Below, in pieces: positions 1-63,100 of a DNA stretch of 63,100 bases. The DNA is taken from contig CAADGB010000537.1 in assembly GCA_900696455.1 (NCBI GenBank), positions 1 to 63,100 of the forward strand. The letters run 5' to 3'. A program made the translations under genes and the position numbers. The DNA is from an uncultured delta proteobacterium. GTDB lineage: Bacteria > Myxococcota_A > Polyangia > Haliangiales > Haliangiaceae. Within the stretch, counting starts at the first letter, position 1. Every line of letters starts with the position of its first letter. The notes below the pieces were generated by a model. That model had not been told where the DNA came from and made no database searches. It was given only the letters and a program-made list of their open reading frames with translations.

Positions 1-305
1 GGCGCCGGCAAGCGCCCGACATCACTCGCGCGGCCCCACCTTTCCGGTCGGCCTGAGCCGCCCGAGCGCAAGCGAGGGCGTGTCGAAGGCCGACAAGCCG
101 CGGCTTCTTCCCGTTCGTTTCCCGCGAGCTCCGACCGCGGTCGGTGAAGAGCTCAGGCCGACCGGAGGGATCGGCTCGCCGTTCGTTTCCCGCGAGCTCC
201 GACCGCGGTCGGGGAAGGGCTCAGGCCGACCGGAGAGTCGTGATCGCCGCTCGTTTCCCGCGAGCTCCGACCGCGGCCGGGGAAGATCTCCGGGCGAGCG
301 GATGG
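1..305. repeat. Palindromic REP-like block with three 68-bp tandem units
   Basis: No gene is seen here. Positions 1-33 (GCAAGCGCCCGACATCACTC core) recur almost unchanged at 14229-14262. Positions 44-95 form one arm (CCGGTCGGCCTGAGC...GTGTCGAAGGCCGAC). From 112 a 68-bp unit starting CGTTCGTTTCCCGCGAG is repeated at 112, 180 and 248, the last partial. Each unit has the 14-bp palindrome CCGACCGCGGTCGG (131-144, 199-212; one mismatch at 267-280) followed by a CTCAGGCCGACCGG arm. The block lies just past the stop of the leftward PHA synthase gene, so on its transcript the palindromes could form 3' hairpins. Confidence 0.85.
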
Positions 306-308
306 CGC

Positions 309-1427
309 TCAGGTGGGGGCGGGCGCGGCCGGATCGGGCGCCGGGCCCGGCTCGTCGGCGAGGCCGCGCGCGGCGTCGGTGTCGCGCGTCGCCCACCAGC
401 GCGAGAGCTGCGGCCACAGGCCGGTGGCCGCCTTGCGCGAGATGACGGCGCCGACGTGGCCGCCGCTCAGGTGGAGCTGGGCGCGATCGGGCGACGCCGC
501 GTGCGCGAGGAGCGCGGTGGCGCTGGCGGTGGGCACGATGTGGTCGTGCTCGAAGGTCACCGCCAGCAGCGGACAGTCGATGGCGTCGAGGCGAGCGGGC
601 CGACCGCCCAGGCGCATCGTGCCGGCGACCAGGCGGTTGTCCTGGTACAGCTCGGTGATGTAGCGGCGGTAGCACTCGCCGGGGAACGAGACGTTGTCGT
701 TGCCCCAGCGCTCGCTGGCCAGGAAGCCGTCGAGGAACTCGTCGTCCCAGGCGCGATCGACCAGGGTGACCAGCTTGCTCAGGTTGAGCGTGGGCTTGAG
801 CAGGTGGAAGCTGGCCTGCATCAGCGGCCACGGCACGTTGCCGAAGCCGTCGACCAGCGCGCCGACGTCGAAGCCGGGGACGCGGGTCCAGGTCGCCAGC
901 GTGCCGCCGTGGGCGAAGTCGATCGGCGCGGCCAGCGCCACCAGCGAGGCCACGCGCTCGGGGTTGGCGGCGGTGTGGATCGCCGCCAGGGTGCCGCCCA
1001 GGCAGTAGCCGAGGACGTGGGCGACGCCGTCGGGGCTGGCGGCGGCGACCTTGCGCACGGCGCGCCCGAGGTAGCCCTGGCACACGTCGTCGAAGGTCAG
1101 GTAGCGATCCTCGGCGGTCGGCGTCCCCCAGTCGATCAGGTAGACGTCGTGGCCGGCGCCCACCAGGTACTCGACGAAGCTCTTGCCGGGGCGCAGGTCG
1201 AGGATGTACCAGCGGTTGATCAGCGACGGCACGACGAGGATCGGCGTGCGCCAGCGCTCGGCCGCCGGCCGCGTGGGCCGGACGCGCAGGAGCCGCCACT
1301 TGTTCTCGTGCCAGACCACGTCGTGCGGGGTCTGGCCGACCGCGGGCAGCCCCTGCCCCAGGCGCCGGCCGAGGCGGGCGAGCGCGGCGACCACGCCGCG
1401 GTGCGAGGGCGAGCCGGCGCGGCTCAT
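309..1427 (-). CDS. phaC: Class III-type polyhydroxyalkanoate synthase PhaC
   Basis: Polymerises hydroxyacyl-CoA into polyhydroxyalkanoate at the granule surface. The 372-residue length is that of class III/IV PhaC rather than the roughly 590-residue class I enzyme. The lipase-like box GYCLGG puts the catalytic Cys at 142, with Asp295 (EHDHIVP) and His324 (GGHVG). The Cys-Asp and Asp-His spacings (153 and 29) equal those of the Allochromatium vinosum class III enzyme (C149, D302, H331), from memory. The ATG overlaps the ligase stop by 4 bp (ATGA), so the two are translationally coupled. Class III PhaC needs a PhaE partner, and a small PhaE-like protein is encoded at the head of this gene group. 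A Pro/Ala-rich tail follows residue 355. A paralogue lies at 11173. Confidence 0.93.
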
Positions 1428-3109
1428 GCGTAGAGGGCCTCGAAGCGGGCGCGGTAGCGGGCGTAGACCGCCTTGCGCCGCAGCTTGAGCGAGGGGGTGA
1501 GCAGCCCGTCCTCGACGGTGAGCGGGGCGTCGCCGATCCAGTGCTTCTTGATGGTCTCGAAGCTGGCCAGCCGGGCGTTGACCGCGGCCACCGCGCGCGC
1601 CGCCTCGGCCGCGCGGGCCTCCGCCGGCACCGACGGCGCCAGCCACACCGCCGCCACCAGGTACGGCCGACCGTCGCCGTAGACCACGACCCGCTCGATC
1701 GCCGGATCGTCGGCGAAGCGGGCCTCGAGGTTGGCCGGCGGCACGTTCTTGCCGCCGGCGGTGACCAGGATGTCCTTCTTGCGGTCGACGATCTGGAGGA
1801 AGCCGTCCTCGGTCCAGCGCCCGACGTCGCCGGTCTTGAACCAGCCGTCGGCGGTGAAGGCGGCGGCGGTAGCCTCGGGGTCGTCGTGGTAGCCGGCGAA
1901 GACGCTGGGGCCGCGGGCCTCGATCTCGCCGTCGTCGGCCAGGCGCAGCTCGACCGAGCGCAGCGGCTTGCCCACGGCGTCGAAGCGGTAGTCGTCGGGG
2001 CGGTTGAGGGTGAGGGTGGGCGAGGTCTCGGTCAGGCCGTAGCCCTCGATCACCAGCACGCCGGCGGCGGCGAGCGCCTCCTTGATCTCGACCTTGAGGC
2101 CGGCGCCGCCCGACAGGCAGAAGCGCAGGCGGCCGCCGGTGAGCTCGGCCAGGGCGCCGCGGCGGGCGGCCGGATCGTCGCCCGCGCGCTCGATCATCGC
2201 CCGCGCCAGCTTCTCCCAGTACGCCGGCACGCTGAAGAAGACGTGGGGCGCGACCTCGGGCAGGAGCGGCAGCGCCTCCTGCGGCGTGGTCATCCAGGTC
2301 TCCCAGCCGAGGAGGTTGCCGGTGCAGAGCTGGCCGAAGCCGAAGATGTGGCTCATGGGCAGCCACAGGAGGTCGCGGTGGTCGGAGGCGAGCAGGCTGG
2401 CGTTGCTGACCAGCCAGTCGGCGGCGTTGACGCCGACGTTGCGGTGGGTGAGCGGCACGCCCTTGGGGGGGCCCGAGGTGCCGCTGGTGTAGAGCATGAG
2501 CCCGGGCCGATCGAGGTCGATCGCGTCGAGGCGGAGCTGGACCCGCGCCGGGTGGGCGCGGTCGAGGGCGCGGCCGCGCGCGAACAGCTCGGGGTCGTCG
2601 AGGGCGAGGAGCGGCACCGCGGCCGGCAGCCGGGCCACCGCCTCCTCGGCGCGGGCCCGCACCGCGTCGCCGGCGAAGACCGCCTTGCACGCGGCGTGGC
2701 CGAGGACGTAGGCGGCCTGCTCGGCGGTCGACGCCGGGTAGATTGGCACCATGACCGCGCCCGCGGCCTGGACGCCGAGGGCGGCGGCGGCCCACGCCAC
2801 CGAGTTGGTCCCGAAGACCGCGACCCGGTCGCCGGCGGCGACGCCGAGGGCGCACAGGACGGCGGCGGCGGCGCGGAGCTGGGCGGCGAGCTCGCTCCAG
2901 GTGACCGCGGTCCACGACCCGTCCGGATTCCGGACTCGGAAGCGGACGTGATCGGCCCGCGCCGGCAGCGCGTCGAGCACGACGCACGGCGCCGGGCGCA
3001 CGGTCGCGGGCGCGGCCGCGTGGCCGCTCGCGTGGTCGGTCGCGGGTGCGGCCGCGGGCCCGGTCGGGTGCCCGACCGGGTGCCGGTACAGATACGGCGT
3101 CACGTCCAT
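1424..3109 (-). CDS. AMP-dependent long-chain acyl-CoA ligase
   Basis: ATP-dependent activation of a carboxylic acid to its CoA thioester, a 561-residue protein of the ANL superfamily. The P-loop [11 protein letters not shown] is near residues 207-217, the YGLTETSP motif follows, then the hinge and C-terminal subdomain ([23 protein letters not shown]). In the FadD15/FACL-type group the last motif is typical of long-chain ligases. It is co-transcribed with phaC and overlaps its start, which suggests that it supplies hydroxyacyl-CoA, or recycles acids from polymer turnover; that is inference. A strong GAGGAGG ribosome site lies just upstream of the ATG. The first 40 residues are an Ala/Pro/Thr/His-rich extension. 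Confidence 0.93.
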
Positions 3110-3178
3110 GGCGTCCTCCTCGTCCTCTTCCTCTTCCTCGTCTGGGTCCCTGGCGCGGTCCCGGTCCGGCCGCCGCCG

Positions 3179-3472
3179 TCAGGCGTCGCCGCGGCGGCTG
3201 GCCGCGAGCTGCTCCTCGAGATCCGCGATGCGGCTCTCGAGCTGGTTGAGCTTGTGCAGCCCGCGCTCCTGGTCACGGCGCGTGGGCAGGCCGATCGACG
3301 CCCACCAGGCGTGGACCGCCTTGTCGGTGGCGGCCTTGGTCTTCATGGCGGCGGTGAGCATGGCGCCGGCGGGGCCCAGCACCGCCGGGTTGGCGAGCAC
3401 CTGCTCGAGGTAGGTGGCGGTGGCGCTCTCCCAGGCGCCGAAGCCCTTCTTCCACTGGTCCCACAGGTTCAT
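3179..3472 (-). CDS. Small PhaE-like/phasin-like PHA synthase partner
   Basis: A 97-residue protein. Residues 1-60 are amphipathic and Trp/Ala-rich (starting MNLWDQWKKGFGAW). The end (LPTRRDQERGLHKLNQLESR and onward) is a heptad-like helix. The pattern of short-chain loop, PTR/K, then L-hxLxxLE coiled coil matches the C-terminus of class III PhaE and class IV PhaR synthase subunits, but the protein is under a third of the usual PhaE length. The ATG is chosen because GAGGAGA lies 5-11 nt upstream; longer readings run back into the preceding gene. It is first in the group ligase-PhaC, so it is plausibly the activating subunit or a granule-bound phasin. Family assignment rests on this C-terminal pattern only. 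Confidence 0.7.
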   Translation of the reverse strand: MNLWDQWKKGFGAWESATATYLEQVLANPAVLGPAGAMLTAAMKTKAATDKAVHAWWASIGLPTRRDQERGLHKLNQLESRIADLEEQLAASRRGDA

Positions 3473-3509
3473 GACGATCTCCTCGGTTGCGTGATGGCGC
3501 CGGCCGCGC

Positions 3510-4322
3510 TCACAGCGCGAAGCGGCGCAGCTCACTGGCGATGGTGAAGTCGGCGGCGGGCTCGTCGGCGCGGCTGGTGGCGCGGCCGAGCTCGCCCATG
3601 CACTCGAACCAGAACGAGACCTGGCGGCGGCTGGTGACGACGCCGCCGACGGCGGGCGTCGACACCACGCGCGTGCGCAGGCGCAGGGCGCGGGTGAAGC
3701 GGACGTAGGGCAGGTGCAGCTCGCCGCTGGCGTCGGCGCTCAGCTCGTAGACGTCGGCGCCGCTGTACGGCAGCCCGGCCAGGGTGCCGCCGGTGATGGT
3801 GCCGGTCGCGGTCCAGGCGTCGCCCTCGGCGAGCGGGAAGCGGAGCACCGCCACCGGCGCGTCGTAGGCCAGGAGCGTGCGCGCCGAGGCCGGCTCCATC
3901 GTCGGCGACGCCAGGCCGAGGAGGTAGATGGCGGCGGCGTCGCGGGCGTAGACCCCGTCGAGGCCGCCGGCGCCGGCGGCGACGAACTGGCCGCCGGGGA
4001 ACGCCGACGCGTACCACTGCCGGCCCAGCGCGACCGCGCCGAGGTCGGCCGCGGCGTCGTCGCGGCGCTCGACGCTCCAGTCCCAGCGCCGGGTCGCGTC
4101 GGCGCCCTCGCCGGCGACGTCGACCGCGACGTCGACGCCGATCAGGTAGGGCGCGGTGGCGCCGAGCCCCAACGGGATCTCGTCGGCGGTGAGGACGCCG
4201 TCGAGATCGGGCACGCAGGCCAGCGGCGGGAACGGCTCGCCGTCGCCCGGCGGGGTCAGGTTCTCGCCGCAGGCGGCGAGCAGGACGGCCGGGCCGGCCA
4301 GGCCGAGGAGCGCGGCGCGCAT
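3510..4322 (-). CDS. Lipoprotein of unknown function (paralogue of the gene at 7267)
   Basis: A 270-residue predicted lipoprotein with signal peptide and lipobox LLAAC at residues 14-18, so it is probably outer-membrane anchored. It is clearly related to the 322-residue protein at 7267-8235. Shared landmarks in the same order are CxPDxDGxLTxDE, DVAVDxAG, QWxASFP, LGxxSP, RTxLxYDxPV, PLxxGxxW and a C-terminal F..EC...A.ELxRxA. I do not recognise the family. The start overlaps the stop of the upstream barrel gene by one base (TGATG), so the two are coupled. Position between PHA genes may hint at a role in extracellular polymer or lipid handling, but nothing in the sequence proves it. Confidence 0.82.
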   Translation of the reverse strand: MRAALLGLAGPAVLLAACGENLTPPGDGEPFPPLACVPDLDGVLTADEIPLGLGATAPYLIGVDVAVDVAGEGADATRRWDWSVERRDDAAADLGAVALGRQWYASAFPGGQFVAAGAGGLDGVYARDAAAIYLLGLASPTMEPASARTLLAYDAPVAVLRFPLAEGDAWTATGTITGGTLAGLPYSGADVYELSADASGELHLPYVRFTRALRLRTRVVSTPAVGGVVTSRRQVSFWFECMGELGRATSRADEPAADFTIASELRRFAL

Positions 4323-6010
4323 CAGAACACGTACCCCAGGCGCAGGCGCACGAGCTGGGCGGCCGCGGCGTCGAGGCCGGCGACCGGGTTGTCGAAGGCA
4401 GCGCCGGGCAGGAGCACGGCGTAGTCGAGCGCGGCGCGGAAGCCCTCGGCCTGGTAGGCCAGCGTCGGATCGAGCTCGAGGCCGAGGTGGCGCGCGCCCG
4501 ACGGCGTGGAGCTGGGCGCGACCGCCCACGACGCGACCGCCGCCACGGTGAGGTCGAGGCGACCCGGGCCGACCTCGGCCAGGGTGAGGCGGACGTGGGG
4601 GCGCAGGTAGATGGCGTCGGTGACGGTGCCGACGAGCTCGGCGAACAGGATGCGATCGATCTTGTAGTCGGGGTGGAAGCGGAAGTTGTCGACGGTGGTG
4701 TCGCCGGGCGGATCGGCCTGCGGGCCGTCGAGATCGCCGGGCCGGGGGGCGGCGGCGCCGGGCGCCGGGAACGCGCCGAAGCCGGGCGCGTCGTCGCCGG
4801 AGGCCACGCCGGCGTCCACGCCCACCGCGTGCGCGCCGAGGGCGAGCTCGGTCTCGACCGCGAGGCCGAACTGATCGGAGGTCGCGGCCTGATCGAGCAG
4901 CACGCCAGGCAGGAGCGACGGCTGGTCGACGCGGGCGCGCGCGTAGACCGCCTCCAGCTCGACCCGCGCCCGCGCCGTGGTCAGGCGGAACCACACGCCG
5001 CCGGTGGTGGCGGCGAAGCCGCGGGCCATCAGGTCGGAGGCGTCGAGGGCGCCCGGCGGGCGCGGCACCGCCACCGGCAGGTAGTGCGCGGGCACGTCGC
5101 GGGCCTGGCGGCGATGGCTGGCGAACACGCCGTACTCGACGGTGGCGAGGCCGGCGGCGGCGCGCCGGGCGCGGGCGGCGGGCGCGCGGGTGCGCAGGAC
5201 CGCCGCGGTCCAGGTCGTGGCGTCGTCCGACGGCTCGAGATCGACGGCGCGGCGCTCGTCCGGGCGCGGCGCGAACGGGCCGCTCGCCGCCACGTCCCAG
5301 GCCACGGCGACGACGTGGCCGAGGAGCGGCGAGGCGAAGGCCACGCGATCGGCGGCGTCGCCGCCGTCGCACTCGTCGCAGTCGCCGCCGTGCGCCGCCA
5401 TCCCCAGCCCCCAGTGCGCGCCCATGCGGCCGGCGGCGAGGACGCCGAGCGGGGTCAGGACCTCGCCCCACACCCGCTCGACCGCGATCGCGCCCGGGGT
5501 CTGGCCCGGCGACGCCGCGGGCGTCGGCGCGCGGCCGGTGCCGGCCTCCGGCGAGCCGCCCCACGGCAGGTTGTCGAGGACGTCGAGGCGGGCGTGGACG
5601 GCGACGCCGGCGCCGGGCGCCCGCAGGCTGAGGTCGGTGCGCAGCCGCAGGTCGCCGCCGTCGAGGACCTGGCCGCCGCCGAGCGGCACCGGGAAGACCG
5701 GTCGCCCCGACGGGTCGAGGCCGCGGTCGAGATCGAGGTTGATGAGCGCCTCCTGGCGGATGCGGAACGCGCCGCGGACGTCGACCTCGGTGCGCTCGCG
5801 CGGCGCCACGAAGGCGCGGGCGGCGAGCTCGGCGCCGAGCACGGCGAGATCGGTCTCGGGGCCGGCGGCGGGCGCGAGGGCGGGCGCGGGCGCGGGCGGC
5901 TCGGCGTGGGCGAGCGCGGGCGCGAGGGCGAGGGCGAGGGCGAGCGTGGGCGCGAGGGCGAGCGTGGGCGCGAGGGCGCGCGTGGGCGCGAGGGCGCGCA
6001 GCGCTGGCAT
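4322..6010 (-). CDS. TIGR04551-like outer-membrane beta-barrel protein
   Basis: A 562-residue exported protein with alternating short amphipathic segments ending in Phe (LRLGYVF), as expected for an outer-membrane barrel. The block GRMGAHWGLGMAAHGGDCDE with a following DGGDAADRVAF matches what I recall of the myxobacterial TIGR04551 family (WG.G...GDC..CD.GD..DR). The role is unknown. The signal peptide is itself a repeat (RALAPTRALAPTLALAPTLA, from an 18-bp DNA unit at about 5920-6000) and ends at ALAHA. The ATG at 6010 is preferred because upstream in-frame sequence is Ser/Glu/Pro/Thr repeat DNA. It heads the likely operon barrel, lipoprotein, PhaE-like, ligase, phaC. Confidence 0.8.
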   Translation of the reverse strand: MPALRALAPTRALAPTLALAPTLALALALAPALAHAEPPAPAPALAPAAGPETDLAVLGAELAARAFVAPRERTEVDVRGAFRIRQEALINLDLDRGLDPSGRPVFPVPLGGGQVLDGGDLRLRTDLSLRAPGAGVAVHARLDVLDNLPWGGSPEAGTGRAPTPAASPGQTPGAIAVERVWGEVLTPLGVLAAGRMGAHWGLGMAAHGGDCDECDGGDAADRVAFASPLLGHVVAVAWDVAASGPFAPRPDERRAVDLEPSDDATTWTAAVLRTRAPAARARRAAAGLATVEYGVFASHRRQARDVPAHYLPVAVPRPPGALDASDLMARGFAATTGGVWFRLTTARARVELEAVYARARVDQPSLLPGVLLDQAATSDQFGLAVETELALGAHAVGVDAGVASGDDAPGFGAFPAPGAAAPRPGDLDGPQADPPGDTTVDNFRFHPDYKIDRILFAELVGTVTDAIYLRPHVRLTLAEVGPGRLDLTVAAVASWAVAPSSTPSGARHLGLELDPTLAYQAEGFRAALDYAVLLPGAAFDNPVAGLDAAAAQLVRLRLGYVF

Positions 6011-6014
6011 GGGT

Positions 6015-6242
6015 CCTTCGACTCGGCGCTGCGCGCCTCGCTCAGGACGAACGGTGAGTGTGTCGTGCTCGGCCACGGTCTCGGTCTCGGATTCGGTCTC
6101 GGATTCGGTCTCGGACTCGGTCTCGGACTCGGTCTCGGGTTCGGGTTCGGGTTCGGATTCGGACTCGGGTTCGGATTCGGACGCGGGCTCGTCTGCTCCC
6201 CGCTCGCCCTGAGCGAAGCCCCGCAGGGGCGACGTCGAAGGG
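6015..6242. repeat. Inverted REP-like arms flanking a TCGGTC/TTCGGA minisatellite
   Basis: The left arm at 6015-6054 (CCTTCGACTCGGCGCTGCGC...CTCAGGACGAACGG) and the right arm at 6201-6242 (CGCTCGCCCTGAGCGAAG...GTCGAAGG) are reverse-complement relatives. Between them, at about 6075-6187, lies a 6/12-bp tandem repeat built from TCGGTC, TCGGAT, TCGGAC and TCGGGT. The whole 6011-6274 interval lies between the barrel gene and the alpha/beta hydrolase gene and holds no convincing gene; its leftward reading is Ser/Glu/Thr/Pro repeat only. The same architecture recurs inside a coding sequence at 39411-39764. Confidence 0.85.
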
Positions 6243-6274
6243 CCCCGGCCGGCCACCGCTCGCGGCGCCTGCCG

Positions 6275-7270
6275 TCAGTCGGACGCCTCCGGCCCCGGCC
6301 CCGCCTCCGGCGCTGGCAGCTCCCGCTCCGGCCCGGGCGTGGCCGCGCTCCGGACGTCGGCGCCGAGGAACCGGCCGAGGTCCCGCGTCGTCGGGTGAAA
6401 GGCCTCGACCATCGGGATGTGGCCGCAGGCGGCGTAGACCTCGAGCGTCGCGTCGGGCAGCGTGCGGGCGAGCTGGTGGCCGTAGCGCAGGGGCGTGACC
6501 AGATCGTCGTCGCCCCACAGGAGCAGCACCGGCTGGGCGATCTCGCCGTAGCGCGCCTCCTGGCCGCGGAAGCGCTGGCCGCGCGCCGCCGCCAGCGCCG
6601 CCGCCACCGCGCCCGGCCGTCGCAGCTCGGCCTCGACGTGCTCGACCCGCGCCTGGGTCACGAACCGCCGGTCGTGGTAGGCGAGCCCGACCCGGTCCTC
6701 GACGCGCTCGCGGTAGTAGAGCGCGAACAGCGCCTCGCCCAGCCCGTCGAGCCGGGCCCAGCGCAGGAAGCTCGGCACCTGGGCCTCGAACACGTACGCG
6801 GCGTAGAGCGCGAGCCGCCGGACCCGCGCCGGCTGGTCGAGGGTCATCGCCAGCGCCACCGACGAGCCCCACGAGTGCCCGACCACCGCGACGTCGGCGA
6901 CGCCGAGCTGGTCGAGCACGCCCCACACCAGCGCCGCCTGCGCCCGCGGCGAGGAGTCGCCGGCCGGGCGGCTGGTCCAGCCGAAGCCCTTGAGGTCGAC
7001 CGCGATGACGCGGTGGCGCGCCGCCAGCGCGTCCTGCACCGGCCGCCACAGCTCGATCGACGCGCTGTAGCCGTGGACGAGCACCACCGCCGGGCCCTGA
7101 CCGACGTCGCGGTAGTGGACGTGGACGCCGTCGACCTCGACGAACGTGGCGCCGGCCGGCGCCCCCGGCAGCGGGCCGCCGTGGAAGCCGAGGCAGCCGG
7201 CGACCATCGCCGCGGCCGCCGCCATCGTCGACATCCACAGCCGCAGCCACGCCGATCCCGGCGGGCTCAC
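6275..7270 (-). CDS. Alpha/beta hydrolase lipoprotein
   Basis: A 331-residue serine hydrolase. HGYS oxyanion-loop motif, nucleophile elbow GHSWGSS (Ser), acid in LLLWGDDDLVTP, and His in ACGHIPMVEAFHP. This is the order of the epoxide hydrolase/haloperoxidase-like branch; the substrate is not readable. The GTG start at 7270 overlaps the stop of the upstream lipoprotein gene (GTGA) and gives a signal peptide with lipobox MVAGC at about residues 22-26; the ATG at 7234 would leave a poor signal. An exported esterase or depolymerase would suit the PHA context, but I see no polymer-binding domain. The C-terminal 25 residues are Pro/Glu/Gly-rich. Confidence 0.85.
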   Translation of the reverse strand: MSPPGSAWLRLWMSTMAAAAAMVAGCLGFHGGPLPGAPAGATFVEVDGVHVHYRDVGQGPAVVLVHGYSASIELWRPVQDALAARHRVIAVDLKGFGWTSRPAGDSSPRAQAALVWGVLDQLGVADVAVVGHSWGSSVALAMTLDQPARVRRLALYAAYVFEAQVPSFLRWARLDGLGEALFALYYRERVEDRVGLAYHDRRFVTQARVEHVEAELRRPGAVAAALAAARGQRFRGQEARYGEIAQPVLLLWGDDDLVTPLRYGHQLARTLPDATLEVYAACGHIPMVEAFHPTTRDLGRFLGADVRSAATPGPERELPAPEAGPGPEASD

Positions 7271-8235
7271 GGCGCCAGCCTCCACAGCTCGGCGGCGTCG
7301 GTGAACTCGCTGCCCTGCTCGTAGTCCTGGGAGGCGATCGTCGCCACCGTGCCGTAGCACTCGGCGACGAAGGCGAAGCTGCGCCGCGTCGTCACCAGGG
7401 CGCCGACGGTGCGCGTGAGATCGACGGCGAGGCGCCGCACCGGGAAGGTCCCGAACGGCGTGGCGGCGTCGCCGATCGCGTCGACCCGCCCCTGGTAGCG
7501 CTCGCTGTAGAACGCGGCCACCCCGCTGGCCAGGCCGCTCACCGTCGCCGTGACGTTCCAGCTCGCCCCGGGCGGCAGCGGCGTGGGGATGATGGGCACC
7601 GGCGGATCGTAGGTCAGCTCGGTGCGGGACAGGCCGGCCTCGGGGCTGACCACGCCGAGCAGCGCGACCCCGGCGTCGTCGAGGCGCATCACGCCGAGGA
7701 GCGGGCTCTCGGCCGACAGCCGGGCGGCGTAGCTCGCCGCCGGGAAGCTCGCCGCCCACCACTGGCCGGCCGGCGCCACCAGCGTCAGGTCGAGATCGCG
7801 GTCGCCGGTGGCGGCCGCGGCGAAGGTCCAGGTGCGGGCGCCACCCGCGCCCAGCACGCCGGCGGTGTCGACCGCGACGTCGGTCGCGACCCGGAAGCGC
7901 GCGGTCTGGCCGGCGGCCATGACCAGCTCGTCGCGGGTGAGCGTGCCGTCGTGATCGGGCGCGCACCCGGTGGCGGCGTCGGGGCCGGTGGCGTCGGTGC
8001 CGCCGGCGTCGGGCTCGTCGTCCGGGGCGCAGGTGTGGTCGGCGCGGCAGAAGCCCGACGGGCAGTCGGTGTGGTCGTCGCAGGTGGCCGGGTTCGATCG
8101 CGAGCAGCCGGCGACCAGCCCCAGCGCCGCCGCGAGCGCGACCGCGAGCACGGGCGCCGCGAGCGCGGGCGCCGCGACCGCCCGCGATCCGGTCCCGGGA
8201 TTTTGCAACGCAACATGAGAGCGCGGCGCGGCCAT
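7267..8235 (-). CDS. Lipoprotein of unknown function (paralogue of the gene at 3510)
   Basis: A 322-residue protein with a long signal peptide and lipobox LVAGC near residue 44. A short Cys-rich stretch follows (CDDHTDCPSGFCRADHTC), the pattern seen in many myxobacterial surface lipoproteins. Then comes the domain shared with the protein at 3510-4322 (CAPDHDGTLTRDE, DVAVDTAG, QWWAASFP, LLGVVSPE, TELTYDPPVP, LPPGASW, FVAEC, AAELWRLAP). The family is unrecognised. It is coupled to the hydrolase by a 4-bp overlap. The first codons overlap a TTGCAACGCAA dyad at 8203-8213, so a PhaR-type site may act on this gene as well as on divergent phaR. Confidence 0.8.
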   Translation of the reverse strand: MAAPRSHVALQNPGTGSRAVAAPALAAPVLAVALAAALGLVAGCSRSNPATCDDHTDCPSGFCRADHTCAPDDEPDAGGTDATGPDAATGCAPDHDGTLTRDELVMAAGQTARFRVATDVAVDTAGVLGAGGARTWTFAAAATGDRDLDLTLVAPAGQWWAASFPAASYAARLSAESPLLGVMRLDDAGVALLGVVSPEAGLSRTELTYDPPVPIIPTPLPPGASWNVTATVSGLASGVAAFYSERYQGRVDAIGDAATPFGTFPVRRLAVDLTRTVGALVTTRRSFAFVAECYGTVATIASQDYEQGSEFTDAAELWRLAP

Positions 8236-8338
8236 GACCCGAGCCCGGTTCTACGCACGAGGGGGGAGCGTGTCAACCGCGAATTTGTGCCGTGCAACAA
8301 AGAACGTCCTTGCGGTGCAGCGGTCCGACCCGTAGGGT
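8203..8338 (+). promoter_or_regulatory. phaR promoter with three TGC-N3-GCA operator candidates
   Basis: Dyads centred on TGC-N3-GCA occur at 8204-8212 (TTGCAACGCAA), 8288-8296 (TTGTGCCGTGCAACAA) and 8311-8319 (TTGCGGTGCAG). The last overlaps a possible -35 box TTGCGG (8310-8315), which is 17 bp from a -10 box TAGGGT (8333-8338). PhaR of Rhodobacter and Paracoccus is reported to bind CTGC-N3-GCAG dyads, which have the same core. A bound protein at the -35 would repress, giving autoregulation. Transcription predicted 7 nt after the -10 starts at the GTG of phaR itself. Confidence 0.65.
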
Positions 8339-8344
8339 CTGCCG

Positions 8345-9013
8345 GTGGCCGCCACGCTCATCAAGAAGTACGGCAACCGCCGCCTCTACGACACCGGGGA
8401 CAGCCGCTACATCACGCTCGAGGAGCTCGCGACCAAGATCCGCGGCGGCAGCGACGTGCGCGTGGTCGACGCCCGGAGCGGCGAGGATCTGACCCAGGCC
8501 ACCCTGACCCAGGTCATCCTCGAGAGCGGCAGCGCCCACCGCACCCTGCCGGTGCCGCTGCTCACCCAGATGATCCGCCTCGGCGACGACGCGCTGGGCG
8601 AGTTCTTCAGCCGGTACGTCACGGCCGCGCTCGAGCTCTACCTGAGCGCCCGGCGCGGCGTGCAGTCGCTGGCGCAGGTCTCGCCGCTCACGCGGGTCCC
8701 GCTGGGCGCCACCGACGCCCTGGCCCGCATGTGGATGCAGACGCCCTTCGGGCAGATGATGGGGTTCGGCCCGGCGCCCTACGCCCCGCCGCCGCCGGCG
8801 TATCCGCCCTACGTCGAGCCCGAGTCGCCGCCCGACGAGCGCGGCGAGGCCGCGCGCGCCGATCGGGGTGACCGCGACCGCGCCGGCAGCGGCGAGCGCG
8901 CCGCCAGCGAGGGCGACGTCGCCGCGCTCCGCCGGGAGCTCGAGGAGCTCAAGCAGGCGATGCGCGGCGACGGCCTCGGCAAGCCCGGCGCCCGCCGCAA
9001 GCCGCGGTCCTGA
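8345..9013 (+). CDS. phaR: PHA synthesis regulator PhaR
   Basis: A DNA-binding repressor that also senses PHA granules and controls phasin genes. The N-terminal domain (residues 5-65, KKYGNRRLYDT then YITLEEL) is the PHB/PHA accumulation regulator DNA-binding domain (PF07879 type). Residues 70-115 correspond to the PHB_acc domain. The rest is a Pro/Tyr linker (FGPAPYAPPPPAYPPY), a charged Arg/Asp/Glu stretch and a terminal coiled coil (DVAALRRELEELKQAM). At 222 residues it is of ordinary size. The GTG start lies 6 nt after a TAGGGT -10 box with no ribosome site, so the mRNA is probably leaderless. It sits between the two pha gene groups and is converged upon by the symporter gene. Confidence 0.92.
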   Translation: MAATLIKKYGNRRLYDTGDSRYITLEELATKIRGGSDVRVVDARSGEDLTQATLTQVILESGSAHRTLPVPLLTQMIRLGDDALGEFFSRYVTAALELYLSARRGVQSLAQVSPLTRVPLGATDALARMWMQTPFGQMMGFGPAPYAPPPPAYPPYVEPESPPDERGEAARADRGDRDRAGSGERAASEGDVAALRRELEELKQAMRGDGLGKPGARRKPRS

Positions 9014-9019
9014 CCGCGG

Positions 9020-10582
9020 TCAGCTCTCGGCGACCGGCGCCGGCACGACCCCGGCGGCGCTCCGGCGCGCCGTCGCCACGGCGTGGAGCGCGAGCGCGGC
9101 GGCGGCGCCGATCAGGATCGCGACCGCGGCGGTGACGCCGGGGTTGCCGAGGTCCACGCCCCAGGCGCGGGCGGCGGCGGCGCGCGCCGGGTCGCGACCG
9201 GCGGCGTGGAGCGCGAAGTGGACGAGCGGGCCGAGGAGCGCGGCCGCGGTGGCGGCGCGCCGGCCGAGCCCGGGCAGGAGCGCCCCCAGCACCAGCGGAC
9301 CGGCGGCGGCCGCGACGACGCCGTAGGCGCCGAGCTGGCCGAAGATGCCCAGGAGCCGCGGCGGATCGAGCGCGATCACGAGCGCGGCGAGCGCGAAGGC
9401 GACGACCGCGAGCTGGCCGACCCGCTGCTTCGCCGCCGGGCTGGCGTCGCCGCGGTCGCGGCCGCGCCGGGCGACGAGCGGGAACAGATCGTTGCCGGTG
9501 ATGCCCGAGAGCGCCACCAGGATCGACGACATCGTGCTCATGCCGGCGGCGAGGATGGCGAGCGTCACCAGGGCGAGGGCCGGCGGCGAGAAGCTGTGGG
9601 CGAGGTACGCCGCCATGACCCGGTCCTGGCGGAAGGCGCCGGTGGCCGGGTCGAGCATGGCCTCGCGCGGCACCCCGGCGAGGTGGGCGTAGAGGCCGGC
9701 GAGGAGCACGCCCGAGAACAGGGCGCACAGCGCGATGGCGACGGTGAGCGCCCGCCGCATGCCGCGATCGTCCTCGACGTAGAGCGCCGTGGTCATGACG
9801 TGGGGCTGGCACATGAGCGCGAAGCCGATGACGAAGCCGGCGCCGTAGACCGAGAACCAGCTCCCGAACAGCGCGCTCGACGGGTTGATGGCGGCGGTGA
9901 GGTCGGGGTCGACGGCGGCCAGGCGCGCCGCGGCGTCGCCGCCGAGGAGCTCGGGCAGGCCGCTGGCGACGATGAGCGCGGCGACGACGGCCATGATCGC
10001 GGCCTGCAGCGAGTTGACGTAGGCGTTGGCGTAGGCGCCGCCGGCCAGGACGTAGCCGACGACGATGACCGCGACCACGACCAGGCCGGTGCGGTACGGC
10101 AGGCCGAGCGTCGCCTGCATGACGATGGCGAGGCCGCCCAGGATCAGCACGACGAACGCCAGCGACAGGAGGTTCACCGCCGCGAAGTAGGCGCGCAGCG
10201 CGCCCGAGCCGTAGCGCTGGCCGATCCACTGCGGCAGGGTGAGCGCGCCCCCGGCGGCGCCGCGGCGGCGGAAGCGCCCGCACACCAGGAGCAGGCCGCA
10301 GGTCATGCCGGCGAAGGCGGCCACCCCGAGGTGGAGCAGCGCCGACACCCCGTGGACGTAGACGAAGCCGGGGTTGATCACGAAGGTCGCGGTCGACGCG
10401 ATCGACGCCGACAGCATCATGCCGGCGACGGCGGGGTGGATCCTGCGCCCCACCGCGAAGCTGGCGGCGTCGCCGCGGGCGCGGCGCCGACCCAGCGCCG
10501 CGAGCAGCGCGAGGAGCCCGACGTAGATCAGGAAGCCCGCCCAGACCAGCGGGCGCTCGGCGATGAGCGCGAGGGGATTCAT
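9020..10582 (-). CDS. Sodium:solute symporter (SSS family)
   Basis: A 520-residue inner-membrane transporter with about 13 hydrophobic helices. Landmarks are the N-terminal LIYVGLLALLAALGRRRARG, the SASIASTATFVINPGFVY segment of the first core helices, ANAYVNSLQAAIMA, and the family-typical ILAAGMSTMSSILVALSGI with its Ser/Thr sodium-site residues, followed by the DLFP loop. The branch resembles monocarboxylate/acetate-type carriers (ActP, VC2705), but the substrate cannot be read. It is divergent from the phasin operon, and a TGC-N3-GCA dyad at 10631-10639 lies 46 bp from its start, so it may be co-regulated with polymer synthesis and could import carbon for it. Confidence 0.88.
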   Translation of the reverse strand: MNPLALIAERPLVWAGFLIYVGLLALLAALGRRRARGDAASFAVGRRIHPAVAGMMLSASIASTATFVINPGFVYVHGVSALLHLGVAAFAGMTCGLLLVCGRFRRRGAAGGALTLPQWIGQRYGSGALRAYFAAVNLLSLAFVVLILGGLAIVMQATLGLPYRTGLVVVAVIVVGYVLAGGAYANAYVNSLQAAIMAVVAALIVASGLPELLGGDAAARLAAVDPDLTAAINPSSALFGSWFSVYGAGFVIGFALMCQPHVMTTALYVEDDRGMRRALTVAIALCALFSGVLLAGLYAHLAGVPREAMLDPATGAFRQDRVMAAYLAHSFSPPALALVTLAILAAGMSTMSSILVALSGITGNDLFPLVARRGRDRGDASPAAKQRVGQLAVVAFALAALVIALDPPRLLGIFGQLGAYGVVAAAAGPLVLGALLPGLGRRAATAAALLGPLVHFALHAAGRDPARAAAARAWGVDLGNPGVTAAVAILIGAAAALALHAVATARRSAAGVVPAPVAES

Positions 10583-10627
10583 GAGCCTCCCTCTACCCGA
10601 TCGGCCCGCCGCGTCGCAAGCAAGATT

Positions 10628-10640
10628 TTGTGCAACGCAG
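10628..10640. promoter_or_regulatory. PhaR-type operator candidate (TTGTGCAACGCAG)
   Basis: The core is TGC-AAC-GCA at 10631-10639. The left half TTGTGC equals that of the perfect site at 10701; the right half is imperfect. It lies in the divergent region, closer to the symporter start. Confidence 0.5.
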
Positions 10641-10700
10641 TAATCAGGTTGATTTCTTACGCAATCTCAGACTGATGCATCGCCGTGACCGTTCGAGGAT

Positions 10701-10753
10701 AATTGTGCGTTGCACAATTCTGGGTTGACAGCGCCAGGGACGGTGCCTAGGGT
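10701..10753 (+). promoter_or_regulatory. Perfect 8-bp-arm operator plus phasin promoter
   Basis: AATTGTGC-GTT-GCACAATT at 10701-10719 is a perfect inverted repeat and contains the TGC-N3-GCA core. Five bases later TTGACA (10725-10730) is followed after 17 bp by TAGGGT (10748-10753), the same -10 hexamer and spacing as at phaR. The start should fall near 10760, leaving a short leader with the GAAAGGAA ribosome site. The AT-rich patch 10622-10720 stands out from the GC-rich surroundings. Confidence 0.75.
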
Positions 10754-10776
10754 GGCGCTCGAGAAAGGAACTCCCC

Positions 10777-11148
10777 ATGACCAAGCCCGACAGCAAGACC
10801 GAGACCCCGAAGCCCGAGCCCGCGTCCCCCAAGGCCGAGCCGCCGCCGCCCCAGGCCCGGGCCAGCGAGGCCCGCGCCCCCTGGGACCTGCCCCTGCCCT
10901 TCACCCTGCCCACCCCCGAGGCCTTCGGCCAGATGGTGCGCGACCACATCGCCCGTACCCAGGGCATGATGGAGGAGCTGGCGGTGTACGAGGGCGTGGC
11001 CGTGCAGCGCGCGCGCACCGCGGTCAACGATCTGGCCCGGCTGACGGCGGACTCGCTCGGCTACATGTCCCAGCTCTCCGCCGAGTGGCGCAAGCTGGCG
11101 CTGGACGCCGGTCGCCGCGCCGCCGACGCCGTCGCCCCGAAGAGCTGA
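10777..11148 (+). CDS. Phasin family protein
   Basis: A 123-residue granule-associated protein. Residues 1-38 are a Lys/Pro/Glu-rich disordered head. Residues 40-118 form one long amphipathic helix pair beginning PWDLPLPFTLPTPEAFGQMV and continuing with regularly spaced Ala/Leu, as in Phasin_2-type proteins and PHA granule proteins. It is the first gene of the phasin-PhaC-reductase operon and sits directly behind the perfect PhaR-type operator, as phasin genes do in other bacteria. A ribosome site GAAAGGAA precedes the ATG. It could also act as the PhaE-like partner of the adjacent synthase, since no other partner is encoded here. Confidence 0.8.
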   Translation: MTKPDSKTETPKPEPASPKAEPPPPQARASEARAPWDLPLPFTLPTPEAFGQMVRDHIARTQGMMEELAVYEGVAVQRARTAVNDLARLTADSLGYMSQLSAEWRKLALDAGRRAADAVAPKS

Positions 11149-11172
11149 CCCGCGCCGCGCGAGCCCCGCCGC

Positions 11173-12249
11173 ATGACGCCCTTCCACCTGTGGACGCGCT
11201 ACGCGCGCGCGCTGGCCGAGGCCTGGTCGGGCCCGGTCGGCGATCTCCCCGGCCGTCCCCCGCTCCGGCTCGCGCCCACGCCCCGCGACGTGCTGGCGCG
11301 CGAGGGCACGGCGCGCCTCTACCGCTTCGTGGCCGACGGCGCGCGCGGCGATCGGCCGCGCCGCGCCCCGCTCCTCCTGGTGCCGTCGCTCATCAACCGC
11401 TGGTACGTGCTCGACCTCCGCCCGGGCGCCAGCCTGGTGGCGGCGCTGGTCGGCGCCGGCCTCGACGTGTACTGCCTCGACTGGGGCGCGCCCGAGGACG
11501 AGGACCGCTACCTCGGCTGGGACGAGGTGCTGGCTCGCCTCGGCCGCATGGTGCGGCGCACCATGGCCGACGCCGCCGCCGACCGCCTCGGCGTGCTCGG
11601 TTACTGCATGGGCGGCACCCTCGCCGCCATCCACGCCGCGCTCCACCCGGGGCAGGTCGCGGCGCTGGCCAACCTGGCCGGCCCCATCGACTTCGCCCGT
11701 GGCGGCGCGCTCACGCACATGGTCGATCCCCGCTGGTTCGACGCCGACGCCATCGCCCGGGCCGGCAACGTCGCGCCCGAGCAGATGCAGTCGGGCTTCA
11801 CGGCCCTGCGCCCGACCCTCGAGCTGTCGAAGCTCGTCGCGTGGCCGGACCTGGCGGCCGATCCGGCGGCCCAGACCAGCTACCGCGCGCTGGAGGCGTG
11901 GGCCGCGGACAACATCGCCTTCCCCGCCGCGGCCTATCGCACGTACATCCGCGACCTCTACCAGGACAACCGCCTGGTCGCCGGCACCCACCGGGCGCTC
12001 GGCCAGCGGGTCGACCTGGGGGCCATCCGCTGCCCGACCCTGGCCATCGTCGCCGACCGCGACCAGATCTGCCCACCGGCGGCCGCCACCGCGCTGCTCG
12101 AGCGGGTCTCGACCACCGACACCACCACGCTGCGCGTCCCCGGCGGCCACGTCGGGGCCGTGGTCGGCAGCCGCGCCGCCCGCGAGCTCTACCCGGCGGT
12201 CGCCGACTGGTTCGCGACCAGGCTTGCGGCCGGCGCCACGCGCCACTAA
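11173..12249 (+). CDS. phaC: Class III-type polyhydroxyalkanoate synthase PhaC (second copy)
   Basis: A 358-residue hydroxyacyl-CoA polymerase. Catalytic Cys145 in GYCMGG, Asp297 in ADRDQICP, His326 in GGHVG. The core [15 protein letters not shown], LDWGxPxxEDRYL, GGTLAAIH and [11 protein letters not shown] blocks are shared with the copy at 309-1427, so the two are paralogues that have diverged at the N-terminus (none of the Arg-rich head) and lack the Pro-rich tail. It lies 24 bp behind the phasin gene and 35 bp ahead of the reductase, in an operon that should respond to PhaR. Confidence 0.94.
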   Translation: MTPFHLWTRYARALAEAWSGPVGDLPGRPPLRLAPTPRDVLAREGTARLYRFVADGARGDRPRRAPLLLVPSLINRWYVLDLRPGASLVAALVGAGLDVYCLDWGAPEDEDRYLGWDEVLARLGRMVRRTMADAAADRLGVLGYCMGGTLAAIHAALHPGQVAALANLAGPIDFARGGALTHMVDPRWFDADAIARAGNVAPEQMQSGFTALRPTLELSKLVAWPDLAADPAAQTSYRALEAWAADNIAFPAAAYRTYIRDLYQDNRLVAGTHRALGQRVDLGAIRCPTLAIVADRDQICPPAAATALLERVSTTDTTTLRVPGGHVGAVVGSRAARELYPAVADWFATRLAAGATRH

Positions 12250-12284
12250 CGTCCGCGCACCGCACCGCACACCGGAAGGGATCC

Positions 12285-13052
<768 letters not shown>

Positions 13053-13079
13053 GCCGGGGCGCGCCGGTGGGCGGAGGGC

Positions 13080-14041
13080 TCAGGGCGTGACGCGGACGCA
13101 GCCGCGCAGCGTGCGCGGCGCGCCGGTGCAGCGCTGCTCGAAGCTGATGAGGGCGTGCTCGACGACGTCGCCCACGACCTCGTAGGCGTGGACCTCGAAC
13201 GAGCCGTCGACCTGGCCGCAGCCGCTGGTGCTGCTGCGCACGTCCATCGCCGCCCGCGGCATGCTGGGCGGCACGGTCCCCGGCCGGCGCACGTGCTCGT
13301 AGACCCCGGGCTCGAGCGGCGTGCCCAGGGCGAGGGTGTTGAACTCGAGCTGCCAGCTCCGGTTGCTGCCGCTGGGCTCGACCCGGAGCTGCAGCCGGCT
13401 GGCGGTGCCGGTCACCCCCCAGCGGGCGTCGGCGGCCGACAGGGTGCCGGTGAAGACGCTGTCCTCGCCGTCGAGGAACATCAGCTCGTCGGCGGCCAGG
13501 CATGCCGCCGCCGAGCTGCCCACCGGGCTCTCGACCAGCTCGGCGTCGAGCGTGGCCACCGGCGTGCCCGGCGCCGCCGCCAGCGCGAGCGAGAACCGCA
13601 CCGGGCCGGTGCAGCCAGGCCGGGTCACGCTGCACGGCCGGTAGTGGGCGACGGCGCCCAGGGCGTCGAGCTCGACGTTCGTGCGCAGGAAGTTGCCGGC
13701 GCCCGGCCGGTCGATCGAGAGGATCGCCGGCTCGAGCACCGGCGTGCCATCGGCGTACGTGCCGTGCGCGACGACCGGCACCGGCTGGAGCGCGTTCGCC
13801 GAGATCAGCGGCGACAGCACGCGCAGCTCGAAGTGCGAACGATCTTCCGGCACGCACTCCCGACCGTCCGCGCGGTGCCGGCGCCGCACGTGAAGCGCGG
13901 CGAGTCATCCGCGGGCAGGCAGCTCATCGTCGAGAGCTGCAGCACCGTGCCCGGACCGCACTCGACCGTAGATGCGTCCTCGCACCCCCCCAGCGCGCCG
14001 GCGCTCAGCCCGGCGAGCAGCACGCTCGTCGCCTTCCTCAT
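13080..14041 (-). pseudogene. Frameshifted Cys-motif lipoprotein gene
   Basis: The ATG at 14041 gives a lipoprotein signal (AGALGGC lipobox) and a first CxxGT-x7-CLPxD motif, then a second copy beginning TCGAGTARTVG. This frame stops at 13805. The frame that runs from about 13865 to a stop at 13080 continues the second motif correctly (ECVPED) and encodes a 250-residue domain with paired Cys. One G missing from the G run at 13859-13861 would join them as ...TARTVGECVPED. So either a real single-base deletion has broken the gene or it is an assembly error. Function unknown. TAGTGT ends 7 nt before the start codon (leaderless promoter). Confidence 0.78.
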
Positions 14042-14228
14042 GGTGGCGACACTACGGCAGCGGGTGACGCGTGCCAACATCCGTTGACTGACGCGGTCTG
14101 ACCGCCGGCGCTGAGGACAGCCGCCCCTGCCGGGCTGAGCGCCGCTCGGTCGGCTGCGCGGCCGAGCCTCGGTCAGCCGCACGGCAGCCGCAGCCGCAGC
14201 CCGCCGCCCGCAGCAGCCTCCTGACGAA

Positions 14229-14381
14229 CGGCGCCGACAAGCGCCCGACATCACTCGCGCGACGGCCGCGGCTTGTCGGCCTTCGACACGCCCTCGCTGA
14301 CGCTCGGGCGGCTCAGGCCGACCGGAGAGATGCAGCTCGCCGTTCGTTTCCCGCCATCTCCGACCGCGGTCGGTGAAGAGC
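14229..14381. repeat. REP-like palindromic block, second copy
   Basis: The roughly 340 bp between 14042 and 14381 hold no gene. 14229-14262 repeats the sequence at 1-33. 14276-14324 is the CTTCGACACGCCCTCGCTGA...CTCAGGCCGACCGG arm, in the opposite orientation to that at 44-95. 14340-14379 is one 68-bp-type unit with the palindrome CCGACCGCGGTCGG at 14360-14373. The palindrome begins about 10 nt past the stop of the leftward HlyD-like gene. The rest (14100-14228) is GC-rich DNA in which I see only loose CGGCTG/CAGCCG inverted motifs. Confidence 0.82.
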
Positions 14382-15200
14382 TCAGAAGATCCAGAACGGC
14401 TTCGAGCCGGCGAACAGGACGTTGTCCTCGCCGGCGTGGGCGTCCGACAGCGTCAGCTCGATCATCACGCCGCGCAGGATGCGGTCCTTCTCCGGGTGCC
14501 GCTCCGTGACCTCGCCGTCGATCACCGAGATGACCTTGCCGACCTGGCCGCAGTTGACGAGGCCCCACCGGCAACGGAACAGGGGCGTCCCCGGGCGCAT
14601 CGTCGGCAGGTTCTCGTAGGGGACGAAGCCGACGACGATCTTCTCGCCGCGAGCCTTGAGGTAGTACGACGACCCCAGGCGGTCGAGGAGCGTCTTCTGG
14701 CGGGCGATGCTGGCGTCGAGCACCGCGAGCTGCCGCGCGGTGACCGCGAGGTCGTCGGCCGCGGCCTGCGCCTCCAGCTCGGCGCGGGCCAGCTCCCGCC
14801 GCGCCCCCACCGCCGCCAGGTTGCGCCCGGCGTCCTCGACCACCGGCGCGGTCTCGGCGATGAACGCCGTGCTCGCGGCGCGCGCGCGCTCGAGCTTGGC
14901 CTGCTCGGCGGCGGCCCGCGCCCGATCGACCTCGAGCTCGTCGAGGCGCTGCTGGGCGTCGGACAGGTCGGCGGCGGCGGCGACCACCTTCTGGTGGCTC
15001 GGCGACAGGATCACCGGGCGCACCCACGAGCTGTCGAAGAAGTAGAAGATGTTGGTGACGAGGTAGAGGATGAGGCCGACCAGGATGGCGCCGAGCACGA
15101 CGATGCCGGCCGCCTTGTACGCCTTCACGATGATCGGCTGCAGGCTCAGCCGGACCCGGGGCGTACGCGGTGTGGCGGTGGAGGGCATGGGGGCGTCCAT
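14382..15200 (-). CDS. HlyD/Alg44-like membrane-fusion protein of a polysaccharide synthase
   Basis: A 272-residue single-pass membrane protein. One helix at about residues 28-52 (AGIVVLGAILVGLILYLVTN), then a long Ala/Glu coiled coil (about 65-170), then a short beta-rich lipoyl/barrel-like end (GEKIVVGFVPYENLPTMRPG; CGQVGKVISVIDGEV). This is the HlyD-adaptor plan, and in the alginate and related synthases such a periplasmic protein (Alg44 C-terminus) sits beside the GT2 synthase, as here. No PilZ domain is visible, so c-di-GMP control is not supported. Two Cys (RCRWGLVNC) may form a disulfide. The start ATG at 15188 is also possible. Confidence 0.72.
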   Translation of the reverse strand: MDAPMPSTATPRTPRVRLSLQPIIVKAYKAAGIVVLGAILVGLILYLVTNIFYFFDSSWVRPVILSPSHQKVVAAAADLSDAQQRLDELEVDRARAAAEQAKLERARAASTAFIAETAPVVEDAGRNLAAVGARRELARAELEAQAAADDLAVTARQLAVLDASIARQKTLLDRLGSSYYLKARGEKIVVGFVPYENLPTMRPGTPLFRCRWGLVNCGQVGKVISVIDGEVTERHPEKDRILRGVMIELTLSDAHAGEDNVLFAGSKPFWIF

Positions 15201-15289
15201 ACGAGGGGGCTCCGGGCTACGAGCGCTTACCTAGCACAGCCCGGGCGGCGATCGGGAATCATCTCGCCGCCCTCGGTCGCATCGTGACC

Positions 15290-16639
15290 TCAGGCCGCGG
15301 GCAGCTCGAAGCGGCCGGTCGCGCCGGCCACCTGGGCCGCGGTGGTGGCGACCGTGACCGCGGTGGCGGCGACCGCCACCTGCGCCGGCGCCACCGCCGG
15401 CACCGCCTCGACCACGCCATCGCCCGGCAGGCCGCGACGCTCGTCGGAGTCGACCTCGTCGTGCGCCCGCGTCTCCCAGCTCCCCGAGTCGAGCGTGAAC
15501 AGCGCGAGCGGGGTCATGAGCGCGTAGAGCACCGGCACCACCAGCGCCGCCGGCACCAGCGCCAGCGGGTGGACGACCTCCAGCCCCAGGCGCTTCGCCT
15601 TCCAGTGGTAGACCAGGCCCAGGATCGCGGCCAGGATCACCTGCCGCGTGAGCAGCGCGAACAGGGTGCCGTGGATGATCGAGCTGGCGAGCAGCGCCGG
15701 GTACGCGATCACGAACCCGCACAGCGAGAAGTAGTGGATGCCGATGATCGGGTTGAGCCGCCACATGTGGGTCAGCGCGCCGAAGCAGTCGATGATGTAG
15801 CTGCGCCGCCAGCGGAGCTGCTGCGACAGGTAGTCGGTGAGGCGGCCCGGCGCCTGGGTCCAGCACACGGCGTCGAGCGTCATCGTCGTCAGGTGGCCGG
15901 CCTTGATGATCTGGCGGGTGAGGTAGCGATCCTCGCCGTACTTGATCGAGACCCCGCACCAGCTCCGGTTCTCGAGGATGGGGTGGAGCTCGAGCAGCAC
16001 GCTGCGGCGGTACGCGGTCAGGCAGCCCGAGAGGCAGGCGACGCGCTGGAACGCCCACTCCAGGCTCTTGATCTGGTGGTACGAGTACCAGTACTTGACC
16101 GCCTGCATCCGGGTCAGCCAGTTGTCGTGCTTGTTGCCGATGTCGACCTTGCCGCCGACGGCGGCGATCTCCGGCTTGGTGAAGCGCACGACCAGCTCGC
16201 GGATGGCGGCCTTGTCGACGATGACGTCGGAGTCGACCGAGACGATGATCTCGGCCCGCGACAGGAGGACGGCGCGGTTGATCGAGCGCCGCTTGCCGAT
16301 GTTGCGCGGGTTGCGCAGCACGCGGAGCTGCGCGCCGTGGCGGCGGGCCACCGCCTGCGCGTGCTCGTAGCTGTCGTCCACCGAGCAGTCGTCGACGACG
16401 ATGATCTCCAGCTTGTCGCGCGGGTAGGCCTGGGCCAGCAGGCTCTCCAGGGTGGCGCGGATGCCGGCGCCCTCGTTGAACATCGGCACGACGACCGTGA
16501 CCGTGGGCTCGAAGTCCGGGATCTTGGCGTCGAAGACGCCCTTGCGCAGGGTGCGGACCGCGACGCTGGCGATGTAGCGGTTGAAGAAGAGGATGAGCCC
16601 CAGGGTCTGCAGGAGGAGGAGGAGCGCGGCGTTCAGCAT
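15290..16639 (-). CDS. GT2 family processive glycosyltransferase (hyaluronan/chitin synthase-like)
   Basis: A 449-residue membrane enzyme that polymerises and probably exports a polysaccharide. N-terminal helix (residues 3-20), then the GT-A domain with VVVPMFNEG, VDDCSVDDS, the metal-binding DSD, the acceptor-site GEDR and the processivity motif QQLRWRR. Four or so hydrophobic helices follow (about 280-390). The combination DSD, GED, QxxRW defines the HasA/NodC/cellulose synthase class. The C-terminal 60 residues are an Ala/Val-rich tail of unknown use. Its start overlaps the upstream CarboxypepD_reg gene by 7 bp, and the HlyD-like gene follows after 89 bp, so the three form one operon. Confidence 0.9.
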   Translation of the reverse strand: MLNAALLLLLQTLGLILFFNRYIASVAVRTLRKGVFDAKIPDFEPTVTVVVPMFNEGAGIRATLESLLAQAYPRDKLEIIVVDDCSVDDSYEHAQAVARRHGAQLRVLRNPRNIGKRRSINRAVLLSRAEIIVSVDSDVIVDKAAIRELVVRFTKPEIAAVGGKVDIGNKHDNWLTRMQAVKYWYSYHQIKSLEWAFQRVACLSGCLTAYRRSVLLELHPILENRSWCGVSIKYGEDRYLTRQIIKAGHLTTMTLDAVCWTQAPGRLTDYLSQQLRWRRSYIIDCFGALTHMWRLNPIIGIHYFSLCGFVIAYPALLASSIIHGTLFALLTRQVILAAILGLVYHWKAKRLGLEVVHPLALVPAALVVPVLYALMTPLALFTLDSGSWETRAHDEVDSDERRGLPGDGVVEAVPAVAPAQVAVAATAVTVATTAAQVAGATGRFELPAA

Positions 16640-18219
16640 GGCCGGCCCTCCTCGCCGCGGCGCGCGCCGAGGGCGGCGGCGCCGAGCTTCTCGAAGACCA
16701 CCGGCACCAGCGCCGGCTGCTGGTGGCCGACGACGACGCCCCGCACGGTCACCGGCTTGCTCCCCGGCGACGACACCGTCAGATCGTAGGTGCCGGCCTC
16801 CAGGCTCGGCACGACGACGCCGGTGGCCGGCCCGTGGTAGCGCTCCTCCGCCGGCGGGCGCGGGCCCGAGCCGTCGGCGGGCACGAAGCCGTCGATGGCC
16901 ACGGTGACGTCGCCGCCGGCCTGCCGCGCCGTGACCTCGAGCCGACCGAACGGCTGCATGACGAACTGCTCGTCGCCGCTCCAGGCGTCGACGCGGCGCT
17001 GCGCGTTGCCGGCCGAGTGCCGGACCTTGACCAGGTACGACACCAGCTCGGGGACGCGGACCTCGAACGTGCCGTCGCTGGCGGTGATGGCGTCGTAGCT
17101 CGACGCCGAGATCAGGCGGACGCGGGCGGCGATCACCGGCTGGCCGTCGGGGGTGACGACCTTGCCCCGCAGCGGCAGCTCGTCGACCAGCACCAGCTCG
17201 ACGCCGTCGCGGCGGACGCCCGAGGTCAGGAGCTCGACCCAGGTCGGCGCCCGCCGGCCGAGGGCGCGGGCCTCGAGCCGGACGTGGCCCGCGGGCATGA
17301 CCAGCTCGAAGGTGCCGTCGGCGGCGGTCGCCACCTGCTTCTTCTCGTTGATGCCGCCAGCGGCGAGGGTCGACAGCGCCACCACCGCGACGCCGCCGAC
17401 CCCGCGCCCCTCGCCGTCGCGCACCGTGCCGCGGACCGTGACCGGCTCGTCGAGACGGACCTCGACCTCGACCGGCGCCTCGCCGACCGTGGCGGTCGCG
17501 AGGCCCTGGGCCATGCCGCGCGAGGCGCGCAGGGTGACGGCCCCCGGCAGCGACGGCAGCTCGAAGCGACCCGCGCCGTCGGTCTCCGTCGACAGCGCCA
17601 TCGACGCCTCGAGCAGCGCGCGCGCGCCGGCCTCGACCTCGAGGTTGACGACGGCGCCGGCGGCGCCCTGGCCGCGCCCGTCCACGACCCGACCGCGAAT
17701 CGTGCTCACTGGCCGGACCTCGAGGTCCCGCGAGGTGGCCTCGTCGGCGCGGAAGGGCTCCGGAAGTCCGACAGCGGTGTCAGAGCGAGCGTGGACTTTC
17801 CACCAGATTCCCGAGGGGACCGAGAGGCGATACCGACCCGAACCGTCCGCGATCGCGGTGATCTCGCCCGAGTCGTTCATGAAGGCCACCTCGGCACCAG
17901 CAACCGGCGTGCCCGCCGTGGTCCCGGACCCCGCGAACCGCACCGTGCCGGTCACCTCGACCGGAGGCCCGGCGGCGCGGTCGCGGACGCCGGCCGCGCC
18001 ACCCGCGCGGCGGCGGGCCACGCCCCCGGACCGCGGCTCCACGCCATCGCCGTCGTCGCCTGCGCGATCACGGTCAGCCGCGGACTCACCCGCGTGATCG
18101 TCCGCGGGCTCGTCGTCGCCGCCGAGGAGCTTCGCTCCGACGAGGACGGCGAGGACGGCGCCGGCGATCGCGACGAGCGCGATCACCGCGATGCGGGACT
18201 TGCGATCGAACGTGGGCAC
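16633..18219 (-). CDS. Membrane-anchored protein with carboxypeptidase regulatory-like repeats
   Basis: A 528-residue protein. An N-terminal helix (about 9-33, IAVIALVAIAGAVLAVLVGA) is followed by an acidic linker, then at least four beta-sandwich repeats of the CarboxypepD_reg type, visible as VxGTV...G.P.AGAxV...DGxGRYxL, RGRVVDGRGQGAAGAVV, VRGTVRDGEGRGVGGVAV and LRGKVVTPDGQPVIAARV, each with a GxFEL or GTFEV strand. Such modules usually bind or scaffold carbohydrate or the cell wall. GTG start. It is first of the three-gene polysaccharide operon and could guide the nascent polymer, an inference from position. Confidence 0.8.
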   Translation of the reverse strand: MPTFDRKSRIAVIALVAIAGAVLAVLVGAKLLGGDDEPADDHAGESAADRDRAGDDGDGVEPRSGGVARRRAGGAAGVRDRAAGPPVEVTGTVRFAGSGTTAGTPVAGAEVAFMNDSGEITAIADGSGRYRLSVPSGIWWKVHARSDTAVGLPEPFRADEATSRDLEVRPVSTIRGRVVDGRGQGAAGAVVNLEVEAGARALLEASMALSTETDGAGRFELPSLPGAVTLRASRGMAQGLATATVGEAPVEVEVRLDEPVTVRGTVRDGEGRGVGGVAVVALSTLAAGGINEKKQVATAADGTFELVMPAGHVRLEARALGRRAPTWVELLTSGVRRDGVELVLVDELPLRGKVVTPDGQPVIAARVRLISASSYDAITASDGTFEVRVPELVSYLVKVRHSAGNAQRRVDAWSGDEQFVMQPFGRLEVTARQAGGDVTVAIDGFVPADGSGPRPPAEERYHGPATGVVVPSLEAGTYDLTVSSPGSKPVTVRGVVVGHQQPALVPVVFEKLGAAALGARRGEEGRPC

Positions 18220-18414
18220 AGACGACTCGAGACCAGACTAGGGGACGACCCTGCCGGGGCGCGTCAAACGTAATGATCGCAACCTATTACGGTTCGGCGG
18301 CGATCTCAAGTAAACCGACACGGAGAAGCGACCGGGCCGTGACCGGAGGCACCGGGCCCGGCAGGGAGGAGCCTCGGGGCTTGAGGAACGGCTCGGCCTG
18401 GGGTATCCGCGGTC

Positions 18415-19521
18415 GTGGCCGTCCGGATGGCCCTCGCCGCGTCGATCCTCGTCGCCCTGACAGGCCGGGTGACGGCCGAGCCCCAGCGCCGTCCGCCCTG
18501 CACGCTGGCCTCGCAGCCGCGGCCGACCGAGCCGTGCCTCGTCGCCGACCTGCCGGCCGCGGCCGCGACCGGCCCCGGCCTGACCCCGACCTCGCCGTGG
18601 GCAGACCATGGCGCGCGCCCCGAGGCCTTCGGCCCCGGGATCGGGGGCGAAGGCGCCGGCCACCCGGCCGGCCGTGGGCGGCAGGCGTGGTCCCTCGCCA
18701 CCCTGGGCGGGGTCTACCTCGGCTTCAGCACCTGGGCGTACTTCGCCTGGTACCGCGGCCAGCCCGACCTCGGCGAGTTCCGGTGGGGCGGTGACGGGTA
18801 TTTCGGGGAGAACACGTACGCAGGCGGATCCGACAAGGTCGGACACGCGTGGGCCAACCTGGTGCTGGCCCGGGCCAGCACCAGCCTCCTGGAGTGGGGC
18901 GGCTGGGACCGGGGCGTGGCCTCCGCGATCGGCGCCGGCGTGGCCTGGGGCCTGTTCCTCATCGTCGAGGTCAAGGACGGCTACCACTACCAGTTCTCGC
19001 CCGGCGACCTGGTGGCCAACACGGCCGGCGCGGCGCTGTCGATGCTGTTCGTCAACGTGCCGCGGGCCGACGAGCTGTTCGACTTCCGCGTCCACTACTA
19101 CCCCAGCGCCGAGTACCTGGGCCTCCTGCGCGGCGAGTACCACGGCGATCCCCAGCTCAACAGCCTCAACATCGCCGAGGACTACTCGGGCCAGACCTAC
19201 TTCCTGGCCCTGCACCTGGGCGCGCTCGACCTGGCCGGACGCCAGGGCGCCCTGGCCGAGGCCCTGCGCTACGTCGACCTCGGCGTCGGCTTCCGCGCCC
19301 AGAAGTACAAGCCCGACTCGCCACCGGGCTCGATCCGCTCCCAGGAGGTGTACCTGGGGCTGACCGTCAACCTCCAGCACGCGCTCGACCGCGCCACCGG
19401 CGGCGCCCGCGCCGGCGCCCTCGGCCGCACCCGCCGGATCGGCCACGCCGTGTTCGAGCACCTCGGCGTGCCGTACACGATCTTGCCGGTCGTGCACGGC
19501 GAGCGCTCGCCGGATCGCTAG
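18415..19521 (+). CDS. DUF2279 family predicted periplasmic protein
   Basis: A 368-residue exported protein, GTG start, signal peptide ending near residue 21 (GRVTA). The hallmark of DUF2279 is GGSDKVGHAW with the flanking YFGENTYAG, then DGYHYQFSPGDLVANTAGAA, all present in the middle third. Conserved Asp, Lys, His and Asn in these blocks look like an active or metal site. The biochemical role of the family is not known to me. The C-terminal third has barrel-like aromatic strands (DLGVGFRAQKYKPD). The 195 bp upstream, divergent from the polysaccharide operon, contain an AT-richer patch (18270-18315) that is the likely promoter zone. Confidence 0.78.
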   Translation: MAVRMALAASILVALTGRVTAEPQRRPPCTLASQPRPTEPCLVADLPAAAATGPGLTPTSPWADHGARPEAFGPGIGGEGAGHPAGRGRQAWSLATLGGVYLGFSTWAYFAWYRGQPDLGEFRWGGDGYFGENTYAGGSDKVGHAWANLVLARASTSLLEWGGWDRGVASAIGAGVAWGLFLIVEVKDGYHYQFSPGDLVANTAGAALSMLFVNVPRADELFDFRVHYYPSAEYLGLLRGEYHGDPQLNSLNIAEDYSGQTYFLALHLGALDLAGRQGALAEALRYVDLGVGFRAQKYKPDSPPGSIRSQEVYLGLTVNLQHALDRATGGARAGALGRTRRIGHAVFEHLGVPYTILPVVHGERSPDR

Positions 19522-19534
19522 GCGCGCGCGCCGG

Positions 19535-21838
<2,304 letters not shown>

Positions 21839-21911
21839 GCCCCGGTCCTACCACGCGCCCGTGATCGCGGCGGCGGCGATCGCGGGGCGGGCGCGGCGAC
21901 GTCCGCCGCCG

Positions 21912-22469
21912 TCACCAGTACATGTAGACGATGAAGCCGAGCGGGACGGCGAGGCCGGCGAGCACGAACCACTTGCCGCGGCCGGCCAGGCCGCGGTCGC
22001 CCTTCATCATGATCATGCCGGAGATGGCGAGGAAGATGAGGGCGACGGCGAAGACGTCGGCGACGTAGGTCCACACGCCCTTGAGGTTGTTGAGGTGCAG
22101 CGCGTTGACCTCGAACAGCACGGCCCGGGTGGTGACGGTCTTGAGCCGGCCCTGGCCGGTGCGGACGTCGAGCCGGGCCTCCTGGCCGTCGGGCAGGAAG
22201 ATGCGCAGGTCGTGGAGCGACTCCTGGAAGTGACCGCGGACCTGGCGGGCGTCGAGGCGCAGGCGCTCGATCACGACCGCGGCCTGCTCGGCGGCGGTCT
22301 CGCCCGGCACCGGCCCGAGCGCGAACGACCGGGTCTCGAACCGGTAGTTCGGGTTCCAGTCCTCGATGTGGTTCACCGCCAGCCCGGAGATCGAGTAGGC
22401 GAGGACCAGGGCGACCGCGACGTAGCCGACGTCGCGGTGCACCGCGCGCACCCAGCGGCGCCACTTCAC
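21912..22469 (-). CDS. PepSY-associated transmembrane protein
   Basis: A 185-residue inner-membrane protein. Helix one at residues 14-34 (VGYVAVALVLAYSISGLAVN) carries the conserved HRD...SGLAVNH pattern of PepSY_TM proteins. A periplasmic PepSY-like part follows (residues 40-125), then HLNNLKGVWTYVADVFAVAL and helices at about 138-155 and 165-183. The family accompanies metal or heme reduction systems and copper handling. It starts 4 bp after the stop of the DUF4920 gene, so both are in one operon. Confidence 0.82.
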   Translation of the reverse strand: MKWRRWVRAVHRDVGYVAVALVLAYSISGLAVNHIEDWNPNYRFETRSFALGPVPGETAAEQAAVVIERLRLDARQVRGHFQESLHDLRIFLPDGQEARLDVRTGQGRLKTVTTRAVLFEVNALHLNNLKGVWTYVADVFAVALIFLAISGMIMMKGDRGLAGRGKWFVLAGLAVPLGFIVYMYW

Positions 22470-22473
22470 GGCG

Positions 22474-23073
22474 CTACCGCGGGTCGCGCACGACGGCGCC
22501 GGTCCCGTCGATGCGGACGATGACCATCGGCTCGGTCACGCTCGCCGGATCGCGCTCGGCGCCGTACTCCTTCTGCTGGTACGCGACGAACTCCTTGGTC
22601 TCCTCGAGCGTCAGCTCGTTGACCGCGACCACGCCCTCGACCACGGCGTGCTTGCCCTTGGCGTCCATGGGGAAGACCATCTCGCCGTCGGTCACCTTGA
22701 AGCGGACCTTCTGCCCGGGGGCGGGCCCGGCCAGATCCATCCAGCAGCCGCGCTTGGGGCAGACGTCGACGATCTGACCCTCGACCCGCACGGTCTTGCC
22801 GACGTGGGCCTTGGGATCGGCGAGCAGCGCCTCGATGGCCGTGGCGTCGGCGAGCTTGACCCCGGCGCCGAAGGACTGGCCGGCGACGACCGGCGCGGCG
22901 GTCGGCGTCGCGCCGCCGGCGGCGGTGGCAGTGGCGCTGCCGGCGGTGGCGCCGGTCGCGGGCGCGGCGTTGCCGGCCTTGGGGCCGGCGTCGCACGCGG
23001 CGAGCGCGGCCGGGGCGGCGACGGCGACGGCGACGAAGAGGAGGATGGCGGACGAGCGGAGCTTGCTGATCAT
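22474..23073 (-). CDS. DUF4920-type lipoprotein
   Basis: A 199-residue lipoprotein (lipobox ALAAC near residue 26) with an Ala/Thr/Gly linker to residue 65, then a compact OB-like domain. VGKTVRVEGQIVDVCPKRGCWMDL is the diagnostic DUF4920 stretch (given here as its outline: GKTVRVEG, then VCPKRGCW). The paired Cys in CPKRGC could bind metal or cycle redox. The ATG is the one directly ahead of the signal peptide. It is co-transcribed with the PepSY membrane protein, and the pair may handle a metal in the envelope. Confidence 0.8.
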   Translation of the reverse strand: MISKLRSSAILLFVAVAVAAPAALAACDAGPKAGNAAPATGATAGSATATAAGGATPTAAPVVAGQSFGAGVKLADATAIEALLADPKAHVGKTVRVEGQIVDVCPKRGCWMDLAGPAPGQKVRFKVTDGEMVFPMDAKGKHAVVEGVVAVNELTLEETKEFVAYQQKEYGAERDPASVTEPMVIVRIDGTGAVVRDPR

Positions 23074-23299
23074 GGTGGGCCTCGGCCTCGGTACGACCGG
23101 CGCAGTCTGTCGTCGCGCGGCCACCGTGTCAACGAGCGTCGCTCACGGACGAGCCCCGCGGATCGCCTGGAATCGAAAGCGAAAACCGAAACCGAACACC
23201 AAACTGGCGCGGGCTCGGCGGCTGGCGCCGCGGCGCGCGCTCACCCGCTGCAGGCAACGCCGGATCGCCGCGCGCGCCAGATCCAGCGCGCGGCGCAGC

Positions 23300-24832
23300 T
23301 CAGCGCAGGTAGGCCGGGGCCTGGACCGCCGACCGGCACTGCCAGTTGAAGCTGCGGAGCTGGCCGGCCGAGCCGCGGCTGCGCAGCCCGGCCACCAGCT
23401 CGTCGGCGACGGCGCGCAGGGCGTCGTCGCGCCGGCCGTCGTGGTGCCAGGCCATGGCCACGACGTACGCGGCCTCGCCCCAGTGCTCGTCGTACGGATC
23501 GACCTCGCCGGCGCGGCCCAGGCCCATCCAGTAGTAGGGCTTGCCCGAGGGATCGCGGCCGTCGCGCGCGATCATGCGGCCGAGGCGGACCAGCGCGGTG
23601 CGGACGCGGCCGGCGCGCTCGGCCGGCGCGCGCGCGGCGTGGGCCTCGAGGCCGTCGGCGAGGATCGCGCTCATCCACGGCGAGCAGCCGGCGTAGCCGA
23701 AGCTCTCGCCGTGGGCGTCGGCGGTGTGGGCGAAGCAGCGGGCCTCGGGATCGGTCCACGAGGTCGGCCACGACGCCTGCATCGCGAGGTAGGCGTCGAC
23801 CGCCTCGTCGCCCCACGCCCGGAAGGTCGCGGCCTGATCGTCGGAGACGATCGCGGCCCACTCGTAGGCGAGGAGCGCGAAGCCGGCGTGACGCTCGGTC
23901 CAGAAATCGCTGCCGCCGGCGTAGCCCGGATCGTTCCACAGGGCGTGGGCGCGGATGGCCACGTTCTCGGCGGCCTCGCGGAAGCGGTCGTCGCCGGTGA
24001 GCAGCCAGTGGAGCGCCAGGCCCTGGGTGTAGTGGTACTTGAGGTCGTCGGCGGCGCCGGGCACGCCGATGCGGGTGGCGGTGCCGGCGCCGGCGATCCC
24101 GGCCCGGTAGATCGCGGCCTCGCGGTAGGCCGAGGCCAGGGGCGCGGCCGCGCCGGTGATGGCGTAGCCGCGGTACATCGCGGTCACGCGATCGAAGAGC
24201 CACACGTCGCGGCTCGACTGCTGGGCGAGGAAGGCGTCGGTGTTCCAGCGCCCGTAGTCGCAGACCCGACCCCAGGCGTCGAGCGCGCCGCCGGCGACCT
24301 CGGCCTGCGGCACGATCCGACCGAACACGCCCGACGCCGCCAGCCAGGCGGCCGGCAGCACCGCCCACACCCGCGGGCCCTGGGTGCCGTCGGCGGCGAC
24401 CAGCGTGGCGCTCACGTCGGTGGCCGGCAGGAACGCGCCCGGGCTGCCGCCGATCTCGACGTCGAGCGTGACCGGCGCCGACACGTCGAGCTCGACCTGG
24501 ACCTGGATCGCGCGCAGCGAGCCGTCGTCGTACGCGCCGAGGCCGCGACGGTACGTGGGCAGGACGGCCCCGGCGGCGGCGACGCGCACGTCGGGGGTGG
24601 TGGCCAGGCCGCGCGGCAGCGGCACGGCGAAGTTCACGACCTGGACGCCGGACACGCCCGCGGCGGGGACGAGCTCGACCTGCAGGTTCGGATCGAGCGG
24701 CGTGTCATCACCGTCATCGCCGCCACCACCACCACCACCGCCGGTGTCGCCGATCTGGCCGACGCAGGCACCGCACGAGATCGAGCACAGCGCTGCGACG
24801 AGCATGACGCTCGAGCCGATGATCCCTCTCAT
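23300..24832 (-). CDS. Lipoprotein with a putative alpha/alpha-barrel domain, function unknown
   Basis: A 510-residue protein. Lipobox SISC near residue 20, then a Gly8-Asp linker at about 31-45. Residues 50-170 are beta-rich (LDVSAPVTLDVEIGG). From about 230 the sequence is helical with repeated aromatic signatures (YHYTQGLALHWLLTGDDRF, ERHAGFALLAYEWA, HWGEAAYVVAMAWHHDG). That layout resembles glycan-active (alpha/alpha) toroid enzymes such as polysaccharide lyases, but I cannot name the family or assign catalytic residues. TAGCAT ends 8 nt before the start codon. The 226 bp downstream (23074-23299) hold no gene, only an A-rich patch near 23170-23205. Confidence 0.75.
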   Translation of the reverse strand: MRGIIGSSVMLVAALCSISCGACVGQIGDTGGGGGGGGDDGDDTPLDPNLQVELVPAAGVSGVQVVNFAVPLPRGLATTPDVRVAAAGAVLPTYRRGLGAYDDGSLRAIQVQVELDVSAPVTLDVEIGGSPGAFLPATDVSATLVAADGTQGPRVWAVLPAAWLAASGVFGRIVPQAEVAGGALDAWGRVCDYGRWNTDAFLAQQSSRDVWLFDRVTAMYRGYAITGAAAPLASAYREAAIYRAGIAGAGTATRIGVPGAADDLKYHYTQGLALHWLLTGDDRFREAAENVAIRAHALWNDPGYAGGSDFWTERHAGFALLAYEWAAIVSDDQAATFRAWGDEAVDAYLAMQASWPTSWTDPEARCFAHTADAHGESFGYAGCSPWMSAILADGLEAHAARAPAERAGRVRTALVRLGRMIARDGRDPSGKPYYWMGLGRAGEVDPYDEHWGEAAYVVAMAWHHDGRRDDALRAVADELVAGLRSRGSAGQLRSFNWQCRSAVQAPAYLR

Positions 24833-24915
24833 CGCCGGTGATGCTAGCGCAACGACCCGCGCGCGTCTCGCGCACAGCTTGCGTGATCGCGCGCGCGGCC
24901 TGCGCGCCGAGCGCG

Positions 24916-25782
<867 letters not shown>

Positions 25783-25790
25783 CGCCGGCC

Positions 25791-25809
25791 ATCGTAGCCT
25801 TGATATGCT
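25791..25809. promoter_or_regulatory. Divergent -10 boxes of purU and the lipoprotein gene at 25816
   Basis: Only 33 bp separate the two divergent starts. TACGAT (minus strand, 25791-25796) ends 8 nt before purU, and TATGCT (plus strand, 25804-25809) ends 6 nt before the lipoprotein ATG. The -35 regions must therefore lie inside the opposite coding sequences, and the two polymerases would exclude each other. Confidence 0.6.
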
Positions 25810-25815
25810 CGGCGA

Positions 25816-26817
25816 ATGCGAATCATGGCGGCGCTCGCGATCGCGGTCACGGCGGCATGCGGCGGCGGCGGCGACGGCGACGGCGACGGCGGCGGCGACG
25901 GCCTCGGGCCGGGCGGCCCGTACTTCCCGCAGGGCGCGTTCTGGGACCAGGACGTGTCGGGGCTGCCGCCGGCGAGCGACTCGGCGGCCATCATCGGCTC
26001 GCTGCGCGCCGCCGGCGGCTGGGGCAACGGCGACGTCTTCCAGATCGACTTCAGCATGGAGGTGCTGCGGGTCGACGGCGCGACCCCGACCAAGCGCAGC
26101 TTCGAGCGCACGGGCGACTTCTACGAGCCCGACTGCGATCACGTGCCGATGCCGGTGCCGCCCGGCGGCAACCTCGAGGGCGAGGACGGCTACGCCTGCG
26201 AGAGCGCCGGCGACTGCCACCTGATCGTGTGGGCGCCCGACGAGCGCCGGCTGTACGAGATGTGGCGCGCCGACCTCGTCGGCGACCGCTTCCGCGGCGG
26301 CTGCCTGGCGGTGTGGGACACCAGCCGGGTCTACGGCCCGACCGGGCGCGGCGAGCAGTGCACCAGCGCCGACGCCGCCGGGTTCCCGATCGCGCCGCTC
26401 CTGTTCACCGCCGACGAGGTCGCCGCCGGTCGCATCGACCACGCCATCCGCTTCATCCTGCCCAACGACCGCATCCGCCGCCGCTACGTGCGCCCCGCGA
26501 CCCACGGCACCAACACCACGGGCGGGGCCGACGCCCCCTCCTACGGCGTACACCTGCGCCTGCGCGCCGACTACCCGCTCGACACGCTGCCCGGCGACGG
26601 CGCGCGCACCGTCGCCCGCGCCCTCCAGCGCTACGGCATGTACCACGCCGACGGCGGCAACATCGCGCTCACCGCCGCCAGCGACCGCCGCACCACCGCG
26701 TCGTGGGACGGCCTGCTCGGGCCGCGCGACCTGGCGGCGCTCGACGTCGAGGACTTCGAGGTCATCGACCACGGCCCGCCCATCGAGCTCACCTTCGACT
26801 GCGTGCGCAACCCGTAG
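25816..26817 (+). CDS. Lipoprotein of unknown function
   Basis: A 333-residue lipoprotein (lipobox VTAAC at about 11-15) with a Gly/Asp linker to residue 33. The mature part contains DCHLIVWAPDERRLYEMWRA, GGCLAVWDTSRVYGPTGRGE, ADAAGFPIAPLLFTADEVA, RIDHAIRFILPNDRIRR, and ALQRYGMYHADGGNIALTA. Two features, the xVWDTS strand and the late GMYHADGG loop, occur together in a widespread secreted family of unknown function that I recall only loosely. No catalytic residues can be assigned. It is divergent from purU and has a leaderless-type start. Confidence 0.75.
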   Translation: MRIMAALAIAVTAACGGGGDGDGDGGGDGLGPGGPYFPQGAFWDQDVSGLPPASDSAAIIGSLRAAGGWGNGDVFQIDFSMEVLRVDGATPTKRSFERTGDFYEPDCDHVPMPVPPGGNLEGEDGYACESAGDCHLIVWAPDERRLYEMWRADLVGDRFRGGCLAVWDTSRVYGPTGRGEQCTSADAAGFPIAPLLFTADEVAAGRIDHAIRFILPNDRIRRRYVRPATHGTNTTGGADAPSYGVHLRLRADYPLDTLPGDGARTVARALQRYGMYHADGGNIALTAASDRRTTASWDGLLGPRDLAALDVEDFEVIDHGPPIELTFDCVRNP

Positions 26818-26849
26818 CGCGCGCCGCGGGCCGCGGCGGCGCCGGAGCG

Positions 26850-27524
26850 TCAGGGCAGCGGCACGCCGCGCGCGCCGGCCTCGTCGCGGGCGCGCTGGCG
26901 GGCGCGGTCGGCGGCGCTGTCGACGGTGTTCCGGTGATCGCCGAAGGTCCAGCCCAGGCCGATCGTGAAGCCCCAGGCGGTGGCGTCGGTGACGTGGGCC
27001 CAGGTCGTGGCGTGCAGGCCGAGCCCGTCCAGGCGCAGCGCCGCGCTGACGATGGGGCCGACGGCGCGGTCGCCGGGATCGAGGCGGGCGTCGACGCCGC
27101 CCTCGAGCACGAGGCCGAACAGGCTGACCTTGCTCCAGCCGCCCAGGAGCGACACCGCCACGCTGTCGTCGCGGCCGTAGGCGCCGCGCACCGCCGCCGA
27201 CACCCGCCACACCCGCGTCGTCGGGAGCAGGAGCCGGCGCTGGTGCCGGCCGCGACCGTACCCCAGGCGCAGCTCGGCGAAGCCGGCGACGTCGCCGTGG
27301 TAGCCGAGCATGCCGGTGACGAACAGGCCGCGGTGCGGCACGACGTCGTCGGGGCCGAGCAGCCCGACCAGGGTGCGGGCAGCGCCCCGCGCCGGCTCGA
27401 CCTGCTCGGGGAGCGCGCCGGCCGAGCCGTCGGCGCGGGCCGCTCCGGGGGCGGCGACCGCCGCCACGGCGGCGAGGGCGAGGGCGAGCGATGCTCGCGA
27501 TCGCAGGGCGCCGGCCTCCCGCAC
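26850..27524 (-). CDS. Secreted beta-strand-rich protein, function unknown
   Basis: A 224-residue protein with signal peptide ending near AARA at about residue 31. The body alternates short Gly-rich strands (FVTGMLGYHGDVAGFAELRL, GPIVSAALRLDGLGLHATTW, WGFTIGLGWTF), consistent with a small outer-membrane barrel. The GTG start at 27524 falls 2 bp after the ttcA stop, so it is probably co-translated with ttcA. No family recognised. Confidence 0.65.
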   Translation of the reverse strand: MREAGALRSRASLALALAAVAAVAAPGAARADGSAGALPEQVEPARGAARTLVGLLGPDDVVPHRGLFVTGMLGYHGDVAGFAELRLGYGRGRHQRRLLLPTTRVWRVSAAVRGAYGRDDSVAVSLLGGWSKVSLFGLVLEGGVDARLDPGDRAVGPIVSAALRLDGLGLHATTWAHVTDATAWGFTIGLGWTFGDHRNTVDSAADRARQRARDEAGARGVPLP

Positions 27525-27526
27525 GC

Positions 27527-28519
27527 TCAGGCCTCGGGCTCCGGCGCGAGCGTCGGCGCGGTCGCCAGCGCGGTCGCCAGCTCGGTCGCCAGCTCGGTCG
27601 CCAGCTCGGTCGCCAGCTCGGTCGCCAGCTCGGACGCCAGCTCCGGCGCCGTCACCACCGGGAGGTGGACGCGGCCGACCCGGCTCACCGCCGGCAGCGC
27701 GCCGTGCCGCGCCGGGCGCGGCGGCGCCGGGGTCGCCGGCCGGATGTCGGACGGGCGCTCGGCCCAGGCCCGGGCCACGTCGCGATCGAGGAGGTGCGTG
27801 GGCCGCACGTTGCGCAGGGCGTTGAGCATGATCGAGCGCACGTGGGGGTGGTCGCGCTCGAGGTCGGCGAGGAGCCGGGTCATGGCGTCCCGCTTGAGCC
27901 CCTCCTGCGACCCGCACAGGTTGCAGGGGATGATCGGGAAGGCGAGGTCGGCGGCGAGCACGGCGATGTCGGCCTCGGCGCACTCGATCAGCGGCCGGAT
28001 CACGTCGAAGCGATCGTCGTCGGTGCGGTAGCGCGCCGGCATCGCCTGCAGCTTGCCGCTGTAGAACAGGTTGAGCAGGAAGGTCTCGAGCGAGTCGTCG
28101 CGGTGATGGCCGAGGGCCAGCTTGTTGCAGCCGAGGCGCTCGGCGGCGGTGTAGAGGATGCCGCGGCGCAGCCGCGAGCACAGCGAGCAGTAGGTCTGGG
28201 CGCCGTCGAGGTGCGACGTCACCACGGCGTAGGTGTCCTCGCGCAGGATCTCGAACGGCCAGCCGCTGGCCTCGAGCCAGCGGGCCAGGCCGCGGCCGTC
28301 GTAGCCCGGCTGCACCTGATCGAGGTGCACCGCCACCAGCTCGACCCGGAACGGCAGGCGCGGCACCAGCCGGGTCAGGAGGTGGAACAGCGTGTAGCTG
28401 TCCTTGCCGCCCGACATCGCGACCAGCACCCGATCGCCGGGCGCCAGCAGCTCGTGCCGCTCGCAGGTCTCCTTGACCTGGCGGTAGAGCAGCTTCTCCA
28501 GGCGGCGCGGCTCGGACAT
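27527..28519 (-). CDS. ttcA: tRNA 2-thiocytidine(32) synthetase TtcA-like
   Basis: ATP-dependent thiolation of cytidine 32 in tRNA. PP-loop AMSGGKDSYT (about residues 33-43), iron-sulfur Cys pairs in CSLCSRLRRG and CNLCGSQ, and GHHRDDSLETFLLNLFY. The catalytic core (residues 1-255) is complete. The 75-residue tail is unusual: a Pro/Ala linker followed by seven in-frame copies of a 12-bp repeat coding ELAT-type tetrapeptides. The ATG at 28519 is preferred; a GTG at 28537 would add six residues. Confidence 0.9.
   Translation of the reverse strand: MSEPRRLEKLLYRQVKETCERHELLAPGDRVLVAMSGGKDSYTLFHLLTRLVPRLPFRVELVAVHLDQVQPGYDGRGLARWLEASGWPFEILREDTYAVVTSHLDGAQTYCSLCSRLRRGILYTAAERLGCNKLALGHHRDDSLETFLLNLFYSGKLQAMPARYRTDDDRFDVIRPLIECAEADIAVLAADLAFPIIPCNLCGSQEGLKRDAMTRLLADLERDHPHVRSIMLNALRNVRPTHLLDRDVARAWAERPSDIRPATPAPPRPARHGALPAVSRVGRVHLPVVTAPELASELATELATELATELATELATALATAPTLAPEPEA
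27560..27643. repeat. Seven 12-bp tandem repeats in the ttcA 3' end
   Basis: The unit is GGTCGCCAGCTC on the plus strand, seven copies with changes only in the first (GC for TC) and last (GGACGCC). On the coding strand it gives a run of ELAT/ELAS tetrapeptides. The length is a multiple of three, so unit gain or loss keeps the frame. Confidence 0.9.
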
Positions 28520-28562
28520 CGCGGCCAGCTTTACCACGGCGCGCCGGCGGTGGCGCCGGCGA

Positions 28563-29360
28563 TCAGCTCGTGACCCGGCGCATGATCCGGCCGGCGGCGC
28601 GGGCGGCGACCTGCCGCGGCACCAGGCGCGTGGCGAGGGCGGCGGCGCGGTTGCCGGCGCCGGGGATGACCAGGGCGCGGCGACCGAGGCCGGCCAGCGC
28701 CGCCCGCACCACCGGGCCGACCGCCATCAGCTTGCCCGGCACCTTGCGCGGATCGACGCCGGTGTTCATCGGCCCCTCGGTGTCGGTGCCGCCGGGCGCC
28801 AGGGTCAGGACGTCGACGCCGTCGCCGCCGAGCTCGACGGCCAGGGCCTCGCCGAGGAGGAGATCGAAGCCCTTGCTGGCGCCGTAGGCCGCGCTCCACG
28901 GCAGGGCCTGGAAGCCGCCGGTCGAGGCGACGATCACCATGCCGCCGCGGCCGCGGGCCACGAGGCGGCGGCCGAAGCCGTGGGCCAGCGCCAGCGGCGC
29001 CTGGCAGTTGAGCTCGACCAGGTGGCGCAGCACCGCGGCGTCGTGATCGACGAGCCGGCCCTTGAGGCTGACGCCGGCGTTGTTGATCAGGAGCCCGACG
29101 TCGAGCGCGGACACCTCGTCGAGGAGGGCGTCCACCGCGCCGGCCCGCGCCAGATCGCTGGCGACGACCTCGACCGCGACGCCGTGGGTGGCCGCCAGCT
29201 CGTCGGCCAGCGCGACCAGGCGCTGGCGTCGGCGCGCCACCAGCACCACCGCCAGGCCGCGCGCGGCGAGCTGGCGCGCGAACTCGGCGCCGATGCCCGA
29301 CGAGGCGCCGGTGACCACGGCCCAGGGACCGTACCGCTCGGGGAAGGAGGCTCTCGGCAT
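28563..29360 (-). CDS. SDR family oxidoreductase
   Basis: A 265-residue NAD(P)H-dependent short-chain dehydrogenase. TGASSGIG at about residues 18-25, then VARRRQRL (basic residues after strand two favour NADPH), NNAGVS, catalytic Ser in ASTGG, and YGASK. The layout matches the DltE/YqjQ-like classical SDRs, substrate unknown. TAGGCT ends 8 nt upstream of the ATG. It is divergent from the kinase gene at 29500 across 139 bp. Confidence 0.88.
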   Translation of the reverse strand: MPRASFPERYGPWAVVTGASSGIGAEFARQLAARGLAVVLVARRRQRLVALADELAATHGVAVEVVASDLARAGAVDALLDEVSALDVGLLINNAGVSLKGRLVDHDAAVLRHLVELNCQAPLALAHGFGRRLVARGRGGMVIVASTGGFQALPWSAAYGASKGFDLLLGEALAVELGGDGVDVLTLAPGGTDTEGPMNTGVDPRKVPGKLMAVGPVVRAALAGLGRRALVIPGAGNRAAALATRLVPRQVAARAAGRIMRRVTS

Positions 29361-29486
29361 GGTCGCCGAGCCTACCCCGGCGCGCGCCCGCGGATCGCCC
29401 GCGCCGGTCGATCGGGCGGGCCCGCGCGGCCGGTCCCGCCCGTCCGGAGGCGACCGCCCCGGCGATCGCGGGCGAGGGCGGTGGGG

Positions 29487-29492
29487 TATCAT
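29487..29492 (+). promoter_or_regulatory. -10 box (TATCAT) of the kinase gene
   Basis: It ends 7 nt before the GTG at 29500, so the transcript would begin at the start codon. No clear -35 box is visible in the GC-rich DNA upstream. Confidence 0.5.
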
Positions 29493-29499
29493 CGGGAGC

Positions 29500-32400
29500 G
29501 TGAACGAGCCTGGCGGTCCGGACGCCCCGCGCCCGACCCTGCCCGAGGGCATGGACGACAGCGCGCCGACCCAGGTCCCGGCGCCGCGGGCGGCCACCGC
29601 CGGCATCCCCACCTCGCTGCACCCGGGCGACGTCCTGGCCGGGCGCTACCGCATCGGCGCGATGCTCGGTCGCGGCGGCATGGGCGAGGTCTACGCCGCC
29701 CACGACCTCGATCTCGAGGAGGAGGTCGCGCTCAAGCTCCTCCGCACCGAGCTGTCGACCGACCCCAGCTACCGCAAGCGGCTGCGCGGCGAGGTCCGCC
29801 TGGCGCGGCGGGTCTCGCACCCCAACGTCTGCCGCGTCCACGACATCGGCCAGCACGAGGCCCACCTCTTCGTCACGATGGCGCTGGTGCCGGGCAAGAG
29901 CCTACGGCAGCTCCAGCGGGCGATCCGCGCCGGGCAGGCCCTGCCGTTCACCCTGCCGGCGATCGTCGATCTGGTCTCCCAGCTCTGCGCCGCGCTGGGC
30001 GCCGCCCACGCCGCCGGCGTGCTCCACCGCGACGTCAAGCCCGACAACGTCCTCGTCGACGACGGGCGGGTGGTGCTCACCGACTTCGGCGTGGCCAGCG
30101 TCGCCGGCACCGGCGACGACACCGTGGTCGGCACGCCGGCCTACACCGCGCCCGAGCTCCTGCGCGGCGAGCCGTGCGACGGCCGCGCCGACGTCTACGC
30201 CGCGGCGGTGGTGGCCTACGAGCTCGTCGCCGGGACCACGCCGTTCGTCCTCCACTCGATGCGCCACGCCGCCCGCCTGGCCGCCGACCGCGAGGCGGCG
30301 CCGCCGCTGCCGCCGGGGGTGGTCGAGGGCGCGCGCGGCGCCGCGCTCGATCGGGTGCTGCGCGCCGGGCTGCGCTCCGATCCCGCCGATCGCCTGCAGA
30401 CGCCGGCCGCGCTGGCCGAGGGCCTCGCCCGCGCCCTGCGCGAGTCGGCCGACGACGGCGGCGCGGCGGTGATCGCCACGGGCGAGGTGCGCGAGCCGCA
30501 GACGGTGGGCCCGGCGCGCAAGCGGGTCGAGCCGCGGGTCGCGACCGTGCTCACGTTCTTCACCGACGAGTCGACCGGACCCGAGACCATGGCCGCGGGC
30601 GAGACCCTGGCCACCCCCGAGCACGCCACCGGCGACGAGCTGGAGCGGGTGGTGGTGGACCTCGGCGGCTGGCCGGTGGCGATGAGCGCCGGCGCGGTGA
30701 CCGCGCTGTTCGGCGTGCCGACCTCGCTCGGCGACGACGCGATGCGGGCGGTGCGCGCTGCCCAGCGCCTGCTCCAGGTCCACCCCCGCGGCCGCGCCGG
30801 CGTCGACACCCGTCGGGTGATGGTGCGGCCCGACGGCGGCAACCACGCCCTGGCCGCGGTCCCCCGCGACGTGGCGCGGACCGCCGACGCCCTCGCGCTG
30901 GCGGCGGCGACCGGCCAGGTGTGGCTGTCGGCCGCGGCGTCGCGGCAGGTCGCCGGCCACGTCGACGTCGCGCCGGCGGGCGAGGTCGCCGGGGCGCGGG
31001 CGCTGCGGGTCACCGGCGAGGCCCGCCCCAGCGGCGGCGCGCCCGGCGGCGCGGCCCGCGCCCGCGAGCTGGCGCGCCTCGAGATCCTGGCCCGCGCCTG
31101 CTTCGAGGCTCGCGTCCCCCGCGTGGTCGAGATCCGCGGCGGCCCCGGCCTCGGCAAGAGCCACCTGCGCGAGAGCTTCCGCGCCCGCGTCGCCGAGCGC
31201 CGCGACGTCGAGTGGCTGGTGGCCTGCGCCGCGCCGCTGGGCGAGGCCGCCGCGCTGTCGCTGGTGCGCGCCGCCAGCGCCGAGTGGTTCGAGGCGGCGT
31301 CGCGGACGCCCGCCGGCGCCGATCGGGCGGCGACCCTGGCCGCGGCCCGGCGCTGGCTCGAGCAACGGGCGGCGCGCCGGCCGGTGGCGGTGCTGTTCGA
31401 CGACCTGCAGTGGGCCGACGAGGTGTCGCGGGCGCTGGTCGCCGAGCTGGCGACGTCGCTCGACGGCGTGCCGGTGCTGGTGGTGGTGCTCACCCGCGAG
31501 CCGGCGGGGCTGCCGGGGGCCGAGCTCATCGAGCTCGGGCCGCTCGACGACACCACCGCCCTGCGCGTCGCCCGCGAGGTCGCGCCGGCCGCCAGCGACG
31601 ACGCGCTCGCCGACGTGGTCGCGCGCGCCGGCGGCAACCCGTTCTTCGTCGAGGAGCTGGCGCGCGATCTGGTCGAGCGCGGCGACGCCTCCGGGATCCT
31701 GCCCGAGAGCGTGGAGGCGGTGGTGCAGGCCCGGCTCGATCGCCTGTCGCCGACCGCCGCCGAGCTCCTCGCCGCCGCCGCCGTGGTCGGGCGCGGCTTC
31801 TGGCGCGAGGCCGCGCGGGCGGCGCTGCCGGCGCCGGTGGGCGACACCGAGCTCGACGCCGCCCTGGCCGAGCTCGAGCGCCGGTCGCTGGCCTTCCCCA
31901 CCCCGCCCGACGCGCTCGACGACGATCGCTACGAGCTCGCCCACGCCCTGGTCCGGGACGTCGCCTACCAGCGGCTGGCGCCGCGCGAGCGCCGGCGCGC
32001 CCACGCCGCGGTCGCGCGCTGGCTCGGCGGCCAGCTCGAGGGGACGTCGACCCCGACCCTGCCCGCCGTCACCGGCGGCCTGCGCACCGGCGGCGGCACC
32101 GGCGGTGGCCCCGCCGCCGATCCCGAGCTGCTGGTGGCGCTCGCCCACCACCGCGAGCTGGGCGGCGAGACCGCGGCGGCGGTGGCGGCGTGGCGGGTCG
32201 CCGGCCTGCGCAGCCTCGAGCTGTTCGCCTACCACCAGGCGCACGCCGCCCTGCGCCGCGCCTGGGAGCTGGCCGGGGGCGACGGCGACGCCGCGCTGGC
32301 CGAGCGCCTGGGCGAGGCCGCGCTCGAGGCCGACACCCTCGACGCCGCCGATCAGGCGTTCGCCGCCGCGGTCGAGCGCACCGACGACGACGACCACGCC

Positions 32401-33426
32401 GCCCAGGCTCGCCTCGCCTACCGCCGCGGCCAGGTGGCGAGCGCGCGCGGCGATCACGCCGCCGCCATCGCCCACTACGAGCGCGGCCTGGCCCTGCTCG
32501 CGCCCGGCGGCGCGCTGAGCGAGGCCGCGCGCCTCGACCCGCGCCAGGCCGCGCTCCTGTTCGGCGCCCTGGGCTGGGTGCGCTCGTACCAGCTCGCCAG
32601 CGACGATCCGGCGGCCCTGGCCTCGTGCGAGCGCGCGGTCGAGCTGCTCGAGGGGACGCCCCACCGCCGGGAGCTGGCGCAGGCCCTGTCGCGGCTGGGC
32701 GGCGCCTACATGCGCGCCGGCCGCTGGGACGACCAGCGGCGCTGCAACCAGCGCAACCTCGAGATCGCGCTCGAGGCCGGCGACCTGCAGGCCCAGGTCA
32801 CCGCCCACATCAACCTCGGCGTCGTGCTCGGCAACCTCGGCGAGCTGGCGGCGGCGATCGAGCACACCGAGCGCGCGCTGGCCCTGTGCCGGCGCAGCGG
32901 CGCGCGCCCGACCACCGGGCTCGCGCTGTCCAACCTGGCCGGCTACCACCTCGAGCTGGGCGAGCTCGACCGCGCCGGCCACCGCCTCGCCGAGGGCATC
33001 CGCGTGCTCGAGGCCGTCGGCCAGCGCCGCATCCTGACCGAGTCGTACCTGTTCGCGGCCCGCCTCGCCGCCCGCCGCGGCGACGTCGCCACCGCCCGCG
33101 CCGAGATCGCCCGCTCGCTGGCGCTGGCGCGCGCCGCCGGCCACGCCGCCGAGGAGGCGGTGGCGCTGCGCGTGGTCGCCCAGCTCGACGCCCGCGCCGG
33201 CGATCACGCGGCGGCCGCCGCCGGCCTGGCCGAGGCCACCCGCCTCCTCGCCGACGCCGACGACCTCGAGCGCGCGCGGCTCGACGCCGCCGCCGCCCGC
33301 ATCCACGCCCGCGCCGGCCGGAGCGAGGACGCCGAGGCCGCCCGCGAGCGCGCCCGCGCCACCCTCACCCGGCTGCGCGCCGGCGCCGACCTGGTCGCCC
33401 TCGACGATCCGGAGGACGTGCGCTGA
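29500..33426 (+). CDS. Ser/Thr protein kinase with degenerate cyclase, ATPase and TPR domains
   Basis: A 1308-residue signalling protein. Kinase domain at about 50-320: GRGGMGEVY loop, VALK lysine, HRDVKPDN catalytic loop, DFG, GTPAYTAPE. Residues 345-520 look like a nucleotide cyclase homology domain (VLTFFTDESTG, TALFGVPTSLGDDAMRAV), but the GDG metal loop is replaced by SAG, so it should be inactive. An AAA-type ATPase follows (Walker A GGPGLGKSH near 547; Walker B VLFDDLQWAD near 630), then TPR-like repeats from about 860 to 1290. The start is uncertain: GTG at 29500 follows a -10 box, ATG at 29551 would lose 17 residues. The stop overlaps the next ATG (TGATG). Confidence 0.9.
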   Translation: MNEPGGPDAPRPTLPEGMDDSAPTQVPAPRAATAGIPTSLHPGDVLAGRYRIGAMLGRGGMGEVYAAHDLDLEEEVALKLLRTELSTDPSYRKRLRGEVRLARRVSHPNVCRVHDIGQHEAHLFVTMALVPGKSLRQLQRAIRAGQALPFTLPAIVDLVSQLCAALGAAHAAGVLHRDVKPDNVLVDDGRVVLTDFGVASVAGTGDDTVVGTPAYTAPELLRGEPCDGRADVYAAAVVAYELVAGTTPFVLHSMRHAARLAADREAAPPLPPGVVEGARGAALDRVLRAGLRSDPADRLQTPAALAEGLARALRESADDGGAAVIATGEVREPQTVGPARKRVEPRVATVLTFFTDESTGPETMAAGETLATPEHATGDELERVVVDLGGWPVAMSAGAVTALFGVPTSLGDDAMRAVRAAQRLLQVHPRGRAGVDTRRVMVRPDGGNHALAAVPRDVARTADALALAAATGQVWLSAAASRQVAGHVDVAPAGEVAGARALRVTGEARPSGGAPGGAARARELARLEILARACFEARVPRVVEIRGGPGLGKSHLRESFRARVAERRDVEWLVACAAPLGEAAALSLVRAASAEWFEAASRTPAGADRAATLAAARRWLEQRAARRPVAVLFDDLQWADEVSRALVAELATSLDGVPVLVVVLTREPAGLPGAELIELGPLDDTTALRVAREVAPAASDDALADVVARAGGNPFFVEELARDLVERGDASGILPESVEAVVQARLDRLSPTAAELLAAAAVVGRGFWREAARAALPAPVGDTELDAALAELERRSLAFPTPPDALDDDRYELAHALVRDVAYQRLAPRERRRAHAAVARWLGGQLEGTSTPTLPAVTGGLRTGGGTGGGPAADPELLVALAHHRELGGETAAAVAAWRVAGLRSLELFAYHQAHAALRRAWELAGGDGDAALAERLGEAALEADTLDAADQAFAAAVERTDDDDHAAQARLAYRRGQVASARGDHAAAIAHYERGLALLAPGGALSEAARLDPRQAALLFGALGWVRSYQLASDDPAALASCERAVELLEGTPHRRELAQALSRLGGAYMRAGRWDDQRRCNQRNLEIALEAGDLQAQVTAHINLGVVLGNLGELAAAIEHTERALALCRRSGARPTTGLALSNLAGYHLELGELDRAGHRLAEGIRVLEAVGQRRILTESYLFAARLAARRGDVATARAEIARSLALARAAGHAAEEAVALRVVAQLDARAGDHAAAAAGLAEATRLLADADDLERARLDAAAARIHARAGRSEDAEAARERARATLTRLRAGADLVALDDPEDVR

Positions 33427-34967
33427 TGCGCGCGAGGCGAGCCGTGGCCGGCGAGCGGCGGGCGGGCGTCGCGCGCCGGATGCGCGTCCGCGCGGCGGCG
33501 CTGCTGGCGGTCTCGATCCTGTCGGCGTGCGGCAAGGGCGAGGGACCGCGCGGGAGCGCCGGGGACGAGCCCGCGACCGGCGGCGCGACGACCGCGGCGG
33601 CCGCCGCCGACCGGCTGCAGGCCGCGGTGGTGACCGAGGTGCCGAGCGGCACCGGCGTCGAGGCCGTCCCCGACGGGCCGCTGGTGGTCGCCTCGCGGAC
33701 CGCGGTGGTGGCCGACGGCCGGGCGCTGGCCGCGATCACCGCCGGCGAGATCGATCCCGCCACCCGCGACGGGCACCGGGTACGGCCGCTGGCGACCTGG
33801 GCCGAGGCCTGGGCGGCGGCGCGCGGCGCCCCCGGCGCGCCGGTGCTGATCGCGGTCGAGCCCACGCTGCCGTCGGTCGTGGTCCTGCAGCTCGTGAGCT
33901 CGATCGCGGCGCCCGACCGCCGCGCCTTCGCGCTGGTCGTCCGGACGTCGGACGGCCCACGGTCGGTGCCGCTGCGGCTGCCCGACGGCGAGGCGGCGCC
34001 GACCGCCGACGCGGAGCCCCCGCTCGACCTGACGCTGAGCCTGGCGCCGGACCGCGCCTTCCTGTGGTCCGGCTCGGGGCAGGAGGGGACGCTCGCGTCG
34101 CCCCTGGTCACGGTCACCCCGGATCGCGGCGACCGGTGGCGGGGCGCCCTGCGCGAGCGGCTGACCGCGATCGTCACGCGGCGCTGGCACGGGCGGACCC
34201 GCCCCCCCGGCGAGCGCGCGATCACGCTCCTGGTGGCGCCCGACCTCGCCACCGCCGACCTCGTCGCAGCGCTGGTCGCGGTGCGCCACGGCGACCGCGG
34301 CGAGGAGCTCTTCCCCGCCGTCCGGCTCGGGCTGTACACGGCGCCGCCGGTGGCCGAGGCGCGCGACGCCGCTCCCCCGCCGCGGCCCGTCCTCCGCGAC
34401 GACCGCGCCCTCGACGAGGCCAGCCGCTACGCGGCGATCCTCACGTTCGAGGGCGACGACGGCGAGGACGGCCTGACCGGATCCCTCGACCGGCGCCCCG
34501 GCGCCGACCTCGCCGACCAGCTCGCCGACCTCCGCGCGGCCGGCGGTGAGGCGGGCGGCGGGCTCGCGGGCCGCGACGACACCCCGCCGGCCCGCGGGGA
34601 CCGGCCGCCGGCCGCCGACAACCCGCCGGGCCGCATCACGGTCGTCGACCGCAAGGCCTGGGGCGACAGCACGCTCACCGCCGACGCGGTCCAGCGCAGG
34701 ATCCAGGCGACCTACCTGGGTGGACTGAGGCGCTGCTGGAAGGCGGAGCTCGCGCGCGATCCGACGCTGACCGGCAGGCTCGTGCTCGACCTCACCGTCA
34801 CCGAGGCCGGCCGCGTCGCGGCGTCGCGGGTCCAGGCGCCGACGCCGGACCTGGTCGCGTGCGTACGCGGCCTGGTGGCGAGCTGGCGGTTCGATGTCCC
34901 GCGAGACGCCGACGGCGACGTGACCGAGGCCTCGTTCCAGCTCACCTTCGATCTCCGCCCCGCGTGA
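33426..34967 (+). CDS. AgmX/PglI C-terminal domain lipoprotein
   Basis: A 513-residue protein. An internal ATG at 33480 gives the better signal peptide (MRVRAAALLAVSILSAC); the upstream ATG at 33426 overlaps the kinase stop. After a disordered Ala/Thr stretch come two beta-rich regions of unknown type, then an acidic/Pro linker. The last 110 residues (ITVVDRKAWGDSTLTADAVQ, then YLGGLRRCWKAEL, LTGRLVLDLTVTEAGRV, VRGLVASWRFDVP) are the AgmX/PglI TonB-like C-terminal domain found in myxobacterial gliding and envelope proteins. Coupling to the kinase suggests a shared signalling or envelope function. Confidence 0.82.
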   Translation: MRARRAVAGERRAGVARRMRVRAAALLAVSILSACGKGEGPRGSAGDEPATGGATTAAAAADRLQAAVVTEVPSGTGVEAVPDGPLVVASRTAVVADGRALAAITAGEIDPATRDGHRVRPLATWAEAWAAARGAPGAPVLIAVEPTLPSVVVLQLVSSIAAPDRRAFALVVRTSDGPRSVPLRLPDGEAAPTADAEPPLDLTLSLAPDRAFLWSGSGQEGTLASPLVTVTPDRGDRWRGALRERLTAIVTRRWHGRTRPPGERAITLLVAPDLATADLVAALVAVRHGDRGEELFPAVRLGLYTAPPVAEARDAAPPPRPVLRDDRALDEASRYAAILTFEGDDGEDGLTGSLDRRPGADLADQLADLRAAGGEAGGGLAGRDDTPPARGDRPPAADNPPGRITVVDRKAWGDSTLTADAVQRRIQATYLGGLRRCWKAELARDPTLTGRLVLDLTVTEAGRVAASRVQAPTPDLVACVRGLVASWRFDVPRDADGDVTEASFQLTFDLRPA

Positions 34968-34977
34968 TCCCCTGGCC

Positions 34978-35532
34978 GTGCCTCACTCCCGTGTCCTCTG
35001 GCGCCTGCTGATCGGCCTCCTGGTGGCGGCGTCGATCGCTGGCGGCGTCTACCTGTGGCGCACCGGCAACCTGTCGCCCACCGCCCTGCGCGACTGGCTC
35101 GACTCGCTGGGCCCGGCGGCGCCGCTCCTGCTGGTGGCGGCGTTCGTCGCCGGCGCCTACGTCGGCGCGCCGGGGATGGTGTTCGTCATCGCCGGGCGCC
35201 TGGCCTTCGGCCCGTGGATCGGGTTCGCGGTCGGCTACGGCGGCGGGATGCTCGCCGTGATCATGCCGTTCGTCACCGCCCGGCTGCTGCGCCGCGCCGT
35301 CGCCGAGCCGATCCGGCCGCGCACGCGGATCGTGCGCTGGGCCTTCGCCCGGGTCGAGACCCACCCGGTGCGCTCCGTCATCCTGATCCGCCTGGTGGTG
35401 TGGTTCAACGCGCCGCTGTCGTACGCGCTGGCGATCACCGACATCCGCCTGCGCCACTACGCGCTGGCCTGCGCGGTGGCGCTGGCGCCGGTGGTGGTGG
35501 TGGCGATGGTGGCGACGAGCTGGTTCTTGTGA
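34978..35532 (+). CDS. TVP38/TMEM64 (VTT domain) membrane protein
   Basis: A 184-residue inner-membrane protein of the DedA/VTT superfamily. Helix at 9-27, then the VTT core: GPAAPLLLVAAFVAGAYVGA, PGMVFVIAGRLAFGPWIGFA, and the family Gly-Gly motif GYGGGMLAVIMPFVTARL, followed by HPVRSVILIRLVVWFNAPLS. These proteins are thought to act in lipid scrambling or transport. GTG start, 10 bp after the AgmX/PglI-type gene, probably the third gene of that operon. Confidence 0.86.
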   Translation: MPHSRVLWRLLIGLLVAASIAGGVYLWRTGNLSPTALRDWLDSLGPAAPLLLVAAFVAGAYVGAPGMVFVIAGRLAFGPWIGFAVGYGGGMLAVIMPFVTARLLRRAVAEPIRPRTRIVRWAFARVETHPVRSVILIRLVVWFNAPLSYALAITDIRLRHYALACAVALAPVVVVAMVATSWFL

Positions 35533-35594
35533 CGCAGCGCGGGCGGCTGTAACCGGCGCCGGGCGGCCGACCACAGTCGCGGGCGGAGGCACTC

Positions 35595-37808
35595 ATGCGC
35601 ACGCTCCCGCTCGTGGTCGCGGCCGCCGTCGTCGGCTGCGCCACCACCCGTCCGCCCGCCCTGCGCCTCGACCGCGTCGTCCTCTACCAGAACGGCATCG
35701 GCCACTTCGAGCGCTCGGGCACGCTCGCCGGCGACCGCCTGCGCCTGGTGTTGCGCCCGCACGAGGTCGACGACGTGATCAAGACCCTGACGGTGATCGA
35801 CCACGAGGGGCAGGCCCAGCAGGTGGCGGCGGTGCTGCCGACCCCGGTCGAGGCCGAGGGCGACCGCGTGGTGGTCGAGGTCGTGCTGTCGCGGCCCGGC
35901 CGCCACCTGACCGTGTCGTACGCGGTGCCGACCGCGGCGTGGAAGACCACGTACCGGGTGGCGCTGCCCGAGCGGGCCGGCGACGACGTCCTGCTCCAGG
36001 CCTGGGCCATGATCGACAACGTCTCCGAGGAGCGCTGGGAGCGCGTGCGCCTGACCCTGGCCACCGGCGCGCCGCTGTCGTTCGCCACCGACCTGCGCAC
36101 GCCGTACTTCGTGCCGCGCCCCGACGCCACCGGGGCGCTGGTCCCGGCCGGGGCGCGGGCCGCCGTCACCGCGGAGCGCGCGGCGCCCGGCGACCGCGAC
36201 GGCGACGGCATCCCCGACGCCCGCGACGCGTGTCCGACCCTGGCCGAGGACCGCGACGGGTTCGAGGACGACGACGGCTGCCCCGATCCCGACAACGATC
36301 GCGACGGCATCCCCGACGTCGAGGATCGCTGCCCCGAGGACGGCGAGCTCCGCAACGGCCTCGACGACGACGACGGCTGCCCCGACCGCGGCCGGCTGGT
36401 GGTGACCTCGCACCAGGTGATCATCACCGAGCGGATCTACTTCGGCGCCGGCCTCGCCGTCCCGGCGGCGTCGGCGGCCCCGGTCCTCGACGCGGTGGCG
36501 GCGGTCCTCAAGGGACGCCCCGAGCTCCGCGCCGTGGCCCTGGCCGGGCACGCCGCCGCCGGCGAGAGCGATCCATGGGGCCTGTCGGCGCGGCGGGCAG
36601 CGGCGGTGCGCGCCGCCCTCCTCGACCGGGGCGTGACCCAGCAGCTCGAGCTGCGCCCCTTCGGCGACAGCCAGCCGCTGGGCCGCGGCGCGGCGATCGA
36701 TCAGCGGGTCGAGCTCGAGATCCTCGACCGCGGTGGCGGCGGCGGCGGCGGGTCGCCGGCCGGGCGGCCGCGGGCCGCGGCGCTCGAGCAGAGCGTGCGC
36801 GCGCGCGCCACCACCCGCGAGATCGCCGGCGCCACCCGCCACGAGCTGGGCGACCGCGTGACCGTGCCGACCGGCACCTCGACCCTGGTCTCGGTGCTGA
36901 GCCGGCGCGTGCCCGGCGAGGACGTGTTCCTGTTCCGCCCCGATCCCGGCGCGCCGGGCTCCGAGCTGCACCCGCTGCGCGCCGCGCGCCTGGCCCTGCC
37001 CGCCGGCCTCGGGCTCGAGCCGGGCCCGGTCGCGGTCTTCGCCGAGGGCGCCTTCGCCGGCGAGGGCCTCCTCGGGCGCACCGCCGGCGGCGACGTCACC
37101 TACGTCCCCTACGCCGTCGACGGCGGCACCCGGGTGCGGGTGACGACCAGCGGCGACGAGCGGCCGCAGCGCCTGGTAGCCATCGACCGCGGGGTCGCCA
37201 CCGTCGAGGACACGCGGGTCCGCCGCACGACCTACACCGTCGAGGCCGGCGCCCGGTCGGCGGCGCGCATCTTCCTCCGCCACGCCCCGACCCCCGGCTT
37301 CACCCTGGGCGCGCTACCGCCGGGGACCGAGCGCGGCGACCACGCCGTGCTGGTGCCGCTGCCGCTGTCCGCCGCTCGGACGAGCACGGTGGTGGTCGAG
37401 GAGCGGCAGCCGGTGGAGCGCCGCCTGACCATCCTCGATCGCGACGGCGCGGCGCTCGGCCTCTACCTCGAGGGCAGCGCGCTGCCGCCGGCGACCCTGG
37501 CGCGGGTCAAGGATCTGGCCGCCGCCCGCGCCGAGCTGGGCACGGTCGAGACCGAGCTGGCGGCCCTGCGCCAGCAACTCGCCGACGCCGCCGCCCGCGC
37601 CGGCGACCTCCAGCGCAGCCTGGCGACCGTCGCCCGCCTGCCCGGCGCCGAGGCCGCCGAGCTGCGCCGTCGCCTGGTCGCCGGCCTCACCGCCGCCACC
37701 GCGCGCACCGACGAGCTGTCGCGGGCCCTCGCCGCCGCCGGCGCCCGCCAGCTCGAGGCCCGCGTCCGCGTCCAGGCCGCCCTCGAGGGCCTGACCCTCG
37801 ACGGCTGA
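35595..37808 (+). CDS. DUF4139 lipoprotein with inserted TSP3 repeats and OmpA domain
   Basis: A 737-residue predicted lipoprotein (VVGC at about 12-15). The N-terminal part (20-190) begins LDRVVLYQNGIGHFERSG and contains WKTTYRVALP, as in DUF4139 proteins. Residues 195-262 are Asp-rich thrombospondin type 3-like calcium loops (DRDGDGIPDARDACP, EDDDGCPDPDNDRDGIPDV). Residues 265-377 are an OmpA-type peptidoglycan-binding domain (ITERIYFGAGLAV, AGHAAAGESDPWGLSARRAA). DUF4139 sequence then resumes to about 630, and a coiled coil ends the protein. GGAGG precedes the ATG. An OmpA domain between two halves of DUF4139 is an odd order. Confidence 0.85.
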   Translation: MRTLPLVVAAAVVGCATTRPPALRLDRVVLYQNGIGHFERSGTLAGDRLRLVLRPHEVDDVIKTLTVIDHEGQAQQVAAVLPTPVEAEGDRVVVEVVLSRPGRHLTVSYAVPTAAWKTTYRVALPERAGDDVLLQAWAMIDNVSEERWERVRLTLATGAPLSFATDLRTPYFVPRPDATGALVPAGARAAVTAERAAPGDRDGDGIPDARDACPTLAEDRDGFEDDDGCPDPDNDRDGIPDVEDRCPEDGELRNGLDDDDGCPDRGRLVVTSHQVIITERIYFGAGLAVPAASAAPVLDAVAAVLKGRPELRAVALAGHAAAGESDPWGLSARRAAAVRAALLDRGVTQQLELRPFGDSQPLGRGAAIDQRVELEILDRGGGGGGGSPAGRPRAAALEQSVRARATTREIAGATRHELGDRVTVPTGTSTLVSVLSRRVPGEDVFLFRPDPGAPGSELHPLRAARLALPAGLGLEPGPVAVFAEGAFAGEGLLGRTAGGDVTYVPYAVDGGTRVRVTTSGDERPQRLVAIDRGVATVEDTRVRRTTYTVEAGARSAARIFLRHAPTPGFTLGALPPGTERGDHAVLVPLPLSAARTSTVVVEERQPVERRLTILDRDGAALGLYLEGSALPPATLARVKDLAAARAELGTVETELAALRQQLADAAARAGDLQRSLATVARLPGAEAAELRRRLVAGLTAATARTDELSRALAAAGARQLEARVRVQAALEGLTLDG

Positions 37809-37881
37809 CGCCCGCGCCCGCGCCGCTCCGGCCCCGAACCCGAGCCCCTCCGACTCCGCCCCGCCGGGACTTCGCTCCTGA

Positions 37882-38122
37882 CGAACGACGACCCCATCTC
37901 TCCGGTCGGCCTGAGCCCTTCACCGACCGCGGTCGGAGATCGCGGGAAGCGAACCGCGACCCCATCTCTCCGGTCGGCCTGAGCCCTTCACCGACCGCGG
38001 TCGGAGATCGCGGGAAGCGAACCGCGACCCCATCTCTCCGGTCGGCCTGAGCCGCCCGAGCGCCAGCGAGGGCGTGTCGAAGGCCGACACGCCGCGGCCG
38101 TCGCGTGAGTGATGCCGGCGCG
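37882..38122. repeat. REP-like block with 68-bp tandem units, third copy
   Basis: No gene is seen in 37809-38148. Units beginning CCCCATCTCTCCGGTCGGCC start at 37892, 37960 and 38028, a 68-bp period identical to that at 112-305 but in opposite orientation. Palindromes CCGACCGCGGTCGG lie at 37923-37936 and 37991-38004. The third unit runs into the CGGTCGGCCTGAGCCGCCCG...GTGTCGAAGGCCGAC arm (38039-38089), and 38096-38122 resembles the reverse complement of positions 1-30. The block follows the stop of the DUF4139 gene by about 75 bp. Confidence 0.85.
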
Positions 38123-38136
38123 GCGCACGGATCGGC

Positions 38137-38142
38137 TACGCT
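38137..38142 (+). promoter_or_regulatory. -10 box (TACGCT) of the carboxylic acid reductase gene
   Basis: It ends 6 nt before the GTG at 38149. No ribosome site lies between them, so a leaderless transcript is predicted. It abuts the repeat block that ends at about 38122, so the -35 region lies within repeat DNA. Confidence 0.5.
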
Positions 38143-38148
38143 CGCCCG

Positions 38149-41100
38149 GTGCCCGATCCGGTGGTGAGCTGGACGCCCGCCGAGCCGTGGCTGTGCGCCG
38201 AGCTCGCGCGCCACGCGCTGCGCGTCACGCTCGACGACGCGCCTCCCGTCCGCGCCGGCGCCACCGCGGCCTTCCGGGCCGAGCCCGGCTCCGGGGCCGG
38301 CGGCGATCCGGACGGCCCGCTCCTGGTGCTCGCGCTCGCCGCCGGCCGCGCCACGGTCGAGCTCGCGCCCGCGGACGCCCTGCCCCCGGGCCACCGCTGG
38401 CGCCGGGCGTGGGCGCTCGAGCTGTCCCGCGGCGACCAGCGCTGGCTGCTCACCCCCGACGGCCCGCCGGCGACGGTCGACGACGCGGGACGCGCGCCGC
38501 TCCAGCTCCGCCTCCGAGCGCAGCCGCCGTCCCTCTCGCGCGTGCTCGGCGGCGAGGTCGTCGAGCTCCCGCTCGGCGACGCGGCCCATCACCGCTACAC
38601 GCGACAGTCGAGCCAGGCCGCGATGGCGAGCATCGACGGCACCCCGTGGATGGCGCCGACCGCCGCCGAGGCCGCGCCGTGGTGGGAGCTCGATCTGGGC
38701 GCGGCCACGTACGTCGACGCGCTCCGCCTCGAGCTCGAGCGCGTGCCGCCGGGCGCGCGGCTCGAGCTCCACGGCTTCACCTTCGCCTCACCGGCGGGAT
38801 CGCCACCGGCGGGCTGTCACCGCCGCCAGCTCGCGCTCGACGCCGGCGCGTCGGTGTCCGTCGAGCTGCCGCTGGGCGAGGTCGCGCGCCACCTCCGCAT
38901 CACGCTGCGCCCGTCGCCCGGCACGACCGCCGCCCTGGCCATCGCGGCGTGCGAGGTGGCCGCGGTGCCGCTGTTCGCCGGCTCGCTCGCCGCCACGATG
39001 CGGCGCGCGTTCGCGCTCCACGCCGCCCGGCCGCTGGTGCTGGACGTCGACGAGCGCGGCGAATACCGGCCGGTGCTTACCTACGGCGAGCTGTGGCACC
39101 GCGCCGCCGCGCTCGCCCGCGGGCTCGCGGCGCGCCTCGAGGCCGATCCGGCCGCGACCCGCGGCGACCGGATCTTCCTGGCCATCGCCACCCGCAACCG
39201 CCCGGCGTGGCTCATGGCCGATCTGGCGGCGCTCCTGCGGGGCTACGTCTCGGTGCCGGTGGCGCCCGACGCTCCGGAGGAGCGCACCGCGCGCGTCCTC
39301 GAGCTCGCCCGCCCGGCCGCGCTGGTCTGCGAGGGCGGCGACGCTGACCGCCTGGCCGGGCTCGCGCCGTGGGCGCGGCTCGTCGTCGTGTGCGAAGACG
39401 GCGACGACGCCCTTCGACTCGGCCGCGCTGCCGCTCGGCCGGCTCAGGGCGAACGGGAGAACGGCCCCGGCCCCGACCTCAAGCCGGGCGCGGGTTCGGA
39501 TGCGGGCGCGGGTTCGGATGCGGGCGCGGGTTCGGATGCGGGCGCGGGTTCGGATGCGGGCGCGGGGTCGGATGCGGGCGCGGGGTCGGATGCGGGCGCG
39601 GGGTCGGATGCGGGCGCGGGGTCGGATGCGGGGCCGGATCCGGGTGCGGGCGCGGGTTCGGATGCGGGCGCGGGTTCGGATGCGGGGCCGGATCCGGGTG
39701 CGGGGCTCCTCCCCGATCGGCCTGAGCCGGGCGAGCGTGAGCGAGCCCGCGTCGAAGGCCGACGCACGGCGCGCCAGGCGCCCGCCACCGTGCGGCTCCC
39801 CGCGCTCCTGGCGGAGGCCGCGGCCGCGGACGTCGCGCCTGCCGCGCCGCGGGCCGAGGACGACCTGTACGCGGTCCTCTTCACCAGCGGCAGCACCGGC
39901 ACCCCGCGCGGCGCGATGCGCAGCTACGCCACGTTCCACGCCATGCTGCCCACGTACGGCGTCGCCCAGCCGGCGCGCCACCTGTCGTTCCAGCCGCTGT
40001 CGCACCTGAGCGAGCGCATGTACCTGCCGGCGCTGCTCGTCCACGGCGCCGCGATCGCCTTCTCCCGCGGTGGCGCCCACCTGCTCGACGAGCTGCGCCG
40101 CCTCGAGCCGACGATGCTGGGCTCGGTGCCGCGCCTCTACGACGTGCTCCACGCCACCTACCAGCGCCGGCTGCGCGCCGCGCTCGCCGCCGAGCCCGAC
40201 ACGCCGCGCGCCACCCACGAGGCCCGCTGCCTGGCCGAGGCCCGGCGCGCCTTCGGCGGCCGCCTGCAGTCGCTGTCGGTGGGCAGCGCGCCGGTCAGCC
40301 CCGAGGTGCTGGCCTTCCTCCGCCGCTGCTTCGCCGGCCTCTGGGTCGCCGAAGGCTACGGCTCGACCGAGATCGGCACGATCGCCGTCGACGGCCGGGT
40401 CGCCGCCCACGTCGAGGTCAAGCTGGTGCCGGTGCCCGACCTCGCCGCCGCGCCCGGCGGCGCCGAGACCGGCGAGATCTGGGTGCGCACGCCGCACGCC
40501 ATCACCGGCTACCTCGGCGATCCCGCCGCCACCGCGGCCACCCGCGACGGCGACGGCTTCCTCGCCACCGGCGATCTCGGCGAGCGCCAGGCCGACGGCA
40601 CGGTCCGCGTCGTCGGTCGCCTGCGCAGCGCGGTCAAGCTGGCCCAGGGCGAGTTCGTCGCCGCCGAGCGCGTCGAGGCCGCGCTCGCCACCGCGCCCAT
40701 CGTCGATCGGGTCTACGTCCACGCCGCTGCCGGCGCGCCCGCCCTGTCGGCGCTCATCTTCCCGGCGCGCGACGCGCTCGCCGAGCTCCTCGCCGCCCCG
40801 GCCGCCACGCCGCTCGCCGACCTCGTCGCGCGAGCCGAGGCCGCCCCTGCGGCGCTCGCCGCGCTGCGCGCCCATGGCCGGCGCGCCGGCCTCGCCGCCT
40901 GGGAGCAGCCGCGCGCGGTGCTCCTCGCCGCGACCCCGCCCACCGTCGGCGATGGGCTGCTCACCGCCAGCGGCAAGCTCGCCCGCGGCGCCATCGCGCG
41001 TCGGTTCGGCGCCGCCCTCACCGCCCTTGCCTGCGGCGACGCACCACCGGACGACCTCGCGATCACCTCCGCCTCCACCTCCACCTCCACCTCCACCTCC

Positions 41101-42696
41101 ACCTCCACCTCCACCTCCACCTCCTCCGCCGCCGCCGCCTCCGCCTCCGCCGCCGCCTCCGCCTCCGCCTCCGCCTCCACCTCCACCTCCACCTCCACCT
41201 CCGCCTCCACCTCCGCCGCCGCCTCCGCCTCCTCCGCCGCCTCCGCCTCCACCTCCGCCGCCGCCTCCGCCGCAACCGCCTCCCCATCCGCCACCACGAC
41301 CGCCGCGCCGGCCTCCGCCACCACCGCGCTCGCCGCGCGCCTCGCCGCCATCGTCGGCCACACCCTCGGCCGCCCCATCGGCCTCACCGAGCCGCTGGCC
41401 GCCGCCGGCGTCGACTCGCTGGCCGCCGCCGAGATCCTGGCCGCGCTCGGCGACGACCTCGGCCGCGACGTGCCGCTCGCCCTCTGGTTCGCGGCCGCCA
41501 CCATCGACGAGCTCGCCGCGCGCCTCACCCGCGTCACCCCGGACGACGACGCCTCGTCCCCGCGCGCCCAGGCCGTCGCCGACCTCGCCGCCGGCCCCCC
41601 CCTCCCGGCCCCCCTGCCCGCGGCGCGCCTGCCGCTCACGACCGTCCTCCTCACCGGCGCCACCGGCTTCCTCGGCGCGCACCTGGTCGAGACCCTGGTC
41701 GCCCACACCGCGCTGCGCGTGGTCTGCCTGGTGCGCGCCACCGACGACGACGGCGCGACCGCCCGCCTCGCCGCCGCCCTCGCCCGCCACGGCGTCGCCG
41801 CCCCGCCGCCGGGCCGCGTGCGCGCCCTCGCCGCCGACCTCGCCGCGCCCGCCCTCGGCCTGGCGCCCGCCGCCCGCGACCGGCTCGCCGCCGAGGTCGA
41901 CGCCGTCGTCCACGCCGGCGCGGTGGTGTCGTGGCTCGCGCCGTACGCCGGCCTCCGCGCCGCCAACGTCGGCGGCACCCGCGCCCTGCTCGAGCTCGCC
42001 GCCAGCGGCGACCGCGCCCGCCCCTTCCACCTCGTCTCCACCATCAGCACCGCGCCGGCCGACGGCGACGAGCGCACGATCCTCGACGCGCCCACCGCGC
42101 TGGCCAGCACGCCCTACGCCCTGTCCAAGTGGATCGCCGAGGTCCACGCCCGCCGCGCCGCCGCCGCCGGCCTGCCGCTCGCCGTCTACCGCCCCGCGCT
42201 CATCGCCGGGCACAGCCGGCGTGGCGGCGGCAACCCCGACGACTTCCTCCACCGCTACCTGGCCGCCGTCGCCGAGCTCGGCCTCTACCTCGACCTCGCC
42301 GACGCCACCCTCGACATGACCCCGGTCGACTTCGTGGCCCGCGCGATCGCGGCGCTCCTGATCGCCGCCCCCGCCGGCGGCGACACCTACCACCTGGCCA
42401 ACGTCGATCAGTCGTTCAGCTACGCGCGCCTCGGCCGCGCCCTGGTCGCCGCCGGCGTCGCCGCGCGCCCGGCGCCCTACGCCGAGTTCCGCGCCGCGCT
42501 CCTCGCCGCGCCGTCGTCGCGCCTCGCCGCGCTCGCGTCGTTCTTCCCGGCCGCCGGCTTCGCCCTCGGCAGCGGACCGTGGCCGTGCGCCCGCACCGTC
42601 GCCGCCCTCGCCGCGCTCGGCGTCGCGCGCCCGCCGGCCGACGACGCGCTCGTCGCCCGCTACGTCCGCGCCAGCCTCGGGAATGGCCCCGGATGA
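38149..42696 (+). CDS. Carboxylic acid reductase-like enzyme with N-terminal discoidin-like domain
   Basis: A 1515-residue enzyme expected to turn a carboxylic acid into an aldehyde using ATP and NAD(P)H. Residues 1-145 are unassigned. About 150-275 look like an F5/8 type C fold (WWELDLGAATYVDALRLELE). The adenylation domain follows from about 285 (A3 LFTSGSTGTPRG near 576; YGSTEIG; end of domain ASGKLARG near 950), a Ser/Thr/Ala linker (973-1047), a carrier domain (GVDSL, Ser near 1089) and a thioester reductase domain (TGATGFLG near 1169, YALSK near 1323). Residues 421-538 are an in-frame repeat insertion. An FAAL-type peptide reductase is the alternative. Confidence 0.87.
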   Translation: MPDPVVSWTPAEPWLCAELARHALRVTLDDAPPVRAGATAAFRAEPGSGAGGDPDGPLLVLALAAGRATVELAPADALPPGHRWRRAWALELSRGDQRWLLTPDGPPATVDDAGRAPLQLRLRAQPPSLSRVLGGEVVELPLGDAAHHRYTRQSSQAAMASIDGTPWMAPTAAEAAPWWELDLGAATYVDALRLELERVPPGARLELHGFTFASPAGSPPAGCHRRQLALDAGASVSVELPLGEVARHLRITLRPSPGTTAALAIAACEVAAVPLFAGSLAATMRRAFALHAARPLVLDVDERGEYRPVLTYGELWHRAAALARGLAARLEADPAATRGDRIFLAIATRNRPAWLMADLAALLRGYVSVPVAPDAPEERTARVLELARPAALVCEGGDADRLAGLAPWARLVVVCEDGDDALRLGRAAARPAQGERENGPGPDLKPGAGSDAGAGSDAGAGSDAGAGSDAGAGSDAGAGSDAGAGSDAGAGSDAGPDPGAGAGSDAGAGSDAGPDPGAGLLPDRPEPGERERARVEGRRTARQAPATVRLPALLAEAAAADVAPAAPRAEDDLYAVLFTSGSTGTPRGAMRSYATFHAMLPTYGVAQPARHLSFQPLSHLSERMYLPALLVHGAAIAFSRGGAHLLDELRRLEPTMLGSVPRLYDVLHATYQRRLRAALAAEPDTPRATHEARCLAEARRAFGGRLQSLSVGSAPVSPEVLAFLRRCFAGLWVAEGYGSTEIGTIAVDGRVAAHVEVKLVPVPDLAAAPGGAETGEIWVRTPHAITGYLGDPAATAATRDGDGFLATGDLGERQADGTVRVVGRLRSAVKLAQGEFVAAERVEAALATAPIVDRVYVHAAAGAPALSALIFPARDALAELLAAPAATPLADLVARAEAAPAALAALRAHGRRAGLAAWEQPRAVLLAATPPTVGDGLLTASGKLARGAIARRFGAALTALACGDAPPDDLAITSASTSTSTSTSTSTSTSTSSAAAASASAAASASASASTSTSTSTSASTSAAASASSAASASTSAAASAATASPSATTTAAPASATTALAARLAAIVGHTLGRPIGLTEPLAAAGVDSLAAAEILAALGDDLGRDVPLALWFAAATIDELAARLTRVTPDDDASSPRAQAVADLAAGPPLPAPLPAARLPLTTVLLTGATGFLGAHLVETLVAHTALRVVCLVRATDDDGATARLAAALARHGVAAPPPGRVRALAADLAAPALGLAPAARDRLAAEVDAVVHAGAVVSWLAPYAGLRAANVGGTRALLELAASGDRARPFHLVSTISTAPADGDERTILDAPTALASTPYALSKWIAEVHARRAAAAGLPLAVYRPALIAGHSRRGGGNPDDFLHRYLAAVAELGLYLDLADATLDMTPVDFVARAIAALLIAAPAGGDTYHLANVDQSFSYARLGRALVAAGVAARPAPYAEFRAALLAAPSSRLAALASFFPAAGFALGSGPWPCARTVAALAALGVARPPADDALVARYVRASLGNGPG
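39411..39764. repeat. REP-arm/minisatellite composite inserted in frame in the reductase gene
   Basis: The left arm 39411-39456 (CCTTCGACTCGGCCGCGCTG...CTCAGGGCGAACGG) and right arm 39713-39764 (CGATCGGCCTGAGCCGG...GTCGAAGGCCGACG) are inverted relatives of the intergenic arms. Between them, about 39487-39704, the 18-bp unit GCGGGCGCGGGTTCGGAT repeats, coding eight GAGSDA units, GPDPGA, two more GAGSDA and GPDPGA. The composite occupies residues 421-538 of the protein, between a VVCEDGDDA strand and the P-loop region, where other adenylating enzymes have a short loop. Confidence 0.88.
41068..41290. repeat. TCC-ACC/GCC low-complexity tract encoding a Ser/Thr/Ala linker
   Basis: A run of TCCACC and TCCGCC triplet pairs, about 220 bp, translated as alternating Ser with Thr or Ala between the adenylation and carrier domains. 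The minus-strand reading is a poly-Gly artefact. Confidence 0.9.
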
Positions 42697-42736
42697 TAAC
42701 AAGGCGGCACCGCCGCACCTACCGCCGTCGCTCCTA

Positions 42737-42751
42737 TTGACGCAAAGTCAA
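42737..42751. promoter_or_regulatory. Operator candidate TTGAC-N5-GTCAA
   Basis: A perfect 5-bp inverted repeat around GCAAA, 20 bp upstream of the ATG at 42772 and 10 bp before its GGAGGA ribosome site. The geometry suits a TetR-family dimer. No such regulator gene is in the window. The 75-bp gap is the only break before a three-gene coupled operon. Confidence 0.6.
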
Positions 42752-42771
42752 CAGCGAAGCCGGAGGACATC

Positions 42772-43686
42772 ATGGACGCGAGCCCCACCGCCACCGCCAC
42801 TGTCGCCACCGCCACCGCCGCCGCCTCGGCCGCCATCCCCCGCCGCCAGGTCGACTTCGCGTTCGATCCGGCGCAGGTGCCCGCCGACTGGTACCGCGAC
42901 GACGCCTTCCTCTCGACGTTCCTCGACGCGCTGTCGCTGCTCTTCCCCGAGGGCGAGCGCTTCTTCGTCGAGTCGGTCAAGAAGCTGCGCCACCACGTCG
43001 CCGATCCCGGGCTCGCCGCCGCGGTCACCGGCTTCATCGGCCAGGAGGCGATGCACGGCAAGGAGCACCGCGCCTTCAACCAGATGCTCGCCGGCCACGG
43101 CCTGACCACGGCGCCGCGGCTCGAGCGCCAGCTCGAGGGCCTGCTCCGCCTCGTGCGCCGCGCCCTGCCCGCGCGCTCGCAGCTCGCCGCCACCTGCGCC
43201 CTCGAGCACTTCACCGCGATGATGGCCGAGGCCGCGCTCCGCCACGCCGGGATGCGCGACGCCATGCACCCGACGGTGCGCCCGCTGTGGGTGTGGCACG
43301 CCCTCGCGGAGAACGAGCACAAGGCGGTGGCCTTCGACGTCTACCGCGCCGCCGGCGGCGGCTACGCCCGCCGCGCCGGCATCATGGTCCTGACCACGCT
43401 GGTCTTCTTCGCCTTCACCGCGTGGGTGCACGGGCACTTCCTCGCCGAGCGCCGGCTGCTGCGGCGGCCGTGGCGCTGGGCCCGCGGGCTCGCGCACATG
43501 TGGCTCTACCCGGGCTGGTTCACGCGCCTGGTGCCGGCCTACCTCGCCTACTTCCGACCCGGGTTCCACCCCGACGACCGCGACACCTCCGCGCTCCTGG
43601 CGGCGTGGCGCGAGCGCCTGTTCGGCGAGCACGGCGAGCTGCGCGACAACCTGCGCGGCGCGTGGGTCACGCCGGAGGTGGCGTGA
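42772..43686 (+). CDS. Predicted metal-dependent hydrolase (PF10118 family)
   Basis: A 304-residue ferritin-like helical protein. Metal-ligand candidates lie in FIGQEAMHGKEH, ALEHFTAMM and WHALAENEHKAVAFDVY, the Glu/His pattern of this family. A hydrophobic segment at about 205-222 (IMVLTTLVFFAFTAWVH) suggests membrane association. The N-terminal 25 residues are Ala/Thr-rich and disordered. Genes of this family often accompany monooxygenases and SDRs in lipid or steroid-type catabolism, as here. Its stop overlaps the next ATG (TGATG). Confidence 0.85.
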   Translation: MDASPTATATVATATAAASAAIPRRQVDFAFDPAQVPADWYRDDAFLSTFLDALSLLFPEGERFFVESVKKLRHHVADPGLAAAVTGFIGQEAMHGKEHRAFNQMLAGHGLTTAPRLERQLEGLLRLVRRALPARSQLAATCALEHFTAMMAEAALRHAGMRDAMHPTVRPLWVWHALAENEHKAVAFDVYRAAGGGYARRAGIMVLTTLVFFAFTAWVHGHFLAERRLLRRPWRWARGLAHMWLYPGWFTRLVPAYLAYFRPGFHPDDRDTSALLAAWRERLFGEHGELRDNLRGAWVTPEVA

Positions 43687-45251
43687 TGAGCGCGGCCGCC
43701 AGCGCGGCGCCCGCCGCCGGCGCGCGCGAGCGGGTGAGGGTCGTCATCATCGGCTCCGGCTTCGCCGGGCTCGGCCTCGCGATCAAGCTGCGCGAGGCCG
43801 GCGTCGACGACTTCGTCATCCTCGAGCGCGCCGACGCCATCGGCGGCACCTGGCGCGACAACCACTACCCGGGCTGCGCCTGCGACGTGCCGGCGCACCT
43901 CTACTCCTACTCGTTCTTCGGCAACCCCGACTGGTCGGAGACCTACGCCCCGCAGCCCGAGCTCCGGGCCTACACCGAGCGCTGCGCCGCGCGCTGGCAG
44001 CTCCACCGCTTCGTCCGCTTCGGCGCCGAGGTCACGGCCGCCGAGCTCGACGAGGCCGCCGCCACCTGGACCGTGCACACCCGCGACGGCCGCCGCTTCG
44101 TCGGCGATGTCGTGGTCGCCGCCATCGGCGGCCTCAGCCGGCCGCTGGTGCCGCGGCTGCCCGGGCTCGAGCGCTTCGCCGGCCCGACCTGGCACTCGGC
44201 GGCCTGGAACCACGACGTCCCGCTCGCCGGCAAGACCGTCGCCGCGATCGGCACCGGCGCCAGCGCGATCCAGTTCGTGCCGAAGCTCGCCCCCGAGGTC
44301 GCCCGCCTCCACCTGTTCCAGCGCACGCCGCCGTGGATCCTGCCCCGGCGCGAGCGCGCCTTCAGCGCCCGCGAGCGGGCCGCCTTCCGGGTCGTGCCCG
44401 GGCTGCGCCGCCTGCACCGAGCCCAGCTCTACCTCGGCCACGAGCTACGCGCGCTGCCGTTCACCGTCGAGCCCAGGCTCCTGCGCCTGCTCGAGCCGGT
44501 GGCCCGCCGCCACCTCGCCCGCCAGGTCCCGGATCCGGCGCTGCGCGCCCGCCTCACCCCGGCCTACGTCATGGGCTGCAAGCGCATCCTCATCTCCAAC
44601 GACTACTACCCGGCGGTGGCGCGCGCCAACGTCGAGCTGGTGACCGACGGCATCCGCGAGCTCACCGCCCGCGGCGTGGTCACCACCGACGGCCGCGAGC
44701 GGGCGGTCGACGCGATCGTCTTCGGCACCGGCTTCGACATCCACGACTACCTGGGCGGGCTGCGCGTGATCGGCCGCGGCGGCGAGGAGCTGGGCGCGCG
44801 CTGGCGGACCAGCCCCGAGGCCTACCTGGGGACGATGGCGCCCGGCTTCCCCAACCTGTTCACGATGGTCGGCCCCAACACCGGGCTCGGCCACAACTCG
44901 ATCATCTTCATGATCGAGTGCCAGCTCCGCCTGATCATGTCGTGCCTGCGCCGCATGCGGACCCACGCCCTGGCGACGATCGAGCCGCGCGCCGACGTCA
45001 CCCGCGCCTACAACGACGAGCTGCAGCGGCGGCTCGCCGGCACGGTGTGGATGACCGGCTGCACGAGCTGGTACCAGAACGCGGCCGGCAAGAACACGAC
45101 CCTGTGGCCGGGCTTCACCCTCGAGTTCGCCGCGCGCACCCGCCGGATGCGCCCGGCCGACTACGTGCTGCGCCGCCGCGACGAGCTGCCGGCGCGGGCT
45201 CCCGCCGGCGTCGCCGCGGGTGTACCGTCGGTGCCCGGGAGAGCCGCATGA
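43686..45251 (+). CDS. Baeyer-Villiger-type flavin monooxygenase
   Basis: A 521-residue FAD- and NADPH-dependent monooxygenase. FAD loop GSGFAGLG (about residues 22-29), GGTWRDNHYPGCACDVP, the family fingerprint FAGPTWHSAAW, the second dinucleotide motif GTGASAIQ, and the C-terminal ATG-type motif FGTGFD. Closest in layout to the EthA/MymA/cyclohexanone-type enzymes that oxidise ketones or long-chain substrates. It sits between the PF10118 hydrolase and an SDR, the company kept by MymA and SadH in the mycobacterial mymA operon; equivalence is inference. The stop overlaps the next start (ATGA). Confidence 0.92.
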   Translation: MSAAASAAPAAGARERVRVVIIGSGFAGLGLAIKLREAGVDDFVILERADAIGGTWRDNHYPGCACDVPAHLYSYSFFGNPDWSETYAPQPELRAYTERCAARWQLHRFVRFGAEVTAAELDEAAATWTVHTRDGRRFVGDVVVAAIGGLSRPLVPRLPGLERFAGPTWHSAAWNHDVPLAGKTVAAIGTGASAIQFVPKLAPEVARLHLFQRTPPWILPRRERAFSARERAAFRVVPGLRRLHRAQLYLGHELRALPFTVEPRLLRLLEPVARRHLARQVPDPALRARLTPAYVMGCKRILISNDYYPAVARANVELVTDGIRELTARGVVTTDGRERAVDAIVFGTGFDIHDYLGGLRVIGRGGEELGARWRTSPEAYLGTMAPGFPNLFTMVGPNTGLGHNSIIFMIECQLRLIMSCLRRMRTHALATIEPRADVTRAYNDELQRRLAGTVWMTGCTSWYQNAAGKNTTLWPGFTLEFAARTRRMRPADYVLRRRDELPARAPAGVAAGVPSVPGRAA

Positions 45252-46078
45252 AGATCGGATCCGACACCCGCGCCGTCGTCACCGGCGCCGGCAGCGGCCT
45301 GGGCGCCGCCCTGTGCGACCTGCTGGTGGCCCGGGGCGCCCGGGTCATCGCCGCCGACATCGACGAGGACGCCGCCCGCGCCACCGCCCGCCGCGGCGGC
45401 GCCGCCGTCCACGCCGTGCGCTGCGACGTCGCCCGCCTCGCCGACATCGAGGCCATGGCCGCCGCCGCCGACGCCCACCTCGGCGGCGTCGACCTCGTGG
45501 TCAACAACGCCGGCGTCGCCGTCGCCGGCAAGGTCGGCGAGGTGCCGATCGAGGACTGGCGGTGGGCGCTCGACGTCAACCTGTGGGGCGTGATCCACGG
45601 CTGCCACGTCTTCGCGCCCCGCCTCGAGCGCCAGCGCCGGGGCCACATCGTCAACGTGGCCTCCGCCGCCGGCCTGCTGTCGCCGCCGCGCATGGCGCCG
45701 TACAACACGACCAAGGCCGCGGTCGTCGCCCTGTCCGAGACCCTGCACGCCGACCTCGCGCCCCACGGCGTCGGCGTGACCGTCCTGTGCCCGACCTTCT
45801 TCTGCACCAACCTGGTCAAGACCGCGCGCACCTCGGCCGACCCGGCGCTGCGGGCGGCCGCCCGCAACCTGGTCGAGAACAGCAAGGTGTCGGCGGCGAC
45901 GATCGCCCGCGCCACCCTCGACGGCGTCGAGCGCGGCGAGCTGGTGGTCGCGCCCCAGGCCGACGGCCGCTGGGCGTGGCGCCTCAAGCGCCTGGCGCCC
46001 GCCGTCTACCTGCGCCTCAGCCGCCGCCTGGCCCAGGCCATGGTCGCGCGCCGGGCCGCGCCCGGCGAGGGCTACTGA
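45248..46078 (+). CDS. SDR family oxidoreductase (SadH-like)
   Basis: A 276-residue short-chain dehydrogenase. TGAGSGLG at 12-19, ADIDED after strand two (NAD preference), NNAGVA, catalytic Ser in ASAAG, YNTTK. The C-terminal helix (APAVYLRLSRRLAQAMVARR) is extended relative to plain SDRs, as in the SadH group next to flavin monooxygenases. It probably oxidises or reduces the alcohol/ketone handled by the preceding enzyme. GGGAGAG precedes the ATG. Confidence 0.88.
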   Translation: MKIGSDTRAVVTGAGSGLGAALCDLLVARGARVIAADIDEDAARATARRGGAAVHAVRCDVARLADIEAMAAAADAHLGGVDLVVNNAGVAVAGKVGEVPIEDWRWALDVNLWGVIHGCHVFAPRLERQRRGHIVNVASAAGLLSPPRMAPYNTTKAAVVALSETLHADLAPHGVGVTVLCPTFFCTNLVKTARTSADPALRAAARNLVENSKVSAATIARATLDGVERGELVVAPQADGRWAWRLKRLAPAVYLRLSRRLAQAMVARRAAPGEGY

Positions 46079-46087
46079 GCGGCGGCC

Positions 46088-46693
46088 GTGGCCGGCCGGC
46101 GCCCGCTCGTCCTCGACGTCCCGGTCTTCGCCCAGCGCGAGGCCGAGTGCGGCAACACCTCGCTCAAGGCGGCGCTGTGGCACCTCGGCCGGCGGTTCAG
46201 CGCCGCCCACCTCGGCCGGCTCGCCGGGCTCACCCCCGACGGGATCGACCACGGCGGCCTGATCGACGCCGCCCGCCGCGCCGGCGCCGCGGTCTACGCG
46301 CGCGCCGACGGCTCCCTCGCCGACCTCCGCTGGTTCGTCGGCCGCGGCCTCCCGGTGCTGGTCGGCTGGTGGTCGATGGGCCCCGACGACGCGCCCTTCG
46401 ATCCGCGCTGGTCGCGGCCGGAGCGCCGCGCCCGCGACTGCGGCCACTACTCGGTGATCGCCGGCAGCGACGGGCCCCGCCTGCTCCTGGTCGACCCGCA
46501 GTGGACGTCGGCGCGCGGCCGGCCGCGGGTGGTGGGGCGGCGCTGGGTCGCGGCCCGCCAGTTCGACGCCGTCTGGTACGACACCGACGGCCCCGGCTAC
46601 CGCCCGGTGCGGCGGTGGCTGATGGTGGCCCACCACGGCGGCGAGCGCTTCGCGGCGCGCCGCGGCGGCGGCCGGGACCACGCCGCCCTATGA
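46088..46693 (+). CDS. C39-like peptidase domain protein
   Basis: A 201-residue papain-fold protein with the C39 triad: Cys21 in QREAECGNTSL, His120 in DCGHYSVIAG and Asp136 in LLVDPQW. There is no signal peptide, transmembrane part or ABC domain, so it is a stand-alone cytosolic domain, unlike bacteriocin transporters. The GTG start is 9 bp after the SDR stop, so it is probably in the same operon, but no link to that chemistry is obvious. Confidence 0.8.
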   Translation: MAGRRPLVLDVPVFAQREAECGNTSLKAALWHLGRRFSAAHLGRLAGLTPDGIDHGGLIDAARRAGAAVYARADGSLADLRWFVGRGLPVLVGWWSMGPDDAPFDPRWSRPERRARDCGHYSVIAGSDGPRLLLVDPQWTSARGRPRVVGRRWVAARQFDAVWYDTDGPGYRPVRRWLMVAHHGGERFAARRGGGRDHAAL

Positions 46694-46694
46694 T
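46689..46694 (+). promoter_or_regulatory. -10 box (TATGAT) of the ketopantoate reductase gene
   Basis: It ends 6 nt before the GTG at 46701 and overlaps the stop codon of the C39-like gene. It predicts a separate leaderless transcript for the reductase. Confidence 0.55.
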
Positions 46695-46700
46695 GTCGGC

Positions 46701-47738
46701 GTGAGCACGCGGCTGCGCATCGCCGTCATCGGCGCGGGCTCGATCGGCGGCTTCGTCGGCGGCACGCTGCTGGCAGCCGACGTCGCCGACGTCGTCCTGG
46801 TGGGCCGGCCGCGCCTGCGCGACGAGCTGGCGGCCCACGGCCTGACCGTGCGCGACCTCGGCCGCGACGCCACGGTGGCGGCCGCGCGCCTCGCCGTCGA
46901 GACCGCGATCGACGCGCCGGCGGTGGCGGCCTGCGACGCCGCGCTGGTGTGCGTGAAGAGCGCGCAGACCGCCGGGGTCGCCGCCGAGCTGGCGCGGGTG
47001 CTCGGCCCCGACGCCGTGATCGCGAGCCTGCAGAACGGCGTCGGCAACGCCGCCACGCTGCGCGCCGCGCTCGCCCCGCGCCAGGTGCTGGCGGCGATCG
47101 TCAGCTTCAACGTGGTGTCACCGGGCCACGGCGTCTTCCACCGCACGATGGACGGCCCGATCGTCGTCGAGGCCGCGACCTCGCCGGCCGCGCGCGCGCT
47201 GCTCGCCGCGCTGCGCGCCGCCGGCCTCCACCTCGAGGAGCGCGCCGACCTCGGGCCCGACCAGTGGAGCAAGCTGGTGGTCAACCTCAACAACGCGGTC
47301 AGCGCGCTGTCGGGCGCGCCCACCCGCCAGCTCCTCCTGTCGCCGGGCTACCGCCGGGTGGTGGCGGCGGTGGTCGACGAGGCGCTGGCGGTGCTGCGCG
47401 CCGCCGGCCTGCCCGCCGCCCGCTTCCGCGGCCTGCCCCTGCGGATCATGCCCGCGATCCTCCGCCTGCCCACCCCGCTGGTCCGCGTCGTCACCCGCGC
47501 CCAGATGAAGGTCGATCCCGAGGCCCGCTCGTCGATGTGGGAGGACCTCACCCGCGGCCGTCCGACCGAGGTCGACTACCTCAACGGCGAGATCGTCCGC
47601 CTCGGTGAGCGGACCGGCGTCGCGGCGCCGCTCAACCGCCGCATCGTCGAGCTGGTCCACGCCGCGGAGCGCGCCGGCCCGGGCTCGCCCGGTCTCGACG
47701 CCGCCGCGCTGTGGGCGGCGCTGCACGCTCGCGCCTGA
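46701..47738 (+). CDS. panE: Ketopantoate reductase family protein (PanE/ApbA)
   Basis: NADPH-dependent reduction of 2-dehydropantoate to pantoate for coenzyme A synthesis, or a related 2-oxoacid. A 345-residue protein. GAGSIGGFVGG at about 11-21, VCVKSAQT, SLQNGVGN, then catalytic Lys in WSKLVVNLNNAV and the C-terminal helical domain with SSMWEDLTRGRPTEVDYLNG. All hallmark residues are intact; about 40 residues longer than E. coli PanE. GTG start directly after a -10 box. Confidence 0.9.
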   Translation: MSTRLRIAVIGAGSIGGFVGGTLLAADVADVVLVGRPRLRDELAAHGLTVRDLGRDATVAAARLAVETAIDAPAVAACDAALVCVKSAQTAGVAAELARVLGPDAVIASLQNGVGNAATLRAALAPRQVLAAIVSFNVVSPGHGVFHRTMDGPIVVEAATSPAARALLAALRAAGLHLEERADLGPDQWSKLVVNLNNAVSALSGAPTRQLLLSPGYRRVVAAVVDEALAVLRAAGLPAARFRGLPLRIMPAILRLPTPLVRVVTRAQMKVDPEARSSMWEDLTRGRPTEVDYLNGEIVRLGERTGVAAPLNRRIVELVHAAERAGPGSPGLDAAALWAALHARA

Positions 47739-47744
47739 CGGCGC

Positions 47745-47760
47745 CGACCCGACCGGGTCG
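47745..47760. terminator. Hairpin between convergent genes
   Basis: CGACCC-GACC-GGGTCG (47745-47760) is a perfect short stem-loop in the 28 bp between the convergent panE and methyltransferase genes. There is no T run on either side, so it may be a weak bidirectional terminator. Confidence 0.45.
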
Positions 47761-47766
47761 CGTCGG

Positions 47767-48402
47767 TCACGCCCGGGTGATCAGGAAGCAGCGCTCGCGG
47801 GCCTCGGTGCCGGCGGGGGCCCGCGGCAGCTCGGCGGCGCCGACGGCGAGCTCGTCGACGGCGTGCCCGGCGTGGAGCGCGCGCACCTCGTCGGCGAGGA
47901 CGGCGAACGGTGGGCCCTCGATCGCCCCCGGCGGGTACTCGAGGGTGACGAGGAGCCCGGGCGCGCCCGGCGCCAGCAGGTCGTCGAGGTGGGCGACGTA
48001 GCGCGCGCGCAGGTCGGGCGGCAGGGCGATGAGCGCCGCCCGGTCGTACCAGGCGTCGAGCGGACCGAGGAGGCCGGGGTCGGTGGCGAAGAAGTCGCCG
48101 GCGAGCACGCGCAGCGCGCCGGCGGCGTACTCGGTGAGCTCGCCCCGCCGCTGCACCGTCGGCGTCACGCCCTGCTCGTCGAAGAACGCGCGCACCGCGT
48201 CCTCGACCAGCTCGACGCCGACGACCTCGTGGCCGCGGCTCGCCAGGTACGCGAGGTCGACCGCCTTGCCGCACAGGGGCACCAGCACCCGGCGCGCCAC
48301 GCCCAGCCGCTCGACGTGCCGCTCGAGGTAGGCGTTGGGCCGGCCCTCGTGGAAGCCGATCCGCCCCTCCGCCCAGCGCTCGATCCAGAACGAGGGTTCC
48401 AT
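47767..48402 (-). CDS. Thiopurine S-methyltransferase family protein
   Basis: A 211-residue SAM-dependent methyltransferase. It opens WIERWAEGRIGFHEGRPNAY as in bacterial TPMTs, then VLVPLCGKAVDLAYLASRGH (SAM motif I) and VGVELVEDAV; GDFFATDP and YDRAALIALP complete the fold. These enzymes methylate thiols or oxyanions such as selenite and tellurite. TACCCT ends 7 nt before the ATG. Confidence 0.9.
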   Translation of the reverse strand: MEPSFWIERWAEGRIGFHEGRPNAYLERHVERLGVARRVLVPLCGKAVDLAYLASRGHEVVGVELVEDAVRAFFDEQGVTPTVQRRGELTEYAAGALRVLAGDFFATDPGLLGPLDAWYDRAALIALPPDLRARYVAHLDDLLAPGAPGLLVTLEYPPGAIEGPPFAVLADEVRALHAGHAVDELAVGAAELPRAPAGTEARERCFLITRA

Positions 48403-48478
48403 CGCGGCCAGGGTACCCCCGGGGGCGCCCCGGATCGACCTCCAGCGCCGGGGTCCGGCGCGGCCGCCGCGCCCGGCG

Positions 48479-48775
48479 TCAGGCCTCGCCGTCGAGGCGC
48501 GCGGCGACGAGGCGCTCGGCCTCGAGCCAGTCGTCGACCTCGCCGCCGGGCGCGAAGCCGCGACGCTCGGCGAGGAGGTAGGCCTCGCGCCGGACCTCGT
48601 CGCGCCGCGCGACGTCGGCGCCGTCGACCGCGGCCCCGGCCGTGGCGCCGCCGCCGGCCTCACCGTCGATCGGCTCGGGCGCCGGCTCGGCGACCGGCGC
48701 GGGGACCACCGCGAGCACGGGCGGCGCGCTGCTGGCGCGGGCCCGGCGACCCTGAGGCTTCTTCGGCGAGGACAT
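48479..48775 (-). CDS. Small DUF2934-like protein
   Basis: A 98-residue protein. The first 60 residues are basic then Ala/Pro-rich and disordered. The end (RREAYLLAERRGFAPGGEVD followed by WLEAER) is the DUF2934 helix pair. Role unknown. The 182 bp upstream (48776-48957) hold no gene I can support. Confidence 0.65.
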   Translation of the reverse strand: MSSPKKPQGRRARASSAPPVLAVVPAPVAEPAPEPIDGEAGGGATAGAAVDGADVARRDEVRREAYLLAERRGFAPGGEVDDWLEAERLVAARLDGEA

Positions 48776-48957
48776 GCCTGCAGGGACCAGCACACCGCGT
48801 ACCAGCCGCGGGGGTGGCCATCGCGGCGCCGGCGGTCGCCACCGCGCGCCGCCAGCGGGCCGCCGCGTCGCCGGGGTGGACGCGATCGGAGGCCGGCGTC
48901 GCGAATCGCAACGCGGCGTGCGCGAGGGCGATCGCCCCGGCCGCGCCTCGGCGCCGG

Positions 48958-50583
48958 TCAGGTCCCGGGGCAGGTGACCGGCGCCGCCGTCGGGCACACC
49001 AGCCGTCGGCCGCCGTGACCCGGCCGCATCGACATCACGTGGATGTCGTGGGCCTCGAACGCCGGGATGTACAGCTCGGCGAACCCGAGCCAGCCGCGGC
49101 GATCGTAGCGGACCGCGACCTCGCCGATCGTCGAGAAGACCACGCCGGGCGGGCGCGGGGTCTGGGTCGTGCCCTCGCCGTAGAAGTCGTTGAGGTCGAA
49201 GATCACCGACACCTCGTAGCCCCAGCCGCGGACGAGCGAGGTCGGTCGCAGCACCCAGACCTTGCCGGCCTCGTCACCGCCGACGACGATCCACGGCCGC
49301 GACAGGCCGGCGAACAGGCGCCTCGGCCAGAACACGTGGGCCTTGCCGGGGGCGAGGCGGCCGGGCGACGAGGCGCCGGGCAGCGACGGGTTGGGCCGGA
49401 TCTCGTCGAGGAGCGTGCGCCGCGTCCACGGCCGCGTGAACACGTCGCCCCGTGGCGGGGTGAGCGCGTAGACCCGCCCCGGGACCGCGCTCGAGGTCGC
49501 CGGCGTGCAGTTGTCGGGCTGGTGGTTGGTGACCAGCAGGTCGACCGTGCCGTCGTGGTCGAGGTCCACGGGCTGGGCGTCGAACGGGAAGCCCTGATCG
49601 GCGGACAGCACCGCGACCCGCGGCAGGCGGAACCGCGACGCGTCGACGTCGGCCCAGGTCCCACCGGCGGGCGCGCCGTAGAGCGCGACGGTGCCGTGCT
49701 GGGGCGGCGGCTGGCCCGGCCCCGACGGCGCGCCGGTGAAGAAGTGGGTGGCCACGATCTCGGGGACGCCGTCGCCCTCGAAGTCGTGCATCGCGAGGTG
49801 GATGTCGGGCCCCATGAAGCCCGCCGGCGGTCCGCCCCACAGCACGACCTCGCGCCACGGCGTCGCCGGATCGAGGGCGGCGCCGGGGTTGACGAAGTAG
49901 ACCAGCTCGGCGAACGGCGGGTAGACCGACGGGAACACCCGGAAGCCGCTGCGCGCGGTCACGATGTCGAGGAGCCCGTCGCCGTCCATGTCGTGGAACA
50001 GCGCGCGGTGGTAGAAGCGCGGCGAGTTGGCCGGATCGCCGGGGAAGGTGAAGCCGCTCGCCGCCTGCGTGCTCTGGTGGATGACGTACTCGTCGCCGGT
50101 CGCGACGTCGATCGCGGTCAGCCGGCCGGGCGCGATCGCGGGGTGGAAGCCCTGGGGGACGACCACGGCCTCGAACGGGAAGGCGCCGTCGGGCGCGCGC
50201 GCCGCCTCGTTCGGCCAGACCGTGCGTCCGCCGAGCCCGCCCGGCCCCAGCTCGCGATCGGTCAGCTCCTCGACGTCGGTGGCGGCGTCGAAGGTGGCCG
50301 GATCGACCCCGGCCAGGCCGGGGATGCGCGCCACCCGATCGCGGGCGTAGGTGATGAACGGCGGCCCGGGCTGCGGATTGCGATACGCGTTGTAGAAGCT
50401 CGACACGGTGAGGCCGTCACCGTCGTCGTAGCGATCGACGCGCATGAACGCGGGGCGCCACGGCAGCTCGAGCACGCCGTGGGTCCACAGCGGTGGACAC
50501 GAGGGCGCGCCGGCGGCGGCGTCGGACGCGGCGAGGAGTGGAACGGCGACGAGGGCGAGCGCGAGCGTCGGGGGCTTCCGCAT
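48958..50583 (-). CDS. Secreted FG-GAP/VCBS-repeat protein
   Basis: A 541-residue exported protein (signal peptide ends near ASDAAAG, about 25). Beta-propeller repeats with Asp-rich calcium loops: DRYDDGDGL, HDMDGDGLLDIVTA, HDFEGDGVPEIVATHFF, DLDHDGTVDLLVTNH. Four clear FG-GAP/VCBS loops plus strands such as RPWIVVGGDEAGKVWVLRP point to an integrin-alpha-like propeller. The C-terminal pair of Cys (RLVCPTAAPVTCPGT) may close it. Function unknown, probably surface binding. Confidence 0.82.
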   Translation of the reverse strand: MRKPPTLALALVAVPLLAASDAAAGAPSCPPLWTHGVLELPWRPAFMRVDRYDDGDGLTVSSFYNAYRNPQPGPPFITYARDRVARIPGLAGVDPATFDAATDVEELTDRELGPGGLGGRTVWPNEAARAPDGAFPFEAVVVPQGFHPAIAPGRLTAIDVATGDEYVIHQSTQAASGFTFPGDPANSPRFYHRALFHDMDGDGLLDIVTARSGFRVFPSVYPPFAELVYFVNPGAALDPATPWREVVLWGGPPAGFMGPDIHLAMHDFEGDGVPEIVATHFFTGAPSGPGQPPPQHGTVALYGAPAGGTWADVDASRFRLPRVAVLSADQGFPFDAQPVDLDHDGTVDLLVTNHQPDNCTPATSSAVPGRVYALTPPRGDVFTRPWTRRTLLDEIRPNPSLPGASSPGRLAPGKAHVFWPRRLFAGLSRPWIVVGGDEAGKVWVLRPTSLVRGWGYEVSVIFDLNDFYGEGTTQTPRPPGVVFSTIGEVAVRYDRRGWLGFAELYIPAFEAHDIHVMSMRPGHGGRRLVCPTAAPVTCPGT

Positions 50584-50643
50584 GGGCGGCATCTGATGCC
50601 CGCGCGGAGCTCTTTGCAAGCCGGACGTGCGACTTTCTACTTT

Positions 50644-51522
50644 CTATGTTACAGAAGCGATTTCAGACGGTTGGAGCTGGAAGACTCCCATCACGTCGGT
50701 GGGGGGACTGCGCCAGTGCCCGATCGCGGCGTCGAGGAGCGCCCCCGGCGCGAACATCGCGAGGCGGACCTGCGGCGGGTCGAACGCGACGTCGAGGGTG
50801 TCGTCGACGGCGCGCAGGTAGCGTTGCAGGTAGGGCTGGTTGAGCGTCGGCACCCACGAGCTGGCGTAGGTCGTGTGGTACCAGCGCACCAGCCGCCAGC
50901 CGCGCGCCGCCGCCGCCGCGCGCAGCGCGGCGCCGCTCAGGATGTGACGGTGGTAGGGCTGGTGGAGTGAATGGACGAACCGCTCCGGCTCGCCGAGGTC
51001 GAGGGCGGCGGCGTCGGGCGTGCCGATCGCGATCAGGCCGCCCGGCCGGCCCAGGCCCTCGAGCGTGGCCAGGAGCGCGCGCGGCGCGGCCACGTGCTCG
51101 ATCACGTCCTGGGCGAGCACGACGTCGTAGGTGCGGGCGAGCGCCGCCTCGTCGGCGAACCCCGGCGTGTAGCGATCGTAGCCGTGGGCGTCGGCGCCGC
51201 GGCGGCGCAGCTCGTCGACCAGGAGCCCGCTGCCGCAGCCGTAGTCGAGGACGCGGGCGTCGGCGGCGGCGCCCGCCCGGCGCAGCCGCTGCCCCAGCCG
51301 GCCGTGGAAGTGGCGCAGCACGCGCGACGGCTGCGCCCGCTGGAACGGGTAGTCGCGGTAGTAGTGATCGAGGTCGACCTCGTCGGCGGCGTGGATCGAG
51401 CGGCACGCGCCGCAGCGCCACACCGCGAACGCCTGGTCGCGGTGGGCGCGCACGTTGGAGCGCACCCGCGCGGTCTCGGCCACCGGCGCCGGCTCGGCGC
51501 CACACACGCAGCAGCTCGGCAC
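50644..51522 (-). CDS. SAM-dependent methyltransferase with N-terminal zinc finger
   Basis: A 292-residue class I methyltransferase. Cys5/Cys8 (CVCG) and Cys37/Cys40 (CGAC) should hold a zinc. Motif I is VLDYGCGSGLLVDEL, then AQDVIEHVAAPRALL and GGLIAIGTPDAAALD. This zinc-finger plus methyltransferase-23 layout is common in sugar and secondary-metabolite C-methyltransferases. GTG start, TAGACT ending 7 nt upstream. Its 3' end and the 60 bp beyond are AT-richer (50615-50660) than the surroundings. Confidence 0.88.
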   Translation of the reverse strand: MPSCCVCGAEPAPVAETARVRSNVRAHRDQAFAVWRCGACRSIHAADEVDLDHYYRDYPFQRAQPSRVLRHFHGRLGQRLRRAGAAADARVLDYGCGSGLLVDELRRRGADAHGYDRYTPGFADEAALARTYDVVLAQDVIEHVAAPRALLATLEGLGRPGGLIAIGTPDAAALDLGEPERFVHSLHQPYHRHILSGAALRAAAAARGWRLVRWYHTTYASSWVPTLNQPYLQRYLRAVDDTLDVAFDPPQVRLAMFAPGALLDAAIGHWRSPPTDVMGVFQLQPSEIASVT

Positions 51523-51567
51523 GGCGGCCAGTCTAGCGCGCTCGCCCTCGCCCGGCGGCGCCCGCGA

Positions 51568-52068
51568 TCACTCGCAGTTGAAGCGGCAGGCGAAGCAGCC
51601 GTCCTCGTCGCCGAGGTTGCAGCCGCGGATGATGTCGACGCAGCCGTCGGCAGGCAGCGGCTCGTTGTTCATCATCTGCATGCCGACGCGCATCGTGCAG
51701 GCCTCGGCGATGCCGGAATCGCACGCCTCGCGCAGGCCGGCCAGGATCGCGGTCTGGTACTCGGCGCGCTCCTCGGCGCTCATCTCCACGCCCAGCTCCT
51801 GCAGCTTGATGCAGATCGCCGCCTGGTAGCAGGCACCGGCGTCGCCGCCGTTGCAGGCGTCGACCCGCCCCCGGGTGTCGCTGCAGCCCTCCTCCTTGGG
51901 CTTGGGCTGGCGGGTCTCGGCCAGCGCCGGATCGACCTGGCACTTGCTCGGCGCCTCGGGGGCGGCCGGTGGGGGCGCCGAGCCGCCGCCACAGGCGGCG
52001 AGGACGACGAGTGCGGCGAGCGCGGCGAGCGCGGCGAGCGCGATGGACGAACCGATCGTGAGGCGCAT
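51568..52068 (-). CDS. Cys-rich Sel1-like lipoprotein
   Basis: A 166-residue lipoprotein (VVLAAC at about 20-25). The mature part has paired Cys at short spacing inside helical units (CNGGDAGACYQAAICIK, LREACDSGIAEACTM, CNLGDEDGCFACRFNCE), the pattern of Sel1/Hcp cysteine-rich repeats where each repeat is closed by a disulfide. It probably mediates protein-protein contact in the periplasm. TAGCGT ends exactly 6 nt before the ATG. Confidence 0.75.
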   Translation of the reverse strand: MRLTIGSSIALAALAALAALVVLAACGGGSAPPPAAPEAPSKCQVDPALAETRQPKPKEEGCSDTRGRVDACNGGDAGACYQAAICIKLQELGVEMSAEERAEYQTAILAGLREACDSGIAEACTMRVGMQMMNNEPLPADGCVDIIRGCNLGDEDGCFACRFNCE

Positions 52069-52074
52069 GGCGTC

Positions 52075-52080
52075 ACGCTA
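52075..52080 (-). promoter_or_regulatory. -10 box (TAGCGT) of the Sel1-like lipoprotein gene
   Basis: It ends 6 nt before the ATG at 52068, divergent from the box at 52139. Confidence 0.5.
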
Positions 52081-52138
52081 CCCGATCGCGCCCCGACGGA
52101 GCGAACCGCGCCGCGTGAATTCCGCGGCGCGCCCGCCG

Positions 52139-52144
52139 TATAGT
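52139..52144 (+). promoter_or_regulatory. -10 box (TATAGT) of the YARHG gene
   Basis: It ends 6 nt before the ATG at 52151, with no ribosome site between. This is the best -10 match to TATAAT in the window. Confidence 0.6.
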
Positions 52145-52150
52145 CCGACG

Positions 52151-52753
52151 ATGAGACAGGCTCCGGTCCTCCTCACCATGTGTGCGGGTGTGCTGCTGGC
52201 GGCGCCCGGCGCGGCCCACGCCGATCCCACCAGCGTCCGCGCCGCCTACCTCGAGCTCCGCGACGGCGGGTGCAAGGTCAGCGACATCGGCTCGCCGATC
52301 GTGGCCCGCGCCCTGCGCAACGTGCCGTACGCCATGAACGGCAAGATCTTCAAGTCGCCCGAGCTGACCTACCTCTTCCAGCGCGACGGCGGCTGGTACA
52401 CCGGCTCGGACGCCGACGCCGACATCAAGAGCGAGGATCGCGCCTGCGTGCGCGCGCTCGACGCCCAGGAGAAGGCGCTGCGCAAGCGGGTCAAGCTCAA
52501 GGCGCCGATCGAGGCGGCCATCACCCGCCACCCCGGCGCCGTCCTCGACATGTCGCGCGTGGTCCTCGCCGACTTCAAGAAGTTCTCCCAGGCGCAGAAG
52601 ACCCGGGACGGGGTCCGCTCGTGGACCATCCACTTCGAGGCCGGCGGCGGCGCCGCCCTCGTCACCGTCGAGTGCCGGCTGCCGGAGGTCGAGGCCAAGG
52701 CCAAGGCGCCCGACTGGTCCAAGCTCGACTGCAACGTCATCGCCGCCGGCTGA
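52151..52753 (+). CDS. Secreted YARHG-like domain protein
   Basis: A 200-residue exported protein (signal peptide ends near AAHA, residue 24). ALRNVPYAMNGKIFKSPEL with a following RDGGWY is the YARHG pattern (R-N-xxYAxxGxxFKSPEL...WY), an extracellular domain found in many secreted bacterial proteins, here with Met-Asn in place of Arg-His. A charged helical part follows (residues 90-140), then a beta-rich end. Role unknown. Confidence 0.78.
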   Translation: MRQAPVLLTMCAGVLLAAPGAAHADPTSVRAAYLELRDGGCKVSDIGSPIVARALRNVPYAMNGKIFKSPELTYLFQRDGGWYTGSDADADIKSEDRACVRALDAQEKALRKRVKLKAPIEAAITRHPGAVLDMSRVVLADFKKFSQAQKTRDGVRSWTIHFEAGGGAALVTVECRLPEVEAKAKAPDWSKLDCNVIAAG

Positions 52754-52783
52754 GGCCGCCGCCACGACGGCCCGCGCGGACGC

Positions 52784-54271
52784 TCAGAACGTCACGCGGG
52801 TCTGACCGCTGGCCGGATCGACGAGCTCGACCGGCGCGCCGTCGGTGCGCAGCACGAGCTGGCCGGCGCGGAACGCCACCTCGTCGAGATCGTCGAGCTG
52901 GCGCTCCCAGCGCACGCCGCCGCTGGCGACGTCGACCAGGCGCAGGGTCTTGGGCCCGTTGGACTCGCCGAAGGCGTAGGCGACCTGGCCGCCCGGCCCC
53001 AGCCGCACGCCGGGCGCCACGCCGTCGGCGATGATCCCGCTGTCGTGGCGCACGGTCATCGACCGCGGCTCGACCACGGCGATGCGGCGGTGGCCGTCCC
53101 AGTCCTTGGCGTCGATCACGATGGCGTCGCCGTGCCCCCAGAGCGCCGAGACGTTGTGCTTGGACCACGGCAGCGACCGGGTGCCGGCGCCGCCGCCGCC
53201 GCCGAAGAGGCGGGCGAAGAAGCCCTTCTTCGGCGCGGCGCCGGTCGGCGCCACCGGCAGGATCTCGGTGCCGGCGCTGCCGTTGATGGGCACCAGCACC
53301 TCGCCGCCCACGATCGCCACGCCCTGATCGAGGTCGACCGACTCGGCGGCGACGAACCACCGCTCCTGACCGGTGGCGAGATCGACCAGCGCCACGCCGT
53401 CCTGGTCATCGGGCCCGCGATCGCTGACCGCCAGCACCAGCGCGCCGGGCACGAGCACGCCGTCGCTGGCCTCGAAGCGGGCCACCGCCTGGCCGCTGCG
53501 CGGATCGAGCAGCTCGTACTGGTGCCACTCGGCGCACACGAACAGGGCGCGGCCGTCGGTCTGCGGGTGACCCTCACACCGCCGCTGCCACAGCGCCTGG
53601 CCGGAGTCGCGGTCGAACGCCGACAGGACGTCGTCCTCGGTCGTGACCACGACCACGCCGCCGTGCGCGGTCAGGACCTCGCGCAGGTCGGTCTCGTCGC
53701 CGGCCAGCGCGGCGCCGTCGACGTCGACGGCGATGCGCGCGCTCAGCCTGGCCTGCCACAGGCCGCGGCCGGTCGGGCCGTCGATCGCGGTCAGGACGCC
53801 CTGGTGGGCGACGTAGATGCGGCCACCGCGGCCGCACATCGAGCGCACCTCGGGGCAGGTCTGGAAGTGGCTGCCGTGCATCGCCTCCCACCTCACCTGC
53901 CGCGAGCCCGGATCGACGCCGCGGACGTGCCAGCGGCCGTCGCCGCCGACCTGGGCGCCGACCGCGACCAGGCCGCCGGCGCCGTCCTCGACCACGACCA
54001 CCGACGCCGTCGACGCGAACAGGCTGGGGCCGGCGCCCGGCACCTGCGCCCGCGCCTGCTGGTCGTGCATGGCGGCGGCGGTGTTGCCGTGCTGCAGCGC
54101 CCACGCCTGGTAGGCGGCGGCCTGGGCGGCGCTCGGGCCGCCGCCCGCCGGCACGACGATCTGCTGCTGGCACCGCGGGCAGGGGACGACCATGCCCGCC
54201 GCCATCGTCGCCGGCAGCGCGCCGCCGCACTGCGGGCACGGGAACGACGGGAAGCCCGCCGGGACCACCAT
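52784..54271 (-). CDS. Zinc-ribbon protein with PQQ-like beta-propeller
   Basis: A 495-residue protein without signal peptide. Cys12/Cys15 and Cys31/Cys34 form an N-terminal zinc ribbon (CPQC, CPRC). After a Gln/Ala linker come PQQ-like propeller blades: VRGVDPGSRQVRWEAMHG, TAIDGPTGRGLWQARL, SAFDRDSGQALWQRRCEG, ELLDPRSGQAVARFEA, ALVDLATGQERWFVAAE, VDVASGGVRWERQL. A basic Gly-rich loop (KKGFFARLFGGGGG) interrupts the sixth. The start overlaps the stop of the upstream gene by one base. No sugar dehydrogenase residues are seen, so it is probably a scaffold or sensor. Confidence 0.82.
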   Translation of the reverse strand: MVVPAGFPSFPCPQCGGALPATMAAGMVVPCPRCQQQIVVPAGGGPSAAQAAAYQAWALQHGNTAAAMHDQQARAQVPGAGPSLFASTASVVVVEDGAGGLVAVGAQVGGDGRWHVRGVDPGSRQVRWEAMHGSHFQTCPEVRSMCGRGGRIYVAHQGVLTAIDGPTGRGLWQARLSARIAVDVDGAALAGDETDLREVLTAHGGVVVVTTEDDVLSAFDRDSGQALWQRRCEGHPQTDGRALFVCAEWHQYELLDPRSGQAVARFEASDGVLVPGALVLAVSDRGPDDQDGVALVDLATGQERWFVAAESVDLDQGVAIVGGEVLVPINGSAGTEILPVAPTGAAPKKGFFARLFGGGGGAGTRSLPWSKHNVSALWGHGDAIVIDAKDWDGHRRIAVVEPRSMTVRHDSGIIADGVAPGVRLGPGGQVAYAFGESNGPKTLRLVDVASGGVRWERQLDDLDEVAFRAGQLVLRTDGAPVELVDPASGQTRVTF

Positions 54272-54831
54272 CACCGCCTCCCGTACGCGGCCATCGCCTG
54301 CTGGTGCATGCCGAAGTACGTCGAGCTCAGGATGTTGGCGGCCATCGCGTCGGCCTGCGGCCCCATCCGCCACTTCCAGGTGCCGTCGACCTCCGCCCAG
54401 CGGCCGGCGTCGAGCTGGAAGTCGGCGAGCACGGCGGCCTGAGGGTGGCCGAGCTGGAGCCGCGCGTTGATCGCGGCGTAGCGATCGAGGGTGATGCCGT
54501 GGGGCGGTGTCGCGTACTCGGGCGGCATCTGGTACGAGCTCGAGACGCTCGCCATCTGCGCCTGGTACTGCACGCGGCTGGCGGCCATCGCGAACTCGGG
54601 GTTGCCGTTGTGGCGGACGGCGAGCGCCTCCTTCACCTTCTCCCAGTGGGCCATGTCCTTGAGGCCCCACGTCGCCAGCGCCTGCGCCAGCTCGGCCGGG
54701 CCGGCCCGCTCGCCCTGATCGACGTCGTGGTCGACGCGCCAGTACGCCTCCACGTCGTCGGGGTTGATCTTGCCGTAGTCCACCTTGGCCGGGCCGCCGA
54801 AGAGCCCGAGGATCGCGTCGAGGAGTCCCAT
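54271..54831 (-). CDS. Cytosolic protein of unknown function, partner of the propeller gene
   Basis: A 186-residue, soluble, largely helical protein. MGLLDAILGLFGGPAKVDYG opens it; residues 40-80 contain paired Trp (ATWGLKDMAHWEKVKEAL), and 90-115 are Gln/Ser-rich. The end (DGTWKWRMGPQADAMAANIL) resembles the N-terminal parts of small DUF-type proteins I cannot name. It is coupled to the propeller gene (TGATG) and is the first gene of the pair. TAGGGT ends 6 nt before its ATG. Confidence 0.75.
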   Translation of the reverse strand: MGLLDAILGLFGGPAKVDYGKINPDDVEAYWRVDHDVDQGERAGPAELAQALATWGLKDMAHWEKVKEALAVRHNGNPEFAMAASRVQYQAQMASVSSSYQMPPEYATPPHGITLDRYAAINARLQLGHPQAAVLADFQLDAGRWAEVDGTWKWRMGPQADAMAANILSSTYFGMHQQAMAAYGRR

Positions 54832-54837
54832 GCGTTC

Positions 54838-54867
54838 ACCCTAGGCGGGTGGCTCGCGCCACTTCAA
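54838..54867 (-). promoter_or_regulatory. Promoter of the 54831 two-gene operon
   Basis: On the minus strand TTGAAG (54862-54867) is 18 bp from TAGGGT (54838-54843), which ends 6 nt before the ATG. The -10 hexamer is the one seen at phaR and the phasin gene. Confidence 0.6.
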
Positions 54868-55016
54868 GCCCCCCGCCGATGTCCCGCCACACGACGCCAG
54901 GCCCTCTCGTGACTTGCCGTCACGTGCCGGTCACTCCCGTGCGCTCGGGACTCGCCGCGCTCGCCCCCGGCGCTGATTGGAGCGGGAAGATCCGGGGCCC
55001 CGCGCGTCATCCCTGC

Positions 55017-55991
55017 ATGACGCTCCACCGCCAGGGCTTCGCTCACGCCCCGATCGCCGTGCTCGGCGCCGCGCTCGGCGCCTGTGTGATCGCTCCCACC
55101 GACGACAGCACGGTCGGCTCGCGCCACACCGCGCTCGCCCTGTCCGGGTACGCGTCGGCGGCCTCGAACGTCCTCGAGCTTCGGGCGTGGAACTACCAGC
55201 GCGGCGCGTGGGAGCTCGTGCGGTCCTTCCGCAGCGGGACGTCCGCGATCGGTCGCGACCAGCGCATCTACGGCTGGTCGACCACGGTCCCGCTGGTCGG
55301 CAATCGCTACTGGGTGTCTCCCGGTGCCCCGTGCGCCACCCCCGGCACCGGCCGGTTCCAGGTGCGCGAGCTGCAGCACGAGGGATGGCTCGTGCTCAAG
55401 ACCTTCGATGCCGACGGCATGGCCTGCCTGGGCGACGAGATCGCCAGCGGCACGGACTTCGCGGCGGCCGGCGCCGCGTGTCACACGGGCGACGAGCTCC
55501 GGCTGTTCGCGCCCGACGCCTGCGTGACCGCGCCGACCTCGGACACGACCCGCCCGTCGGTCGTGCTGCGCGCCACCGACGACACCCGGACCTGGGAGGT
55601 CCAGCCAGGTGACTTCACGACCTTCGACCCCATCGTGGTCCACGGCGGCCTGCTGCGGTTGCGCGCCGACGGCCACGACCCCCAGGGCCTGACGACCGTG
55701 CAGATCGACTACGAGGCCGAGGTGCTCTGCCGCGCCGCCGACGGCTCGACCGCGCTGCGACGCATCTACTTCCGCGAGTACGACCCGGCGGTGCCACCGA
55801 CGATCACGCCCGGCGCGCGGGTGCCGGCGTCCTTCGGTGCCGGCGTCGATCTCACCGCCAGCTCGTTCCGCTACCTGTGTCCGAGCGGCACGACCCTGCG
55901 GACGATCGCGGTCTACGCCACCGCCGCCGCGTTCAATCGCACCGCGACGCCCAGCGTGACGCCCGAGCTCCGCTTCACGCTCTCGCCGTGA
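55017..55991 (+). CDS. Lipoprotein of unknown function
   Basis: A 324-residue lipoprotein (LGAC near residue 20-23). The mature part is beta-rich with regularly placed Cys (about seven), for example GAPCATPG, MACLGDE, AACHTGDE, DACVTAP, LCRAADG, YLCPSGT. The segment RLFAPDACVTAPTSDTTRPS then a DPQGLTTVQIDYEAEVLC strand suggests one or two immunoglobulin-like folds. Not recognised. The ATG chosen is the one directly ahead of the signal peptide. Confidence 0.68.
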   Translation: MTLHRQGFAHAPIAVLGAALGACVIAPTDDSTVGSRHTALALSGYASAASNVLELRAWNYQRGAWELVRSFRSGTSAIGRDQRIYGWSTTVPLVGNRYWVSPGAPCATPGTGRFQVRELQHEGWLVLKTFDADGMACLGDEIASGTDFAAAGAACHTGDELRLFAPDACVTAPTSDTTRPSVVLRATDDTRTWEVQPGDFTTFDPIVVHGGLLRLRADGHDPQGLTTVQIDYEAEVLCRAADGSTALRRIYFREYDPAVPPTITPGARVPASFGAGVDLTASSFRYLCPSGTTLRTIAVYATAAAFNRTATPSVTPELRFTLSP

Positions 55992-56075
55992 TCGAGGCCA
56001 GCGGCCGCGGCCTCCCTCGTCACTCCCGCCAGGCGCGGTCAGGGCGTGACGAGCGGGCCGCGCTACGCCCGGGCC

Positions 56076-56537
56076 ATGCGCACCTCCTCGATCACCCGCG
56101 CCGAGTTCCTGCACCTCGCCCTGGCCGGCCTCGCCGCCACCACCGCCGTCGCCTGCGGCGGCGACGACGATCCGGCGGCGACCGACGCCGCCGCGACCGC
56201 AGACGCCGCGGCCACCGACGCCAGCGGCGCGCTCGACGCCGCCGGTGGCGATGGCGGCGACCCGACCGACGGCGGCGGCGGCGACGCGGCGGCGAGCTGC
56301 CTCCAGGACGGCACGGTGGTCACGATCGGCACCAACCACGGCCACGCGCTGACCGTGCCGGCCGCCCACGTCCAGGCCGGCGCCGAGCGCACCTACGACA
56401 TCCAGGGCGCGAGCGCGCACGCCCACGCCGTCACCCTCACCGCCAGCCACTTCGCCCTGCTCGCCCAGGGCCAGAGCGTCCAGGTCACCTCGACCAGCGC
56501 GGGCCACACCCACGTCGTGATCGTGGCCTGCGCCTGA
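56076..56537 (+). CDS. Small His-rich lipoprotein, putative metal binder
   Basis: A 153-residue lipoprotein. The leader has a Tat-like SITRAEFLHLALAGL stretch with only one Arg, then AVAC. An Asp/Ala/Gly linker runs to about residue 72. The mature 80-residue part has HxH pairs in each strand (NHGHAL, SAHAHAVTL, AGHTHVV) plus HV and SHF, and two Cys (ASC, VAC at the end). This looks like a small cupredoxin-like or other metal-binding beta fold. No known family is certain. Confidence 0.7.
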   Translation: MRTSSITRAEFLHLALAGLAATTAVACGGDDDPAATDAAATADAAATDASGALDAAGGDGGDPTDGGGGDAAASCLQDGTVVTIGTNHGHALTVPAAHVQAGAERTYDIQGASAHAHAVTLTASHFALLAQGQSVQVTSTSAGHTHVVIVACA

Positions 56538-56573
56538 GCTCACGCGGGGCCGCGGCTGTCGGCCTTGACGGGC

Positions 56574-57128
56574 TCAGCGCGCGCGGATGCGGACGATGCC
56601 GAGGGGATCGTCGTCGAACAGGCTGGCGACGGCGACCCGGGCGTCGATCGAGGCCGCGGCGTCGCCGCGCGCCTGCCAGTAGGCGCGCACCGCGTCGAGA
56701 TCGGCGTGGATCGGGTAGTAGCGCAGCTCGCACTCGAGGACGTCGGCGTGCCAGCAGGTGCCCGAGCCGGCGCCGCCGGTGACGGCGATCTCGCCGCGCT
56801 CGCCCCCGGTGCCGCGGAACGTGACCGCGACCGGGAAGCCGAGCAGGCCCTCGGGCAGGGTGAACGACACCGTCAGCGCCGCCCCGACGACGGCGGTGGC
56901 GTCGGTCAGGACGTAGGTGGCGTGGGCCGCGAGATCGTCGGGGACCGGCACCCAGTACGTGGCGCTCACCTCGGCGGGCGCGCCCTCGCTGCCCAGGGAC
57001 AGGCCGAGGATCGCGTCGGCGCGCGGCAGCGCCGTCTCATCGCCGCCGGGCGCCTCGGTGAAGCACGCCGGCGCCGACGCCAGGAGCAGCGTCGCCATCA
57101 GCCCCGGAGCCAGGGACCTCGTCGTCAC
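56574..57128 (-). CDS. Lipoprotein of unknown function
   Basis: A 184-residue lipoprotein (SAPAC at about 18-22), GTG start, TACGCT ending 7 nt upstream. Two Cys (GTCWHADVLEC) 9 apart in the mature part. Short Val/Gly strands suggest a beta sandwich. The first 92 bp lie inside the 3' end of the upstream regulator gene, so its promoter is within that coding sequence. Confidence 0.65.
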   Translation of the reverse strand: MTTRSLAPGLMATLLLASAPACFTEAPGGDETALPRADAILGLSLGSEGAPAEVSATYWVPVPDDLAAHATYVLTDATAVVGAALTVSFTLPEGLLGFPVAVTFRGTGGERGEIAVTGGAGSGTCWHADVLECELRYYPIHADLDAVRAYWQARGDAAASIDARVAVASLFDDDPLGIVRIRAR

Positions 57129-58824
57129 GAGCCCGAGCGTACCTGGTGCCAGCGCCGCTGCCAAGCCGGACGATCGCCCCCGCCGCCACCAGGGCACGCA
57201 GGGCGCGCAGGGCGGTGGACGGCGAGACCCCGATCGCGCGGGCGGCCTCGGCGCAGGTGACGCCGCCGCCCGCCGCCACCTCGACCAGGCGGTCGGTGAG
57301 GGTGCGCGAGCGGGCCGCGGGCGGGCCGCCGACCACCGGCGCGTCCCCGGTCACCACGGTCACCCCCGGGCGGAGCTGGTAGCCGTCCACGGTGGTCTCG
57401 AGCCACGCCCCGTGCGGGCCCAGCGCCCGGCGCAGCCGCGACACCGCCGTGTAGAGCGTGCCGTCGTGCAGGTGCGGGTGGTAGCGGGTCAGCCCCCACA
57501 GTGCCGTGACGAGCTGCGGCTTGCGGCGCGGTCCGGCGGCCAGCGCGCGCAGGAGCCGGAGCGCGGTGTCGGAGGGCGCCGCGGCCAGCGCCACCGCGGC
57601 CGGGTCGCGGACCAGGACGCCGGGGCCGCCGGCGCCGGGGGCACCGATCGCGACGACCTCGCCCGGGGGCAGCGCCGCGGCGGCCAGCCCGAGCAGCCCG
57701 GCCTCGAGCGCGCGCGCCCGCGCCGGCGCCGCCCCGGCGCTGGCCCACACCAGGAGCCCGTCGTCGATGGCCGCGGTCGCGGCCGGCGCCTCGCCGCGGG
57801 CCCACCGCAGGCGCGCGATGTCCGACTTTCGGATAACTGGATGCGCGGTCGGCACGAGCGCGCCCCCCAGCCACAGCCGGCGCAGGAACGCGGTCTCCGC
57901 CACCAGGTCGACGTGCCGGTGGCGGAGCGCCAGGGTCAGCGCGCGGGCGAACGTGTCGGCCGCCGCCGCGCGCTCGCCGCGGGCCGCGCCCAGGCTGGCC
58001 CGCGCGCAGAGGAGGCGCACCCGGGTGCGGGCGTCGACGGCGCCGCCGCTGCCCGCGACCAGGGCGAGGTGGCCGCGCGCCGCCGCCAGCTCGCCGCGCA
58101 GGCAGGCGGCGACCGCCAGCGCGGCGTGGCCGTGGCGCCGGGCGACGTAGCTGACGCCGTCGCGATCGAGGAGCGCGGCCAGGCGGCCGGCGGCCGCGGC
58201 GTCGGCGGGCTCCGCGGTGATCGCGAAGATCTCCCGGGTCGCCAGCAGGTTGAGGTAGTTCGCCGTCAGGTTGAGCTCGGCCGACAGGTGGATGGCGCGG
58301 GCGAGGACGCGGTGGGCGGCGCGGGTGTGGCCGCGCAGGAACGTGGCGTGGGCGAGCAGGTCGTTGGCCAGGAGCTGGACCAGCGCGTCGCCGGCGCCGA
58401 CCGCCGCGCGCAGGGCCTGGCGCGATCGCCGCGCGCAGCGGCCCATCCGGCCGCGGAAGAACGCGACGAACGCGGCCGCGTGGTGGCGGTAGGCGGCGGC
58501 GCCGTCGGCGGGCGGCGCGGCGGCCAGCTCGCGCGCCAGGCGGCGCGCCGCGCCCAGCTCGCCGGCGTGGCAGTGACCGATGACGAGGTGGCAGCCGGCG
58601 ACGTCGCGGTAGGTCGGCGTCGACGCGGCGGCCAGGAACGCCTCGTGCTGGGCCAGCGCCTCGTCGAGCCGACCGCTCCAGGCGTAGGCGCCGATCACCG
58701 CCGCGCGGTCGAGGTCGCGCACCGCCGGCGCCCGCAGGTGACCGGCGACGACCTCGTCGAGCTCGCCCCGGGCGAAGCGCGCGGCGAGGGTCTCGCCACG
58801 GACGATCTCGTCACCGCTCGTCAT
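57037..58824 (-). CDS. Transcriptional regulator with TPR region and two winged-helix domains
   Basis: A 595-residue protein. Residues 1-365 are helical and TPR-like (AYAWSGRLDEALAQHEAFLA, AAADTFARALTLALRHRH). Residues 420-515 are an OmpR/PhoB-type winged helix (TALRLLRALAAGPRRKPQLV then YTAVSRLRRALGPHGAWLE, ETTVDGYQLRP), in reverse order to the BTAD/SARP family. Residues 530-590 are a second winged helix of IclR/MarR type (CAEAARAIGVSPSTALRALR, GAIVRLGSGAGTRYAR). Its last 30 codons overlap the next gene in a different frame. The start at 58824 is preferred to the ATG at 58881, which would add an Arg-rich 19 residues. Confidence 0.8.
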   Translation of the reverse strand: MTSGDEIVRGETLAARFARGELDEVVAGHLRAPAVRDLDRAAVIGAYAWSGRLDEALAQHEAFLAAASTPTYRDVAGCHLVIGHCHAGELGAARRLARELAAAPPADGAAAYRHHAAAFVAFFRGRMGRCARRSRQALRAAVGAGDALVQLLANDLLAHATFLRGHTRAAHRVLARAIHLSAELNLTANYLNLLATREIFAITAEPADAAAAGRLAALLDRDGVSYVARRHGHAALAVAACLRGELAAARGHLALVAGSGGAVDARTRVRLLCARASLGAARGERAAAADTFARALTLALRHRHVDLVAETAFLRRLWLGGALVPTAHPVIRKSDIARLRWARGEAPAATAAIDDGLLVWASAGAAPARARALEAGLLGLAAAALPPGEVVAIGAPGAGGPGVLVRDPAAVALAAAPSDTALRLLRALAAGPRRKPQLVTALWGLTRYHPHLHDGTLYTAVSRLRRALGPHGAWLETTVDGYQLRPGVTVVTGDAPVVGGPPAARSRTLTDRLVEVAAGGGVTCAEAARAIGVSPSTALRALRALVAAGAIVRLGSGAGTRYARARDDEVPGSGADGDAAPGVGAGVLHRGARRR

Positions 58825-59124
58825 CGCTGGTCGCACGTCGCTCGTCAGCTCGTCACGCCGGGCAAGCCGGCGGCAGAGCATGACGCGAGGCGCGCGCTAC
58901 CCACAAGGCTCACCCGAGGACCCCGGCTCGCGCCGCGGGCCTCACAGGGCCGGCGCTGCGACGTCGAGGCCGGCGGCGTGTGCGTCCCCGCGTCCTGACC
59001 GCGGTCGCGGCAGCGGCCGGACCGTCGCGCCCTCCGCCGGGCACGATCCGGCAAGCTGCGCGCGAACCGGATTCGTTGCGCGCCGGCGGTGGCCGTGGCC
59101 GACGTCGACGTGCTAGCAGCAGCC
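58825..59124. other. Non-coding divergent spacer
   Basis: 300 bp between the regulator and the vWA lipoprotein gene. I see no gene, repeat or strong promoter; GC-rich throughout. Confidence 0.5.
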
Positions 59125-60153
59125 ATGCTACGGATGCGCTCGTGGATCGCCGGTCTCGTCGTCGCCGGCCTCGCCGGCCTCGCCGGCTGTGGCTCGGAGG
59201 ATGATCGGAGCCGGCCCGAGACCTTCCAGGGGATCGATCTCCTCTTCGTCATCAACGACAGCCGGGCGATGGGGCCCCTGCAGCTCCGCCTCGGCGAGCA
59301 CGTCGCCGACTTCCTCGACGCGCTGGCCGCCGCCGAGGGCTCCCTCCCCAGCGTCCACGTCGGCGTGATCTCGACCGAGGTCGAGGACGCGACCACGCCC
59401 GGGGTGCTGTGCCCGGGGACCGCCGGCGGCGAGCTGCGCCCGGCCGCCTGCCTCGCCGGCGGCGCGTTCGCCCGCAGCGAGGACGGCAACTACGCCGGCA
59501 CGCTGGCCGACGCCGCCGCGTGCATGGTCATGGTCGGCGACCAGGGCTGCCCGTTCGAGCAGCCGCTCGAGGCGATGCGGCGCGCCCTCGACGGATCGGT
59601 CCCCGGCAACGACGGCTTCCTGCGGGACGACGCCCTGCTCGCGGTGGTCTTCCTGACCGACGAGGACGACTGCTCGTCGGCCGATCCCTCGCTGTACAGC
59701 CAGGGCGCGACCCGGTTCGGCCCGCTCAGCTCCTACCGCTGCTTCTCCCAGGGCGTGCGCTGCGACCAGCCCGACCCCACCCGGCCCGGACCGCGCACCG
59801 GCTGCGTGCCGGCGACCGCCGGCCCCCTGCACCCGGTGGCCGACTACCTCGCGTTCCTCGAGGCGCGCAAGGGCGGCCGCGAGCGCGTGATCGTCGGCGG
59901 CCTGGTCCCGCCCGTGTCGCCGGTGGCGGTCCAGGTCGAGGCCTCGCCCGGCCAGCTCCTGCTCCAGCCGCTGTGCGCGGAGATCAGCCCCGAGGAGGGC
60001 CTGCAGTCCTGGCCGAGCCCGCGCATGCACGCGCTGGCCGAGGCCATCTCGCCCACCGGCGCCGAGCCCGCCCTCGGTTCGCTGTGCAGCAGCGACTGGT
60101 CGATCCCGCTCGCCGCCCTCGCCCGACGCATCGCCGACACCTATCGCGAGTGA
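59125..60153 (+). CDS. vWA-like lipoprotein with degenerate metal site
   Basis: A 342-residue lipoprotein (GLAGC at about 18-22). IDLLFVINDSRAMGPLQ opens a von Willebrand A-type domain, but the metal-binding DxSxS is here NDSRA. Later strands VHVGVISTEVED and LLAVVFLTDEDDCSS fit the same fold and resemble other myxobacterial vWA lipoproteins. About ten Cys lie between residues 97 and 320, probably in disulfides. The ATG at 59125 is chosen for the signal peptide. It overlaps the convergent VOC gene by 13 bp. Confidence 0.75.
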   Translation: MLRMRSWIAGLVVAGLAGLAGCGSEDDRSRPETFQGIDLLFVINDSRAMGPLQLRLGEHVADFLDALAAAEGSLPSVHVGVISTEVEDATTPGVLCPGTAGGELRPAACLAGGAFARSEDGNYAGTLADAAACMVMVGDQGCPFEQPLEAMRRALDGSVPGNDGFLRDDALLAVVFLTDEDDCSSADPSLYSQGATRFGPLSSYRCFSQGVRCDQPDPTRPGPRTGCVPATAGPLHPVADYLAFLEARKGGRERVIVGGLVPPVSPVAVQVEASPGQLLLQPLCAEISPEEGLQSWPSPRMHALAEAISPTGAEPALGSLCSSDWSIPLAALARRIADTYRE

Positions 60154-60926
60154 GCCGTGACCAGGGCGAACGCGGCGCCCTGCGGATCGAGGAGCTGGAC
60201 GATGCGCTGTCCGCCCGGCACCTCCATCGGACCGTTGAGGACGCGCGCGCCCCGGGCGGTCGCCCGCGCCAGCGCCGCGTCCAGATCCGCCGTGGTGACG
60301 TAGTACATCCACGACGGCGGCAGGTCGCTGCCGTCGGGAGCCTTCATCCCCGGGGCCATCGTCATCATGCCGCCGAGCGGCTCGCCGCCGCGCCCCCACA
60401 GCAGGTAGGTCCCCATCGGCCCCAGGTCGTGCTCGCCCACGCGCTCCCAGCCGGCGAGCCGCCCGTAGAACGCCAGCGCCGCCTCGTGATCGGTGGTGTA
60501 GAGCTCGTGCCACGAGAACTCGCCCGGCCGGCTCCGGTCGTGGGCCGTCATGGCCCGCTCCGGCGTGAACAGCGCGACCACCGCGCCCTGGGGATCGGCG
60601 ATGACCGCCAGCCGCCCGATCGTCGGCACCGTCTCGACGTGGAACACCCGCCCGCCCAGCTCCTTCACCGTCGCCACCGCGGCGTCGACGTCGTCGACCT
60701 GGATGTTGGCCTGCCAGAACGAGGGCGCGCCCATCTGCCGCGCGGCCTCGGGCAGGAGCGTGACGCCGCCGAGCGGCCCCTGGCCGCCGACCCACATCGT
60801 GTAGTCGCCCTGCTCCCAGCGCTCGGTCGTCCAGCCGACGACGTCCGGGTAGAACGCGCGCGCGCCGTCGGGGTCGGTGGTCAAGAGCTCGTACCAGACC
60901 ACGTCGCCGGCGGTGGTGCTCGTCAT
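60141..60926 (-). CDS. VOC family protein with two glyoxalase-like domains
   Basis: A 261-residue cytosolic protein. Two fused vicinal-oxygen-chelate modules, each with the WYELxTTDxxxAxxFY start (residues 11-27 and 139-155) and IADPQGAVVALFTP or LLDPQGAAFALVT end. His/Glu metal positions are partly present. This matches the CFP32/27-kDa antigen group of glyoxalase-like proteins. Substrate unknown. Confidence 0.9.
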   Translation of the reverse strand: MTSTTAGDVVWYELLTTDPDGARAFYPDVVGWTTERWEQGDYTMWVGGQGPLGGVTLLPEAARQMGAPSFWQANIQVDDVDAAVATVKELGGRVFHVETVPTIGRLAVIADPQGAVVALFTPERAMTAHDRSRPGEFSWHELYTTDHEAALAFYGRLAGWERVGEHDLGPMGTYLLWGRGGEPLGGMMTMAPGMKAPDGSDLPPSWMYYVTTADLDAALARATARGARVLNGPMEVPGGQRIVQLLDPQGAAFALVTAHSR

Positions 60927-61437
60927 GGGCCGAGTCTCGCCGGCCGCTGGTGACCCGACAAGCGGTCGCGCCGGCGATCCGTCGCGCGGACGATCGGAGG
61001 ATGGGCGGCGGCTCGCCGTTGGCGGGCGGCTCGCCGTCGGGACAGAAGTCGACGTACGAGATGCCCGGCGCGTCGGCGCCGCTGGTGCCGCCGGGGTGCT
61101 GCCAGGTGGTCCCGCTGCCGGCGTGGCGGACGGTGCCGGCCTTGACCACGTACGACACGCCGGCGGCGCTGGCGCCCAGGCGGAAGCCGACGTACTCGCC
61201 GGGCGAGCCGACCTTGGGCGTCCACGCCTCGAAGACGATGACGTCACCGCCGACGCGGAGGATGACGCCGCCCTCGCCGATGGCGCTGCCTTCGATCTTG
61301 CAGCAGTCCTCGTCGTCACCATGGACGTCGTTGCGCTGGGCCAGATCGCCGGTCTCCGAGGTGAGGCAGCCGGCGAGGAGCCCGAACGAAAGTGCGGCGA
61401 GGCCGAGGGGGGAGCTGAGCGGGGGGAGGGAGGGCAT
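60923..61437 (-). CDS. Lipoprotein with unresolved 3' end
   Basis: ATG at 61437 gives a lipoprotein (LLAGC at about 20-24), then a compact beta domain ending GISYVDFCPDGEPP near residue 137. The only plausible natural end is close to the VOC start at 60926. But this frame has no stop there: it stays open to 59128, across the VOC and part of the vWA genes. The third frame ends exactly on the VOC ATG (ATGA), so a one-base slip near 60,980-61,010 is plausible. The coordinates given assume that end. Paired Cys DCCKIEG and VDFC could bridge. Function unknown. Confidence 0.5.
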
Positions 61438-61572
61438 GGACCGACGCCGATGCACGGGCCGGGCCGGGCCGACGCTGCAACCGAGGTGAGGGCGCTCGCC
61501 GCCGGGCGGCGGCTACCCCCGCGATCGCTGGCCGCCGTCGCGGCGATCGCGGGCGGCCGTCGCGGCAGGGGT

Positions 61573-61590
61573 GCGGGGGCTCTCCCCCGC
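61573..61590. terminator. GCGGGGG-CTCT-CCCCCGC hairpin
   Basis: A perfect 7-bp GC stem with a 4-nt loop, about 105 nt past the stop of the leftward gene at 61696. No T run follows on either strand. The remaining 61438-61695 spacer is GC-rich with several shorter inverted stretches and no gene. Confidence 0.45.
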
Positions 61591-61695
61591 GCCTGCGGAG
61601 CCGGGCCCCGTGTCCCGGGGTTGCACAGCCGCGGCGGGCGCGGGTCGGCGCGCAACCGCGGTGCGGTCGGCGGCGGTGCGCCGGCGCGCCGCCGC

Positions 61696-62682
61696 TCACG
61701 GCCGGACGACGAAGAACTCGAGGCGCGAGCCGACGACGAGGTCGACCGGCGCCCCGCCGACCTCGACCGCGCCCCGCCGGTAGCGGGTGATCGTCGATCG
61801 CGGACAGTCGCTGCCCTCGCAGACCTCGAGGCGGGCGGTGGGCGGGAAGGCGTCGATCATCGCGGCCGGGATCGTGAGGGCGCCGACGTCGGCGGCGTCG
61901 CACTCGATCACCGCGGCGTAGGGGTTGCCGTGGCCCATGTTGTTGGCGTTGATGGCGACGCGGACGCGCAGCGTCGGATCGAGCGGGTCGACCGGGGTCC
62001 AGCGCAGGGTGACGTCGGCGCCGCCGTCGAGGCGGAGCGTGTCGTCGGTGATCGGCGCGACCGGCAGCGCCAGCGGCGCCACCGCGCCCGCCGCCACCAC
62101 GAACGCCGGCACCTGGTCGCCGGTCGCGGTGACGGTGACGGTGGCATCGTCGGCGACCGCGTCGACCGGGAGCTGCGCCCCCTGCGACGCGTAGAAGTAC
62201 GGGTTGGGCTGGAGCGTCAGCGGCGGGCCGCGCAGCCCGTCCCAGGTCAGCGCGCCGGCCGAGGCGTAGTCGGGGTACGGCTCGCACACCTCGGGCGCGA
62301 CGCAGATGCCGGCGCACGCCGAGCAGAACACCGGCTGGTGCACCAGCAAGCGGCACGAGCCGGCGCGCTGGGTCTCCTGCTGCCAGTGACGGACCGCCAC
62401 CCGCGCGTAGAACACGAACCGCATCGCCGTCGGCTGGGGCGCGAACACCGCGTGGGCCAGCGCCGCTCCGCCGACGGGCCCGGCCTGCTCGACCAGCTCG
62501 ACCAGCTCGATCCGGCCGCGCCGCAGCCCCTCGTCGAACCACGGCTCCCCGGGCGGCGGGGCGTCGACGGGCACGGCGTCGATCGCCGGCGCGTCGGCCG
62601 GCCCGCCGCCGCTCGCGCCGCCGCATGCCGCCGCCGTCGCGGCGACCATCGCCAGCGGCCAAAGCGAGGTGCGCGCGCCCAT
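61696..62682 (-). CDS. Cys-containing lipoprotein of unknown function
   Basis: A 328-residue lipoprotein (ATAAAC at about 15-20), then a Pro/Asp/Ala linker. Residues 90-140 hold a Cys cluster (CRLLVHQPVFCSACAGICVA, EVCEPYP) like a small Cys-knot. The rest is beta-rich with RVRVAINANNMGHGNPYAAV and a late Cys pair (VCEGSDCPRS). It resembles other myxobacterial surface lipoproteins. TACCCT ends 7 nt before the ATG. Confidence 0.75.
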   Translation of the reverse strand: MGARTSLWPLAMVAATAAACGGASGGGPADAPAIDAVPVDAPPPGEPWFDEGLRRGRIELVELVEQAGPVGGAALAHAVFAPQPTAMRFVFYARVAVRHWQQETQRAGSCRLLVHQPVFCSACAGICVAPEVCEPYPDYASAGALTWDGLRGPPLTLQPNPYFYASQGAQLPVDAVADDATVTVTATGDQVPAFVVAAGAVAPLALPVAPITDDTLRLDGGADVTLRWTPVDPLDPTLRVRVAINANNMGHGNPYAAVIECDAADVGALTIPAAMIDAFPPTARLEVCEGSDCPRSTITRYRRGAVEVGGAPVDLVVGSRLEFFVVRP

Positions 62683-62704
62683 GGTCGCGAGGGTACGCCC
62701 GTGG

Positions 62705-62869
62705 TCAGCGGCGCGCACCGTGATCCACGATCGCCGCGATCACGATCACGGCGCCGGCGGCGATCGCCCACAGCCTGGCGTGCTCCGGCCGCCACCACCA
62801 CGCCAGCGCGATCAGCAGCTCGACCCCGAGCCCGCCGGCGAAGACGATCGCGCGCGCCGTCCGGCTCAC
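62705..62869 (-). CDS. Small two-helix membrane protein
   Basis: A 54-residue open frame starting GTG (MSRTARAIVFAGGLGVELLI) with helix one at about 8-25, a WWWRPEHARLW turn and helix two at about 35-47 (IAAGAVIVIAAIV), ending DHGARR. It is 22 bp upstream of and co-directional with the lipoprotein gene at 62682. The basic first residues, the two clear helices and the charged ends support a real gene; there is no ribosome site. Family unknown. Confidence 0.5.
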   Translation of the reverse strand: MSRTARAIVFAGGLGVELLIALAWWWRPEHARLWAIAAGAVIVIAAIVDHGARR

Positions 62870-62999
62870 CCCGCCAGCGTACGCCGCGGCGGGCGCGGAC
62901 GGGTAGCCGCGGCGGGCGCCCGCGCGATGTTTGGGCCCGATCCCGACGTGACTTCGCGGGGCGGCGTCCGTATGGGCCCGCGAATGGGGAAGGCGAGCG

Positions 63000-63100
63000 A
63001 TGATCGCGGTCGAGGCGCCCGGCTGGCGAGGCGACGGCGAGGACCGGAGGGGAGCATCCTCGCCGGATGTGACCCGAGGACCGGAGCCGGCAACGAAGCC
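63000..63100 (+). CDS. Possible 5' end of a gene running off the window
   Basis: GGGGAAGG at 62986-62993 is 6 nt from an ATG at 63000, and that frame stays open to the end of the window (34 codons beginning MIAVEAPGWRGDGEDRRG). The region 62870-62999 holds no other gene. With so little sequence neither function nor reality can be judged. Confidence 0.25.
   Translation, partial: MIAVEAPGWRGDGEDRRGASSPDVTRGPEPATK

Follow-up and report, generated by a model that had tools for sequence, protein, structure and literature searches.

A predicted minimal PhaE-type partner of a PHA synthase encoded in a conserved locus of Myxococcota

The small protein encoded upstream of the PHA synthase PhaC1 in this DNA, here called mini-PhaE, is probably a minimal PhaE-type accessory subunit for PhaC1, in which the C-terminal third of PhaE has the form of a stand-alone gene. 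It would most likely fold as a three-helix module with a coiled-coil end, bind PhaC1 and help it to assemble and to act, the role that PhaE has in class III and PhaR in class IV synthases, and an intervening acyl-CoA ligase, presumably co-transcribed, would probably supply hydroxyacyl-CoA to PhaC1 from free acids. The mode by which PhaE and PhaR activate their synthases is not settled in the open-licence literature. A core-only partner of 97 residues would reveal the essential part of PhaE and offer a natural system of very small size in which to study synthase activation. The deep conservation of the locus, which connects polyester storage with a secreted hydrolase and a porin, also offers a way into the PHA metabolism of Myxococcota, a phylum with many uncultured members. 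Bradymonas is placed in this phylum. PHA granules have been reported in this predator (PMC7460792).

Organization of the locus

The window, that is the whole 63,100-nucleotide stretch of DNA analysed, is contig C537 of a genome of 8.0 Mb that is 95% complete; its close relatives are MAGs that bear the labels Myxococcales or Kofleriaceae. The minus strand carries seven genes in the same orientation (lipB-hydrolase-barrel-lipA-mini-PhaE-ligase-PhaC1), and the plus strand a PhaR regulator, a 123-residue protein, a second synthase (PhaC2) and a ketoreductase. Start codons were inferred for several genes, including those of the beta-barrel and the hydrolase. The features are as follows:

309-1427, minus strand: PhaC1, PHA synthase catalytic subunit, class III/IV-like, 372 aa (TIGR01836 291.7 bits, PF07167, catalytic triad)
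1424-1427, minus strand: ATGA, 4-bp overlap of ligase stop and PhaC1 start (sequence)
1424-3109, minus strand: AMP-forming acyl-CoA ligase, 561 aa (PF00501 224 bits, PF23562)
3179-3472, minus strand: mini-PhaE, 97 aa, 10.7 kDa, corresponding to the PhaE C-terminal third (PF09712, TIGR01834, family profile)
3479-3483, minus strand: Shine-Dalgarno sequence AGGAG of mini-PhaE (sequence)
3510-4322, minus strand: lipA, lipoprotein without a known family (lipobox LAAC in the translation)
4322-6010, minus strand: outer-membrane beta-barrel, OprD/Occ-like predicted fold, start inferred (structure model, fold match)
6275-7234, minus strand: alpha/beta-hydrolase lipoprotein, start inferred (PF00561 115.6 bits, nucleophile motif GHSWG, lipobox VAGC)
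7267-8235, minus strand: lipB, lipoprotein related to lipA (lipobox VAGC; a lipA query matches orthologs from the lipB region)
8345-9013, plus strand: PhaR, DNA-binding regulator of PHA synthesis (PF07879 90.3 bits, TIGR01848)
10628-10717, no strand assigned: inverted pair of TTGTGCAACGCA, candidate regulator site before the phasin-like gene (exact copies at 10628-10639, plus, and 10706-10717, minus)
10777-11148, plus strand: phasin-like protein of 123 aa, encoded ahead of PhaC2 (identified from its position alone)
11173-12249, plus strand: PhaC2, PHA synthase, 358 aa (TIGR01836 248.0 bits, triad, own clade)
12285-13052, plus strand: SDR ketoreductase, FabG/PhaB type (NF006072 282.3 bits, against a cut-off of 298)

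The PhaR regulator (PF07879) is distinct from the class IV synthase subunit that shares its name. The gene calls, lengths and strands of an initial annotation of this DNA hold, with PhaC1 at 372, PhaC2 at 358 and the small proteins at 97 and 123 residues. Its coordinates, 309-3472, take in just the first synthase group, and the second lies outside them, at 10777-12249. What it had called a fusion of synthase and ligase is the 4-bp overlap of two separate genes.

Both synthases contain the G-x-C-x-G-G box and a complete triad, formed by C142, D295 and H324 in PhaC1 (C-D spacing 153, D-H 29) and by C145, D297 and H326 in PhaC2 (152 and 29); the reference enzymes of classes III and IV used for comparison have 153-163 and 29. 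PhaC1 is without the N-terminal domain of class I synthases. The proposed class III identity stands as far as triad, class III/IV spacing and a size of about 40 kDa are concerned, but although TIGR01836 is the top named PHA synthase model for both proteins, each scores below its curated class III cut-off of 365.3 bits. In a tree of 155 synthases, whose deeper nodes are weakly supported (0.44-0.83), the PhaC1 synthases that go with mini-PhaE and ligase form their own clade (support 0.995) and the PhaC2 group a separate one (support 1.0), whose genes stand after a phasin-like gene, not after mini-PhaE. The neighbouring clade, joined through weak deeper branches, holds the class III/IV references together with Myxococcota synthases that have a mini-PhaE gene directly upstream. 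A third TIGR01836 match in the genome (L004, G000:C152:6842-7777) was rejected as a synthase, with Ala and His replacing the catalytic Cys and Asp in the alignment.

The 123-residue protein had been labelled a phasin. No Pfam or TIGRFAM-type model recognises it and no known phasin family was found for it, and the label, a guess, comes from position only: its orthologs adjoin PhaC2. One of five orthologs gives a weak match to Phasin_2 (E 0.048). A near copy of TTGTGCAACGCA stands at 8201-8212, before PhaR, and the TTGTGCAACGCA copies are possible PhaR sites; with up to 2 mismatches, their total count in the window is not above chance, and a rough k-mer scan gave no clear shared motif for PhaR binding. 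Separately, six copies of a 29-bp GC-rich sequence, CGTTTCCCGCGAGCTCCGACCGCGGTCGG, counted at 2 mismatches or fewer where chance predicts none, lie at window positions 116-280, 14345-14373 and 37923-38019; it looks like a dispersed intergenic repeat.

Homology and distribution of mini-PhaE

The 97-residue frame is coding and no chance frame: GC by codon position is 67/51/97%, a Shine-Dalgarno sequence precedes it, and differences between relatives fall mainly at third codon positions. A profile comparison with the PhaE family, proposed beforehand, confirmed the match, with negative controls. Mini-PhaE aligns to PF09712 (E 1.8e-5, profile positions 231-307 of 311) and to TIGR01834 (E 3.9e-6, positions 233-320 of 324), both below the curated cut-offs (24.6 vs 25.7 bits and 26.6 vs 154.95 bits, respectively); the PF09712 cut-off is passed by some of its relatives in the phylum. 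Among 27 diverse relatives, 25 match both models (best E 5.5e-9 for TIGR01834 and 9e-9 for PF09712), and TIGR01834 matches none of 10 reversed sequences. In a profile-profile alignment with reference PhaEs (E 1e-11), 90 gap-free columns lie at the C-terminal end of the references, with a score of 66.6; the reversed profile scores 16.9, and none of 60 column shuffles exceeds 6.2. A chance coiled-coil match is ruled out by these reversed and shuffled controls. The PhaE-like C-terminal coiled coil first described is thus homologous to PhaE, but the likeness is wider and takes in about 90 residues, essentially the whole protein. The mini-PhaE family profile in turn recognises annotated partner proteins, namely Haladaptatus PhaE (38.6 bits), Sinorhizobium PhaE (29.9 bits) and Priestia PhaR (32.0 bits), whose reversed sequences reach at most 1.8 bits (whole-sequence score), the value for reversed PhaR. 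Because the beginning of class IV PhaR is matched by the family profile too, mini-PhaE can be read as the core shared by PhaE and PhaR; judged from these alignments, the miniature looks like the part that stands at the C-terminus of PhaE and at the N-terminus of class IV PhaR.

By strict membership the 97-residue protein is not a PhaE, since it misses both curated cut-offs and is at most half the size. It does have the homologous C-terminal domain and the gene linkage to phaC that mark a PhaE, and its homology and conserved position suggest that it probably works like one. AlphaFold2 predicts helices at residues 3-27, 29-59 and 65-95 for the single chain (pLDDT 79, pTM 0.35); with this pTM the packing is not given, and the model was left out of the fold search. 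No solved structure related to mini-PhaE was found. The window's 97-residue protein has no match to TIGR02132 (class IV PhaR), and neither it nor the 123-residue protein matches the phasin families PF05597 and PF09361.

Within the order, mini-PhaE was found in 28 of the 35 genomes. Across the phylum, PF09712 alone matches 79 of 379 genomes, nearly all only at profile positions ~230-310, and with the family profile a relative, usually of ~90-200 residues, is encoded in 136 of 379 Myxococcota genomes, so the arrangement is not confined to this genome but is common there. The 112 strong matches have a median of 109 residues (66 of up to 130, 44 of 131-200, and one long outlier that reflects a wrong start choice); this count uses automatic start choice and fetched stretches that include repeat fetches of some genomes. 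The earlier statement that no full-length PhaE is encoded is borne out, in that PF09712, TIGR01834 and the family profile found no other PhaE, full-length or otherwise, in the 95%-complete genome. A full-length PhaE was detected in just one of the 379 genomes (347 aa, G187:C29, L046), where the adjoining PhaC scores above the class III cut-off. Another Myxococcota genome contains a haloarchaeal-type PhaE of 184 residues and a class III PhaC above the curated cut-off (G251:C188, L047 / L078), which may be contamination or transfer. A tblastn search gave no mini-PhaE match on plasmids. No description of a PhaE of this size, or of a myxobacterial PhaE, was found in open-licence papers, which is weak evidence of novelty.

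Linkage was assessed in 80 relatives retrieved together with flanks of up to 5 kb. The order is mini-ligase-PhaC in 35 of these loci and mini-PhaC in 32, so that in 67 of 80 a synthase gene lies downstream on the same strand, via the ligase or directly; five have the ligase without PhaC in the stretch, and eight have neither, seven of which are weak matches. The claim that mini-PhaE leads the PhaC1 group accordingly agrees with a conserved pairing. PhaC is present in 123 of 136 genomes with the miniature vs 67 of 243 without it (the genomes are related, and the p-value is only indicative). Mini-PhaE thus stays beside PhaC where the ligase is absent, and because the partner goes with phaC with or without the ligase, the best evidence is at hand that it works with the synthase. 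Distance-tree correlation does not single out PhaC1 (partial r 0.31 for mini-PhaE with PhaC1 vs 0.32 with the reductase). Overall, a miniature PhaE partner is well supported, and the claim applies far beyond this genome.

A different role for the small protein would be that of a granule-associated phasin or PhaM-like activator, which coats the polymer or tethers the granule and is not a stoichiometric synthase subunit. The helical prediction with its coiled-coil end suits such a protein, and 3-4 of the 27 relatives resemble the granule-protein models PF05597 or TIGR01837; however, the PhaE models match 25 of the 27 as well as the window protein, itself without a phasin match, the alignment spans the PhaE C-terminal domain from end to end, and in 32 loci the gene stands directly before phaC, which leaves this role improbable. 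Far less probable still, to the point of being negligible, is a decayed remnant of PhaE. The gene's length falls far below that of known PhaE, and the genome yielded no full copy, yet intact frames, a Shine-Dalgarno sequence, codon-position bias and strong conservation over the phylum contradict decay. A minimal accessory subunit for PhaC1 is accordingly the reading that we retain.

The wider block and the source of monomers

Among 20 regions fetched, about 17, which come from several classes, distant ones included, keep the order reductase-PhaC2-(phasin-like)-PhaR, lipB-hydrolase-barrel-lipA-mini-ligase-PhaC1, and in some of these no phasin-like protein, no PhaR or no reductase could be detected; another two are rearranged, and one is without the lipoprotein-hydrolase-barrel part. 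In many relatives lipA is kept beside mini-PhaE, and the block of lipA, lipB, hydrolase and barrel (3510-8235; L114-L133) accompanies PHA genes across much of the phylum. Of these four proteins only the hydrolase, which has a lipobox and a complete-looking Ser-Asp-His set, belongs to a convincing Pfam family. The barrel matches no sequence family. Its model (pTM 0.65, pLDDT 62) resembles OccK/OprD chains with Z ~22-24 over ~330 residues at 8-13% identity, and also AlgE. In six related loci (L035-L040; e.g. L036 2577-5210) hydrolase and barrel form one open frame of 843-909 residues, a naturally occurring fusion between surface enzyme and porin-like barrel; the window has the two in the same frame, parted by a stop at 6275-6277.

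The nearest solved relatives of the ligase are fatty-acyl/aryl-CoA ligases. The suggestion that its presence hints at free hydroxy acids as monomers is reasonable, and it is strengthened by the conserved gene order rather than by the overlap itself: free-hydroxy-acid monomers would be compatible with a ligase that adjoins an OprD/Occ-like porin and a secreted hydrolase, and the conserved block may suggest a path from acids released outside through uptake and ligase activation to polymerisation by PhaC1.

How the two synthases are supplied with partner and substrate can be read in other ways. An ordinary acetyl-CoA route via the FabG/PhaB-type reductase, with the ligase only feeding fatty acids to beta-oxidation, is a credible reading, if a little short of an even chance. 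The SDR reductase downstream of PhaC2 is conserved there and the ligase resembles general fatty-acyl-CoA ligases, but it is the ligase, not the reductase, that is coupled to PhaC1, between mini-PhaE and PhaC1 in 35 loci, and the hydrolase and porin lie upstream of ligase-PhaC1. We are more doubtful that mini-PhaE serves both synthases in trans, with PhaC2 as a second catalytic subunit that has its own granule protein; PhaC2 belongs to the same conserved locus, at a distance of ~8 kb, and the genome showed no other PhaE-like partner for it, but its clade is separate and its genes follow the phasin-like gene instead of mini-PhaE. Somewhat more speculative again is the widest interpretation, in which the block is one scavenge-and-store device feeding PhaC1 and its minimal PhaE, and the miniature is the ancestral core of class III PhaE and class IV PhaR. 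Here, an outer-surface hydrolase would free (hydroxy) acids, e.g. from prey lipids or polyesters, an Occ-like porin and the lipoproteins would import them, and the ligase would activate them for direct polymerisation by PhaC1 with minimal PhaE.

Comparison with known PHA synthase systems

Parts of the locus also resemble proteins outside the PhaEC systems. PRK07868 (NF005898) is a 994-residue protein named as an acyl-CoA synthetase, the N-terminal part of which matches PhaC; it joins a PhaC-like domain and an acyl-CoA synthetase in one protein, whereas two overlapping genes are found here. The predicted fold of the barrel resembles that of OprD/Occ porins, which are 18-strand barrels, at an identity of 8-13%.

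The class III systems of PhaC and PhaE (40 kDa PhaE in A. vinosum, 20 kDa in haloarchaea) are like PhaC1 and mini-PhaE in having a PhaC of ~40 kDa with the same triad and spacing, a partner gene linked to phaC, and a PhaE C-terminal domain that mini-PhaE matches. PhaE, however, is given as 20-40 kDa (PMC6403647, PMC7137286) and has an N-terminal region, whereas mini-PhaE has 10.7 kDa; the window PhaCs also score below the TIGR01836 cut-off and, in the tree with its weakly supported deeper nodes, fall outside the clade of class III/IV references. Rhizobial plasmid PhaEC likewise places a short PhaE, profile-related to mini-PhaE, beside phaC, but at 190 residues this PhaE is twice as long. In the class IV systems of Bacillus and Priestia, which have the same triad spacing, the PhaR subunit has ~200 residues (20-22 kDa). 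In PhaR of P. megaterium the stretch that the mini-PhaE profile matches is residues 11-103, and PhaR carries a long C-terminal extension that mini-PhaE does not have. One paper notes that the phaE genes of Rubrobacter are about as similar to phaR as to phaE (PMC8146576), which is in line with a core shared by PhaE and PhaR.
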